From contig JAIXMN010000026.1 of NCBI GenBank assembly GCA_025716815.1, positions 461,087 through 525,086 on the forward strand: DNA of 64,000 bases. Reading direction: 5' to 3'. The position numbers were made by a program, and so were the translations under genes. The stretch comes from Dichotomocladium elegans. Lineage: Eukaryota; Mucoromycota; Mucoromycetes; Mucorales; Lichtheimiaceae. A model generated the notes under the pieces. The model made no database searches, had not been told where the DNA came from, and worked only from the letters and a program-made list of their open reading frames with translations. The stretch's first letter is position 1; each line of letters opens with the position of its first letter. This document shows positions 1-64,000 of this stretch, in pieces.

Positions 1-370
1 AGACTCTTTGTATATATGCCAGTCACGTCCTTCATTTACTGCATTCTTCATGCTGATCCTGATCGTAGCATCGCCCCACATATTTTCACGTTTGTCTGGG
101 TTTCTGAACTGGTTGAAAAGTGCAAAAAGCACAGCGGGACGATATGTCCCTCATACTCCTTGTGATTCACGCGCGAAACGTACACCTCAATATATAACAC
201 ATTCAGCGCAAGATAATAGACGCTTCTGCGAGTATTGTTTTATGTTGTCCCACAGTTACGGGCATGTACAGTTTGGTATTCCTAATTCGATGTTTGATCG
301 AACTTCCCGGAATCTAAACAGAGTGCTTTGCTGGTGTGTTCTTCAGAACTTCCAGTCTTTCGCTTGATCA
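1..370 (-). pseudogene. Unidentified degenerate coding remnant
   Basis: Read on the minus strand, about 85 codons of plausible protein sequence (ending in the residues DWHIYKES at the window edge) are interrupted by only a few stop codons (TAA, TGA, TGA). I do not recognise the family. The uniform amino-acid composition suggests a decayed gene or transposon fragment continuing left of the window. It could equally be chance; the plus-strand frame over the same bases is also open and equally unrecognisable. Confidence 0.2.
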
Positions 371-1979
371 TTCTTCTCTTCCCACGACGATTTCCTAATG
401 CTAAGTGCGTGAGCAGCGTATTTGCGCAGCTCTCTATTTAACAGCGTTAGGGAAGTACATTGGCCGAACGGATTGATACACCAAAACCCATCTTGAACAA
501 ATTCACCTGTCATTGATCCTCTGCCTTACTCTTTCAACGTTTAATAGTCCATTCACACGTTCACTTTTATTCCCATTTTCATGTTTTCATTAAAAAGATA
601 GCAGTCAATCGGTTGAGACCCTCGAAAGATAGCCTCATAGCAGGGACAGCCGCGTGAAGACCGGCTGCGGTGTATCCCCTCTCCTCTGCAGGGCCGGCAC
701 TAATCGTGTATCCTAGGAGAGATCCCTCTGACAAGCAGATACATCACCCGCTCATGACGGATACGCAAGCCGAAACTCGAGTACTGCCAACCTCCCTCAA
801 ATCTATAACTGATGCACCAAGACTTGACCAGCGCGAAGCATGGGTAGGAGGTGGGCCCATGAGACGCCAAACGATAGTGGATGCCGTGTATCATTACTTC
901 GTTGACCGGTAGCCATTGGGGCTCGGCGAGCAGTGAAACACCCAACATGCCAAAAGAATAAAGAGAAGAAAAAAGGTATGCGACGAAGATCACCTGCCTT
1001 ATTATCTAAGCCGAACATTGAAATAAGAAACAAATCTCCATGGGCGCACGCTTTTCATAAACTCCATCCTTCAGTCCCCACCCTTCCCTACACACAGAAC
1101 GCTACAGGTCCCCAGACGGAAGGCGCGGGCTTTTTTCAAAAAAGGAATGTCATATCTGATTGCCCAGGCTTTACATTGGCCATTTCAGGCTGGATTACTT
1201 TTCTCTACTGAAGGAATAAGACATGAACGTTTAGGGTTTTAAAAAGAAGTTAATAGGGCGCGATAAGCGCTGGCTTTTGTGTGTATATAGCTTCCCTTTT
1301 TCTCTTCTTTTCTCGTTAACCAGTACGACTATTAGTCGGCCTCAGTGAAAATTGGTACTCCCCGAGTCTTGTTGGCTCGTTTTACCGCACACCACCCATC
1401 TCCAACACGCATTAAACATCGAGATATAATAAAAAAGGCCCCTTTTCATCTGTGTACAATCGGTGGCTCACTGACACTGAACACCGGACATCTCTAACTC
1501 CCTGATATGTATGACAACTGACATCGTAAAGTCGGTCATCGTAATGTCTCTGTTAACGAAGATGAAAGGACAATAACATCGATCGGAATGGTATTTTTGC
1601 GACGGGCTACATGGTTCTCTTTCCTTCCAATCTATTTCTTTCACACGAGGAACATCGCAGGGTTTCATAGATGCAATTATACAGTTCAATGCAGTGTATG
1701 TATTTATGAGCTTGGGTGGTCTGTTACTGACAATAGATGATTAGGACCAAGTACCTACTCAATTCGTGTGAAACGGTAGTATCTTAATTCTCCTGTTTTA
1801 TGACACGCGCTTCTTCGGCCAGCAATGGCTAGGGTTACCAATTATCATACACTGCCAACCGCTTATTTGCTCTTAATGAAGTCGGAGAGAGCAGGAATTA
1901 GAATACTAATCTCAGATGAGGAATAATGGAGAGGCCCTGATCAACGGATAGCCCTTGATCCGCCAAGGATATCCTGGGC
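371..1979. other. Intergenic, no gene seen
   Basis: AT-rich DNA with only short, low-complexity open frames. I find no spliced gene, RNA gene or transposon domain apart from the short dispersed repeat at about 681-770. Confidence 0.5.
681..770 (+). repeat. Diverged dispersed repeat, copy 1
   Basis: About 80 bp match, with scattered substitutions, a second copy at about 12811-12890. Both contain a CCGGC core, then GAGAGATCCCTCTG, then a CAAG-AGA-ACA-CAC pattern. No coding potential or terminal structure is visible, so its class is unknown. Confidence 0.5.
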
Positions 1980-2108
1980 CATCCCGACTCATATAAAAGA
2001 GAAAATTGTTTTTATACATTAAAGAGAACCATTTCTCTTTAATTTGATATAGTCCGATCTAGGGTACAAATCCACAAGCTACACATACAATTCATCTCTA
2101 TCACATTA
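1980..2108 (+). repeat. Relic of a D-type LTR (3' part)
   Basis: The stretch with ATATAAAAGAGA, then TTGTTTTTAT, then TTAAAGAGAACC, followed by a TCTCTA-TCACATT end, parallels the TATA-to-polyA segment and the end of the element D LTR at 40046-40152. The 5' half is not recognisable and no target duplication is seen. Confidence 0.4.
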
Positions 2109-4759
2109 TGCGGCAGCTCCTCCACGAATGAAGAGGTAACCGGCATCACCTAATATCCATAGTCTATATTTGTTATTGATTCGGTGATCGAGAAAACAAA
2201 TAGGATTGGGTCTTCAGTGGCGGGGACAAACGTGCATTGAGCGAGTCATATTCCTCTTGCTAGATATGATGGCGTATGGCCATACCTTGCGTATACTAGA
2301 CTTAAATCAATCGCGCCATACATACCGAGAGAAAGGCCACTAAACCTTCCGATATCAATATTTTATCAATTAATAAATCGTTTTTATAAGAACCCATGGA
2401 AAGCTTGCATAAATTAACCATTTGGTTTTATGATTGACTTGTTATTTTCTTGTTATACGTACGTGGCAAACAACCCCATTTTTTAACCCATTGCGAGCAA
2501 GAAACCTGCCATACAGGCTCTTATCGCCGGCAACAGCCTCAGTTAGCTTTTAACCTAAATGCAGGACAACTGAAATGTCCCATTCTAGATAAAGATGACT
2601 TTTTGCTCCAGAGCCTTGACTTTTGCGTATCGGTTGGACGAGTGGATAGAGATCGCACGAAATAAAACGCTACGTATGAATATTCGTACCAAGCGTCATT
2701 TTGCTACCATAATCTGGATGCAGGAAGAAGGTTGATTCATCAGAGGTTATGGTCCTTGCTATGCTCAGAGCAGTATCCGCAAATGCTGATTTGAAGCATG
2801 ACCTCTCAGTACATCTTCCCTTTACGTCTGAACGATATCATAGGTCACTAACCTGCTTTATGCATACAAATCAGAGTATTTCCCCTATGAGACGCTTCGA
2901 GATAAAGTTCTTGTAGGTTGAACCAAATACAATCTACCTGCATTAACTCTGTCAAGAATCCTCAGTCTTCTAGGAAAACTGGTATTTCAAACTTTCTGGC
3001 ACAGTGATGCAGCATGGTGACAACTTCCGTTGAAGCGCATCCGCCTAACCGTTGCGCACAAACACATCATTGACAGTCTTAAGCCCAGCGATTGATGTGG
3101 ACATATAAGCTTTTTGTGTTCCAAACAAATAAGGAATATTATAAAGTAAGACCATATGCTGCCGACCAACCTCACTCACGATGCGTCGAATTCATGTCTA
3201 TCAGGCGTATCACTGAGGCAGAGGAATGAAATGTAACTCTGAGGAAACAAAACGCATCCAATCACATCACGTATCAATGGTTATCGCCATCCTAGAAGCC
3301 TGTAGCACTTGTTTTTCACATGTCCCTCGTTGATCTTACATAAGAATGAAATTGGAGATAAGAATAAAACGTCTAGTTTTTGACAGACAGTCATGAGAAG
3401 ATATAGCGACTTTTTGGGCGTTTTGCGATTTTACAATTTGGGAAAATTGTGAAGGTAGGCTTCAAGATGGATGGAATGATAGGGGAAGTTTTTTTTTGCT
3501 TTCTTCTGACGTTGAAGCCAATGGCACCAGAACCCGTGTCAGTAGCCGGTTAAACTATTTGTGCTTGGACAGTGGATACGTGGGAATCTGTAATGCCCGT
3601 TATCGTTTTTTATGAACTCCGGAATGCGTCCGACATTTGCAAGGTCGAGGGTTCTGTTATTCAGGACGGCTTCCACTCCACACGCAGCCACGAACACGGC
3701 ATATTAAGAGGAATCAGGGGTGTGGCTTTATTACCTTGGAAATGGGACTTGGTCATTGGATTCAGACGTCATGGAGACCCGGATGGATTGGGTTACACCA
3801 AAAGATAGTGTGAGTATGAGCAAAATAAGGTTGGGCATCCGGGGAAGCAGTCCGGGGAAGCACCATATTGTCGTTGTTCTGACCTCTCAAGTCAAGGGAA
3901 TTGAGATCAGAGACGGAAGGCCAGTCAAAACAACCCGCGACCATGCTTGCCCTGCAGGATTCATAATAAAGCACCTTATCATAACAGAGATGAACGTGGT
4001 ACATGACTACACGAAAAAGTAGCTTCACCAGGAAGATGAACATCTTCGTGGTGAAGGACAAGCGGATCGGATCAGAAAGAGCACTGACCAGCGATTTATG
4101 AGCGTGGAGAGGAGCGACGGTGGGTACAGAGTACTGTAACCCACACGTACGAGTGACAACAGTTCGAATAACTCGGCCATCCAGCATTATAAACATAAAA
4201 TTATCGAGCAGATAATATGCATGAGTCATTTGGGTCCAAGAAATGATTGTTGGCGAAAAACAAGTGGGAAGCCACGCTCATTCTCGAGGGGTTAGGTACT
4301 CTTAGCATGAAAACCGAGGTTTGGAAAATAAAGTACTAAAAGCTCGTACAATGTCTAGCGTGCGAACATCGAATGGACTTCTCTTTGGTAGAAACTTGGA
4401 GTAGTAGTACTGATGTTCTTTTCTTGATGTATTATAATACAAGACACGCTTGGTTCGTAAGCCAGTATCCTCGAATCCTTGAACTAAATATTTGCTCAGA
4501 TTGCTATTGCTTATTTTATCTTCGCTTTCTCGGGATTTAGGAACCTTTAAAGAAAAAAGATGACGAAGTGACGCTTGTCCTTTTGCAGAGTAGAGATAAT
4601 AAACGTTCAAGTGGTAAGACGAAGGGAGGTTTCTTATAAAGTATGGTGACACAGGTTGAGGGTGTTGCAACACTCAATTATGTGGAGTAATCGGGTATTT
4701 CGGGAATAAATCCACAACTCATGAGAAAAAAAAAGCAACAATGACAGCCCAAGGGAGCT
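2109..4759. other. Intergenic, no gene seen
   Basis: No supported gene. Open frames of 70-155 codons exist on both strands around 3570-4230 and 4300-4670, but they overlap each other, match no family I know and show no intron or promoter context. The last few hundred bases are the upstream region of the reductoisomerase-like gene. Confidence 0.5.
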
Positions 4760-4770
4760 GTATATAAAAA
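4760..4770 (+). promoter_or_regulatory. TATA box of KARI-like gene
   Basis: GTATATAAAAA lies about 80 bp before the ATG at 4847, followed by a pyrimidine-rich leader. The same spacing is seen for the genes at 9382 and 18037. Confidence 0.6.
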
Positions 4771-4846
4771 ACCGTTTTTTATGCATTCCAGTTTGTCCTT
4801 TAGATAGATCTCATCCTTCACCCTCTTCTCTACAACTATAACTGTC

Positions 4847-6092
4847 ATGGCCGTCAAAGTTTTCCACGATAACGATGCTGATCTCTCGATCATCCAGAAC
4901 AAGCGCGTCACCTTTGTTGGCTTCGGCAACCAGGGTAAGTTTTGAGTACTCTGCTTCTTTTTTTCGCATGCCTGACGCGGATATCTTTCTAGGTTCTGCC
5001 CAGGCTCAAAACCTGCGCGATTCCGGCGTCAAGAGTATCACCATCGGTAACCGCGATGATGTACGTTTGACTCTGTATTGAGAACCTCTTTCGATGATCC
5101 TTTTGGAACGATGTTAACCGATTTTCCCCTTCCACCCCCCCCAACGGACAGGAATACAAGCCTCGTGCTATAGCCGCCGGTTTCGAGACCAAGAGCATTT
5201 CTGAGGCTGTGAAGGGTGCTGAGGTAGTCTTCTTGCTAATTCCCGATGAAGTCCAGCACCAGGTCTGGAAGGATGATATTAAGGACAATGTGCCTGCCAA
5301 CGCGACCCTCGTCGTTGCTTCGGGTTACGCCGTCGCGTTCGACCTTCTCGATTTGCCTGCTGAGATGACCGTCGTCATGGCTGCGCCCCGCATGATTGGA
5401 CCCGGTGTTCGCGACCGCTTCGTTGCCAAGGAGCCCTACCCCTGCTTTGTCTCCATCGAACGTGATCCTCGCAAGGAAGCTCTTCCCATCGTATTGTCTA
5501 TTGCCCGCGCCATTGGTGCTACTCGTGGCGGTGCAATCGAGTCCTCCTGCCGCGAAGAGGCCGGAATAGATCTTTTTGCTGAGCAGGCCTTGTGGCCCGC
5601 CATCAACACGTAAGTAAATTATACATATAATGCATAGTACACAAACAGCGGTGACAAAGGATGGTACATTGCAAGAAAGGATTAAAAAACCGCTCATTGA
5701 CCAATGATACACAACTTAGATGCTTCCGTGAGGCTTTCAACGTTCTCAAGGCGGCTGGTTTCTCAGACGAGGCCATCCTTCACGATATGTACCTCTCTAA
5801 GGAGCCATCTGAGGTCTTTGAGCGCGCAGCCACCGTCGGTTTCTTCCGCCAGCTCAAGTTCCACTCTCCTACTTCACAGTTTGGCCAGCTTCGCGGCACC
5901 AAGAATAGCGACGGCTCCCTCCTCCGCGCCAAATTTGAGAAGGTCTTGCACAAGGATATTCTTTCTGGTGACTTTGCCAAATTCTGGTCCGGGGCGTACA
6001 CTACCGGGTCTGCTGAGCTTGAACAGTTATGGAAAGAGTCAGAGGACGAACCCATCTCCCAGGCGGAGAAGCGCATTGGTCTTCACGATTGA
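4847..6092 (+). CDS. Ketol-acid reductoisomerase-like protein, divergent active site
   Basis: Four exons: 4847-4934, 4993-5060, 5152-5609, 5720-6092 (328 aa; GT-AG introns of 58, 91 and 110 bp). The N-terminal half is an IlvN-type Rossmann domain: GFGNQG glycine-rich loop at residues 25-30 followed by NLRDSG, and a short second loop with R48 that fits NADPH. The second half resembles the IlvC knotted domain and keeps IDLFAEQ, which supplies two acidic metal ligands. By my alignment from memory of the family, the catalytic His is replaced (VASGYA), the APK lysine is Arg (AAPRMIG), and the second pair of glutamate ligands is lost (AILHDMYLSKE). There is no mitochondrial presequence, unlike fungal Ilv5, and length matches bacterial class I enzymes. 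It probably has a reductase-like fold but may not make branched-chain amino acid precursors. It converges with the PHD gene, 287 bp apart. Confidence 0.88.
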
Positions 6093-6379
6093 AGAAAAAT
6101 AACCTTGGACACGCATCGCACAACCCTCATTCGTTCCTGTTTCCCTCTCAACCCCTCTTATTCCATCCAGTGTACGTAGTAGACTTTAAACCTCAATTAA
6201 GAAATGAAGTTGTAGAATCCGCTTCTTTTCCACAATTTCTGCCGATTAATAACGTACAGTATCCGATTTGGATATTGGGCAAGAAACGCTTAGACTAATG
6301 GGGGAAAAACAAATCAATTAAGCGATAGAATTATCTTTTTCTCATTGTATATACATGGAGAAGGTGTGCATTTAATAAA

Positions 6380-8969
6380 CTAATCTCTACTGTCTCCGAC
6401 GTTACCAGTTCTCTCAGAGTCATTTTCACCGTGCCCGGCGGGAAGTGCTCCAGGAAACGTTGCGAGACCATGGGGTTCCACAGGTGGAACTATCCTCATT
6501 GCAGATGTCGCAGGAGGTTGAGGTAGCAGGTGCGGACGTGCTGGTGGGATGTTATTGTTAGTAGTTGGCAATGGCGGCATATACATATAATGGGAAAAAT
6601 GCAAATGTCCATTGCCATTGTTGTTGTTTTGAAGCGCAGAATTAATGGGTCGTAAGACTGGATATGAATGTCCCGGTAGCAAAGGTGATATGGAATTTGG
6701 CGAAGGTGCACTCGATTGGACGCATTGCTGTTGTTGCTGCTGAAGCTCCGGCATCCTAGGTTCTATGGTAGGCTGGTGAGCATGCACTGGGAAAAAATGA
6801 TGGCCATTCATGGATGCTGCATGCGGGTGGTTATGCCGTATAGATTGGGGAGGGAGCGGTGGTAATGGATGCTGGCTCTGGATAATTGTTAGCTTCTTGA
6901 GCGGTGGTGCTTTCGTCTGTTCATCGTCAAGTCCATCAATATCCACCTCCTGGGACTCTTTCTCGGCACATGACCGGCAGAAGAAGTTGTAATTATCAAA
7001 GCTCTTATGGGCTTTCGTGAGCTGACCATCCTTCTGCAGACACCGAATATGCTCCCATTTGCCACATCGCTCACACGCGATCATCGGTGTACCATCATCA
7101 AGGTTCTTGCCGGATACACCGCAAATGCAATCAAATTGCCATACGTCTTCCTCCTGCTTCTTTTGTTTCGGTTTTCTGCCACGCTTCTTAGGAACAACTG
7201 TCGGCGATTGCTGTTGATGTGTCGTTTGTCGCAGCGGAGTCAATGATGATTGGGCCGTCATAGCCTCCCGCTTGCTTTCTTCTATTGCCATACGCTTTTC
7301 TAGCTCTGCCTGAGCCAGTTCACGTTGCAGCAACCGTCGCTCGCGATCCTTTAAACGTTCCTCACGTGCCCTGGCTGCATCTTCTTTTTCTTTCTCCTCT
7401 CTCTTACGCGTCTGCTCTTCGCGTCGTGATGAGCGCCGTGATGATTCTATGATATTTAATTGATGCTGTCGTTGATCGCGTTCAAGAGCCTCCAGCTCTC
7501 GACTTATTAGTCGTGAGCTGCGTTTCCGGTGTGATAGCGCTTCCTTTTTACGTAATGCATCCTCATGTTCTTTTAGCGCAGGAAGGACCTTTGGAAGAAC
7601 ATCGTTGACCAGGAGGCTGTAAAAGTTCTGTTCGTCAGGATGCGTGCTATTCTCAAATCGTTTCGGAAATTCCTCCCATTGCTGACTAGAAACGCATAGC
7701 TGAGAAAAAAGGGGGAATCAATATCAAAATCCATATTACATCTCCTGCGACGCGCTTTACCAGTTGCCAGGGAACCCAAGGTTCCTCTTCTTTGTCTTCC
7801 TCACCCTGCTCGGTGGGTGCATTCCTTCGAGTGCTTCGACGCATTCCTACGCGTGTCCTGCGCGCAGGTTTTTTCTTAGGTTTCTGTTTTTGTTTGGGCT
7901 CAGGAGTCTCCTTGTATAACCGATTATCTGAAGTATGAAATAATAGCGTGTTTAAGAATTATAAACGAAGATCGTTAAAGTACTGCAGAAGAAAACGTAC
8001 CATCAAAGAGCCAATATAGACTGCCCTTGGCATCATAGCCAATGGGGTCAACACGCTATGCCACAATTGATGAATATGCACTCACGCTTGGCTTCCCGAA
8101 TCTCCCGTTAACTGGTTAGTTCACCTACCCAATGCACAGCATCCTCTTCGCTGTCTAGGTGCTCCCGAAAACGTTCGGCGTCATCCAATTGCCACTAAAG
8201 TTGTTCGATGTAAGCCGTTGTAAAGGAGGTTGTGTGATAATATAGGCTAACCTCGCACAGAATGTGAAGTAAGTATATGCGCTGGTCCAATGATAGATCA
8301 AAAAAATTGACTCGCTTCCGCTCTTCTTTGGGAAGATCATCCTCTTCTTCTTTCTCTTCATCATGTCCCGCTGGGATTGTTGCTTTTTTTAATGCCGGTA
8401 CATTGAGTGTCTCGTCTTTATCAGTATTATCTTGCTGCAGCTGGTTTCCTTCCTCCTCATGATGCTCATAGAAAGGATTCTCTATCGGCAAGCCCCGTTT
8501 ATCAATTTCGCGCGAAAAATACATTTGCCAGGTCTCGTTGCTAGAGGATGAGAAAAGTTGGGGATGAGCACTTCATTGGGATGACTTCCTTTTTGGTTTG
8601 CTTTACTTAATAAAACGGTTCCGTGTCAAGAGACGCAGCATGCGTACAATCAATTCCTGGAGTCTATATCGTTCAGCATTGTCAAGTAGCATGTTCTCAA
8701 GATCCTACAAGGACAAAAACTTTAGTTATTGTTCTGCGGTACCAAGGAAAGGTTGTACAAACCTCAGTGGAGAAGACATAATCATCATCGGCGTGTTTCT
8801 TTGCACGATGAGAGGAGTAGTGGAATCGGGGGAGAAGAGATGCCGGATTGAAGGGGACTGGCCATGGATGGAATGCGGATTGGAATGTGTGAAAAAACTG
8901 AGAGGTGGCGGCGAAATCAATATTGTTGCGTAGTTTATCGATCTCTGCTGAGAAGTTTCCTGTTGACAT
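6380..8969 (-). CDS. DDT-WHIM-PHD chromatin protein (RSF1/CECR2-like)
   Basis: Seven exons on the minus strand: 8969-8763, 8704-8607, 8540-8252, 8194-8129, 8055-8001, 7927-7761, 7699-6380; phases close to 733 aa. The order is a DDT-like helical region (residues about 15-105, FFHTFQSAF to DLENML and LLTRNRF), an acidic linker, WHIM1 (LSLDQRIYLLHILCEWQLDD, about 181-203), a second WHIM motif (RVDPIGYDAKGSLYWLFDD, about 221-240), a basic stretch, WEEFPKRF, and a long charged coiled coil (330-440). Then come an AT-hook-like RGRKPK (about 467) and a C4HC3 PHD finger (CICG to CRSCAEK, about 485-540). The tail is rich in Pro, Gln, Asn and His. DDT-WHIM proteins bind ISWI-type remodelers and PHD fingers read histone H3 tails, so a nuclear accessory subunit of a remodeling complex is inferred. 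It shares a 412-bp divergent promoter with the next gene. Confidence 0.88.
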
Positions 8970-9311
8970 GATTTATGCAATCAATTATATTCCCGTTTGT
9001 CGCGCTCGCCCTCTTGTTGAGTTGCGGTGGATTGCGAAAAACAAGCAGGCTGCAGACAATAGGAAACGAGAGGTGGATAGAATGGAGTACGAGAGGGAGT
9101 TAGACTTAGTCCCTTCTTGTGATGGATAAATAAAATGAAGCGCAATAGCAGAGAGTTAAGAAATAACAATATATATGAGGTGCGTTCACGCGGTTAAAGG
9201 AAGAGGCGACCAGAAATTGCACTCTGGAGTGGCTGGTTTTTTTTCCATAGCGTAGTGGGACAATCGGAGCACTGCGGAACAGGCTGTCCGCGAAGCGAAG
9301 ACAGCCTTTGA

Positions 9312-9320
9312 CTATAAAAC
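9312..9320 (+). promoter_or_regulatory. TATA box of gene at 9382
   Basis: CTATAAAAC about 65 bp upstream of the ATG at 9382, in the short divergent region between this gene and the PHD gene. Confidence 0.5.
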
Positions 9321-9381
9321 CAGCAAATCCATGCCCCCTTTCTCTTTTTTCTTTTCCTCTTATTTTCAGCCATCTTCTTAA

Positions 9382-9963
9382 ATGGACCATTACCCTCCTG
9401 CGTTGCCCATCGACATTCAAAAAACCGATCCCAGCGAACCTATTACCTCCACTGTTGGCAGTGACTCCACTGTCGCCTCATCTCACATTTACAGCGGCTC
9501 ATGCAAATTTTGCCATCACCATCCATTCCCTATTGCAATGGGGGAAGATAACTACATCATGGGTAGCGATTCCGTCAGCTGGTTGACCGATGCGGATGAC
9601 ACGCCATTTCAATATAACTACCTCGTCAGTCTCTTTAGTGCACCTGACATGGTTGAGCACCTGGCTCAGTCCACTCTTGGCGAGGATGTTTATGCCCTTC
9701 CCATTCATATCCAGCGTCTGCTCTGTGAGGCTAAAGAAGAAGTTGTCCTAAAGCGCAGCTGTATCAAGGAAGAACATCGATCAATGAACAGCTCGAAATT
9801 GCAGTCACAACAGACGCAGCAACCGTCGCTTGCATTGACCCGCTTGCAACATGTTCGGGACTACGTCTGGATTCAATCGGGTGGCGACGTTGCAAATATG
9901 ATGGTCGCGATCACTGAGCTCATGAGCGATGAGGATGAACTGGAGAACGTCCTGGGCTTCTGA
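9382..9963 (+). CDS. Hypothetical protein, 193 aa
   Basis: Single exon without introns. I do not recognise a family. Visible features are a CKFCHHH cluster at about residues 41-47 (a possible but incomplete metal site), an acidic middle region (LTDADD, TLGEDVY), a helical stretch around CEAKEEVVLKRSCIKEEHRS, a Gln/Ser-rich linker, and an acidic C-terminus (MSDEDELENVLGF). No signal peptide or membrane segment. A TATA box lies 65 bp upstream and an AATAAA about 180 bp downstream, which supports a real gene. The divergent arrangement with the chromatin gene suggests shared regulation at most. Confidence 0.6.
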   Translation: MDHYPPALPIDIQKTDPSEPITSTVGSDSTVASSHIYSGSCKFCHHHPFPIAMGEDNYIMGSDSVSWLTDADDTPFQYNYLVSLFSAPDMVEHLAQSTLGEDVYALPIHIQRLLCEAKEEVVLKRSCIKEEHRSMNSSKLQSQQTQQPSLALTRLQHVRDYVWIQSGGDVANMMVAITELMSDEDELENVLGF

Positions 9964-11710
9964 TGCACATATCCAAAACAATCGTTGTCATTTGCATCCT
10001 CCCACTTTCCTATAACGGCAAAGTGTTCCCACCATACCCGGCAGTCTTTTCATTTCCCCACGGAGCTTCACCGTGATCCCTGCCTTCTTTCCCGTCCTGC
10101 CCGCATTCCATCTTCATTCTTTTGTCTCATACCACTAATTACAATAAAGCAAACTTATAAACACGATATGACAGAGGACAATTACGAGGTTATATCTCAT
10201 AGCGACTGTGCTTCTGCGGATGGGCAAGACGACAGTGCGAAGCGATTTATACCAGTCCACGGGTTCCGCCAGTAAAATTAAGTGCATGCTTGCTCCCCCG
10301 GCGGTTGGAAAAAAATAAGGTGCTAATTATTTTCGCTCATGCAATAATACATCCATGTATAACGTTGCGCATGTGTTTCTGTGCTGTGCATGCGAAAGCA
10401 GTGAACGGAAGAAGATCGTGATCCTAGTCAATACCATCAATAGCTACGTCTCTGTCAAAGCAAGGATTCAATCCACCGATTATGTGTGAGAGAAAAGACT
10501 AATGCTTGTCCTGGAATGGGGAGGGAATCAGGAGGGTCGAATGAATAGAACAGAAACCTCCTGTCGGCTTCTCGGTTGAAATGGACACATGCCCTTTGTA
10601 ATTGCACACCAACAAAGCGACTGAGCCTGAAAAAGGAGTCTCGTTAGTCCCTCCTGTCAGCTGTGTAACACCTCTATTGCCTGTTTCACAACCCGCGCTA
10701 TCTTCGATTGCATCTTCAACAACATCATCTTGTCTATCTATGTCTGGCCGCAGGGAAGAGACCCAATTCATCAATTAATGCAGCAGTAGACCGATCATTC
10801 CAGTTGCCTTCTTGCCGAATTGACGGTTGTTTGGATTCTACTGTATATTCCTATCTGGGATGTACCCTTGTGGCAGGGATCAAATGGTGATCGTTTTCCA
10901 AAACTTTCCATACTGAATTAAACTTTTTATTCTTTCGATTCCATGTCAAGTACGTATTCTACACACAAAGGCCTTTCTTCTTAACAGACATTCCGTATCT
11001 CGTCAGTACATATTTAAAATTGATGTCTCGGTGGCAATCTCCCTTAAGCTGAGCTCGTCTGATTCCTGCATTCTTATATCCCGACGTACAGTAATTTGTT
11101 TTATGGCCGCAGTACGAATCTCATAATCCTATCAATTTGTCACAGCAGACTGACCAATAAGCAATGGTAATCAATTACCGAACTTCAGATCTTACGCGGT
11201 ACTTCGCGGCCTTTGAAGTGCACCGCATTGGTCCTGCGGTTGCCGGTTCGATTGTTCCCAAGCACCCGTACCCTCACTAATCTGCGCAGATAATCGCCAG
11301 GATATCCCGAGGTTGTTCACTTTCTTGGTGCTATTTATGACCACCACCTTAGCGTCCTGATTTTAGCTATCATCCAGTCCAGTGCCTTGAGCAGTGTTCT
11401 GTGTACTATTTTGAAGTAATACCTCTGATCTCGATGTTCTTAATGTCAATCAAGCTGCATGCCCATGCTTATTTTTCTGTTTATTTTTCTGTTTATTTTT
11501 CTGAGAATCATTTGCCGGCGTACCATATTTCCTAACAACACCGACAGATTTGCATCCATTGCTGGACGAGCTCTGCACTGCGAAAAGCTATACCCACTCC
11601 AATTTACCAAACGCTTTCAGCCCAAAGGCCGACCACAACCGATTCTCAGCTTCAATCATTATGAAGCGCATCTCTCCTCAACCAAGATGCGTCAAGCATC
11701 GTGCCCAGAC
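9964..11710. other. Intergenic, no firm gene
   Basis: Contains the likely polyadenylation signal of the preceding gene (AATAAA near 10143) and a 35-codon ORF from an ATG at 10168 to 10275 that starts MTEDNYEVIS. That ORF is too short to support and may be chance. The rest is AT-rich with no recognisable coding or repeat content. Confidence 0.45.
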
Positions 11711-12175
11711 TCAGTTGCAATAACACTGATACACTCCGGAAATCATTTGGGCCACGGTTAGCAAAGATGATAAACCTATGATATACAACCCAATCAAGGC
11801 GTTAAAGATTGATCTGGCATCCCTTGTATGTTGATCCCACCGGTACACATACGGTTTTCTTATCATGCAATCCCAGATCAATAAATCTTTTGAGAAGCGC
11901 AGAAGGTAACGTTTTTCAAAACATTGGGATGGAATAAGCACACGGATGAAATGTGCTACATACTCTTCCACGGCCTCCATACCAGACTCAATGTGAGCTC
12001 GCAGATTCGCAGACCCCATTACTTGCGTTCTCAACATGCTATCCAAATCACCGCCAAGGAACCTAGCCGGCATTAGATATTGCACGCTTACCTGGGCCAT
12101 CCTATGCGATATCTTCGACGAGCTAGAAAGCATCCAACGCCCAGGATACAAACGCCGCTCAAAATACAGCCAAGG
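11711..12175 (-). pseudogene. Unidentified ORF fragment cut by an LTR
   Basis: About 150 minus-strand codons remain open up to the solo LTR at 12176, where the reading frame runs into LTR sequence. The host part starts WLYFERRLYPGR and contains one hydrophobic segment (ALIGLYIIGLSSLLTVAQMI) near its C-terminus. I see no known domain, no start codon before the LTR and no continuation beyond it. It may be a membrane-protein gene broken by the insertion, or a chance frame. Confidence 0.25.
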
Positions 12176-12476
12176 TGTGGTGGTTAGAGTGTTAGTCCCA
12201 GGGTTAACACCGCTTAAGGCCAAAATCGAGTCTCTGGGATGGGATCCTCTTTATTGAATAAAAACAACTCTCTTTTTATATGAATTCTGACCACGGTGGT
12301 AGTGGTGATACAAGCGGTAGTCATCGAGCATTGTCCCCGATCATTACCAGTTAGCGGGCTTCGTAACGTTGGAATGGGAGGACAGTCGAGGGGTGCTGTA
12401 GAAGAGGTGGATAAGCCGATAACCCTGCTCAGTACTGTCTATAGAAGCCAAAGTTATGAACAGTAGGGCTTTGACA
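12176..12476 (-). repeat. Solo LTR, family D (inverted)
   Basis: Starts TGTGGTGGTTAGAG and ends TTTGACA on the plus strand, 301 bp. It is an inverted, diverged copy of the element D LTR at 39854-40152; the CTTTATTGAATAAAAACAAC core is shared nearly exactly. Flanks CAAGG and CAGGG look like a 5-bp target duplication with one substitution. Solo LTRs form by recombination between the two LTRs of an integrated element. Confidence 0.75.
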
Positions 12477-14894
12477 CAGGGCACACCTGGCCAACATCTC
12501 GTTGCATGGCTCTAACCATCTCTGTCTCTCTCGTCCCCGCAAATCCCTCCGTCTTCCTTCAACCGTCACCCCTCCTCATCCTACTTTTAGCTCCGTTTTA
12601 TCTTTCTTCTACAGTATTTGTTTTCATTCCTATACTTTATCTCCCCATTACCTTACCCTCTCTTTGCCATTTTCATTTTTCCTTACAAACCCCCAAGGTT
12701 TTGTTAGCCACCCATCATGCAGAATCGCGCGAGAGCGGAAGAGCTGCAAGCAGCAAGCGTTCATATATCGCAATATCAAATAAAGCTAATTTTACCCGCT
12801 ATGTATTCCCTTTCCTCTGCATGACCGGCGCCAGTCGTGCATCCTCGGAGAGATCCCTCTGGCAAGTAGAAACAGCACGCGCTCAAAGTGTATGGTGTGG
12901 GGTAATATTTTCTGTTGGCTAACGAAATCTCCTTTCCTATTGATATGACAACTTTATACAATTCTATGCGTCATTTTTTATCTTGTTTACGACATTTGTT
13001 TTTGAAAATAAAGTATTACTGAAGTGCAGTGGCTGCGTTTGACATCTAATTGACTTTATTCACTCTGATTATTTGCACTCTCAAAAAATGATGCGCTTGC
13101 TTCTGCATCCTCTTTCAGTACATTCTGGTTTCATATCTTGTATTTTTGTATGTGTTCGATCAGTGAATCTCCCAAAGTACTCTGCCATAACACCCTGATC
13201 CTATGCTCTGCCAATATGCTCTGCCAATATGCTCTGCTATCTTGTTCCGGTTGCATCCCCTCTTTGCCTTTTATGATCCATTCTGCTTGATATGTTTGAG
13301 GATATGACTCTGACTAATCGCGTTCAACTAATATGCCAATGGAATCAGTACTTGCAGCTTCGCAGTTTCATAGGCCCGGCACTAGTGTATCGTAAACATT
13401 CATTTGTAAAACCTATGAATCTTTGTACTGTCATTGGAGAGAAGAAAGTGAGCAATTGCACTGCGTTGTAAAAGACTTTCTAGAGGAGAGCTATCAGGTT
13501 ATTTCACATCAATAGCGTCGATACAACGACAACTCTGAATACGTTTCCACGCCCATTTGCCACTTGCGTGACTGGACAAACACCTATTAAAGTAATTCCT
13601 CTGTGCGGCACTTGTTGCCGGCCACAAAGAGGACAACTGAGATAAAGATTAATTATCCAATACATCCTTCTAATGTCTACATCAATCTCAAGGTACTTTT
13701 ACCTCTAATTTGCCCATCTCAGATACGACACTGATTCGCGCCATCAACTTCTGACTTGATGAGTCTATCACGTTTTATCTTACGCCACATGTTCTTCAGT
13801 TTGTACGACTTCAACTTTGTGATGCTGGGACTTCGAGTTATTGTACAAGAGGAGTATCCATGAACCCGACTTCGTTCACCTTCAACCACAAATAAATACG
13901 CCCGAGCGGTTGCCTGTACTTCTTAATGTGTTTATTTCCAGATCAACTGAACCGCAATTCAGTAGAGATGACAGTGACTTGAACGGTATGTAGCCCTATC
14001 ATATTGCCATAACCCATTCTGCAAACTTTAAATATTTTGATCTCTGTAGATAAAAAATCAACCTAGCTCATGTACCTGGAATGAAGAGATAGGTTCTTTG
14101 GGTGGGGCCGCAATTTGGCTGCATCCGCGCATGTCTTCCGCTGCTTCCTCCGTTACTTCCCCGGATGCTTCTGCCGTTGGTGTTGCTGTTGGTCCGTCGT
14201 TGCTTCTCCTCGTTCCTTCCTCCGACTCTTCCGCTGCTCTATCCGCCGCCGACGCACAACTGCTCCAGCCATCCTTCCTTTCCTCACCCCTTCCACCATT
14301 GTTGCCCCAATGGTACACCTGGGTACCTTCGGGATTAATTAAAGCGTCTGGTTCTAGGTTGATGATTCTGTTGAGTAGCAAGTATCATTTCAATTTTACT
14401 CATCTAATATTCTTTATGTGAGGTTTTTTATTCCTTGTATATGTCATAATTTTCCCCTCTTGCGGATTGATTTTGGTCATATTTCCCACTTGAACAATGC
14501 ATACGTCACGTGACTTAATGAGGAGACGAAAGGAGGGACATCAAGGGTCTTTTTTTTTGCCTTATATTATTCACGTGAATTTCACTGTATGACGGATTTA
14601 CTCAGGCCAGTTGTATTGAATAGATTAGAAGGCTCCACCCCTTTATATTCTGTCTGGAAATGATGCTCGGATGCATAACTTCCTTGGTGATCGATTAAGC
14701 TGTAGCAAATTGGCCAAATAAAAGAAAGTGATAAACGGTACATAGAAATATATGGATATACCGAGTAGTAAGCGTGTGATTCCATCATCCTTGTGCCACT
14801 GCACAAAATTGAAATTCCCGTTCCTTTAACTTGCACAAAAAAATCTTTGGGCCAGTGGTCTGTCACTCTTTGCTTTTCACTAGAGCATACATCA
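12477..14894. other. Intergenic; one GC-rich island
   Basis: Mostly AT-rich and featureless; holds the second copy of the dispersed repeat (about 12811-12890). At 14066-14340 the composition turns GC-rich. On the minus strand this island reads as an acidic Ala/Glu/Thr-rich peptide (AADRAAEESEEG) bounded by an acceptor-like TACTCAACAG and a donor-like GTACAT, so it may be an internal exon. No flanking exons could be found. Confidence 0.4.
12811..12890 (+). repeat. Diverged dispersed repeat, copy 2
   Basis: Partner of the copy at 681-770, sharing the GAGAGATCCCTCTGGCAAG-like core with several substitutions. Class unknown. Confidence 0.5.
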
Positions 14895-16556
14895 ATGGGG
14901 GTTACTACCACTCGTCGTACTGTCAATCTACAAGCGACCATGGAGCCGACATCACCATCATTACCAAGCGATTCCCTTTCACCGGCTGCGCGGACCGCTA
15001 TGCGTGCCTTTCTGCTATCGTGGACATTTACAACTATACCAAGCATTGCCGGAGCTGTAATCAAGGCTACCCGTAGCCGGAAGTCGCCTCAGCTAATTCG
15101 GCTTCTTCAACAAAGTGTGTTTCAAAATGGCTTTCCTACATTAGTAGCTGGTGCATTTGCCGGCCATCACTTGCTCGATCATGTTTTGCGCCGGTACTAC
15201 GCCCGTCAAAAAAAACCAAGTATCTCACGCCGAAGCCGCCTCTTCTTGTCCGCTGCAATAAGTATGCTTATTGTCCGGCGGGCTTTTCCAAAGACAAAAA
15301 CGCTCGATTTTACCCTCTTTGCCCTCGTCCGCGCCCTCGACCTTATGGCACATCGGGCTTACAATTCCTCGGCCGTCCGGAAACGTGTACCCCATTGGGT
15401 ATTGGAGTATGGCAATGTCGGTGTGTTCGCAGCTGCGTCTTCCGAGATCATGTTTGCATGGTTCTACGCTCCCGAGCGCTTGCCAAGGTGCATACCTCTT
15501 TCTTTAGTGTGTGCTTTGTAAGTCACCAGCTTACCACTTTTTTTTATCCCGAATAGATCTTACTCGACATGGATCACAAAAATGTCCGAGATGGATGAAC
15601 GCCTGTTGCTCGCACTTCGCGCAATTCGGAACGGTGATTGGATCTATGGGGTAAAAAAGATGATAGAGGGGAACATCAATTGAAAAAGCGAACTAAGTAA
15701 TCGATGTGGAGAATAGAAAGATACGGGTATTCAAGACCTTTTGGGTGACTATGCAGTCCAGGTCGGTCTCCCGAAATCAGCGGGTGATCCCCTGAACGGT
15801 CGAATTCCCTGCCAGCTTGTTCATGGCGGGCTGCCCTACGGATGCGAAGTCTATGCCATGAACCGATTCATCAGAGGGTTTGCCAAAGTCTTTCCGGTAT
15901 GGTACTTATACATATTGATGGGAACGTTACATTCTCGTCCAACACTGGAATATTAGCTCTATTTCTCGGTTCATCTCCTACCACCACTCCTCTTCCGCAC
16001 TGCGCAATTTCTGCAAGAGCCCCAAAACCGTCTTCTCCATGCGCTCAAAGCAGCAAGTCGATCATCAACATTCTTGGCCTCTTTCATTGCTATTATCTGG
16101 TACTCCATCTGTCTTGTGCGTACTCGTGTCGGCCACCAAATCTTCCACATCGACCAATCTTTCCTGGATAATACATTTGCACCCCTTGTAGGCTGCATGC
16201 TCTGCGGTGCAGCTCTATTGATTGAGAGTCCGTCGCGTCGGGGCGAGATGGCCCTTTATGTGGTGCCGCGCGCAATGATCTCAGTATTCAAGCGCGTCTT
16301 GGGACCTTATCAAAAGGGACGCTGGTGGGAGTCGATAGTCACTGAGACAGCTGAGACCGCAGTCTTTGCAGGCTCCGTCGCGGTAGTTGTTGATGCAATT
16401 TTTAAAGATAAAACAAATGTACGGGCATCCATCCGAGGATTACTCTCCTGGATTCACAGGGACGAACTCAACCTTGCGGAGAAGAAGCAAAAAAACGCCC
16501 TAAAAGAAGAAACCTTAACGCCGAAGACGGCAGAATGTCAGCAGGACTGCCAATAA
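14895..16556 (+). CDS. TMEM135-like multi-pass membrane protein
   Basis: Four exons: 14895-15487, 15557-15650, 15717-15896, 15957-16556, closing in phase to 488 aa. The start is uncertain: an upstream in-frame ATG at 14793 and a downstream one at 14940 are alternatives. Features include hydrophobic segments near residues 30-45 and 70-85, the conserved block GDWIYGKDTG, then IPCQLVHGG-YGCEVYAMNRFIRGF (the Cys-containing TMEM135 N-terminal-domain signature), FSVHLLPPLLF, and a C-terminal SRSSTFLASFIAIIWYSICLVRTRVG plus CGAALLIESPSRRGEMALYVVPRA. Metazoan TMEM135 concerns peroxisomes, lipid droplets and mitochondrial dynamics; a similar organelle membrane role is inference. An AATAAA lies 61 bp past the stop. 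Confidence 0.85.
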
Positions 16557-16617
16557 TTCGTCCACCATTATCCTTTGTTTATGTCATACCATCATTATTC
16601 TCACTTTTTTTGGAATT

Positions 16618-16623
16618 AATAAA
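16618..16623 (+). terminator. Polyadenylation signal of TMEM135-like gene
   Basis: AATAAA 61 bp downstream of the stop codon, after a T-rich stretch. Confidence 0.5.
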
Positions 16624-17950
16624 CTATATTTCGAAGCCATAGCCCTCGACAAAACCATTATTATCTAAGGCCCTTGACACTTCGCGCGTTAGCGTATGTA
16701 TACACCATTCAGCTTCCCTCAGCAAAGCATTATATGTATAGAGGGCTTTCGATTCTGAAGTTTCAAGGTCGCAGAAACTGTAATATTCGAGCATTCGTTA
16801 CAATGTCTCACTTCACATTTATTCTTCACAGTGATCTGCATAGAATAGTCCTAAGTCAGCTCACAATTATTTCCCTCCCGATAATTAGCTAAACATTTAT
16901 AAAGGATATGACTGAAATGACATTGCTTTTAACTCTATCTAGTGCTCGTTCTTGTTTACGATTGTCCAATGCTGCTCTTATCCCAAGACTATGGACCATG
17001 GAAAAAGAGTGTTAAGATCTTAATATTTTCTGTGCGATGGATGGTTCCGGACAGGATCCCTGGTTTCTTTTTCTTTGAGTGGTTTGCAATACGAGTTATT
17101 TACTGCGGCAGTGACGCTGTCGGTCACCCAGGTTGATGTCGTTTTCTCTGCTTGTCATAAAGACACTATATGCTGATGATCGTCAGCACGTGTCTGGCTA
17201 GTCTCGCGGGCGGAATGGGACGGGCGAGAGTGGAGGTAAATATAGAGATATCAATTGGTGTGAAGCCTTTCATCTATAAACTTCTGTAAATAGCAACTTT
17301 TCCATTTAAGGGATGACTTACACACGTGTATTTTGGAATTTTTATATATCCAGCGAAGAAATCTATCAGTTCATCTAAAACACGAGAAAAGGAACAGAGA
17401 GTTACTATGCTGGGCTTGCCTGTGGAATAATGGAAAACCGTCGCAGGACCCGACTATAAGATGGGCTATATTTGCCACGGGGTGATTGCTAATGTAGTGT
17501 AACAATAGTGTACGTCACCCCATTGAAATTCTACAACCGCTAGTACATTATCTTCCACGATGCCTAGCCTATTTCGGTATTTCCGTTATGCGCAGAAACT
17601 GAGGATATTCTTAGTCGAATGCGACCGACCATTTTTTAATTGTGTCTTTTGTATGAGTAAGCTTAAATGGCCACGGATGAATCCTATGCTTGTTCAGAAG
17701 TCAGTGAGCATCATTCCGAAAGCAACCGGTTGGGTTACGAAAATATGGAGACGTTGGTCTCTCTATAGCAGGGTTCTCGTTTAACTACTCGACCTTTCGC
17801 AATAAGTCTGGACGTGAAAACGCAGCACGATGCTAAAGTTTTGTTTAATTTCTCGTGGAATCGGTGTGACATGCTTTTGACAATGCAAGTATCTGTACCC
17901 GAGCATGTGATATAAAAAGAGCAGCAATAGGAGGTCGACTGTCTCATCTG
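16624..17950. other. Intergenic, no gene seen
   Basis: Only short overlapping frames; no domain, RNA gene or repeat recognised. The right end is the promoter region of the acyltransferase gene. Confidence 0.5.
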
Positions 17951-17953
17951 ACC

Positions 17954-17961
17954 ATATAAAA
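17954..17961 (+). promoter_or_regulatory. TATA box of acyltransferase gene
   Basis: ATATAAAA about 80 bp upstream of the ATG at 18037, followed by a CT-rich leader. Confidence 0.6.
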
Positions 17962-18036
17962 GAGAAACTCCTCCTTCACCTGAAAAAAAACACAACAGTC
18001 TTCCGCTTACTCTTTCCTATTTCCCCTTCCAGCAAA

Positions 18037-20418
18037 ATGGACAATTTAGCCTACGCCTTCGTTAAAGCAAACTTCACTGTCGCCGCCAAGATATTCTTTC
18101 GAGAAATACAAACGACAGGCACTCATTACGTCCCGAACGAAGGTCCTGTTATTTTCATTGTGGGACCGCACAATAATCAATACGTCGATGCGGTACGCTC
18201 TTCTAATTATATGTTTAACCACATATGTGCATTCTGTTGTTAATCAGCCGGAACACAGGGAATGGTACTGCTATCAAACCCTCGCGAATTCGCTCCGCTC
18301 ATGGCCGCTTCATCCTTCAAACAAAAAGTCGTTGGAGGGGCAGCCAGACTTCTTAAAGCTAGTAGGTTTCTGGGTGAAGGTGGGGGTTGCGTTTGGGGAA
18401 GATCCCTTGCTTACACTTGGACAACCAAAAGTTCCTGTCATTCGACCGCAGGATCTCGCTACCAAAGGCAAGGGCACGATCAAGGCCTCTGAGGGGGATA
18501 CACGCGTTATCGGGACAGATACGGTGTTTACTCAGCAGATCAGCTCTCGCGACCTTTTGCAAATCGATAAGACCCTCAAGATTGCGGTTGCCGATGTCAT
18601 TTCCGATACCGAACTAGTACTCAAAGAACCTGTTGACCGGCTGATCTCCAACGAATCTTTCAAGATTATACCCCATGTTGATCAACATGTGCTATATGAG
18701 AAAGTCCATTCGCGTCTTGCAAACTCCGGATGTATCGTGATTTTCCCCGAGGGAGGTAGCCATGATCAATCACATATGCTTCCACTCAAAGGTAAAAAAG
18801 TATATATTGGTGGTGACAGCTTGATGGTCATTTCAGGATAATGGTTCTGAACAAATGCCTTCTTCACTTAGCTGGTTTTGCTCTGATGGCACTGGGAGCA
18901 ATGGCTGAGCATCCCGAGATCGATGTCAAAATTGTCCCTGTGGGTAAGTGTCTTGATTTGGATGATGGCCTCAAGTAATCAATGTGACACAAAATGTCCA
19001 GGCCTAAATTATTTTCATCCGCATCGTTTCCGATCACGTGCGGTGATTTCATATGGCGCACCCATTAGCATCAATAAGGAATGGGTGGCAAAGTACAAGG
19101 AAGGTGGGCTTGCTAAGCGAGAGGCTATCAATAGTCTGCTCAAAGCGGGTCACGATGGCCTGAAGGGCGTTACGGTTAATGCACCAAGCTATGACACGTT
19201 AATGGTAAAGTGGTTATTGACAGGGTTTCTTCTGACATGTGAATATCTTTCATTAATATCATCCTATCATTGTGGGTTATTCAGGTTATAGCTGCCGCTC
19301 GACGGCTTTACAAACCTATTAGATCCCATGACCTGCGTCTGGATCAAGTCGTTGACATCAATCGACGTTTTCTTCTCGGCTATAAGCATTTTGAAAATGA
19401 TCCGCGTTTGAAGGAACTTGTACACAAGCTGCAGGCGTACAATAACGTGCTCAAGTATTTCGGCCTCCGGGATCATCAGATTGAACGTCTCGGCATTAGA
19501 AAACTGCATGCAGGGAGCCTTCTGGCTTCACGATTGATCCGTCTTCTGTTACTGACGACAATTGGTTTTCCTGCGTAAGTGGGTGCAGTCAGTTCTGGAA
19601 AGCGGACTATTTGCGGTTATTGATTTTTTTTACATTATCTCTCAGCGTATTGCTCAATTCACCAATTATCTTGTTAACGTCGATCATCAGCACACAGAAA
19701 CAACAGAGTAAGGCTCATCCAATGGCACCATATACGGGGGACGTCTCTTATTAACTCAGTCCTATTCTAAAGAAGCACTTGCTGGATCTAGCGTCAAAAT
19801 TGCGGCCCGCGATGTGCTTGCAACGTGGAAAGTGCTTGTTGTCGCCATCTTCGCACCTATTGTCTACGGAGTCTACTCATTCCTTCTCTTCATCTACCTC
19901 TGCAACACATACTATCCCCAACACAGTTTCTCGCAGATTCTTTTATGGTCGATCATGAGCTGGATGCTCCAACCCTTTTTGCAATATATCGGTCTTCGTC
20001 TGCTTGAGACAAGCGTGGATCTTTACAAGTAACTATCATCAATGGGAAAGGGCCTGCACGAAGGAGAGCAATTAATCTTTTTCATTAATATAGGTCGCTC
20101 AAGCCTTTGGTACTTGCCCTGTCCGATCCCGATGCTGCTGAGCAAATTCGTTCAATGCGCGAAAAACTGTCTGAAACTGTAACTGACTTTGTGAACGAGA
20201 ATGGACCCACAGCCCTCGAGGACTTTGATGCGAGCAGATATGAGAAAGATAAGAAGTCTCGCCGGCGAAGTGGTTTATTTGAAGAAGCGCCAAACGTACT
20301 GCAGGAGTGGCTCAAGCACGATCAATCGCTCTTCAATTTCAATGCCAGCAGTACAAGTACGGTTGCAAGTAGCCAAACTAATAGCTCGCTATCCTCTGAT
20401 GACGATGAAGCGAAGTGA
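18037..20418 (+). CDS. Glycerol-3-phosphate O-acyltransferase (Sct1/Gpt2 family)
   Basis: Nine exons: 18037-18192, 18259-18361, 18432-18791, 18872-18943, 19002-19204, 19285-19574, 19646-19707, 19773-20028, 20094-20418; all phases close to 608 aa. The enzyme transfers an acyl group from acyl-CoA to glycerol-3-phosphate (or dihydroxyacetone phosphate), the first step of phospholipid and triacylglycerol synthesis, in the ER. Evidence: acyltransferase motif I (GPHNNQYVDA, about 43-52), VIRPQD, the fungal insertion with KGKGTI and VIGTDTVFTQQ, motif III FPEGGSHDQ, motif IV IVPVGLNYFHPHRFRSRAV, and C-terminal membrane segments (about residues 400-430, then VLVVAIFAPIVYGVYSFLLF). The acidic Ser-rich tail (SSLSSDDDEAK) resembles the phosphorylated tails of yeast homologues. 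Exon 2 uses the acceptor at 18258; an upstream AG at 18247 would give the wrong frame. Confidence 0.93.
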
Positions 20419-20425
20419 TCCTTCT

Positions 20426-20428
<3 letters not shown>

Positions 20429-20467
<39 letters not shown>
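20429..20467 (+). repeat. (CT)n microsatellite
   Basis: About 39 bp of uninterrupted CT dinucleotides, beginning 10 bp after the acyltransferase stop and so probably in its 3' UTR. Confidence 0.95.
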
Positions 20468-20471
<4 letters not shown>

Positions 20472-21032
20472 TTCCTATATATTCATTGTATTATAATATA
20501 AATCTTAGCATCTGCAGTGAAGTCCGTTGGTGTTTGGTGGAATACCCATTGTCTCGACCATTCCCGCTTTTCCAGTATGCATCCACTGCACTGAAGCCTG
20601 TTAACCAACAGAAATGTTACACGATGGGCCTAATAGCCATCTGAGGAGCCCCGACGATAACCGGGACGGAGAAATAAAGAAAGCACCAGCATGGAGGCCA
20701 CTGCAGAAAGTAGGAGCGAAGAGGATCCTGGATCTATCTCGTCCATCATTAGTAAGATAGAATTAGCCGATCCACAAAGAGCGCCGATGTTAGAGTGCAA
20801 TAAATCAATTACTATTATAGTGATCATACCGGATGTGAGCATGGAGGAGATGGTCAGGTTGGAATTAAATCAAGCAGCAGATTCCTCGACTATCCCGATT
20901 TATTAGAAGAATTGGAGATACACGCGCACCTCCTTCGCCTGAGCGGAATGTTAAAGACTATGGTCAACCTCCTCTCTTAACACTGCACACAACCATGTCA
21001 CTCACAAATATTGTAATCACAAGCAAAAGCCG
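20468..21032. other. Intergenic, no gene seen
   Basis: AT-rich; an open frame at about 20690-20900 shows no known domain and is not supported. Confidence 0.4.
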
Positions 21033-21480
21033 TAATACAAAGCTTACTGAGCTCACCAGAGAAATGATTTACTGGCTACGAACTGCTGGATGAAGCACGC
21101 GCAGATTAGTGAGAACCTTGGAATCGCGAAGAAAACAGTGTGCGATGTTTGGCGAAAATTCCGCGACGAAGGACTCACTACTATAAAACCTCGTTCTGGG
21201 GCGCCCAGCAGCTTTTATAGAAAACCTTGTAGTCCCTGCCCGAAAGAGGCATTCAACCCTCTGGTTAAGCATCTGGAAATTGTAACCAGTACAAGTAGCA
21301 TTCATTTATTGAAACAGCCCGAAATGCCTTGAAGACCCAAGGTTTTTTTCTTGCCCAACCAGAAGCCTTTTCTGTATATTCGCCATCAATTGAACAGAAT
21401 GAAATGGCTTGAGACGAAAGTCATTTGGTCACAAGGAAAATGGGGGGAGGACATTTGATTTGATGAGTCTCACTTCTGCC
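21033..21480 (+). pseudogene. Tc1/mariner-like transposase remnant
   Basis: The stretch reads LTREMIYWLRTAG, then after a one-base shift MKHAQISENLGIAKKTVCDVWRKF and KPRSGAP, the typical N-terminal helix-turn-helix and following arginine-rich linker of Tc1 transposases. Farther on, FDESHFC fits the region of the first or second catalytic Asp. Frames are broken by shifts and stops; no terminal repeats found. Confidence 0.6.
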
Positions 21481-23078
21481 GAAAGCATAAAGACAGGGGC
21501 GCGAAAGTTATTTGATGTAGCAGAATTGCCTATGCACCAGTATGGCAGAGGATAAGTCCTTGGATCGCCTCCCCCCAGGCCCCCTCCCCAATTTTACAAG
21601 TCCGCTTCAAAATTTTCCGCTTATATTGCACAGAGGCAAGTGTTTTCAAGAACACTCCATTAGCTTTGGAGTCGTTGGCCATTGCTGTCATTTCAGCATT
21701 TCGCATCCGTTCAATCAGCTCGCGTGTTTTTAAAAAAATGGGCATTACTCTGAAGCCAATATTGCATTATTTCCCAGAAGGCTCAAGCATTTTTTCACCG
21801 CCATTAATTTATACAAAGCGTCATGGCCGGAAGAGTCAGCATTCATTTTTTACGTATTCCAAAAGCATTTGCGATGGAGTTAATTCAATCGGTGAAATCG
21901 CATTAACACATCTGTATAGCTTTGTTGCCCGCATTATACTTAGTCACTAACACAATCAGGATTTTCACTGCGAACCTCTACAAGCAATGGCCGTTAATTT
22001 CTTTCAGAAAGCGGTTTGCAATATATGAACTCTAGAGCTTCATTCACTTCAGGACCATGGCGACATCTAAAATCAACAATTTTGCGGATTTGGATGGCAA
22101 CTTGCTGTAATCTAAGAAACTCGCTCTTATTTTTTACATCAATCGCGACTCACAGCCATTTGCAAATTTGAAGCGACTTTAAACTGCTGTGGAAAAGAAG
22201 GCATGCATCAGGCGACTGAAGTGAACAATTTTCTTAAATCGCTAGCTGATCCCGCAAATTGTTTTTGATTCTTCTAATCGAAGAAACAGTAATCTGATAG
22301 AATGCACTTGTGGACGCGTTTGGGTTTGGAAAGCGGAGTGAAGTAATGTAAGTAGGTATTAAGACTATGGACTAAATAAAGCGTACATCGACAAAAAGCG
22401 CTTTCTGTGGTGATGAAACGATGATGTCTCCTTATATCCATGCACCACATACAGCTTGTTTTTTTCTGCACGGTGGGTGGGACCATAGCATGCAAAGTTA
22501 GCATGCAGTTAGGTGCTGCATTGGCATAGTGCTGCTGAAATGGTTCTGGTTTCGCTTCATGGTACACGCAGTTATTGCAATAGAAACAGGTCAGAAGAGA
22601 AATGGGCCCCATTGTCTGGGTCATATTTGATTTTGAAAATACGTTTGGGTGCGCTTTGTACACCTTTTCCTTGATTACATACATTTCTGAACTCGCAATC
22701 TACGATCACTCTGTCATTATTGTTAATGCACGTCGTACTGCTGCAAAACGCATTGTCGACATTTTTGAATGGGATCAAATCTTAGAGAATGCAATGCAAG
22801 ATACTGGTGAATGCTGGGTGTCGAAAGGTTTTAACATTAAGCCTGGAGATAATCTTTTTAACGCGCTTTGAAACTGCAATTCTTAAAACCATATAGCAAC
22901 AAAGACGCGATTGACTACGCAATCAGTACTATGGTCCAAGCGGTTTAACTGTCATCGCGCAGGAGAGCCGAAACGCATGGCCGGCCATGTTCTTGGTGGG
23001 GAAAGCCGGCAACTGCGCCCCAACCAACGCCGTTCTGAGAAGATCAGTTGTTAGGCCCGCCTTCTTGTCTCTTATAAT
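21481..23078. other. Decayed sequence left of the MULE
   Basis: No intact gene. Some short frames look coding (for example WDQILENAMQDTGECWVSKGF at about 22770-22830, +), possibly the degenerate 5' part of the MULE that follows, but stops and shifts prevent a reliable assignment. Confidence 0.35.
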
Positions 23079-24522
23079 GTGGCCGATCCCGAACATGTTG
23101 AATTCAAGTACAGCAATTCTCATTGGAACCATTTTCCTGGATCAATTGAGGATGTTCAATACCTCCCGAGCACAGCTGAAGTACGGGAAATGATCAGGGA
23201 AGAGCTCCTGAATGGGTACACTGTCCGTGAAATGCGGAATTCTCTTCGACGTCAATTTGCAAATACACCTGAAAATCAACCTACAGCATATATCAACGCG
23301 GTAGACGTTTATAATGTGTATCATAATACTAAGAGAACGCACCTGGAAAGATGAGGACAATTTCGTTTCGACGAGAAAATGGATGGCCGATCTGCAAGAC
23401 GCTGGCGATTTTGTCTTCGTTGAATCCATTAGTAGCATCACCATTTCTTTTGGATTGTGCCTTAAATGGCAACGAGACCTTCTTGTGAATGCGAAACACT
23501 TCTGCTTAGACGCCATACATGATGTCTCAGCATATCCGTACACGGTGCTGTACACGCTAGTTATTTTACATGAAGCTGCTGGTCGAAGTGTTCCAGTTGC
23601 CTATTTCCTTTCGAATGACCTTACACCTCATCCAATTGGGTCGTGGCTTCGGTCACTCGTAGATATTGGGATGAGACCGGCTAAGGTGACGTTTGACTGC
23701 AGTTTCCCTGAGGGTAACGCAATCCAATCAGTCTGGGGGAATAACTGTTCAATTCAATATTGCAATTGGCATGTTTTGCGTGCATGGATGAATAATATTC
23801 ATTCAAAAGTTGTGGCGACTGATGACGAGGCGAAGAGCACTATCCAAGGGCGTATAATCGCTGACTTGAAAGATCTGATGTACGAAAAGGAGAAGGCTAT
23901 ATTTGAAAGCCGCCTCGAATCCTTTCATGCGAAGTTTGTCAACCAGACAGAATTCATAAGATATTTTTCGCGCCAGTGGCTTCAGCCACAACAAGTTCAA
24001 CGATGGGCCGCTTGCCACCAACCAGACGTCTTCACAAATATGGAGACGAATAACTACGTCGAAAGTTGGCACAACCAACTTAAAACGATATATATGCGCC
24101 GAAAGCAAAATCACCGACCCGATACGCTTATTTTCCTGCTTGTTGACCAGATTAGTTTCGACATTCGCTGGGAGTTCAGAAGGCCTATCAATCGCGTTGA
24201 CTCTATGACAAAACTACAGCGCGAGGAATGCGCGACAATGAGAAAGGCGGAGCTCATCCCTGAGAGCGAAGTCCCTTCTTTTGTTATTCGGCTTGAGGAT
24301 GACACTGGTTATCATGTTCGCTCCTTCACTAATGCGGAGCTGATTTATAAGGTGAATAAGCATGCGTGCTTCATTTCGCATAAACTAAACGAATTAACTG
24401 CAGGTGAATTATACGAATCTGCATGTCACAGGCTGTATATATCCCGAGCATGTTCACAACAGAAAGACATGCAAGCGTTATGTGCTTGGTTATTCGTCGC
24501 CATCCTGACCACCATGTGCTAG
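23079..24522 (+). pseudogene. MULE (Mutator-like) transposase, frameshifted
   Basis: Two overlapping frames, 23079-23354 and 23314-24522, together cover a Mutator-type transposase: an N-terminal part (FKYSNSHWNHFPGS; REELLNGYTVREM), then the DDE core with FCLDAIHDVS, PVAYFLSND, VTFDCSFPEGNAIQ, the CNWHVLRAW signature and ETNNYVESWHNQLK. One frameshift at about 23314-23354 separates the parts. A SWIM zinc finger and terminal inverted repeats were not identified. Mutator elements mobilise DNA by cut-and-paste; this copy is probably inactive. Confidence 0.75.
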
Positions 24523-24651
24523 TGCCATCAGGCAATACTGTAGAAGAAGCCATTGTGCCTGAGAGCACAATAGCATCACCGGAGACTGTTACTGCCAAGA
24601 CGAATCCAGTGTTCACTAGGATGAGCAATCTTCTTAAAAGATCGTACTACG

Positions 24652-24700
24652 TGTGGTGTTTTAGTCGTTTTTAAGTTGGACAGTTAGAATATGGTGCATT
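24652..24700 (-). repeat. Fragment of X-family LTR (inverted)
   Basis: Starts TGTGGTGTTTTAGTCG and continues GTTGGACAGTTAGAATA, the inverted 3' end of the LTR at 31853-32253. It is cut by the solo LTR that follows. Confidence 0.6.
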
Positions 24701-25086
24701 TGTCGCATCCACGACTATTTTTCTTACCTAACTGCAGTGTCCCTGGATTATACGGGACATCATCACTTTGTTTCACTCTTCGAGCGCCGTTATCATAATT
24801 ACTCTCGCGCTATCCGGATTCATAATGTATATCCCGGACCTGTCTCAGGACGCAGTTATAATCACAAGGGTAAAAGATGAACTTCTTTATCAACCTTTTA
24901 ACTGGTCCACCGTCCCGGGAGACCGCCTGGATGATTATCCACACCCAGCCTCCAGAGTGACCGTTTTGATAAGCTCTTCTTATAAATAGGCCCATTATTG
25001 GCACTTAATAAAAAACAATCGTTTTGCGAGTTTCACAGAATCATATTCTGGCTCTTTTTTTATTCTTAAAACCCCTTGATTCCACA
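24701..25086 (+). repeat. Solo LTR of element A family
   Basis: 386 bp from TGTCGCATCCACGAC to GATTCCACA, nearly the same as the 5' LTR of element A at 26758-27140. Flanked on both sides by GCATT (24696-24700 and 25087-25091), an exact 5-bp target duplication. TATAAATAG and AATAAAAAAC show plus orientation. Confidence 0.9.
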
Positions 25087-25091
25087 GCATT

Positions 25092-25670
25092 TCATTTATA
25101 ATAGCCACAAAAAATCAAATTTTTTAAATGCTGATAAAATATTATTGAGGCAGTATTTCATAATTCTAATCTGATAACATTGTTCTCCTTGCGTTATAGA
25201 TTAAATCTATTGGACCAGAATTGTAGTATTGCCCTTTGTTAAAAAGTTATGGAGGTTCAAAAATCAGTATAAAGTGCTTGGAAGGGTGGGTTTTCAAGGA
25301 AATTGAAACACACTACGGAGTTTGTAACTCAATAGCGGAGATGAAATTGCCTTGCTTGGGCTCTGTATAAGTCGAGAGCAACCCGTTTAAATGCTTTTCC
25401 ATGACAACCGGAACATATATTACCCGTACAATGATTGTTCTACATATATCAGTTTCCTAACAGCAGTTTCCATAATATTTTAATGATACAACATGGTAAA
25501 AGCACTCTTTAAGAACCAATAGATGTATCTAAAAATATGGACGAAGGAATATAAACTACCTGAGGAGATATTAAGCTTATGCGGCTGACTGAAATAATAT
25601 GTGGAGATCTTGTCACAGGCCTGAAAAAAAATCTTCGTAGTTCCTTATCACTATCATATCATGGCACAGT
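25092..25670. other. Intergenic, AT-rich, nothing recognised
   Basis: No coding potential or repeat structure seen. Confidence 0.4.
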
Positions 25671-25753
25671 TGTGGTGTTTTAGTTGTTTTTTATGGTGGA
25701 CCGTTAGAATACGATGAGACTCGTGGATGTCTTTTATTCGAATGAAATCGGAA
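25671..25753 (-). repeat. Fragment of X-family LTR (inverted)
   Basis: Matches the inverted last 85 bp of the X LTR at 31853-32253, including CGATGAGACTCGTGGATG and TTATTCGAATGAAATCGGAA. Confidence 0.7.
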
Positions 25754-25983
25754 TTACAGTGACTAAATAAAGTGCACAAGTAAAGTTCAATTTTGGATTT
25801 ACGCTTTAATTACTCAATAGTGTGCAATGGAAAATGTATGTGTTTAATACTAAACAATCTTCAGCATCTAAGCTCTCAGAAAAATATATTTTTCTGCTTC
25901 TATGGCAAATAGGGCTAGAGATATTCAAAGTCAGATAAATTTTGTCATTTGTGCAGTTTTTTGAAGTACCTTTTTGCTAGCAA

Positions 25984-26160
25984 TTACCACTTAATCTCTC
26001 CACCTTTAGCCTTGAGAACAGCCTGGATTCGTTCTGGCATGGATGCAATGTGCTTAAGGCATAGTTCCTTGGTTACCTTCTTGTACCAGACATCCCGCAC
26101 ACGCTCCCAGAGCTCAAGCATACCCTTTGGTGCTGCAGTGGATGGCGTAAACAGACGATA
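25984..26160 (-). pseudogene. Tc1/mariner transposase C-terminal remnant
   Basis: Minus-strand reading gives MLELWERVRDVWYKK, then SMPERIQAVLKAKGGEIKW and a stop, the conserved C-terminus of Tc1 transposases. The catalytic part is missing; the sequence to the right up to 26398 is not recognisable. Confidence 0.7.
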
Positions 26161-26398
26161 ATAAGTCGTGAGACTCGAAGGTAGTGAACTTTATCAGAGA
26201 AAAGAACAACGATTCGTAATACGAGTGTACGTCTGTATAAACCAAACTGCCAGTGGAGTGGCCCTCACTACTAAAATTATTCTACTTTTGATATCGCGAC
26301 ACAAATCACTCAGGACACGACATCACCCTCCTCCAGGCTCTTAGCCGGTTTCAAGTGGACGGCACGCTTGCAGAGAGCCTGAGTGGGTCTCGTTAGAT
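26161..26398. other. Short unassigned segment
   Basis: Probably decayed transposon DNA; nothing recognised. Confidence 0.3.
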
Positions 26399-26740
26399 TT
26401 AATTATGGTGGCGCTTGCCATCGTTTGTTTGACTACGAGTAATTCGACCGTTTTGGGCATTGTCAGTCTTACGTTTCTTGTTTAGTGGAGGTGGATTCTG
26501 GCCGATGCGACGCCAGTAAGAGCTTATGGTAATGGTATCATCAAACGAAGATGGTGGCTCCCAGGAATCATGGGATGCCGAATACCCCTTCCATCTTACT
26601 TTATACAAATATCCATTTTTGTTTACTTTGTGAGCTACAATACGATCCACGACGAAGCGCTCTCTGGAATTTTCTTCAGTTTGCAAAACTAGTTTCAGTT
26701 CAGAAGGTGTGTAAGCTCTGCGCTCTAAGTCATTTTGCAT
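26399..26740 (-). pseudogene. Chromodomain tail of a lost Gypsy integrase
   Basis: 113 codons on the minus strand include a chromodomain (VDRIVAHKVNKNGYLYKVRWKGY, then DSWEPPSSF and ISSYWRRIG) followed by a basic tail. It matches the C-terminal end of chromoviral integrases; the rest of the element is absent, and element A begins 17 bp to its right. Confidence 0.7.
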
Positions 26741-26757
26741 GTCCCTTAATTCATAAG

Positions 26758-27140
26758 TGTCGTATCCACGACTATTTTCTTACCTAACAGCAGTGTCCCT
26801 GGATTATACGGGACATCAACACTTTGTTTCACTCTTCGAGCGCCGTTATCATAATTACTCTCGCGCTATCCGGATTCATAATTTATATCCCGGACCTGTC
26901 TCAGGACGCAGTTATAATCACAAGGGTAAATGATGAACTTCTTTATCAACCTTTTAACTGGTCCACCGTCCCGGGAGACCGCCTAGATGATTATCCACAC
27001 CCAGCCTCCAGAGTGACCGTTTTGATAAGCACTTCTTATAAATAGGCCCATTGTTGGCACTTAATAAAAAACAATCCTTTTGCGAGTCTCACAGAATCAT
27101 ATTCTGTCTCTTTTTATTCTTAAAACCCCTTGATTCCACA
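26758..27140 (+). repeat. 5' LTR of element A
   Basis: 383 bp, TGTCGTATCCACGAC to GATTCCACA, with TATAAATAG and AATAAA. Same family as the solo LTR at 24701-25086. Confidence 0.85.
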
Positions 27141-27179
27141 TTTTTTTCTGTGAATTCTCACTTACCTTTTATTTGCATC

Positions 27180-28886
27180 ATGTCCTACAATCATCCCTCC
27201 ATTTCTCCTCTCTCTGGTGCTATTCAGAGCCCCCATGAAGACCACAGCCAGGGTGTCGGCGCCACACATGGTCCAGGATCTCCAGCACACTCAGCAATCG
27301 ACGCCATCATTGGAGATGCCATGTCAGCTGCCGGCATCTCACCAACTGCACGTTCGGAAAAGGCAATTCAAATGTTGAACGACCGTGCTGCTGCTATTGC
27401 AGAACAGTTGGCCCTGGGCGTGATGCCTGAAGAGCGTCAGGCGATCCATGCCGAGTACGAGGCCGTCATCTGCGACCTCCAGTTGCTAAACTCGGCGCGT
27501 ACGTCTTGGTCAGGTGGCTGCCATGGGAGTCAAGCCACGCAAGTCCGTGTTCCCTCCGACTTACCTGCTTTGCAGTGGGCAGATAACGTGCATGCCACGA
27601 ACAATACTGTTTTTGGCACAGTCGAGGAATGTTTAGACTCTTTTGAAGACGTTGTTGCCTCATGGCAATACGACACCGACGAAGTTTGGCCGCTGTTTGT
27701 CCCAAGAATGCTCTCCCCGGAACAACGTTATTGGTTTGGTGCCAACCTCAAGCCTTACCCCCATTTGCCATGGTCCAAGGTGTGGGCCATCATCATTGCT
27801 CGTTACGGCGTCCAGGACACTGAGCGCAAGGTTCAGAAGCTCAGGGAGCTTCTACGCATGCGCATGGCACGCAACGAATCGGTGGAGACGTTTACCGACT
27901 GCTTCAACAAGGTGCGACGAGAGGCTGGTCTACCCAATGATGTCACCACCACCACCATCTTTGTCGAGGCATTGCTGCCTTAACTGGCAAAGCACGTCGC
28001 CATAGGACAGGTCAACGTTCCGGTCGAAATGCGCTCGACCATCGAACAGGCGGCTGCCATGGCACGCAGTCTATATTCCAGTGTGGTGCTGTCGGCGCAC
28101 AGCAAGGAGGCGGCTGCGCATGATGCCAACCACACTTTCCGTGCCAAGTCCCCTGGGTCTGTTGCTGCTGCTGGTGTGAAATCCAAGCCCAAGGCTGCCG
28201 TCAAGTTCTGCCGGGTCCATGGAAAAGGGCGTCATGGTACTGATGAATGTCGTCAACTTGCGTCGGGTATTGTGCCTCGCTCACAAGGCAACCGAGTGGC
28301 GAAGCCAGTAGTGGTGTCAACTGCAACAACGACTGCAGCATCTGTCGTGTCAACAGGAAAAGGCGACAAGAATTGTTTCCGCTGTGGTGAGCCCGGTTGG
28401 ACGCGCAGTCACAAGTGCCGCGTCAACCACTTGTCAATACGCTCAGCCACATTGGCAATGTCCGCTCCTGCTTCCGCTCCTGCCTCTGTTTCTCGTGTCC
28501 CCGCTACCGCTTCTGGAAGCATAGTGGCTGTTCCAGTGGGTGCAATTCCCGCTGCTGTTCCAGTTGGCCTTGCGCCTGCTGCTGTCCCTATGGAGACTGA
28601 TATCTCCATGGCTGACGTGTCTGCGTCGTTGAACCAGGCATGTGCTGACTGTAAGTCATTATCTGCTTTGCAACAGTACTCTCTCCAGAGGACTAACATG
28701 TATTACGTACCTATCACTTTACAGGAGACTGATTTATGGGCCTTTGTGGACTCTGGTGCCACCTTCAGCGCCATCTCTCCTTCGCTGGCTGCACAGCTGG
28801 GCATCCAAGTTTCCACTGTTTCTGGAACGATCGGATTAGCTCACCCTGGTCATAGCATTAATAGAATTGGTACCACGTCTGCAATA
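27180..28886 (+). pseudogene. Element A gag and protease
   Basis: The frame opens at the ATG at 27180 (MSYNHPSISPLSG) and stays in register to about 28886, except for one in-frame TAA at 27981-27983. Gag core includes LPALQWADNV, ALLP, and a CCHC-like knuckle (CFRCGEPGWTRSHKCRV). The aspartic protease motif LWAFVDSGATFSAIS and IGLAHPGHSINRIG follow. The frame is lost in an unrelated sequence at 28887. Confidence 0.8.
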
Positions 28887-29184
28887 AAAGTGTCGCGGAT
28901 ACAGGGCAGACAGACAAGAAAGTGTAGCGCAGGAACAAGACAGGAAAACAGAAGGCAGGCACAGACCGAGAATAGGTTGGCAGTGATAGTGCTGGCAATG
29001 GAGTAGAGGGAAAGATCAGGAACTACTCTAGAGAACAATACTATACTACTAACCAGAATTGTGCCTGACAGAAAAGAATCAAGACAAGACAGGACAAGAG
29101 ATGGAGGACAAGACAAGAACTACACTACGGGGGGTGGGTGTTAGGTACTCCCAATCACACAGCATGCACCAATTCGAATAGCTA
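28887..29184. other. Unidentified segment between protease and pogo
   Basis: Purine-rich, non-coding. A GGGGGGTGGG tract just before TGTTAGGTACTCC at about 29138 looks like a polypurine tract followed by an LTR start, so it may be the 3' end of yet another LTR element. It occupies the place of the missing reverse transcriptase. Confidence 0.35.
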
Positions 29185-29206
29185 CAGTGGGACCCCGCTT
29201 TTTGCA
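29185..29206 (+). repeat. pogo left terminal inverted repeat
   Basis: CAGTGGGACCCCGCTTTTTG and two more bases, inverted at 31463-31484 with one C-to-T difference. Confidence 0.9.
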
Positions 29207-29423
29207 GTAGCGGATTTTCTGAAGAAAAGCTGCAAAAAGCGGGGTCTGCAATTTATCGGGGACGTTACACGAAAGGAACAATTTATAGCCGAATAGTGTA
29301 CTGATGTTCTGATATAGCAATTGAAGAAAATGCAGCCAATAATATGAGAGCGGTACCATTGAGACACATAAAAGTCATGTACCTTGACAATTCTGTCATT
29401 TAATTCCTTCTATCTTCTTTCAA

Positions 29424-31264
29424 ATGCCACCGAAAGTTAAAGCTGATTATCAGAAACTCTCAGACGAGCAGCGAAACGCCATTGTTGATCATTATCTTGA
29501 AAAAGAGAAGAGGAATCAAAAGATGAGCTATTCTGCGCTCCTCGAATGGAGCAAAGTCAACCTCAATCTCCAGGAGACGCCCAACGCAACAACTGTTGCT
29601 CGGTGGATTGCCAAGAGAAAGCACGACGATGAACTAGGGTTGACTGATTCCAGGAGCAGTAAACGCTATTCTCGTGCAAAATATCCAGTATGTTACATGC
29701 GGCAAATTGCCAAGGTCACAATTCAGAACTAATAAATATTGTGAGGGTTTAGCTTCTTGAGCAAGCACTTTATATGTGGATTGAGCAGCGCCACTGCGAA
29801 CGCATTCCAATTAACTGGAAAGTAATTGAGTTAGCTGCCCATAAGATGGCTCCAAATTTGGGTATCCCAACTGGATCCCTGAGCTTCTCAAATGGATGGA
29901 AGCATTGCTTTCAAAAGCGGTATAACCTGGTGAGCCACAGGATCCATGGCGAAGAAAGCTCCGCAGACTTCGAGCTGGCCAATGCCAAGCTCCCAGAGTT
30001 GCAAGCAAAGACCAGCAAGTACAAAACCTCCGACATATACAACATGGATGAAACTGCTTGCTTTTATGCCAGCGCTCCAGTAACAACAATTGCGTCCAGC
30101 GGCTTTAAAGGAACCAAACAGGACAAATCACGTCTGACTGTGGTCCTTACGGTTAATGCTGATGGTTCTGACTTGCGTGAGCCAATGTTTATTGGGAAGT
30201 CTAAAAGACCTACTTGCTTTAAGGATGTAAGTTAATTCCTTAATCTTAGATATATTAGATGAAAACGGTTGCTTATACCATTTGCTGTAATAGGCACAGA
30301 AGAGAAATGTAAGCATCGCGAATTATTACGCGAATGCTAATGCATGGATGACGCGGACGTTGTTCAAGGCTTATCTGCGAAGATTGGATAATGCAATGAA
30401 GGTGCAGGATCGTCATATCCTGCTGCTACTTGATAACTTCTTGGGACATTTCCTTGAGGAATCTGATTACAAGCCAACAAACGTTGAGCTTCTTTACCTG
30501 CCACCTAATACAACATCACTGGTGCAACCACTTGATGCAGGAATCATCAGAAGTTTCAAAGTGCATTTCAAGTAGGTTGATCTCTTTATCAAAGTAAATA
30601 ATTCAAGAGCTATAACTCACCATTGATATGTATGTATAGGAATTTCCAATATGAACATGCATACAATGTAATTTCTAGACGGGAACAGCAAGGCTCCCGC
30701 CCATATATTAACGATGGCAACACGTTCCGCGTCGATGTGCTGCAAGGAATCAAATGGGCACAAGCTGCATGGCGCAAAGTAACACCTACTACCATTGCAA
30801 ATTGCTTTGCTAAAACCAAAGTAATTGCTATGGTTGGGATAGGCTCTGATGTGATTGATGCAGCTGAGCAAACGTCGCTCAGTCAAATCAATATGCACTT
30901 AGCCATGATCTATGGCAAAGATGCATCACAAGATATAACCTTTGATGCCGATCCAGAAGTTGAGGCAGCAGCCGTCCACCCAACTCTAACTGATGACGAG
31001 ATTGTGAGCGCCGTTCTTGATGAAGACATCGAAGCAACCGATAATAGCACTACAGCTACCAACAATGGCCCCACCTCTGACAATACAAGCCTCATTAGAG
31101 AATATATGCTTCCAGAAAAAATTTCAAAAATCGAAGAGGTCATTGGATTTCTAGATGAGTTAGACCATGGCAAGCTCAAGGATGATCTCCGAAAAGTCCG
31201 GGACCAATATCGCAGAGAATCCCAGACAAAACAATCTTTGCTGACTTCTTATTTTCAACAATAA
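29424..31264 (+). CDS. pogo/Tigger-type transposase (CENP-B HTH + DDE_1)
   Basis: Four exons: 29424-29687, 29753-30226, 30294-30571, 30640-31264; phases close to 546 aa with no stop. N-terminal helix-turn-helix (YQKLSDEQRNAIVDHYL, then TVARWIAKR) and a CENP-B-type second DNA-binding domain (LLEQALYMWIEQR to GWKHCFQKRYNLVSHRIHGE). The catalytic DDD triad is complete: YNMDETACF, LLLDNFLGH and LVQPLDAGIIRSFK. The tail is acidic. It cuts and pastes the element at TA sites. The open frame, near-perfect ends and TA duplication suggest recent insertion and possibly activity. Confidence 0.9.
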
Positions 31265-31462
31265 ATGTGATATACATAGTTAACTGAGATCATAAGTTCG
31301 AATCCCGGCCTCCTTAGCATGTGCCACCTTAAGCGGGAAATTGCAGGGAGTGCTTTTTAGTCTGCAAACTGCAAAACTCGGGGATGCTGCAATTTTCTTA
31401 AGTGAAAAGCAGATCTCCTCCAGGCTTTGCTGCAAAAAGCGGGGATCTGCAAAAAGCGGGGC

Positions 31463-31484
31463 TGCAAAAAACGGGGTCCCACTG
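31463..31484 (-). repeat. pogo right terminal inverted repeat
   Basis: Reads CTGCAAAAAACGGGGTCCC plus ACTG into the flanking TA. Confidence 0.9.
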
Positions 31485-31486
31485 TA

Positions 31487-31852
31487 CAGTCAGACAACGG
31501 TACAGAGTTTGTAAACGAATTAGTACGCCTTGTGGTGGAACATTCCGGAATTGACCATCGTCTTGTCACACCCTATAATCCGCGTGCCAATGGTTTGGCT
31601 GAGCGTTGGGTACAAACGGCTAAAGCAACAGTCATCAAGAGGTTAGAAGGGAAAACAGAGGATTGGGATATGTATCTTCCCAGTGCACAATTAGCTATCA
31701 ACAGCAAACACACATCGCTGCACGACTCTCGTCCTTTCTCTCTCATGTTCGCTCGACAGCCTAATCTCTGGCAGGACTACTCAAGCGTCGAAGTCGCCGA
31801 TATCAACGATGCGACACGAGCTGCAGACACCCGTGAACATTACATGAACGAG
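31487..31852 (+). pseudogene. Element A integrase, part 1
   Basis: Begins within the second catalytic block (QSDNGTEFVNELV), continues through PYNPRANGLAERWVQT with the catalytic Glu, and is cut at NE by the solo LTR with target ACGAG. The first integrase third is missing left of pogo. Confidence 0.85.
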
Positions 31853-32253
31853 TGTCGCATAGGTGATTACGGATTGAAGGATCCATGACGCCGCGTTATA
31901 ACCAGATCCATTTCCACAGTCTTTTTCCCTCTATTTTTCTCCCACTGGGTTTTTATGAGGTTTTACCGACGTGAGGATGGTCTGAAAGGAACAAGGACAT
32001 ATAACGTATGATAGAGGTCATCGATACACACACAAGCACCTTATCTGTAATAGTGCTACCATCTCCGAGTACCCGTGTAAGACGGAGTAGCCAGTTGACC
32101 TAATTAGGACCTCTGCCATAAATCATATAAATAGTAGATAAATGTGTAGCGATGGAGGATCTTAGTTCCGATTTCATTCGAATAAAAGACATCCACGAGT
32201 CTCATCGTATTCTAACTGTCCAACTAAAAAAAAAAAACAACTAAAACACCACA
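31853..32253 (+). repeat. Solo LTR, family X
   Basis: 401 bp, TGTCGCATAGGTGATT to AACACCACA, with exact 5-bp duplication ACGAG (31848-31852 and 32254-32258). TATAAATAG at about 32126 and AATAAAAG at about 32180 show plus orientation. The same family sits at 53601-54055 with its own duplication. Confidence 0.93.
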
Positions 32254-32258
32254 ACGAG

Positions 32259-32573
32259 GTCGTCATTCCAGCTATCTCTGAACGTGTCAAAGCTCTTCAC
32301 GAGGCCCAGCAAGGGAAATTCAACAGCAAACATCGCATCTTAAGCAAATTCCCTGTTGGTAGCAAGGTCATGATCCTAAATGTCAACAGGAAGAAAAAGA
32401 CCGATCCTCGTTACGAAGGTCCATTTACAGTGCATGGTCGTCGCAGACATGGTGGACCCTACACTTTAACTGATGAAACGGGTTCCTTGCTTTCACGCGA
32501 CATTCCACCTTCCCACATTAAGCTGATCTCACAAGACAGCATTGCTTCGGGCGATGACTTTTACGAGACTCAG
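32259..32573 (+). pseudogene. Element A integrase, part 2
   Basis: Resumes in frame after the solo LTR (VVIPAISERVKALHEAQ), with the GPY/F-type module (KTDPRYEGPFTV, IPPSHIKLISQD), and is cut at ETQ by element B with target CTCAG. Confidence 0.85.
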
Positions 32574-32890
32574 TGTAACAGTACAGGCACTGTTGTGCGA
32601 GTACTTACAAAGAGCGTCTGATATACAGCGTGGAGGAAGCGCGAACGCGACGAGAAGAACGATGATTATAATAATACAACGTGGGGATGCCCGACGTCAC
32701 AGGGCATCCTTGTTTATATAGTAAACAGTAGCGGGGTAATTACAGTGGTATACATATATGATCGTCGTACAGAGAAAGTGAGTGTGGTACATAATGTCGT
32801 CGCCGGAGATGCGGTCTTGATCGTGATCGTTATCCTTGTAGTATCTTGGTCGTCGGTCAAGAGTGACCCGTCACTGTAGCTACTGCTACA
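32574..32890 (-). repeat. 3' LTR of element B
   Basis: 317 bp, TGTAACAG to TGCTACA on the plus strand. The purine tract of the element (GGGGGGAGAA on the minus strand) lies directly at 32891-32900. Confidence 0.93.
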
Positions 32891-33653
32891 TTCTCCCCCC
32901 TCTAAACCAAGTCCACCTCTGGACTGGAACAAACCTGAGGAAACGTCGGGAGAAATCGTCGTCGTCAATATAATGCGTCTATTGACCTGCGTGTTCTATA
33001 ATTTGTGAGACAGAGATGACACGAGTTAACCACTTCGTCGTCGTCGTCATCCTAACGTCGTCCATCACAATCGTCGTCGTGATCCACATGAACTATGGAT
33101 GGCATCTGCTTGCGCGCAGCCAGAGGACAGTCTGGTCTGGTTGTAAAATACGTATGCTAGAGAGCAGTGACGGGCGTTGTCGTGCGTGCGTTAACCCTAT
33201 GACTCTTCGACCTTAACACCCCTATTAATCGTCGGGTAGCCTAAGGCTGTTAGCATTCGTCGTTAAGGCGGTCATATAATGGGTGTATCCATTCCTCCCC
33301 CCTCGAAAAAAAGGCGTCTCGAGACAGAGGCGGTAAGATCAAAATACTGCAAGTAGCGCAAGCGTAACAGATGAAGAACATACTGCCAAGTATCAGATCC
33401 GAAAATCACCACAACGCATATACTGCCTAAGCGTAACAAGGAAGTGGTAATCCCATCACATCAACAGGGCGTAACAGACTCCAAACATACTGCAAGCGGA
33501 AACAAGCGTAACGTCAACCCGACAGGAGAATTGGAAACTAGACAGGGTTCGTCGTGGCAAGAAGGCTGAAGGACACGAAGCCTAAATGCGGAATGCTGTA
33601 TAAACAGCCGTGCAAAGCGTCCCAATCAAGATTGGCGAGCGTCAACCAAACGG
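32891..33653 (-). other. Long non-coding 3' region of element B
   Basis: About 760 bp between the integrase stop and the 3' LTR; counterpart of 48412-49176 in C, with repeated GTTACGC and CAGTAT words and many GACG words on the minus strand. No ORF. Confidence 0.8.
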
Positions 33654-36600
33654 TTACTTGCCTAAACGGCGTGAGCGGCGAGTCGGTGAAACAACATCCA
33701 CTATAGACTTTTGCTCATGGAAACGTCGGAGAGACTCCTTAGCATTGGTCAGATTTGACGCAGGTTCCCAGGTGGCTTCGTGACGTGGATACCCCTTCCA
33801 AAGAACAAGGTATTGGGTTTTGCCGCGTCGGGTGCATGCGTCCAAAATCTCGTCGACCTCATATTCGTTCGTTCGTGTAATGACTGCTGGAGGTCTGTCC
33901 GGCCGTCGCTCTTCATCGTCAGGTTCATTATAAACCTTCAGAGCACTGATATGAAAAACGTCATGAGCCGTCATCGTCTAGGGAGTGCAAGACGATATGC
34001 TACAGGTCCAATGCGTTCCAGGATCTTGTAAGGGCCTGCCCATCGTGGCAGTAACTTCTTCGTCGGGGAAGAGGAGTATATGTCGGGATTGATATTCGTC
34101 GTTCTAACAAGAACTTGCATACCCACTTCCAATTCCACTTCACAGCGTCTGGCATTAGCATACTTAGCTTGTCGTTCTGCCGCAGCGTCGAGCTGTAAAA
34201 GCACCTCTTTGCAGATGGAGTCAAGTTTGCTAGCCAATTCGTCGGCCGAAGCCACGTCTGATGGAGTACCAGGCGTCAGAGCAGGAGAGACATTCCGTCC
34301 CAAGTCAGCGAAGAAAGGCGTGATGCCAATCGAGGCGTGCTTGGTGTCGTTATACGTATGCTCTAGAATTGGTAACCATCGATCCCAGTCACGTTGGTCA
34401 TAAGCGATGTAATTGCGCAGCATGTCTTCGAGCGTCCGATTCGTGCGTTCCGTCTGTCCGTCGCTTTGAGGATGGAAAGCCGTCGATAAATTGCGTTTGA
34501 TGCCAAGCATCTTCGTGAGAGCGGCCCAGAATCGAGAGGTAAAACGTACGTCACGATCACTTACAAGATCGTCGGGTAGACCATGCTGGCGATAAATCTC
34601 TCGAAAGAACAGATCAGCAAAATCCTCAGCAGTATCCGTCGTCTTGCATGGAGCAAAGTGGGCACGCTTGGAGAAGCGATCCACAAATACTGCGATAGCG
34701 TCGAAATTGCGTTTCGTCTTGGGCAAATGCGTAATAAAGTCCATGGAGACTGATGCCCAACGTCCCTGAGCCCGTTGCAATGGTTGCAAGAGGCCTGCAG
34801 GCTTAGAGTTCGTCGGTTTCACCCTTTGACACATGTCGCACGTGGATATATATCGTCGGACAGTTTTGCTCATATGAGGCCAGTAGTAAATGCGTCCTAC
34901 GCGCTCGAGCGTTGCGTCGATCCCCCTATGCCCTGCTACTGGTGCATCATGTGCGTCATGCAATATACGATTTAGCAGCGTCGGCATGCGAGGGACACAG
35001 ATTCGTCGTCGTCCATCCACAACTCGATATAATATGCCGTCCTCCATCGAGTATTCACTGTCAACCTCCTCCCCGGTTCGTAACTTGGCAATAACGTCGG
35101 TCCACAGTGCGTCCTTACAATAATATTTGATAAGATCGTGGCCAAGCGTCTCCCCCGGACCACAAGAGCCATATGATGTATCGCCATGTGGGCGTCGGCA
35201 TGCGTCGGCTCATCCGGAGGCCACTTAGAGAGAGCGTCAGCGGCCGCGTTCTTTTCGCGAGGAATATGATAAACATCGAACTGGTAAGACATGAATTTTT
35301 CCAGCCATCGTGCCTGTCGGGAAGAGAGATTCGTGTTTGTGTGAAGAGTGGAGATAGCGCGGTTGTCCGTGAAGAGCGTAAAGCGACGCCCGTCCAAATG
35401 ATGGCGCCATTCACTAAGACAAAAAATAACCACAAGCAACTCGAGTTCGTGTACGGGATAATTCCGTTCTGCACCTTTCAAAGTCCGAGATGCAAAAGCG
35501 ACAGGGTGCAAAAGACCATCGTCCTGTTCCTGGGAGAGAATGCCACCAATAGCGACCATAGTCGATGCGTCGGTGTGCACGTAAAAGCGTCGAGAGGGAT
35601 CAGGAAGTGCAAGAACAGGGGCAGAGGTAAGCCGTCGCTTTAGTTCGTCAAAAGCCGTCTGTTGCGCGTCACCCCACGTCCAAGGAACATCCTTACGAAG
35701 GAGTTCGTTGAGGGGCACAGTAACCTCTGCGTACTGGTGCACAAAGCGTCGATAATAGTTACAAAATCCGAGAAACGTCTGGAGGTCACCCACACTTTTG
35801 GGCGCCGTCCACTTCGTGACCGCGTCGAGCTTTCTAGGCTCACACCATACACCGTCAGCCCCTACCTCATGTCCAAGGAACTCAAGTCGAGACATCCCGA
35901 AAGCACACTTAGACCATTTGGCGTAGAGCTTGTGTTGACGTAGTCGTCCCAAAACCTTATTCAGGTGTTTGGCGTGATCCTCAGGCGTCTTACTGTAGAT
36001 GAGAATATCATCCAAGTAAACAATAACGCACTCGTCGAGGAGGTCGTGAAAAACGTTGTTGAGAGCCCGCATAAACGTCGAGGGAGCCGAAGCTAGACCC
36101 ATTGGCATAACCGTAAAAGCGTAGAGTCCATATCTCGTCAGGAAACTGGTTTTTGGGACATCGTCTTCCTTGACTCGTATTTGGTAATAGCCAGAACGAA
36201 GGTCCATCTTCGAGAACACTCTGGCACCACGGAGCTGCTCCATGAGATCGTCGGTGCGAGGTAATGGGTATCAGTCCTTTATAGTAACGCGATTCAAAGC
36301 TCGATAATCCACTACCATTCGTAGGGTACCATCCTTCTTGCCCACAAACAGAACCGGTGCACCATAAGGCGCACTGGACGGTTTAATCCACCCCTTTGCC
36401 AATAAATCGTCGAGCGTCCGTTTCAGCTCTGCCAACTCACGTGTGGATAAGCGATATAAACGTTGAGCTGGTGGTCGTGCGTCTGGCTCTAGAGGGATGG
36501 TGTGTTCAACGTCGCGTTCAGGTGGCAGCCCAGTAGGAAGATCGTCGGGAATACGTCAGCATAGTCCTTGAGAAGTTTGTCTAACCCTGGTACGAAAACC

Positions 36601-37247
36601 TTGGTTCCGTCAGACTCTAACTTCTCCGTAAAGAGGACCACAAAGCTTTCCCCGTCAGGCGCGTCGATGAGCTGATTCCCTTCATGCCGGGATGCATAAT
36701 TGATCTCGACTTGGATTGGAACGTCGGAAGGGCTCATCTTGTTCGTCCGCCAGTCAATATTGGGGTTCTCGTCGTAAAGCCAGCTTTTTCCCAAAAGAAC
36801 GTCATGGGAGTTACTGACAATACCTGTATATAATCGTACTGAGGAATTGAAATCGTCCATTACGATAGTAGCGTCAATGTATGCCAGCGAGTTACCAATG
36901 CTGCCATTGGCAAACGTCACTGAAGACATTCGTTCGTCGTTGACCAATTCGTCGCTCAATTGGAAACGGTTCAGGAAAGAGCTGGTCACAAAATCGTGCG
37001 TAGCGCCACTGTCAATTAAAATCCGGGCTGGGTACCCATTGACCAGCCCATCACGTCGGATCAAAACATGGCGGTTAGTGAAAGTATCGTCGTCGCATAC
37101 GTCCGTAATCGAAAAGGCAAAACGTGAAAGAGCATTATAAGGAACGTCTAATGCGTCTTTATTATCCCCACTCGCGGGGGGCGACAAAAGAGGAGAACCA
37201 GCAGAGTTGGTGCCTCTACTGGCGGATCTAGTTTTTTTCCACCGCAT
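33654..37247 (-). pseudogene. Element B pol (protease-RT-RNase H-integrase-chromodomain), defective
   Basis: The minus strand holds the protease (ILIDSGATHDFVTSSFL), RT with YLDD, RNase H (FYVHTDAS, FTLFTDNRAIS) and integrase with HHCC, MDFI, SDRDVRF, ERTNR plus a chromodomain, in C-like order. Compared with C there is a lost T after DYADVF (about 36550), a CGA-to-TGA change in KDRYPL (36271-36273), and a lost G before the integrase tail (about 33985). The RNase H/integrase frame change at the C5 run 35152-35156 is shared with C. The MRWKKTRSAS start overlaps the gag stop. Confidence 0.85.
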
Positions 37248-38529
37248 TGGCGGAACGGGGCGCCGAGCGAGAGCGAGAACGAGAGCACCGAGAGCCCGAG
37301 GAACGACCGGAACGCCAGAGGAACGCCCAGAGGAACGGCCAGAAGAGCGGCCAGAGGAACGGCCAGAGGAACGGTTGGCATCGCCATACTGGGGGCAGTG
37401 CTTGCCTGGTGTCCGGGCTTATAGCACCGAACACAAAGGTTGCGGCGCTGGACTTCGGCCCAAGAAAGTCCAGAAGGTTGGCCGGACACTCGTCGGGTAG
37501 AACGTCGCCGTTCTACCCCGTCAACCTCCATCTCGTCGACAGGAGCATGAATGCTACTGCCAAGGCCTAGGGCATTACCGTTGCCCCAGGTCGCGTCATA
37601 ACGGGTGGCCAAGAGCACGGCCTCGTCGTACGACTTTGGGTCCTTAAAACGGACCCAACGCTGCACATTCGGCTTTAGGCCATGCAAAAACCGTCGGCGC
37701 ACCTCAGTGTGGACAACTCCTGCTGGTTGCAGCGTCCCTTCGCGTCGTTGAAGGCCGCCACATACGACGGTATGGTCGTACGTTGGCGCGTCGCCTCCCA
37801 CTTGCTGCGGTTCAGCTCGTCCTGGTTTGGGGGTAACCAGCGTTGCCGCAGGGCCGTCGTAAAGTCACCCCACGTGCGGGGCTCCTTGTTCTCCACGCAA
37901 AGGAGTCGGAACCAGCTGAGGGCTCCGTCAGTCAAAAGACTCGCCGCGTAATCCACCTTCTCGGCGTCGGTGGAGTTACGGGCGTTGCGGTAATACCGCG
38001 TGAGCCCAAACAGCCAGTCCTCCAAAGCGTTGGGGTCACCCCCCGAAAACTTCGCGTCCGGAGCCACGATCTTGATGCGTTTGGCATCCGAGGGAGCGTC
38101 GCCAGGCGTCGCTGCAGTCACCACCGAAGTGGCAACAGCAGCCGTGGCAGGGGCGGAGGTAGCGTCGGTGTTGGACGTGGCGGAGGCAACACCAAGAGAA
38201 AGGGCCAACAGCTGGGTCTGGATGGCAGCAAGCGTCGCTGCCACGTCCGCCAGATGGGCGTTTTGGGCTGTAAGCCCCGCAGAGACCTCCTGGAGCTGCT
38301 GCTCGATGCCGCCCACGCGGCGGTCGTTCGCCGCCATGGCCTTGGTGAAGGAGTCGTCGGCTGCTTGAAGGGTGGCCCCAAAATTCTCGAACTCCGCACG
38401 GACTTGGCAGAAGTTCTCGTCTGTCCGCTCAGCACGAGTGGACAATTCCTGGATCGACCCAATTATGGGCTCCAGCGTCGCGGCCGAGGCGGTTGCCGCA
38501 AGAGGGTGGTTCTCAGTGGGAGCAGACAT
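37148..38529 (-). pseudogene. Element B gag, frameshifted
   Basis: Starts MSAPTENHPL and matches C gag for 276 codons, then shifts frame at QQELS owing to a one-base loss in GACGCT (about 37716), with another lost G in the zinc knuckle (PGHQ, about 37410). The Ser-Gly-Arg repeat after the knuckle is shorter than in C and differs in composition. Confidence 0.85.
37231..37237 (-). promoter_or_regulatory. Candidate -1 frameshift site of element B
   Basis: Minus strand reads A AAA AAC immediately before the TAG gag stop, identical to element C at 44825-44831. Slipping one base back enters the pol frame. Confidence 0.75.
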
Positions 38530-38786
38530 GGCGGGAGGCTTGTGGGGAGGTCGACAGAGGAGACAGAAGAAGCGAGAGAGACTTGGTTGGCGGTGGTGTG
38601 GTTCGTGCGTCGAAACTTGATCTTTCTTTTGTGTGTCCTAGCGTCGAAAGATAGTTTCTGTGAGCGTCGTGTCTTTTATGGTAAAGAGGAACCCGCGCAA
38701 AATGGCACGTCGTTCATAACGTCGAAAAACAAGCGAGTATATCACGTCGAGATGATGCAGTGTTCGAAACTACATCAGCTACCAAC

Positions 38787-39103
38787 TGTAACAGTACAGG
38801 CACTGTTGTGCGAGTACTTACAAAGAGCGTCTGATATACAGCGTGGAGGAAGCACGAACGCGACGAGAAGAACGATGATTATAATAATACAACGTGGGGA
38901 TGCCCGACGTCACAGGGCATCCTTGTTTATATAGTAAACAGTAGCGGGGTAATTACAGTGGTATACATATATGATCGTCGTACAGAGAAAGTGAGTGTGG
39001 TACATAATGTCGTCGCCGGAGATGCGGTCTTGATCGTGATCGTTATCCTTGTAGTATCTTGGTCGTCGGTCAAGAGTGACCCATCACTGTAGCTACTGCT
39101 ACA
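38787..39103 (-). repeat. 5' LTR of element B
   Basis: 317 bp; reads out leftward. Directly left of it, at 38775-38786, is the primer-binding site, minus-strand TGGTAGCTGATG after a 2-base gap. Confidence 0.93.
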
Positions 39104-39381
39104 CTCAGGCAATAGTGGATCACAAGGGCTCACCTGGCAACTACCTCTACCGTGTCCGATGGAAAGGCTATGAGCCAAAGGAAGACACATGGGAGCCAGC
39201 CGAGCATTTCAACGATCTTAAGCTGATCAACGAATACTGGAATCGCCGCAATCCGACACCACGCACAAGTCTTCAAGCAACTGCGCAACATTTGGCTACA
39301 GCGTCAATGACAGAGCCAGATAAACGCAATACACTGCCTACACGTCGCTCTGATCGACAGGCAAAACGCAGACGCACTTAG
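39104..39381 (+). pseudogene. Element A integrase, chromodomain end
   Basis: After CTCAG the frame continues AIVDHKGSPGNYLYRVRWKGYEP, KEDTWEPAEHF and a basic tail RRSDRQAKRRRT before TAG. A chromodomain normally guides integration to histone-marked chromatin. Confidence 0.85.
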
Positions 39382-39515
39382 GCACGTCTTTTTCCCTTCA
39401 CTTTTTCTCCCACAGGGTTTTTACTTCTTTAAGGGTTTTTTCCAGACAACGCCATCACTCATTATTTAGTGCTCTGATAACTTATCAACGGTTGATCCAA
39501 CCTGGTGGGGGGTAA
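39382..39515 (+). other. 3' UTR and polypurine tract of element A
   Basis: Non-coding; ends in GGTGGGGGGTAA just before the 3' LTR. Confidence 0.7.
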
Positions 39516-39671
39516 TGTCGTATCCACGACTATTTTCTTACCTAACAGCAGTGTCCCTGGATTATACGGGACATCAACACTTTGTTTCACTCTCAGCCCG
39601 TTATCAAATTATCTCGCGCTATCCGCAATTTATATCCCGGACTGTTGGAGCATTATAATCACAAGGGTAAA
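39516..39671 (+). repeat. Truncated 3' LTR of element A
   Basis: Starts TGTCGTATCCACGAC like the 5' LTR, with small deletions in the middle, and stops after ATCACAAGGGTAAA where Tc1 sequence begins. Confidence 0.75.
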
Positions 39672-39853
39672 GAAACCAGTACAGGTACAGCCCGGAACCG
39701 ATCTAGGATTATGCAAGCTCTCTACGGTGCGTCGCGTCCTTCACAAGATAGGATTATTGCGTCCGTCTAAGAACAATTTTTGCAGTCTAAGAGAATGCAA
39801 ATCGCGATTGAAGTGGCAACCCCATGTTCACTGGACAACTGACGACTGGCTAG
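39672..39853 (+). pseudogene. Tc1/mariner transposase fragment
   Basis: Reads KLSTVRRVLHKIGL, RPSKNNFCSLRECKSRLKW and HVHWTTDDWL, the region between the DNA-binding and catalytic domains of Tc1 transposases. Truncated by the D LTR on the right. Confidence 0.6.
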
Positions 39854-40152
39854 TGTCATAGCCCTACTGTTCATAACACTGGCTTCTACATACAGTACTG
39901 AGCAGGGTTATCGACTTATCCACCTCTTCTACAGCATGTCTCACTGTCCTCCCATTCCAACGTTACGAAGCCCACTAACTGGTAATAATTGGAGGACCAT
40001 GCTCGATGACTACGCTTGTATCACCACTACCACCCTGGTCCGAAATCATATAAAAAGAGAGTTGTTTTTATTCAATAAAGAGGATCCCGTCTCAAAGACT
40101 CGATTTTAGCCCCTATGGTTAAACACCTGCAACTAACTCTCTAACCACCACA
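39854..40152 (+). repeat. 5' LTR of element D
   Basis: 299 bp, TGTCATAGCCCTACTG to CTAACCACCACA, with ATATAAAAAGAG and AATAAAG. Same family as the inverted solo LTR at 12176-12476. Confidence 0.8.
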
Positions 40153-40196
40153 TTTTTTTTCTTTGAATTCGCTTACCTCTTTTTTTATAACGTACG

Positions 40197-41547
40197 ATGT
40201 CAGCTCCCTCTCCCTCCAACAACGACTTCGACCTTCCTTCCGTTCGCGCGCAACGAGCGGCACCAACCAGCCGCGAAATGATGCACCTGTGCCCCTGTCG
40301 TCGAGGCAACCCGCGCCACATCAGTGGTGCAGCAGGCTGTGGAAGCCGTGGAGTCCTTGCGGGTGATCTCACCCTGCTAATGCTGCAACGCACGGCCGCC
40401 GCCGGGAACGCTGGGCTGAGCACGCCCGTCTAAGGGAGCAGATGAGCCTGCTTGAGCAGGAATCGCCAAACTGGAGTGTGGTAGAGAGTTAGTGGCAAGT
40501 AGAAACCAATGAGTCAAAATCGAGTCTTTGAGACGGGATCCTCTTTATTGAATAAAAACAACTCTCTTTTTATATGCATTGGGATGGACCATGTTAGCTT
40601 TGCCGGAACAAGTGTTAGCTGTTGACACCACTTCTCTGCTACTCTCCATCTGTAGTTAATATTCCGGGTGATTGTTCCCTCCGTCTTCATTAAGAGGAAA
40701 TCACCAATTGGATAGATGTGAGATGGAAGAAGTCAGGGCATCAAGACGTACTTGCGGGAATTGTTGGACGAATAGCAGTTCCGCTCACTACTGACTGTGC
40801 AAGTGCAGTGTCATGAACAGGAGGACTACGACAGGCACGCCTGCTCATGAGTCCAGCCCCAGGATCGATATCCTCGTTCGCCGAAACCTCGAGCACTCCT
40901 TCCCTTCCTGGTGTCGACCGCTGGGCGATGCCCGCCAACTGCCCCGTTTTCCAGTGGGAAGGATTCGTCTGGCGTCCGGCGTCGATGGTCTTCGCGACCA
41001 TTCAAGCTGCTTGCGTGCCTTTGGGATATCCTCGCCGCAGCGGGCCAAGCCCCTGACCTTGTCTGGGCTGTACTTGCCTGTCCTGCTCTCGCCAGAGCAT
41101 CGATCGTGGTTTGAGGAACACCTCGCCCGCATAGCAACGAGCCCTGGTCGTTTGCTCAGTGGCCCTGAGCAGGAGTTTTCCGTTGACCAGACGGAGCAGT
41201 TAGCTGCTGCCGTCGAGGCAGTCATGGTAGCAAAGATGCTGCGTAGAGAGACTGTCGCCGAGTGGAACGGGCGGTTCCAAAAGCTGCATAGGGACGCGCG
41301 TATGCGGATGACAGCATTGCTGCCAATCGGTACCTCAACGGCCTCCGTCCTGAAATCGCCGAGCGGGTCAACATTGCTCATGCCAGCCTGCCTGCCACCC
41401 TCATGGCACCTCCCAGCAACTGGGACAAATCGCGCTTAACCTCGAGGCAACTTTGGCTCTGACGTCTCCTCTTCCTCTCGCGCTGCTCCGCGTTCCTCTG
41501 CCGGACGGGACTCACCGTCTGCTTCAGCGCCGGCTGGACAGTCCCTC
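40197..41547 (+). pseudogene. Element D gag, decayed
   Basis: Opens with MSAPSPSNNDFDLPS but is soon out of frame. Pieces such as VAKMLRRETVAEWNGRFQKL and YLNGLRPEIAERVNIAHASL in different frames show a retrotransposon gag core. It is interrupted by an LTR fragment at 40477-40627. Confidence 0.65.
40477..40627 (-). repeat. Inverted fragment of a D-type LTR
   Basis: TGTGGTAGAGAGTTAG to GTTGACA with the CTTTATTGAATAAAAACAAC core inverted. It lacks the 5' half of the LTR and a target duplication. Confidence 0.55.
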
Positions 41548-42930
41548 ATGGACTCTATCCACGTCCCTAAGCGACGGGCGAGCACCTCTGGTAGCTCTGA
41601 ACGATCCGGCCTGGAGGGTGGCGCCCCCTCTCGAAAAAAGCGCTGCGATGTCCATGGGATGGGTCGACACACCACGGACGAGTGTCAGGCGCGGCGCAAG
41701 ATCCTGCCCCAAGAACGCCAGAAGGCCAGCGTCCCATCTTCTGCGGCCCGCGCTCCCAGGGATGGGAAAAAGATTGCGACGTGTTGGTGGTGTGGTGGCG
41801 CCTTCACTCGAGGGCACCAATGCCCTCCCAAGAACCTGATGATGCGGGCCCACCAGCACGTCAAGAGAGAGTGCTCCCCGGTGGCCGCTTCCCAGTCTTC
41901 CTCCGCCCACTCCCGTTCCCGTTCGCGCTCCGGCTCTGTGCCTCGTTCCTCCCCTCGCTCTGCTCCTCGCACGGCTCGTCGGTCGGCCATGCCACTGCAG
42001 CCCAAGTCCCCAGATGCCTTGGACAGCGAGCCTGAGGACATAGAGATGTCAGACGTGTACAACGCGTTGTATGGTCCTTCACACCAGTGTAAGCATACAC
42101 AGAAACAGGACTTACCTTCCGCACATACACGCTCACACCACTTCCCCATCACAATAGAAGGCCAGCCCCTTTGGGCCCTGCTGGACACCGGCGCTACAGA
42201 CAGCACCGTTTCCCCTTCATTGTGCGCACGCTTTGGTTGGTCTGTGTCTCCGGCAGCCGGGACCATACACTTAGCTTCTGCTGGGGTTACTCTTCCTCAT
42301 GTGGGAATTGTAAATAAAAAGTTGGCTGTGAGCTGTAACCGTCGGACTATCTCCCATACTTTTGATGTGCTAGATTTGCATGGCGAAGTCGATGTGTGCA
42401 TTGGTACTGACCTGATGAAAGCTCTTGGTATTCACATAGTAGGATTACCCATCGACTGGGACACTTCCGCTCTCGCGCACCTTCCAGAATCTACCAGAGA
42501 TGACGATTCCGAAGTCCCAAATGATTCCCCTGCAGGATCGCCAGCTGAGCACGCGAAGTTCATGCAGGATATCCAACCCTTTCTCGCTGCAAACACAGCC
42601 ATCCCTATCAACTCTTTCTGCACACTTCCAGAAGCAATTGTTCGTCTCGAAACACCGCCGGGCGCTGTAGCCTACCAGGCCCAATACAAGCTGCCAGCGA
42701 CCCTCATGCCTCTTCTGCAGCAGCATGTCGACAAATGGCTTGCCGACGGTGTCATCAAGAAATCGCATACTATCAGCCATTGGAACAGTCCGATCGTTTT
42801 CGCAAGGAAGAAGGACAGCGACGGCAACTATACCAAGTATCGCCCCTGTCTCGATGTACGTCAGCTCAATCTACTCCTACCCGAAGATCGGTTTCCACTG
42901 CCCCACTTGTCAGACATCTTCGAGCGCACC
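41548..42930 (+). pseudogene. Element D gag C-terminus, protease and RT start
   Basis: 461 codons stay open: a CCHC-like cysteine knuckle (CWWCGGAFTRGHQC), an Arg-Ser-rich stretch (HSRSRSRSGSVPRSS), the protease (LWALLDTGATDSTVS, IGTDLMKALGI), and the RT N-terminus (WNSPIVFARKKD, YRPCLDVRQLN, PLPHLSDIFERT). It is cut by element C at GCACC. Confidence 0.85.
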
Positions 42931-43247
42931 TGTAGCAGTAGCTACAGTGACGGGTCACTCTTGACCGACGACCAAGATACTACAAGGATAACGATCACGA
43001 TCAAGACTGCATCTCCGTCGACGACATTATGTACCACACTCACTTTCTCTGTACGACGATCCTATATGTATACCACTGTAATTACCCCGCTACTGTTTAC
43101 TATATAAACAAGGATGCCCTGTGACGTCGGGCATCCCCACGTTGTATTATTATAATCATCGTTCTTCTCGTCGCGTTCGCGCTTCCTCCACGCTGTATAT
43201 CAGACGCTCTTTGTAAGTACTCGCACAACAGTGCCTGTACTGTTACA
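42931..43247 (+). repeat. 5' LTR of element C
   Basis: TGTAGCAGTAGC to TACTGTTACA; contains ACTATATAAACAAGG as TATA region. Confidence 0.95.
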
Positions 43248-43249
43248 GT

Positions 43250-43261
43250 TGGTAGCTGATG
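43250..43261 (+). promoter_or_regulatory. Primer-binding site of element C
   Basis: TGGTAGCTGATG two bases after the LTR, complementary to a tRNA 3' end ...CATCAGCTACCA. The same 12-mer follows the LTR of element G at 60653, so B, C and G prime from the same tRNA. Confidence 0.7.
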
Positions 43262-43505
43262 TAGTTTCGAACACTGCATCATCTCGACGTGATATACTCG
43301 CTTGTTTTTCGACGTTATGAACGACGTGCCATTTTGCGCGGGTTCCTCTTTACCATAAAAGACACGACGCTCACGGAAACTATCTTTTGACGCTAGGACA
43401 CACAAAAGAAAGATCAAGTTTCGACGCACGAACCACACCACCGCCAACCAAGTCTCTCTCGCTTCTTCTGTCTCCTCTGTCGACCTTCCCCACAAGCCTC
43501 CCGCC

Positions 43506-44834
43506 ATGTCTGCTCCCACTGAGAACCACCCTCTTGCGGCAACCGCCTCGGCCGCGACGCTGGAGCCCATAATTGGGTCGATCCAGGAATTGTCCGCTCG
43601 TGCTGAGCGGACAGACGAGAACTTCCGCCAAGTCCGTGCGGAGTTCGAGAATTTTGGGGCCACCCTGCAAGCAGCCGACGACTCCTTCACCAAGGCCATG
43701 GCAGCGAACGACCGCCGCGTGGGCGGCATCGAGCAGCAGCTCCAGGAGGTCTCCGCGGGGCTTACAGCCCAAAACGCCCATCTGGCGGACGTGGCAGCGA
43801 CGCTTGCTGCCATCCAGACCCAGCTGTCGGCCCTTTCTCTTGGTGTTGCCTCCGCCACGTCCAACACCGACGCTACCTCCGCCCCTGCCACGGCTGCTGT
43901 TGCCACTTCGGTGGTGACTGCAGCGACGCCTGGCGACGCTCCCTCGGATGCCAAACGCATCAAGATCGTGGCTCCGGACGCGAAGTTTTCGGGGGGTGAC
44001 CCCAACGCTTTGGAGGACTGGCTGTTTGGGCTCACGCGGTATTACCGCAACGCCCGTAACTCCACCGACGCCGAGAAGGTGGATTACGCGGCGAGTCTTT
44101 TGACTGACGGAGCCCTCAGCTGGTTCCGACTCCTTTGCGTGGAGAACAAGGAGCCCCGCACGTGGGGTGACTTTACGACGGCCCTGCGGCAACGCTGGTT
44201 ACCCCCAAACCAGGACGAGCTGAACCGCAGCAAGTGGGAGGCGACGCGCCAACGTACGACCGTACCGTCGTATGTGGCGGCCTTCAACGACGCGAAGGGA
44301 CGCTGCAACCAGCAGGAGTTGTCCGACGCTGAGGTGCGCCGACGGTTTTTGCATGGCCTAAAGCCGAATGTGCAGCGTTGGGTCCGTTTTAAGGACCCAA
44401 AGTCGTACGACGAGGCCGTGCTCTTGGCCACCCGTTATGACGCGACCTGGGGCGACGGTAATGCCCTAGGCCTTGGCAGTAGCATTCATGCTCCTGTCGA
44501 CGAGATGGAGGTTGACGGGGTAGAACGGCGACGTTCTACCCGACGAGTGTCCGGCCAACCTTCTGGACTTTCTTGGGCCGAAGTCCAGCGCCGCAACCTT
44601 TGTGTTCGGTGCTATAAGCCCGGACACCAGGGCAAGCACTGCCCCCAGTATGGCGATGCCAACCGTTCCTCTGGCCGTTCCTCTGGCCGCTCTTCTGGCC
44701 GTTCCTCTGGGCGTTCCTCTGGCCGTTCCGGTCGTTCCTCGGGCTCTCGGCGCTCTCGTTCTCGCTCTCCCTCCCGGTCCCGCTCTCGCTCTCGCTCGGC
44801 GCCCCGTTCCGCCAATGCGGTGGAAAAAAACTAG
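43506..44834 (+). CDS. Element C gag (capsid-nucleocapsid)
   Basis: 442 aa from MSAPTENHPL to the TAG at 44832. An N-terminal coiled-coil region (about 20-110), an Ala/Thr-rich linker, the gag core (KFSGGDPNALEDWLFGLTRYY, LLTDGALSWFRLL, WGDFTTALRQRW, SYVAAFNDAKGRC, RRRFLHGLKP) and one CCHC zinc knuckle (CVRCYKPGHQGKHC, about 370-383). After the knuckle come SSGR tetrapeptide repeats and an Arg-Ser tail similar to splicing-factor RS domains. Gag coats and packages element RNA. Frame is intact, unlike in B. A slippery site precedes the stop. Confidence 0.93.
   Translation: MSAPTENHPLAATASAATLEPIIGSIQELSARAERTDENFRQVRAEFENFGATLQAADDSFTKAMAANDRRVGGIEQQLQEVSAGLTAQNAHLADVAATLAAIQTQLSALSLGVASATSNTDATSAPATAAVATSVVTAATPGDAPSDAKRIKIVAPDAKFSGGDPNALEDWLFGLTRYYRNARNSTDAEKVDYAASLLTDGALSWFRLLCVENKEPRTWGDFTTALRQRWLPPNQDELNRSKWEATRQRTTVPSYVAAFNDAKGRCNQQELSDAEVRRRFLHGLKPNVQRWVRFKDPKSYDEAVLLATRYDATWGDGNALGLGSSIHAPVDEMEVDGVERRRSTRRVSGQPSGLSWAEVQRRNLCVRCYKPGHQGKHCPQYGDANRSSGRSSGRSSGRSSGRSSGRSGRSSGSRRSRSRSPSRSRSRSRSAPRSANAVEKN
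44825..44831 (+). promoter_or_regulatory. Candidate -1 frameshift site, gag/pol of C
   Basis: A AAA AAC in the gag frame (GAA AAA AAC TAG), a canonical -1 slippery heptamer abutting the gag stop. A one-base insertion in C (CACCC at 44848-44852 versus CACC in B) closes the pol frame shortly after, so C may not make a Gag-Pol fusion although B's junction is open. Confidence 0.75.
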
Positions 44835-44875
44835 ATCCGCCAGTAGAGGCACCCAACTCTGCTGGTTCTCCTCTT

Positions 44876-47092
44876 TTGTCGCCCCCCGCGAGTGGGGATA
44901 ATAAAGACGCATTAGACGTTCCTTATAATGCTCTTTCACGTTTTGCCTTTTCGATTACGGACGTATGCGACGACGATACTTTCACTAACCGCCATGTTTT
45001 GATCCGACGTGATGGGCTGGTCAATGGGTACCCAGCCCGGATTTTAATTGACAGTGGCGCTACGCACGATTTTGTGACCAGCTCTTTCCTGAACCGTTTC
45101 CAATTGAGCGACGAATTGGTCAACGACGAACGAATGTCTTCAGTGACGTTTGCCAATGGCAGCATTGGTAACTCGCTGGCATACATTGACGCTACTATCG
45201 TAATAGACGATTTCAATTCCTCAGTACGGTTATATACAGGTATTGTCAGTAACTCCCATGACGTTCTTTTGGGAAAAAGCTGGCTTTACGACGAGAACCC
45301 CAATATTGACTGGCGGACGAACAAGATGAGCCCTTCCGACGTTCCAATTCAAGTCGAGATCAATTATGCATCCCGGCATGAAGGGAATCAGCTCATCGAC
45401 GCGCCTGACGGGGAAAGCTTTGTGGTCCTCTTTACGGAGAAGTTAGAGTCTGACGGAACCAAGGTTTTCGTACCAGGGTTAGACAAACTTCTCAAGGACT
45501 ATGCTGACGTATTTCCCGACGATCTTCCTACTGGGCTGCCACCTGAACGCGACGTTGAACACACCATCCCTCTAGAGCCAGACGCACGACCACCAGCTCA
45601 ACGTCTATACCGCTTATCCACACGTGAGTTGGCAGAGCTGAAACGGACGCTCGACGATTTATTGGCAAAGGGGTGGATTAAACCGTCCAGTGCGCCTTAT
45701 GGTGCACCGGTTCTGTTTGTGGGCAAGAAGGATGGTACCCTACGAATGGTAGTGGATTATCGAGCTTTGAATCGCGTTACTATAAAGGACCGATACCCAT
45801 TACCTCGCACCGACGATCTCATGGAGCAGCTCCGTGGTGCCAGAGTGTTCTCGAAGATGGACCTTCGTTCTGGCTATTACCAAATACGAGTCAAGGAAGA
45901 CGATGTCCCAAAAACCAGTTTCCTGACGAGATATGGACTCTACGCTTTTACGGTTATGCCAATGGGTCTAGCTTCGGCTCCCTCGACGTTTATGCGGGCT
46001 CTCAACAACGTTTTTCACGACCTCCTCGACGATTGCGTTATTGTTTACTTGGATGATATTCTCGTCTACAGTAAGACGCCTGAGGATCACGCCAAACACC
46101 TGAATAAGGTTTTGGGACGACTACGTCAACACAAGCTCTACGCCAAATGGTCTAAGTGTGCTTTCGGGATGTCTCGACTTGAGTTCCTTGGACATGAGGT
46201 AGGGGCTGACGGTGTACGGTGTGAGCCTAGAAAGCTCGACGCGGTCACGAAGTGGACGGCGCCCAAAAGTGTGGGTGACCTCCAGACGTTTCTCGGATTT
46301 TGTAACTATTATCGACGCTTTGTGCACCAGTACGCAGAGGTTACTGTGCCCCTCAACGAACTCCTTCGTAAGGATGTTCCTTGGACGTGGGGTGACGCGC
46401 AACAGACGGCTTTTGACGAACTAAAGCGACGGCTTACCTCTGCCCCTGTTCTTGCACTTCCTGATCCCTCTCGACGCTTTTACGTGCACACCGACGCATC
46501 GACTACGGTCGCTATTGGTGGCATTCTCTCCCAGGAACAGGACGATGGTCTTTTGCACCCTGTCGCTTTTGCATCTCGGACTTTGAAAGGTGCAGAACGG
46601 AATTATCCCGTACACGAACTCGAGTTGCTTGCGGTTATTTTTTGTCTTAGTGAATGGCGCCATCATTTGGACGGGCGTCGCTTTACGCTCTTCACGGACA
46701 ACCGCGCTATCTCCACTCTTCACACAAACACGAATCTCTCTTCCCGACAGGCACGATGGCTGGAAAAATTCATGTCTTACCAGTTCGACGTTTATCATAT
46801 TCCTCGCGAAAAGAACGCGGCCGCTGACGCTCTCTCTAAGCGGCCTCCGGATGAGCCGACGCATGCCGACGCCCACATGGCGATACATCATATGGCTCTT
46901 GTGGTCCGGGGGAGACGCTTGGCCACGATCTTATCAAATATTATTGTAAGGACGCACTGTGGACCGACGTTATTGCCAAGTTACGAACCGGGGAGGAGGT
47001 TGACGGTGAATACTCGATGGAGGACGGCATATTATATCGAGTTGTGGATGGACGACGACGAATCTGTGTCCCTCGCATGCCGACGCTGCTAA
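44876..47092 (+). CDS. Element C pol: protease, reverse transcriptase, RNase H
   Basis: The frame is open from about 44850; no ATG at the start is expected because it should be entered by frameshift. Aspartic protease (RILIDSGATHDFV, then LLGKSWLY), RT ([51 protein letters not shown] at about 46050), a Ty3-type connection, and RNase H (HTDASTTVAIGG, ELELLAVIFCLSEW, FTDNRAIS, ADALSKRPP). The frame leaves the biological one after about 46912: downstream residues (VVRGRRLATILS) are shifted, and integrase lies one base back. Confidence 0.9.
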   Translation: MSPPASGDNKDALDVPYNALSRFAFSITDVCDDDTFTNRHVLIRRDGLVNGYPARILIDSGATHDFVTSSFLNRFQLSDELVNDERMSSVTFANGSIGNSLAYIDATIVIDDFNSSVRLYTGIVSNSHDVLLGKSWLYDENPNIDWRTNKMSPSDVPIQVEINYASRHEGNQLIDAPDGESFVVLFTEKLESDGTKVFVPGLDKLLKDYADVFPDDLPTGLPPERDVEHTIPLEPDARPPAQRLYRLSTRELAELKRTLDDLLAKGWIKPSSAPYGAPVLFVGKKDGTLRMVVDYRALNRVTIKDRYPLPRTDDLMEQLRGARVFSKMDLRSGYYQIRVKEDDVPKTSFLTRYGLYAFTVMPMGLASAPSTFMRALNNVFHDLLDDCVIVYLDDILVYSKTPEDHAKHLNKVLGRLRQHKLYAKWSKCAFGMSRLEFLGHEVGADGVRCEPRKLDAVTKWTAPKSVGDLQTFLGFCNYYRRFVHQYAEVTVPLNELLRKDVPWTWGDAQQTAFDELKRRLTSAPVLALPDPSRRFYVHTDASTTVAIGGILSQEQDDGLLHPVAFASRTLKGAERNYPVHELELLAVIFCLSEWRHHLDGRRFTLFTDNRAISTLHTNTNLSSRQARWLEKFMSYQFDVYHIPREKNAAADALSKRPPDEPTHADAHMAIHHMALVVRGRRLATILSNIIVRTHCGPTLLPSYEPGRRLTVNTRWRTAYYIELWMDDDESVSLACRRC
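46908..46912 (+). other. Run of five G at RNase H/integrase frame change
   Basis: Reading GTC CGG GGG then slipping back one base gives GAG ACG CTT GGC CAC GAT, entering the integrase frame (GETLGHDLIKYY). Element B has the same five-base run and the same frame change. Confidence 0.6.
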
Positions 47093-48411
47093 ATCGTATA
47101 TTGCATGACGCACATGATGCACCAGTAGCAGGGCATAGGGGGATCGACGCAACGCTCGAGCGCGTAGGACGCATTTACTACTGGCCTCATATGAGCAAAA
47201 CTGTCCGACGATATATATCCACGTGCGACATGTGTCAAAGGGTGAAACCGACGAACTCTAAGCCTGCAGGCCTCTTGCAACCATTGCAACGGGCTCAGGG
47301 ACGTTGGGCATCAGTCTCCATGGACTTTATTACGCATTTGCCCAAGACGAAACGCAATTTCGACGCTATCGCAGTATTTGTGGATCGCTTCTCCAAGCGT
47401 GCCCACTTTGCTCCATGCAAGACGACTGATACTGCTGAAGATTTTGCTGATCTGTTCTTTCGAGAGATTTATCGCCAGCATGGTCTACCCGACGATCTTG
47501 TAAGTGATCGTGACGTACGTTTTACCTCTCGATTCTGGGCCGCTCTCACGAAGATGCTTGGCATCAAACGCAATTTATCGACGGCTTTCCATCCTCAAAG
47601 CGACGGACAGACGGAACGCACGAATCGGACGCTCGAAGACATGCTGCGCAATTACGTCGCTTATGACCAACGTGACTGGGATCGATGGTTACCAATTCTA
47701 GAGCATACGTATAACGACACCAAGCACGCCTCGATTGGCATCACGCCTTTCTTCGCCGACTTGGGACGGAATGTCTCTCCTGCTCTGACGCCTGGTACTC
47801 CATCAGACGTGGCTTCGGCCGACGAATTGGCTAGCAAACTTGACTCCATCCGCAAAGAGGTGCTTTTACAGCTCGACGCTGCGGCAGAACGACAAGCTAA
47901 GTATGCTAATGCCAGACGCCGTGAAGTGGAATTGGAAGTGGGTATGCAAGTTCTTGTTAGAACGACGAATATCAATCCCGACGTATACTCCTCTTCCCCG
48001 ACGAAGAAGTTACTGCCACGATGGGCAGGCCCTTACAAGATCCTGGAACGTATTGGGCCTGTGGCATATCGTCTTGCACTCCCTGAGACGATGACGGCTC
48101 ATGACGTTTTTCATATCAGTGCTCTGAAGGTTTATAATGAACCTGACGATGAAGAGCGACGGCCGGACAGACCTCCAGCAGTCATTACACGAACGAACGA
48201 ATATGAGGTCGACGAGATTTTGGACGCACGCACCCGACGCGGCAAAACCCAATACCTTGTTCTTTGGAAGGGGTATCCACGTCACGAAGCCACCTGGGAA
48301 CCTGCGTCAAATCTGACCAACGCTAAGGAGTCTCTCCGACGTTTCCATGAGCAAAAGTCTATAGTGGATGTTGTTTCACCGACTCGCCGCTCACGCCGTT
48401 TAGGCAAATAA
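47017..48411 (+). CDS. Element C integrase with chromodomain
   Basis: 464 aa from the first ATG; the frame itself is open from about 46880, including KYYCKDALWTDVI. HHCC zinc finger (HDAHDAPVAGHRG to CDMC), catalytic core DDE (MDFITHLP, SDRDVRFTSRFW, HPQSDGQTERTNR), GPY/F module (PRWAGPYKILERIG), and a chromodomain (YEVDEILDARTRRGKTQYLVL, KGYPRHEATWEPASNL) close to the C-terminus. It inserts the cDNA, and the chromodomain probably guides it to marked chromatin. It is one base out of frame with the RT-RNase H frame. Confidence 0.92.
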   Translation: MEDGILYRVVDGRRRICVPRMPTLLNRILHDAHDAPVAGHRGIDATLERVGRIYYWPHMSKTVRRYISTCDMCQRVKPTNSKPAGLLQPLQRAQGRWASVSMDFITHLPKTKRNFDAIAVFVDRFSKRAHFAPCKTTDTAEDFADLFFREIYRQHGLPDDLVSDRDVRFTSRFWAALTKMLGIKRNLSTAFHPQSDGQTERTNRTLEDMLRNYVAYDQRDWDRWLPILEHTYNDTKHASIGITPFFADLGRNVSPALTPGTPSDVASADELASKLDSIRKEVLLQLDAAAERQAKYANARRREVELEVGMQVLVRTTNINPDVYSSSPTKKLLPRWAGPYKILERIGPVAYRLALPETMTAHDVFHISALKVYNEPDDEERRPDRPPAVITRTNEYEVDEILDARTRRGKTQYLVLWKGYPRHEATWEPASNLTNAKESLRRFHEQKSIVDVVSPTRRSRRLGK

Positions 48412-49176
48412 CCGTTTGGTTAACGCTCACCAATCTTGATTGGGACGCTTTGCACGGCTGTTTATACAGCATTCCGCATTTAGGCTTCGTGTCCTTCAGC
48501 CTTTTTGCCACGACGAACCCTGTCTAGTTTCCAATTCTCCTGTCGGGTTGACGTTACGCTTGTTTCCGCTTGCAGTATGTTTGGAGTCTGTTACGCCCTG
48601 TTGATGTGATGGGGTTACCACTTCCTTGTTACGCTTAGGCAGTATATGCGTTGTGGTGATTTTCGGATCTGATACTTGGCAGTATGTTCTTCATCTGTTA
48701 CGCTTGCGCTACTTGCAGTATTTTGATCTTACCGCCTCTGTCTCGAGACGCCTCTTTTTTTCGAGGGGGGAGGAATGGATACACCCATTATATGACCGCC
48801 TTAACGACGAATGCTAACAGCCTTAGGCTACCCGACGATTAATAGGGGTGTTAAGGTCGAAGAGTCATAGGGTTAACGCACGCACGACAACGCCCGTCAC
48901 TGCTCTCTAGCATACGTATTTTACAACCAGACCAGACTGTCCTCTGGCTGCGCGCAAGCAGACGCCATCCATAGTTCATGTGGATCACGACGACGATTGT
49001 GATGGACGACGTTAGGATGACGACGACGACGAAGTGGTTAACTCGTGTCATCTCTGTCTCACAAATTATAGAACACGCAGGTCAATAGACGCATTATATT
49101 GACGACGACGATTTCTCCCGACGTTTCCTCAGGTTTGTTCCAGTCCAGAGGTGGACTTGGTTTAGAGGGGGGAGAA
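48412..49176 (+). other. Long non-coding 3' region of element C
   Basis: 765 bp without an ORF, unusually long for a Gypsy 3' region. At about 48550-48725 the words GTTACGC and CAGTAT recur about four times each at irregular spacing. CGACGACGACG clusters occur near 48990, 49020 and 49100. Ends in a polypurine tract AGAGGGGGGAGAA at 49164-49176. Confidence 0.8.
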
Positions 49177-49493
49177 TGTAGCAGTAGCTACAGTGACGGG
49201 TCACTCTTGACCGACGACCAAGATACTACAAGGATAACGATCACGATCAAGACTGCATCTCCGTCGACGACATTATGTACCACACTCACTTTCTCTGTAC
49301 GACGATCCTATATGTATACCACTGTAATTACCCCGCTACTGTTTACTATATAAACAAGGATGCCCTGTGACGTCGGGCATCCCCACGTTGTATTATTATA
49401 ATCATCGTTCTTCTCGTCGCGTTCGCGCTTCCTCCACGCTGTATATCAGACGCTCTTTGTAAGTACTCGCACAACAGTGCCTGTACTGTTACA
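49177..49493 (+). repeat. 3' LTR of element C
   Basis: 317 bp, apparently identical to 42931-43247. Confidence 0.95.
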
Positions 49494-49498
49494 GCACC

Positions 49499-51984
49499 GG
49501 GGGATCAACAATTTTCACGACTCTCGGCTTGACGAATGCTTTTCATCAGTTCCCCATCACAGAAGAGCACCAACATAAAACGGCATTCAAAGTCAATGGT
49601 ATACAGTATGTGTTCCGGGGTGCACCCTTTCGGCATTCGCTTGCTGTCATTTAAGTATCAAGCTGTCATGGAACGGTTGTTTTCCGACCTTCCTTATGTG
49701 TCACTCTTCATTGATGATCTTTGTGTCCATAGCGCCAGCTTCAAAGAACATGTTCCTCATGTACAGGAAGTTGTCCGCCGTCTCACGCGAGCCAATCTCA
49801 TCCTCAACCGTGATAAGTGTGCCTTTGGACAGCGCAAGGTGTACCTTCTGGGATTCTGTATCTCAGCAGCAGGCATTGCTTTGGATCCTCGAAAGGTCGC
49901 CAACATAGCGGCCTGGCCCCAGCCCGCTATGGGCAAAGATATGCAACGGTTCCTCGGTGCCGTGAACTTCCTCCGGGACCATGTACCTCGATTTGCACCG
50001 ACAACGTGGCCACTGGACAGTTTGCGCAACGCAGGGGATCTCTCGCAGTTGTGGACAGAAGAGCACACGCGCGCATTCAATAACATCAAACTCGCGCTTA
50101 CGCAAGCTCCAGTACTCTGTCATCCAAATTTGCAGCAACCTTTCTGCCTAGCTACTGATGCAAGTGACGTGGGGGTGGGGGTATGCCTCTATCAGGTCAT
50201 CAACAATCAGATTCGTTACATCGGTTTCAAGGCCAAGGCATTATCTCCCAGCCAGCAACGCTGGTCGGTTACTAAACGCGAGCTCTTTGCAGTCGTTTAC
50301 GGACTTCGACAGCTCCGACACTGGCTCTGGGGACGTCGTTTTACCCTTTACACTGACCATGCTGCACTAACATATCTCCACACGCAACCGCTAGTCAATC
50401 CAATGATGGCTCGTTGGCTTGACGACCTGTACGATTTCGATTTCGAGGTAGTGCATCTGCCAGGTATGGACAACGTTCTGCCTGACGCCTTCTCCCGTCT
50501 TTTTCCTGCGGACAAAAGTCTGGTGGGGGGTAAAGGAAAGAGCAACGTTTCAGGCAGCACGTCACGGAACCTTATCACCAATGCTGCAGGCTCAGCCACA
50601 CGAAAAGTCTCCTCCTCTTCTTCTTCACATTCCTCTGAGAACAACACCGACGGTCATGCGCCCATTCTCGCACGCGCACAACACTTTGAGCCCGTCGACT
50701 TCATGACGCCTCCCGAGCACGAACGTACCGAATTACTGCAGAAAGCGCATTTACTCGGTCACTTCGGTGCCGACGCAATCACCAAGTCCATTCACAGTGA
50801 CGGGCTGCACTGGGCTAACCTACGCAAGGACGCCCAGAAGCTTGTCTCGCAATGCATGGACTGTCAACGCTTCAATGTCGGCAAACATGGTTTCCAGCCA
50901 TTGCGTCATGTCACCGCTAAGTGCCCAGGCGATCATTGGGCTATTGATCTTGGTACGCTCAACATTACATCTGACAGTGGTAACAGCTACTTACTCGTCA
51001 TGGTCGACATTTTCACACGCTACTGCGTCCTGAGAGCAATTCCGGATAAGTCTGCACTTACTATAGCACGACAACTGTGGGCACATATGATGGAGTATGG
51101 ACCCATGCGCACGCTCACCAGTGATAATGGCACAGAATTTGTCAACGACCTCATCACACAGCTTGCAGATATCTCTGGCCTCGACCACCGCCTTATCACT
51201 CCTTATCACCCACGCGCCAACGGCGTAGCAGAGAAATGGGTCGGTCTTGCCAAGAACGCAATCGTCAAACAGCTGCAAGGCAAAAAGTCAGAATGGGACA
51301 TTCACGTCCCAAGCGTGCAATTCGCACTTAACATTAAGCATGCCGCCATACATGGCTCACGACCTTTCTCGCTCATGTTTGCTCGTCCACCCAACGCCTT
51401 CACTAACTACACTGACTCAACTACAGGGGATAGCGCACAACCTACAGTTGACTACGAGGCAGCGCGTGAACGACTTAGCGAGATGGAAGCGGTGGTTATA
51501 CCCGCCATCCATCAGTGCATGAAAGCCACCCGAGATGCTGAAAAAGCCCGCTTCGATTCGAATCACCGGATAGTTGACCCTTATCCAGCTGGCAGCAAGG
51601 TCATGATCCGCAACGTCACCAGGGGTAGCAAGACGGAACCGCGGTATGAAGGACCATTCACTGTTAATGGGGTCAACAAGGGTGGGGCATACGTCCTGAC
51701 AGACTCGACAGGCGCGCTCCTTCCGTTCAATATCCCACCATCGCACATCAAACTTATCTCGCAAGAACCAGTGCCATCCAGCCAGGACCACTATGAAGTG
51801 CAGGCAATCATTGATCATGATGGCACTCCAGGCAACTATGTTTATCGTACACGCTGGAAGGGATACACGGAAAAAGATGACACATGGGAACCAGCGGCTA
51901 ACTTCACAGGCACAGAACTAATCACGGAATACTGGCAGCGTCGCAACCCGAAAGCCAACAACCGTATACAACAGGGACTAAGGG
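49499..51984 (+). pseudogene. Element D RT, RNase H, integrase and chromodomain
   Basis: Resumes in frame after C (GGSTIFTTLGLTNAFHQF). A one-base insertion in RGAPFG (about 49632) breaks the frame once; after that it stays open to 51984. RT has FIDD in place of YXDD, then a Ty3-type RNase H (ATDASDVGVGVCLYQ, LYTDHAALTYL), integrase (HLLGHFGADAITKSIH to CMDC, IDLGTLNI, SDNGTEFVND, ANGVAEKWV), GPF module and chromodomain (YVYRTRWKGYTEKDDTWEP). The C-terminus runs into the E LTR. Confidence 0.87.
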
Positions 51985-52355
51985 TGAGATGGATGGATTA
52001 GAGAGAATGAAAAAAGACAACTATAAAAGTATCTTTGAGGTTGATGTTTATTCCTGAAAATAAAATAACTCTCTTTTATAATAATTCTATTAGAACGGCG
52101 ATGTAAGTGCTTAATCCTGTTAGGACGTATCGGATGAGAGCATTCTCTTTTCATTGTCCTCTTCAAGACCAGTGATGGATCCTGGGTAGAGGAAGTACCT
52201 TTGATAGGTGCGATTGTCCTGTCACGCAAGCGGATATGAAAATATCGGTCCCTGAACATCAATGTGTTAAATTCATCATTGTCTTAGTTTCAGGATATCG
52301 GCGATAGTGATGTGAAACCGGCTAAGTTCTCTAACACGGATCAATGTTCACCACA
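51985..52355 (-). repeat. 3' LTR of element E
   Basis: TGAGATGGATGG to TTCACCACA on the plus strand; TATAAAAGAG and AATAAAC on the minus strand. The polypurine tract on the minus strand (GGAAGGGGGTAA) abuts at 52356. Confidence 0.93.
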
Positions 52356-52383
52356 TTACCCCCTTCCAGGTTGAACATAACGC

Positions 52384-53600
52384 TTAATGGAGGTGTGCCG
52401 TTTGATTGCGCTTGCTACATCTTAGGATATAGTCATTGCGTTCTGTGGTGTCATTACCTGAATGTCTACGCTTTCGCTGTGGAGCTTGTTGAGTCATGTT
52501 TTTTGGTGTGGGTGTTGTACCTTTTACCTTCTTTGGTGTTGGTGTAGTACCTGTTACCTTTGAATGAGCCTGTGGGCCTAGGCTCCGTATCCTGTCCCAG
52601 TATTTTGCGATTGGCTCTGGACTATTAAAGGACGCATGTGGTTCCCATGTATCGTCTTCTGGTCCATAGCCTTCCCATCGAACCCGATATAGGTACCTTC
52701 CGGGTGACAACTCTTTATGGTCTACAATCGCTCGGACTGTATAGTATTTACCATTCTTTTCATATACCTCTTCGATGCTGATCAGTTCATCTTGAGATAC
52801 AAGTTTGAGTTGCGAGGGTGCAAAATTTCTGGTTGCGAGGAGTCCCTGTTCGTCTCTGAGGACATAGGAACCACCTTTGGTTTCCCTGACGACAGTGTAT
52901 GGTCCTTCATATCGAGGATCCGTTTTTCTACTGCGTACTTCATCTTTGACCATGACCGTGCTACCAGGAGGATATTTAATGATCCTGTATTTGGTATCAT
53001 GTTTACCTTTCTTAACATCTGATAGAGCTTTTGCCCGTTCTGCTATGGCCGGAAAGATGGTGTCAGACATTTTATCAATGCGGTCCATCAGCTCCTTTTC
53101 TGTTAAGGGCCGTGGTATCTCGTCATTGCTATAATCTCTGAAGCCATTCATTGTGCGGTTGAACATTAGGGCGAATGGTGTGGAACCATGTCTACTGGCG
53201 ACTTTGTTGCTGATGGCGAGCTGTGTACTTTTGACGTACAAGTCCCAATCATGTCGTGCGCCATTGAGGCTCTTGCGTATGACGTTGACCGATGTTTGTA
53301 CATATCGTTCTGCCAAGCCATTTGCGCGTGGATGATAAGGTGTTGTTAACCGATGGTCAAAACCGGTGGACTGGCTAAGTTGCTTCATCAAATGATTGAC
53401 AAATTCTGTGCCGTTATCCGATTGTAGATAGCGTGGAAAACCGTAATCGCAAAAGGTGTTTATGACTGCTTGTACTACTGTGTCTGAAGACTTGTCAGGA
53501 AGTGCATGTAGTACACAAAAGCGTGTGCAAACATCGACCATAACTAAGAGATAGTTGTGCCCTCGTGCGCTTGTTCCAAAGCCGCTGGCAAGGTCGATTG
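52384..53600 (-). pseudogene. Element E integrase C-terminal part with chromodomain
   Basis: Begins at the solo LTR (DLASGFGTSARGHNYLLVMVD), with SDNGTEFVNH and ANGLAERYVQ, the GPY module (DPRYEGPYTVVRETKGG) and a chromodomain (YLYRVRWEGYGPEDDTWEP). The tail holds a duplicated TGTTPTPKK/N motif and basic residues. Confidence 0.88.
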
Positions 53601-54055
53601 TGTCGCATAGGTGATTGCAAGAGCACCAATGAAGTGAATATCCATGGCAATGATGTAAAGAACTGGAACAACCGCAATACAGAAGCACGACTCAGCCAAG
53701 GGAAACACGATCATACATAGCCACTAGATCCATATCCACAGTCTTTTCTCCTCTATTTTTTCCCACTGGGTTTTTTGAGGTTTTACCGACGTGAGGATGG
53801 TCTGGGATTCAGCTACAGGAACGAACGAAAAGTTTTTCTATGACTTGTCAAGTACCGCACCCCAACAACTCCTCTTATGGAAATTTCCAGGACAATTGAC
53901 CCATGTCAATCGGGCGGAATCTATTTTATCCATAACAATATATAAACAACTATGTAGTGTAGGAGTAAACAGACAGAAGAATTTTTCTTTCTATTAAAAA
54001 CACCTCCAAGAGTCTCATTGTACTTTGACAGTCTCTACAAACCTTATTTACCACA
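53601..54055 (+). repeat. Solo LTR, family X, in element E integrase
   Basis: 455 bp, TGTCGCATAGGTGATT to TTACCACA, flanked by exact GATTG (53596-53600 and 54056-54060). Removing it and one GATTG restores GDHWAI-DLASGF across the split integrase. It is longer than and diverged from the X copy at 31853. Confidence 0.93.
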
Positions 54056-54060
54056 GATTG

Positions 54061-55444
54061 CCCAGTGATCACCAGGGTAGAAGGCGTGAATAGGGCGCAT
54101 AGGATGATACCCTGTTTTCGTCACGTTGAAGCGTTGGCATTGTGGACATTGTTTAACGTGTTCAGCCGCTTGCTTGTACATGTTAGGCCATCTGAGCCCA
54201 TCATTCTGAAGAGACTTCGTCATTGCTTCAGCGCCGAAGTGTCCAAACGCATGAGCTTGTGCTAGCAGCTGTGGTCGTTCTTCTTCAGGAGGAATAAAAT
54301 GTACTGATGTGTCAACATCGTCTTCCTTAGTTACGTCCGTGGTGGTGTGTGTTGACATAGTTTTGTTTACGATTAAATTGGTCGTGTTACTTTGCGTAGC
54401 ATTACCCCCTTCCAGCTCTTTGTCCGTGGGAAAAAGGCGAGAAAGTTGGTCGGGAAGGATGTTGTCTAATCCTGGCAAGTGTACTACGTCAAAAGTGTAT
54501 TCAAGGATGGTGTCTAACCAGTTGTTCATCATGGCATTAGTAACCTTTTGGGTGTGAAGATATACCAACGCTTTGTGATCGGTGTAAAGTGTGAACTTTT
54601 GTCCCCAAAGGAATTTGTGGAATTTTGTGAGTGCATAAACAACAGCGAGCAACTCACGCTTTGTTGTAGAGTAATTTCGCTCTGATTTTGAGAGAGCTCT
54701 AGCCATGAAAGCGATATGCCGTGTTTCTTTATCAATGACTTGGTAAAGGACAGCGCCAATACCGACGTTGGATGCGTCAGTAGCAACCTGAAAAGGGTGT
54801 CGTAAATCAGGGTAGCGAAGGATGGGTGCATCCAGCAAAACCTGTTTTAAGCGGTTGAAAGTCGCTTGCTCATGACTGGTCCATTTGTTACCCAGGTCCC
54901 CTGCATAACGCAGACAGTCCAGGGGTGCAGTGAGGTCCGCACACTTGGGTATGGACTCACGGAAATAATTAATCACTCCGAGAAATCGTTGGATGTCTTT
55001 ACCCGTGCGAGGTGTAGGCCACTCCTGTATATTGCTGACTTTGCGAGGGTCTAGCCCGATGCCTTGTTCAGACACGCAGAAGCCTAGGAGGTAAACGCAG
55101 CGTTGTGCGAAATGGCACTTATCCGGATTCAGAATGAGGTTTACGTCGGTGAGCTTTTTAATTGCTATAGCGACGTGCTGAGCGTGTTCATCCAGTCCCT
55201 TAGAGAAGATAATGATATCGTCCACGAATGTGGTGACAAAAGGGAGATCATGGAAAATGATGTTCATGGTACGCTGAAAAATAGAGGATATGGGCTTAAG
55301 TCCAAAGGGACAGCCTCGGAATTGATATTGTATATGACCATGCGGCTTAAATGCTGTCTTTTGTCTGTGTGGCTCATAAATTTCAAAGCGGTGAAATGCG
55401 CTTTTTAGGTCAAGAGTTGTAAAAACTGTAGAGCCTTGCAGCAT
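54061..55444 (-). pseudogene. Element E RT, RNase H and integrase start
   Basis: RT with LDLKSAFHRFEIYE and FVDD, RNase H (VATDASNVGIGAVLYQ, LYTDHKALVYL, LPDQLSRLFP), and the integrase HHCC region (HAFGHFGAEAMTKSLQ to CPQCQRF), open up to the solo LTR. A one-base shift near 55462-55480 separates it from the RT N-terminus. Confidence 0.88.
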
Positions 55445-55461
55445 ATGAAAAATGTCCTTGA

Positions 55462-56109
55462 TTAATGGAAGCGGATGCGATCCGGTTGGACCAACAGTTT
55501 GTTGATGTGTCGAGGATCAAGGCATGGCCGTTTATCAGTGTAATTACCAAAGAGATCCTTTTTTGGTGCTAGCGTAAGTGGACTGTTCCACATTGTGTTG
55601 ACAGGTGCAGGTTCTATGGTGCCATCTTCCAACCATGTTTGTATCTGCTTATCAATGATTTCCTTATATGCTAGTGCCAAAGGATATTGTGCACGGTGAG
55701 ATACTACACCTTCTGGCGTGTCGATGCGGACGACTGATTCCGGTACCGTACAGAAAGAGTTCTTTGGGATTTGTTTGTTATCCTCAATGGTTGGTTGTAC
55801 AACGGAGAAGAAATTTTTACGTTCCGTGTTTGTACCATAAGGAGAATTATTGGGTTCAGGCGTGTCGTTCACCTTTTCTTCCTTGTTCTTTGGTTGCGTG
55901 TTCCATGAGAGAACCAAACCAGTGAAACCAACTCCCATTTTGCGTGCTAAATCAAGACCAATTGTCACGGGTGCGTCACCTTCAAGTTCCAAGATGTAAA
56001 AATCATGTTTGAAATGCTTGCCATTGTAGGTTATCGCGACGTCGGTCACCAAGCCAAGTAAGTCGGCTGTTTTATCTCGTTGAGCCAGAGAGACAGAGAT
56101 ATTGTGCAC
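55462..56109 (-). pseudogene. Element E protease end and RT start
   Basis: 215 codons: VTIGLDLARKMGVGF (end of the protease), KNSFCTVPESVVRIDTPEG, MWNSPLTLAPKKD and KRPCLDPRHINKLLVQPDR. Separated from the upstream gag-protease frame by a shift near a TTTT run at about 56150. Confidence 0.85.
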
Positions 56110-56144
56110 TGCTTTTTTATTAAATATGATACTGCGTTCTGATT

Positions 56145-57683
56145 CTAGCTTTTCGATGAAAATGGTGTGATAAACGATCTACTAGCACCTGTGTCAAAGA
56201 GGCCCAGTGTTTGTTCATTCTGTACCATGATAGGAATCAGCAGTGAGTCATCATCGCTTGGGATGTGTGATATATGTGTTGAACGCAGAGTGTACTTACT
56301 CGTTATGTCCAATTCTTCCAAACGGACAGGAAGGATTTCCTGCAGAATAGCCTCGTCACGGTCTGACAGCTTGTGAGCTGTGTTGTTTGCAGGGGTGTGT
56401 CCAACCTTAACACGCATGGATCGATTTGTGATAGGTGTCTTAACCTTTTTTCTTGCCTCGAAGTATTCCTGGCAGGTGTGTCCTTGTGTATAAGGTACCT
56501 TCTTGCAATAGCGGCAAAGGTTGCTGGAGGTATGTTGATCAGGCTGCGCGGTGTATTTACCACGTTTGCTCTGTTGCAGTTGTTGTTGTACTAACTGCCT
56601 TTGTTGCTGGAGGATGCTGCAGTCGGCCTTGGAATGTCTGCCCTTTGGATGAACTGGGCAATCGCCATACTTGGGTTGGCTGCGTGTTTTCTGCACCAAG
56701 CGACGCTTCTTACTGCTAACCTCGCGCATTTCGTACACCTCGTCGGGTCCGTCCTGTTCTTCTGTTCCTTCAATGTACTCGCCGAGTGTCGAAACCACCA
56801 GTTGCGCCATTTCCATGATGTCTGCGGGCAGCAACGTTCCATAACGCTGCGCCATGACGGGGTGGATCTTGTCTCGGATGTATCGCGGGAAGGATGACAC
56901 AAAATCGAAGGTTAGGTCGGGTCCTTGCTGACGGCTGGCTTCTGTTGCCAATGCGATCCACTGCTCTGTGTATAGTCGCACCGACTGGCCATTCCTGTAC
57001 CTTTTGGAGTACAGCTCGTGTCGCTTGATATAAGCATGGTAGGGGTTGCCATACTCCTTGTGTATCACCTTACAAGCTTGCTCCCAGGTGTAGTGCTTGT
57101 CTGCCAACTCACGGCGGAACCACATCGTTTGTCCTTGGTCAAGACACAACCAGAAGAGTCGTTCCCAATGCTCGTCCATAGACAGGCCGTGGCTCCTCAG
57201 TTGTGCCTCGAATGCCTCTGTAAACGCACGCACTGACTCGTGCACCGGTTTGCCGGTGTTGCGCACTGGACCGCCACGGAATTGCAACGCGGGAAGCTCC
57301 TTGGGCACCAAGGTTTGTTGGTTATGCGCCGTTTTGGCATTGCAGGGTCGAAGGGCATCTCTTGTATTCTGGAACATTTTTAGGTCATCCAGTGCTTGCT
57401 TATGTTCTTGACGCAAACGATCCCTCTCTTCTTCTGGTTCGCCTACTGAGGACATGTATTTCTCGTACACCTGTTGCAAGCGGGTGCGGAGAATCGACTC
57501 TGTGTTGGCGGGCGTGAGTATGCGCTCCGTAGCATACGTTTCGAGTGTGAGCACTCGCTGCTTGGGGTCTTCTTCCTTGTCTTGCATGGGCGTATCTTCA
57601 TCCTGGCATTCTGGGACACGCTCCTCGTGCATGTTGGACTCCTTGGTAAGTTCAGTGGTGGTGGTCGGGATGATGTCAGACAT
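56145..57683 (-). pseudogene. Element E gag and protease start
   Basis: Starts MSDIIPTTTTELTK (ATG at 57683); gag core (LPALQFRGGPV, LFWLCLDQGQTMWFRREL, YTWEQACKVIHKEYGNPYHAY, FVSSFPRYIRDKIHP), a basic Gln-rich linker, a knuckle-like CRYCKKVPYTQGHTC, and the protease active site LGLFDTGASRSFITPF, after which the frame breaks. Gag and protease are in one frame here, unlike in B, C and G. Confidence 0.87.
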
Positions 57684-57726
57684 GGTGGGATCAGGTAGGA
57701 AAAACAAAGGTTTTCAAAGATAAAAA

Positions 57727-58097
57727 TGAGATGGATGGATTAGAGAGAATGAAAAAAGACAACTATAAAAGTATCTTTGAGGTTGATGTTTATTCCTGAA
57801 AATAAAATAACTCTCTTTTATAATAATTCTATTAGAACGGCGATGTAAGTGCTTAATCCTGTTAGGACGTATCGGATGAGAGCATTCTCTTTTCATTGTC
57901 CTCTTCAAGACCAGTGATGGATCCTGGGTAGAGGAAGTACCTTTGATAGGTGCGATTGTCCTGTCACGCAAGCGGATATGAAAATATCGGTCCCTGAACA
58001 TCAATGTGTTAAATTCATCATTGTCTTAGTTTCAGGATATCGGCGATAGTGATGTGAAACCGGCTAAGTTCTCTAACACGGATCAATGTTCACCACA
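57727..58097 (-). repeat. 5' LTR of element E
   Basis: 371 bp, apparently identical to 51985-52355. Confidence 0.93.
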
Positions 58098-59692
58098 GCC
58101 CGTACGTCGTACGAACGGACCATCACCCACTGCTCTACTTTCGAAATCGCAACAAGCCACCGCCGCCCCGTCTCATCCGATGGATTGCCGAGCTTGAATT
58201 ATATGACCCCGAGATACAATACAAGAGTGGGAAGGAGAACCATGTTCCTGACCTATTGTCTCGCCAGGATGGTCCAGACTGTACACCAGACGCCACCGCA
58301 CTTGAACCTGACTATCTCTACGCACTTAAATCCATCGAGAGCTCGGACTGGCCAAAATTCTATACAAGGGACAAAGACCAATGGCCGCAAGTATACAAAG
58401 ATCTACTAGACAAGCACAAAGACAAGTTTTCGGTACAGGCAAACCAAGTATATCGTAAGATCAAGGTCGGGAATACTGTCCACGAAATTCGATATGCTTT
58501 ATTCGCGCGACGAGCAGACATTGTACAGCATTTCCACACCAGTTTTGGACACTCGGGAAAAGAAACTGTATATGATCTAGTCAAGAAACGCTGGTGGTGG
58601 CCTAACATGAAGGATGATATTCAAGACTGGATCCGGAATTGTCCCAGATGCCAACTAGCAGCTAATGCAGATCGTCAAACACACCACGCCCCTATGCGAC
58701 CACTCAACGTACCCGCTCCATTTGCAAGGTGGCATCTGGATTTCATTGGTGAGCTGCCAACTACACTACGAGGGAACAGGTGGATTCTTGTTGCAGTCGA
58801 TTATGCTACCAATTGGACGATCGCTCGTGCCATACCTGATGCTACGGGACAAGCGATTGCCGAGTTTATATACGACGAGATAGTCACGCGTTTTGGTTGT
58901 CCCGAAGAAATCCTCACAGACCGCGGCGCCAACTTCATGTCTAAGGTCCTTAATCTCTACCTCGGCCGCACGAAAATCCATCACAAGCTGACGTCAGCTT
59001 TTCATCCGCGAACCAACGGCAAGGCTGAACGAACCAATGGTATACTCAAACAAATGCTTCAAAAGTATGTCAATGGTGCTGTGCATCACTGGGACGATTT
59101 TGTCGAGCCGGCAGTTTTCGCGTGTTGCATCCGCAAACATCGTACTATGGGTAAGAGCCCATTTTTCATGGTATACGGTGTCGAGCCCCGTCTTCCAGGA
59201 GACATTTTCCGCCCGACCATCACCGAAGACCTTAGCTGTGACCCTACCACCATCGACCAAGCCCGACAACCAGCACTCTTACGACTTCGGGAAGCCCGTG
59301 CTGGGGCAGCAGAACGATTGCGCGCCAACGCAGCCCGCGACAAAACCATCTGGGATGCAACCATGACACACCAGGTTTTCACAGTTGGTACCCAAGTTCT
59401 GATGCACCACGAACAACGATTAAGTTTGGAATACAATTGGGTGGGCCCATTCATTGTTGTTGACCGTAACTTGGACTCAGACACCTACAAGCTCAAGGAT
59501 CTTACCGGTAAACCATATACCTCTTGGGTACACACCGACCGCCTCCGTCCAATACACGCCAAGTCCCCGCCCACCTCCCCATGGTATGATCCTCTCACTA
59601 CCCATACCGCTAACCGCCTCGAAATACACAACGCCCAATCCTTGTTGTTGGTCGAGGACGCCCAACAGTCTGGGGGGAGGATAATGTCGTAG
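58098..59692 (+). pseudogene. Element F RNase H tail and integrase
   Basis: The open frame begins YVVRTDHHPLLYFRNRNK at the junction and runs to a TAG at 59692. RNase H end (KSGKENHVPDLLSRQD), integrase HHCC (HFHTSFGHSGKETV to CPRCQL), DDE core (LDFIGELP, TDRGANFMSKV, HPRTNGKAERTNG) and a GPF-type module (WVGPFIVVDRNL). No chromodomain, so F is of another lineage than A-E. The frame itself is undamaged; only the 5' part of the element is lost. Stop overlaps the LTR start. Confidence 0.88.
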
Positions 59693-60155
59693 TCATATTA
59701 GCCGGGTATTCCAACTACCGACCAACTTCCGTTTTGGGACTATTCCTGACGTAATGTTCGGCCTACTTCTTCTTTTAATACCTCGCCCGACATGGATCAT
59801 TACATACGAAGATTACTTCTTTAGACACATCGTCCGGACAGAGGACGATATATTTTATGTATATTTTTAGTATTAGAAAACAATATAAATAAGGGGAAAC
59901 TTATCTAACAATAAAGATTACGAACCGTTTTCCCTGGTCTACTCTCTTCGTGGTTATCCTTCGTGGTCTATACTCTCTTCGTGGCTATCCTTCGTGGTCT
60001 ATACTCTCTTCGTGGTTATCCTTCGTGGTCTATACTCTCTTCGTGATTATCTTTTGTGGACTCTATCCTATCTGTGGTTATTCTTCGTGGTCGTCGTCTT
60101 TCCGTATTCAAGTAAAAACAAAGACGACATAATAAAAAGACGACAAAAGTCGACA
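59685..60155 (+). repeat. 3' LTR of element F
   Basis: 471 bp from TGTCGTAGTC to AAAGTCGACA (5-bp inverted ends TGTCG/CGACA), preceded by the purine tract GGGGGGAGGATAA. Contains a tandem repeat. Confidence 0.8.
59935..60095 (+). repeat. Tandem 31-bp repeat in the F LTR
   Basis: Four to five copies of a unit containing ACTCTCTTCGTGG and TATCCTTCGTGG; the last copies are degenerate. There are no spacers, so this is not a CRISPR array. Confidence 0.85.
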
Positions 60156-60158
60156 TAC

Positions 60159-60163
60159 AAAAA
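60159..60163 (-). terminator. Pol III terminator of tRNA-Arg
   Basis: Five T on the minus strand, 3 bases past the tRNA 3' end. Confidence 0.75.
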
Positions 60164-60166
60164 TCT

Positions 60167-60239
60167 CGAGGCTACCAGGGGTCGAACCTGGAATCTCCTG
60201 ATTCGTAGTCAGGCGCCTTATCCATTTGGCCATAGCCCC
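60167..60239 (-). tRNA. tRNA-Arg (anticodon ACG)
   Basis: 73 nt on the minus strand without an intron. The acceptor stem GGGGCTA pairs with TAGCCTC (one G-U), the A box is TGGCCAAATGG, the anticodon loop CTACGAA gives ACG (Arg, decoding CGN after inosine formation), and the T arm is CCAGG-TTCGACC-CCTGG with the B box GGTTCGACC. LTR retrotransposons border both sides at 11-12 bp. Confidence 0.95.
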
Positions 60240-60251
60240 TCAACTCCATTT

Positions 60252-60649
60252 TGTCATGGACGCGCCCAACCAAGGCATTAGGCCGTCACAAAATAAACGA
60301 AGGTTCAAGCCCAGAAATCCAGGCCGATGGGAAAACCTTCGATCCGAAACCGAAACCTTGGATACTGCGCGAATATTCTAGATGTCGGCTGCAGAACAAC
60401 CACCTCATACACCAATTGGTATCCATAGCAGTTCTATTAGAAGTACTTTCCATGAAACACTGCTTCCAGCACATTCCATAGTGAAATATATAAATATAAG
60501 TCATATAGAATCAATAAAGGGTATCACTTGGTCAAGCAAGAAGAAGTCTGCAAAGTCGATATCAAGGCTGGTTTGAGTACTCCGGGACATTACCATTTTT
60601 AGACGGAATTGTACAAGACAACCAGGAACCAAAAGCCCAGGACCTGACA
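60252..60649 (+). repeat. 5' LTR of element G (inferred)
   Basis: TGTCATGGACGC to GACCTGACA, 398 bp with 5-bp inverted ends TGTCA/TGACA, TATAAATATAAG and AATAAAG near 60490-60520. The second LTR is outside the window, so borders rest on the ends and on the primer-binding site. Confidence 0.65.
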
Positions 60650-60652
60650 AAT

Positions 60653-60664
60653 TGGTAGCTGATG
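60653..60664 (+). promoter_or_regulatory. Primer-binding site of element G
   Basis: TGGTAGCTGATG, identical to the site in element C at 43250. Confidence 0.7.
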
Positions 60665-60748
60665 AAAGTTTCTTTCCACTAACTCTTGGAACCGATTTAT
60701 TTGCAAGCTTTCAAGGATAACTTTGTACCGTACCTGTGACCCATCAAA

Positions 60749-61714
60749 ATGGATTCAGAGCAAGTCCAAAACAATCAACCCAACCTCACCCTCGAGCAAC
60801 AAGTGCTCATGTCAGTCATGCAGTCCCTGCAACTGGTCCTGCAGCAGCAACAACAGCAAAGTCAGCAAATCGCTGCAATGCAAAACTCTCAAGTGGGACC
60901 CGACCAAGGCCAACAGGCAATCCCACGAAATAGCCGTTCGCTGGTGCAAGCACTAAAGCCCACCAAACCGGATGTCTTCCGAGGCGAACGTACATCTCAA
61001 GCAGTTGAGGCGTGGCTGTATACAGTCCAGAAGTATTGTGAGTTGGCGGAAATCGACGACGACCGTCAGATGGTGCTTTTCGCGGTGACTCTGCTACGCG
61101 ATGGTGCCGTCGCTTGGTGGCGACAATTGGAGGCAGAACTCGACCTGGAAACCCCCAGCACCTGGGCAGAATTCTGCCGGGCTTTCTGGAAAGAGTTCAA
61201 GCCTGAGAACTCTGAACAGCTGGCCCATCAACGCCTACAACAACTGGAGCAGAAAACAACAATCGAAGCTTACATCCATGAGTTCTGTAGCACGATGTTG
61301 GAGTTACCAAACATGGACACCCGGGATGCAATGTTCATCTTCACCCAAGGCCTCAAGTACCATGCGCGTCTCCAAGTGCTGATCCAAAAGCCAACCACGC
61401 TGCATCAGGCCTACGAGTTCGCGGAATCATATGAGGCCGCGCAACAATGTGCAAAGGGTCTGCGACCATCCCGCTTCGCTGTACCATCGATCCCCGGACA
61501 AGGATTTGCGGCGCGCAATCAAGGCTATATCCCGCAAACTCCATCACCCATGGATCTCGATGTCGTCGCACCTACAAGCAGGACGTCCCGGCGGCCAAAC
61601 ATCCGATGTTTCAAGTGTGGCCGCATCGGACACATCAAGCGAGAATGTCGTCAACAGCAAGACCGTGCTAAACAAGACTCCAAGTCGCAGGGTTTTGGCA
61701 CTGCGCGTACGTAA
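60749..61714 (+). CDS. Element G gag
   Basis: 321 aa. Gln-rich N-terminus, retrotransposon gag core (KPTKPDVFRGERTSQAVEAWL, LLRDGAVAWWRQLE, WAEFCRAFWKEFKP, IEAYIHEFCSTMLELPNM, FTQGLKYHARLQVL), and a CCHC zinc knuckle (CFKCGRIGHIKREC) near the C-terminus. Intact. It ends at TAA (61712-61714) shortly after a slippery heptamer. Confidence 0.9.
   Translation: MDSEQVQNNQPNLTLEQQVLMSVMQSLQLVLQQQQQQSQQIAAMQNSQVGPDQGQQAIPRNSRSLVQALKPTKPDVFRGERTSQAVEAWLYTVQKYCELAEIDDDRQMVLFAVTLLRDGAVAWWRQLEAELDLETPSTWAEFCRAFWKEFKPENSEQLAHQRLQQLEQKTTIEAYIHEFCSTMLELPNMDTRDAMFIFTQGLKYHARLQVLIQKPTTLHQAYEFAESYEAAQQCAKGLRPSRFAVPSIPGQGFAARNQGYIPQTPSPMDLDVVAPTSRTSRRPNIRCFKCGRIGHIKRECRQQQDRAKQDSKSQGFGTART
61690..61696 (+). 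promoter_or_regulatory. Candidate -1 frameshift site, gag/pol of G
   Basis: G GGT TTT in the gag frame, a canonical slippery type, 16 bases before the gag stop codon. The -1 frame is open from here (WHCAYVSKGERTRDLEHPL) into pol. Confidence 0.6.
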
Positions 61715-62776
61715 GCAAGGGGGAACGTACGCGCGACCTTGAACATCCCCTTAACAAGGAAAAACGGTCGCTGGAGAATCGGGGGATGGTTCACAAGGGT
61801 CCGACAGACAAGGATTCTCCAGTGGGGCTGGTCGAAACTCATCAGGAAAAAGACGAAGCTGCAATGTGTATAACTCAAGACTTGCAGGATACTCCAGGTG
61901 ACAGACTGATGAGCGCAACTGAGGGTGACCAGCACGGTGATGATGCAGCTCCAAAAGCTCTCACCGAGGAGCAACAGTTGCGAAAAGATTATTGTTACAG
62001 GATTTTCAAGAAGAAGTTTGCCACAAAATTTGGTTATTGGTATAGACTGTCTAGGTTTTTCGTTTTTTTGCTTCAAATTCGAATACAAATTTTAGTATTT
62101 CGTTGCTACGCTTTTGTCAAATTTAAAGGCAATAGCAGCAAGAACATTCCAATCAAGGCTGTAGGTTAGTCTTCCTTCTCCGCTTTTTACACCAGAATAG
62201 TTTTGGGAGGCCAACCATTTATGTTTCATTCTAATTTCAAAAGAAGAAGAGAAACGAAATACTAAAATTTGCATTCGAATTTGAAGCAAAAAAACGAAAA
62301 ACCTAGACGGTCTATACCAATAACCAGATTTTTTGGCAAACTTCTTCTTGAAAATCCTGTACTTGGAAGGACTCTTCACCTGCAGCGGAGGCGAATCTTT
62401 GCCGTTGTATGGCGGCAGATGCGGAAATAAGCAAATACTGGCGCTAATCGATACGGGGGCGAGCACAAGTTACATTTCGCCCAGACTATGCAAAGGACTT
62501 AAGATATTCGATATCGAAGCGCGGGAAGTAGAAACTGCCGGCAGACACAAACTAATAATTTCCAAGAAGGCTAAGGTTCCATTCACCTTATCAGGATGTT
62601 TCATGACAGTCGAAGCATACATCCTGGAGACGAAGTTCGACATCATCCTTGGAAGGAATTGGCTGGCAGGATATTCACCGATAGCTGACTGGACAACCGA
62701 TACTTGGACGATCAAGATCGATGGCGAGACACATATACTACGACCTGAGCGTTACCTAGGAGACTCAGGGGTATGA
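61697..62776 (+). pseudogene. Element G pol N-terminus and protease, interrupted by MITE
   Basis: Open in the -1 frame to 61995 (ending EEQQLRKDYCY), interrupted by the MITE, and resumed at LEGLFTCSGGESLPLYGG. Aspartic protease motif ILALIDTGASTSYIS and ILGRNWLAGYSPIADW follow. An in-frame TGA at 62774-62776 (after GDSGV) separates it from RT. Confidence 0.85.
61998..62359. mobile_element. MITE with long terminal inverted repeats
   Basis: 362 bp flanked by TA on both sides (61996-61997 and 62360-62361). Arms of about 100 bp start CAGGATTTTCAAGAAG and are inverted on the right with few differences, around a centre of about 150 bp. It has no ORF. The TA duplication and CAG ends point to mobilisation by a Tc1/mariner- or pogo-type transposase. 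Confidence 0.92.
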
Positions 62777-64000
62777 TACCTACTATCACACAAGCAAGTC
62801 AGCAGAGCAATCCGCAAGAACGAGTTACAAGAATTGTTCATGTTACACTTACTGGAGGCCGACATCCAGTCAAAGGAAATCCCTGAATCCATGCAGGTGC
62901 TCATAGACGACTACCAAGATGTCTTTCGTGATGAGCTACCTGGCCTACCCCCAGAAAGAAAAATAGAACATGTTATTGACACGGGCGACGCAAAACCCAT
63001 TGCAAGACCACCGTTCAAGATGTCACCGTTAGAGCTCGACGAACTACGCCGACAACTGGATGAGCTCCTACAACTAGGTCTGATTCAACCAAGTGCTTCA
63101 CCTTGGGGGGCCCCGGTATTATTCGTTAAGAAGAAAGACGGGAGCATGCGCATGTGCATTGATTATCGTGCGTTAAACAAGGTGACAATTCGTAACCAGC
63201 ACCCATTGCCAAGGATCGACGAATGCCTGGAACGATTACAAGGAGCATCTTTCTTTACAAGTCTCGACCTCAAGAGCGGCTATCACCAAATCTGCATTAG
63301 ACAAGAAGATGTTCCTAAAACGGCATTCAATACCCGGTACGGCCAATTCTCTTTCCTTGTCTTACCGTTTGGCCTATCCAATGCCCCGCCCACGTTTCAA
63401 AGCTTAATGAATAAGGTCCTCGGCGAATACCTCGATCGCTTCGCACTGGTATATCTAGACGATATCCTAATCTTCAGCAAGTCCAAGGAGGAACACCAGA
63501 AACATGTTCGTCTGGTATTAGAAAGATTGCGCGAAGCCAAACTGTATGCAAACATCAAGAAATGTGAGTTTGGCAAGTCGGAAGTGCACTTTCTAGGATT
63601 CCGAGTGTCTGCCGAGGGTATTAAGCCGGCCCAAGACAAGATCAAGGCGATTCAGGAATGGGAACCACCTACTAATGTCCAGGAAGTCCGCCAGTTTGTT
63701 GGTTTGGCACAACATTATCGTCGGTTCATACCATCATTCGCAAGCATTGCGGCACCTCTGACTGACCTCACAAAGGGTACTGGCCCGAAGAAACGTGCAA
63801 TCACATGGTCCGACGCGTGTCAAGCCAGTTTTGAATTGATTAAGGAAAAACTGACAACTGCTCCAGTACTCCGACCGCCGGACCCGAGTAAGCCTTATCG
63901 GGTAGAGACAGATGCATCCGATGTCGGTATTGGCGCAGTGCTGTTGCAAGAAGACTCGACGGGCGCGTGGCATCCCCTGGCATATGAGTCGAGGAAACTC
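62777..64000 (+). CDS. Element G reverse transcriptase and RNase H start (partial)
   Basis: Open to the window end in the same frame as the protease. [77 protein letters not shown], and YLDDILIFS at about 63450. RNase H begins at [20 protein letters not shown]. Apart from the TGA at 62774 no lesion is visible. Confidence 0.92.

Follow-up and report, generated by a model that had tools for sequence, protein, structure and literature searches.

A sense-strand GACG word saturates a chromovirus family of Dichotomocladium elegans, consistent with selection on an RNA motif putatively read by Gag

The window, a stretch of 64,000 nucleotides from a 39.4 Mb assembly of 122 contigs, contains two copies, here called C and B, of one family of LTR retrotransposons. 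Their features, numbered from the first letter of the window, are as follows.

32574–39103, minus strand: element B, second copy of the C family, 98.7% identical to C in the main aligned piece
42931–49493, plus strand: element C, a Ty3/gypsy chromovirus, flanked by GCACC at 42926–42930 and 49494–49498
42931–43247, plus strand: 5' LTR of C (6 GACG, 3 CGTC)
43248–43502, plus strand: leader of C between LTR and gag, 255 nt (6 GACG, 0 CGTC)
43506–44834, plus strand: gag of C, with a Ty3-type capsid, a CX2CX4HX4C knuckle and an (RSSG)n and RSRSRS tail (25 GACG)
44618–48411, plus strand: pol of C, with protease, reverse transcriptase, RNase H, integrase and chromodomain (91 GACG within 44835–48411)
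48415–49176, plus strand: 3' non-coding region of C, 762 nt (20 GACG, 1 CGTC)
49177–49493, plus strand: 3' LTR of C (6 GACG)

The LTR pair and the target duplication GCACC around C mark it as a Ty3/gypsy element, and Pfam, run on the family copy L042, identified RVT_1, RT_RNaseH, rve, Integrase_H2C2 and Chromo in pol, as expected of a chromovirus, and Retrotrans_gag and Ty3_capsid in Gag. The LTRs of C are identical at all 300 nucleotides compared, and its pol is split into two overlapping open reading frames (44618–47092 and 46855–48411). By eye, a long apparent tRNA primer-binding site starts at about 43250 (43248–43275), with TGGTAGCTGATG and a TTCGAA stretch behind it, seemingly complementary to a tRNA 3' half. 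Ty3 reading frames flank C on the same strand (41440–42930 and 49499–52001) with GCACC at both junctions, and look like the two halves of a single older element into which C was inserted; the neighbour designated D in an earlier, sequence-only reading probably represents the 3' portion of the element lying before C, split by that insertion. Across the assembly 150 reverse-transcriptase matches were scored among 528 candidates, with many open frames of more than 1000 amino acids, and the genome thus holds many Ty3-type elements that are apparently young.

The saturation of C and B with GACG on the sense strand is real and strong. Element C contains 154 GACG, one per 42 nt, against 25.6 expected from base composition (about sixfold), and 18 CGTC; its 500-base bins hold 8–17 GACG and 0–3 CGTC, with 0–5 of each in most bins elsewhere in the window. 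The sequence-only reading had drawn attention to about 10 copies in 46201–46440, where exactly 10 are present, and to 9 in 47761–48000, where only eight lie wholly inside; the near-absence of CGTC that it described holds in both stretches (none in either). Likewise, the two stretches of D that it gave as devoid of the word (49861–50100 and 51001–51240) contain no GACG (CGTC 0 and 1), and B is the mirror image, with 7–15 CGTC and 0–3 GACG per 500 bases between 32501 and 39000.

The strand bias extends, as had been proposed, over coding and non-coding parts alike, with an excess of GACG in the LTRs, leader, gag, pol and 3' region. Gag and pol hold 116 of the 154 copies; the leader (6 against a dinucleotide-shuffle mean of 1.7 and maximum of 5) and the 3' non-coding region, described earlier as filled with the word (20 against a mean of 5.7 and maximum of 12), each exceed their dinucleotide-shuffle maximum, as gag and pol do. 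A single LTR only equals it: both LTRs of C carry the six copies first reported, against 0.8 expected for independent bases, a shuffle mean of 1.7 and a maximum of 6 in 500 shuffles, and the excess in one LTR taken alone is not decisive. CGTC is not depleted in the LTR (3 against a shuffle mean of 2.5). The spacing of GACG along C is random (coefficient of variation 1.00, against 0.98 for random placement), which rules out even spacing as the sign of a lattice. Only short tandem arrays occur in the region, and a genome-wide pattern for GACG clusters brought up many GAC tandem runs among its matches. The preceding base is C in 82 of the 154 copies, and in 20 of the 32 within the 5' LTR, leader and 3' region, which makes (C)GACG the probable working word.

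We compared 20 whole-element loci, comprising 12 of the C family (L039–L050), a subset of its matches in the assembly, and 8 of sister families (L051–L058) whose integrase is 42–46% identical to that of C. All 12 family loci were enriched (76–156 GACG, flanks included, against 22–27 expected) and none of the eight sister loci was (16–31 against 21–24), in agreement with the claim that related elements lack the excess. A further eight reverse-transcriptase loci (L001–L008), with their coding strand unresolved, held 9–20 GACG and 9–20 CGTC against 11–15 expected GACG. As far as the loci fetched extend, GACG saturation is confined to the C family, and the evidence for it comes from this one family only. 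No relatives of C at the DNA level were confirmed in viral contigs or prokaryote genomes.

The same loci differ in their gag regions. Five of the 12 family loci (L039, L043, L044, L048 and L050) lack gag through one common deletion, covering C positions of about 580–2061, a segment bounded in C by GCCATGT on each side; L046 and L049 are unaligned there. Elements without gag seem to have multiplied on several occasions, with Gag presumably supplied by full copies. In the sister loci L054–L058 a stop (after QGQ or QGL) ends the gag frame a few residues past the knuckle, and pol is read from a different frame that overlaps it.

A codon or amino-acid preference, possibly acquired from another host through horizontal transfer, could raise the count with GACG itself having no role. 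Codon usage in C is indeed shifted relative to its sisters (Thr ACG 0.51 versus 0.18, Asp GAC 0.73 versus 0.52) and accounts for 59.5 of the 91 GACG in pol and 20.6 of the 25 in gag. Permutation of synonymous codons within pol, which keeps the unusual codon usage of C itself, gave that mean of 59.5 with a maximum of 74 in 500 shuffles, and a null preserving protein, codon usage and dinucleotides gave 64.2 ± 3.5 with a maximum of 72 in 120 samples (z 7.7 for the observed 91). Gag alone gives a weak signal (25 against 20.6 for the codon null and 20.9 when dinucleotides are also kept; z 2.2). Furthermore, all three codon phases of pol are raised (51/16/24 observed, 42.8/6.0/10.8 under the codon null), phases 1 and 2 to more than twice their null, and the LTR, leader and 3' region are enriched too. 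CGTC lies below the codon null in both genes (2 against 9.6 in gag, 9 against 16.3 in pol), also with dinucleotides kept (2 against 7.3 and 9 against 15.2). The earlier argument that codon choice alone is insufficient is thus borne out, and codon usage alone, disfavoured by the codon- and dinucleotide-preserving nulls, is a very improbable explanation. In a test of all 4-mers GACG reached z 8.4 in C pol, and no 4-mer exceeded |z| of 4 in four sister pols and five other open reading frames of the window, against the idea that other families have a separate signature word.

The pol protein of C is itself shaped favourably for GACG. With one fixed codon usage, its potential for the word is 32.8 per 1000 codons, compared with 10.0–12.3 in the four sister pols and a mean of 14.6 (standard deviation 3.2) in 120 homologues. 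For P0008, the closest homologue (68% across the region searched), the potential is 30.5, and the next highest value is 21.8. Since P0008 and C share ancestry, this protein-level potential counts as one event and not two, and the value for P0008 suggests that the trait predates the C family.

Loss of the word in a dead copy was examined using L049, an old and broken member of the family, 90.5% identical to C over 4078 aligned bases. GACG is present in C only at 39 sites and in L049 only at 4, whereas the other 15 NNCG words are divided 78:82 (Fisher P 2e-7 against 39:4) and AACG, CACG and TACG 25:17 (P 0.001). L049 retains 66 of the 105 GACG of C, similar to other NNCG words (142 of 220), and C has 66 of the 70 in L049. 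L050 agrees with this asymmetry (GACG 11:0 versus 15:20, P 0.001) and L048 points more weakly in the same direction (13:5 versus 44:48, P 0.07), while L046, with too few differences, shows none (2:3). GACG, whose conservation among family members the sequence-only reading had advised examining, is kept in C relative to L049, a pattern that could reflect retention of the word in the live lineage or its further gain there.

GACG might also be produced by mutation that is specific to one strand and dependent on context, arising in reverse transcription or through editing of RNA or cDNA, and a strand bias is what processes acting on single-stranded RNA or cDNA would be expected to leave. Among 193 singletons in near-identical copies, GACG was created only 3 times (null 1.9) and destroyed 23 times (null 30.2, P 0.06); creation at about the chance rate, together with these losses, indicates that present mutation erodes the word. 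These singletons may mostly reflect the chromosome life of the copies, and are not assignable to reverse transcription as against host replication, which leaves the mutational account some room. Moreover, none of the 12 words one base away from GACG has been exhausted: they occur at 0.63–1.66 of expectation, and this pool, with only 21–32 of each expected, faces about 128 extra GACG. Mutation bias as the main cause is disfavoured by the singletons and the neighbour words together, and we consider it quite improbable. Selection in the live lineage fits the data best, rather than codon usage or mutation bias. An apparent protection of GACG in young copies (5 destroyed against a codon-position-matched null of 13.8, P 0.004) is not relied on: other NACG words are low too (4 against 8.9), so that an effect of mutation context would be enough to account for it, and the division into young copies versus L050 and B was chosen after the counts were known.

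A word restricted in this way to one strand, running through coding and non-coding sequence alike and maintained under selection, points to the level of RNA, or of single-stranded cDNA. Of the readings considered, selection acting on a word in the RNA has the most support. If instead an element or host protein bound GACG in double-stranded DNA against silencing, as VANC does for VANDAL elements, the build-up of a short motif within a transposable element would have a known precedent (PMC5735166), and the CpG within GACG and the involvement of the LTRs would fit. Binding to double-stranded DNA needs no choice of strand, but gag and pol contain fewer CGTC than expected, and besides these two genes C contains no sense-strand open reading frame of at least 250 amino acids; this DNA-level explanation is improbable.

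Predicted RNA structure gives little help in deciding the role of the word. The predicted single-strandedness of GACG (0.18) is above that of its 11 permutations (0.04–0.12) and ranks 15th of the 64 words with three G/C, and in a separate prediction CGTC was unpaired as often as GACG (0.22 versus 0.19). Presentation in hairpin loops is unsupported, the predicted loop fraction of GACG being 0.13 against 0.07–0.16 for 13 control words.

The Gag of C carries the zinc knuckle and RS tail attributed to it earlier, CX2CX4HX4C being recognised by eye and followed by (RSSG)n and RSRSRS. Pfam results for the L042 Gag at E 0.001 contain no zf-CCHC, and Pfam finds no RRM in it. RS/SR dipeptides reach 24 per 60 amino acids in the C-family Gag, against 1–3 in three knuckle-bearing sister Gags. 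In the interrupted neighbouring element, Gag (ORF 41440–43107) likewise carries a motif resembling a zinc knuckle and an RSRSRS stretch, in DNA with no GACG excess, which shows that GACG saturation does not follow from an RS stretch by itself. Scoring of 7989 and 7995 candidates yielded no Gag homologue at E 0.001, which is no evidence that none exist, and the most RS-rich stretch in 120 pol homologues had 8 per 50 amino acids, a figure with little bearing on tails as most of these entries contain no Gag.

We favour Gag as the putative reader of GACG because its knuckle and RS tail resemble those of SRSF7, whose knuckle gives specificity for GAY. We put forward tentatively, with nearly as much for it as against it, that (C)GACG is a dispersed RNA motif recognised by an RNA-binding protein, in the likeliest case the Gag of the element itself. 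Selection would spread GACG, often as CGACG, across the whole genomic RNA of the family, and the RNA-binding protein, likely Gag, would read many copies per RNA. Such multivalent binding could mark C-family RNA as self, leading to its gathering into Gag assemblies and to packaging; the marking may perhaps also keep element RNA unspliced and export it, and the low CGTC might prevent GACG from pairing with itself. A stronger form of the proposal, in which four letters are a self-label over the entire RNA and Gag is an SR-protein mimic that reads many copies of it and so distinguishes the RNA of its own element from host RNA and the RNA of sister elements, is possible but rather doubtful.

The main rival to Gag as reader is a host SR protein. 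A host RNA-binding protein of this kind could serve to stabilise the intronless element RNA, to export it or to keep it unspliced, or could mask cryptic splice or poly(A) sites, and the RNA-level evidence is identical to that for reading by Gag. SRSF7 contains an RRM, and host loci gave nine matches to this part of the protein, the best at 48% identity; one host locus (L060) combines an RRM with an RS-rich stretch in another frame. The SRSF7 knuckle (query 106–119) is spanned whole by none of these host matches, the match C51 (query 11–111) stopping inside it. GACGAC is listed for SRSF9, and export of intronless RNA through SRSF3 and SRSF7 has been described (PMC9022966). Sister families without GACG in the same nucleus favour a family-specific reader, and on balance we find a host reader unlikely, though a serious contender.

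How Gag selects its own RNA among all the RNA of the cell is only partly understood. A saturated, strand-specific and visibly kept candidate word turns this choice into a simple question of binding and reporter assays and, if the reading is true, the protein and the codon choice of a whole element have been bent to an RNA word. To the sequence-only reading the present analysis adds the family comparison, the codon and dinucleotide nulls, maintenance in the live lineage versus loss in a dead copy, and a lack of clear mutational bias towards creating the word. Among the titles and abstracts of open-licence papers listed, a weak probe of the literature, there was no report of such a word in a retrotransposon or of an RS-tailed Gag.

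Among known systems, the VANDAL elements of Arabidopsis, with which the sequence-only reading had compared C, share the build-up of one short word within a single group of transposable elements, which in their case encode a dedicated reader (PMC5735166). That part of the comparison stands; it breaks down where the VANDAL motifs, nine bases long and double-stranded, lie in non-coding regions and in tandem repeats (PMC5735166), that of C being a four-base, one-strand word, randomly spaced and lying mostly within gag and pol. Ty3, like C a Ty3/gypsy element, has a Gag with one CCHC knuckle needed for RNA packaging, and its RNA packaging is said to need UTRs or POL sequences, the packaging sequences not being precisely defined (PMC4974528). 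For Ty3 and Ty1 the ends of the element are all that transposition requires in cis once the proteins are supplied, and a repeated word is not described for Ty3 in the available part of that source (PMC4974528); by analogy, this sufficiency of the ends would count against a label read across the whole genomic RNA.

SRSF7 (9G8) has a CCHC knuckle adjoining an RS domain, as the C-family Gag does, and its knuckle shifts specificity to GAY triplets, with the motifs GAYGAY, GGACGACGAG and ACGAGAGAY (PMC9022966). The C-family Gag differs in having a capsid domain and no RRM. The closest idea in mechanism is, by analogy, that of the dispersed packaging signals of RNA viruses and of hepatitis B pregenomic RNA, in which many copies of a motif are thought to be bound by the coat protein (PMC6281560). 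Those signals are stem-loops varying around a motif (PMC6281560), whereas GACG is not enriched in predicted hairpin loops and recurs once per 42 nt in C; in both, many copies of one word lie along the genomic RNA.
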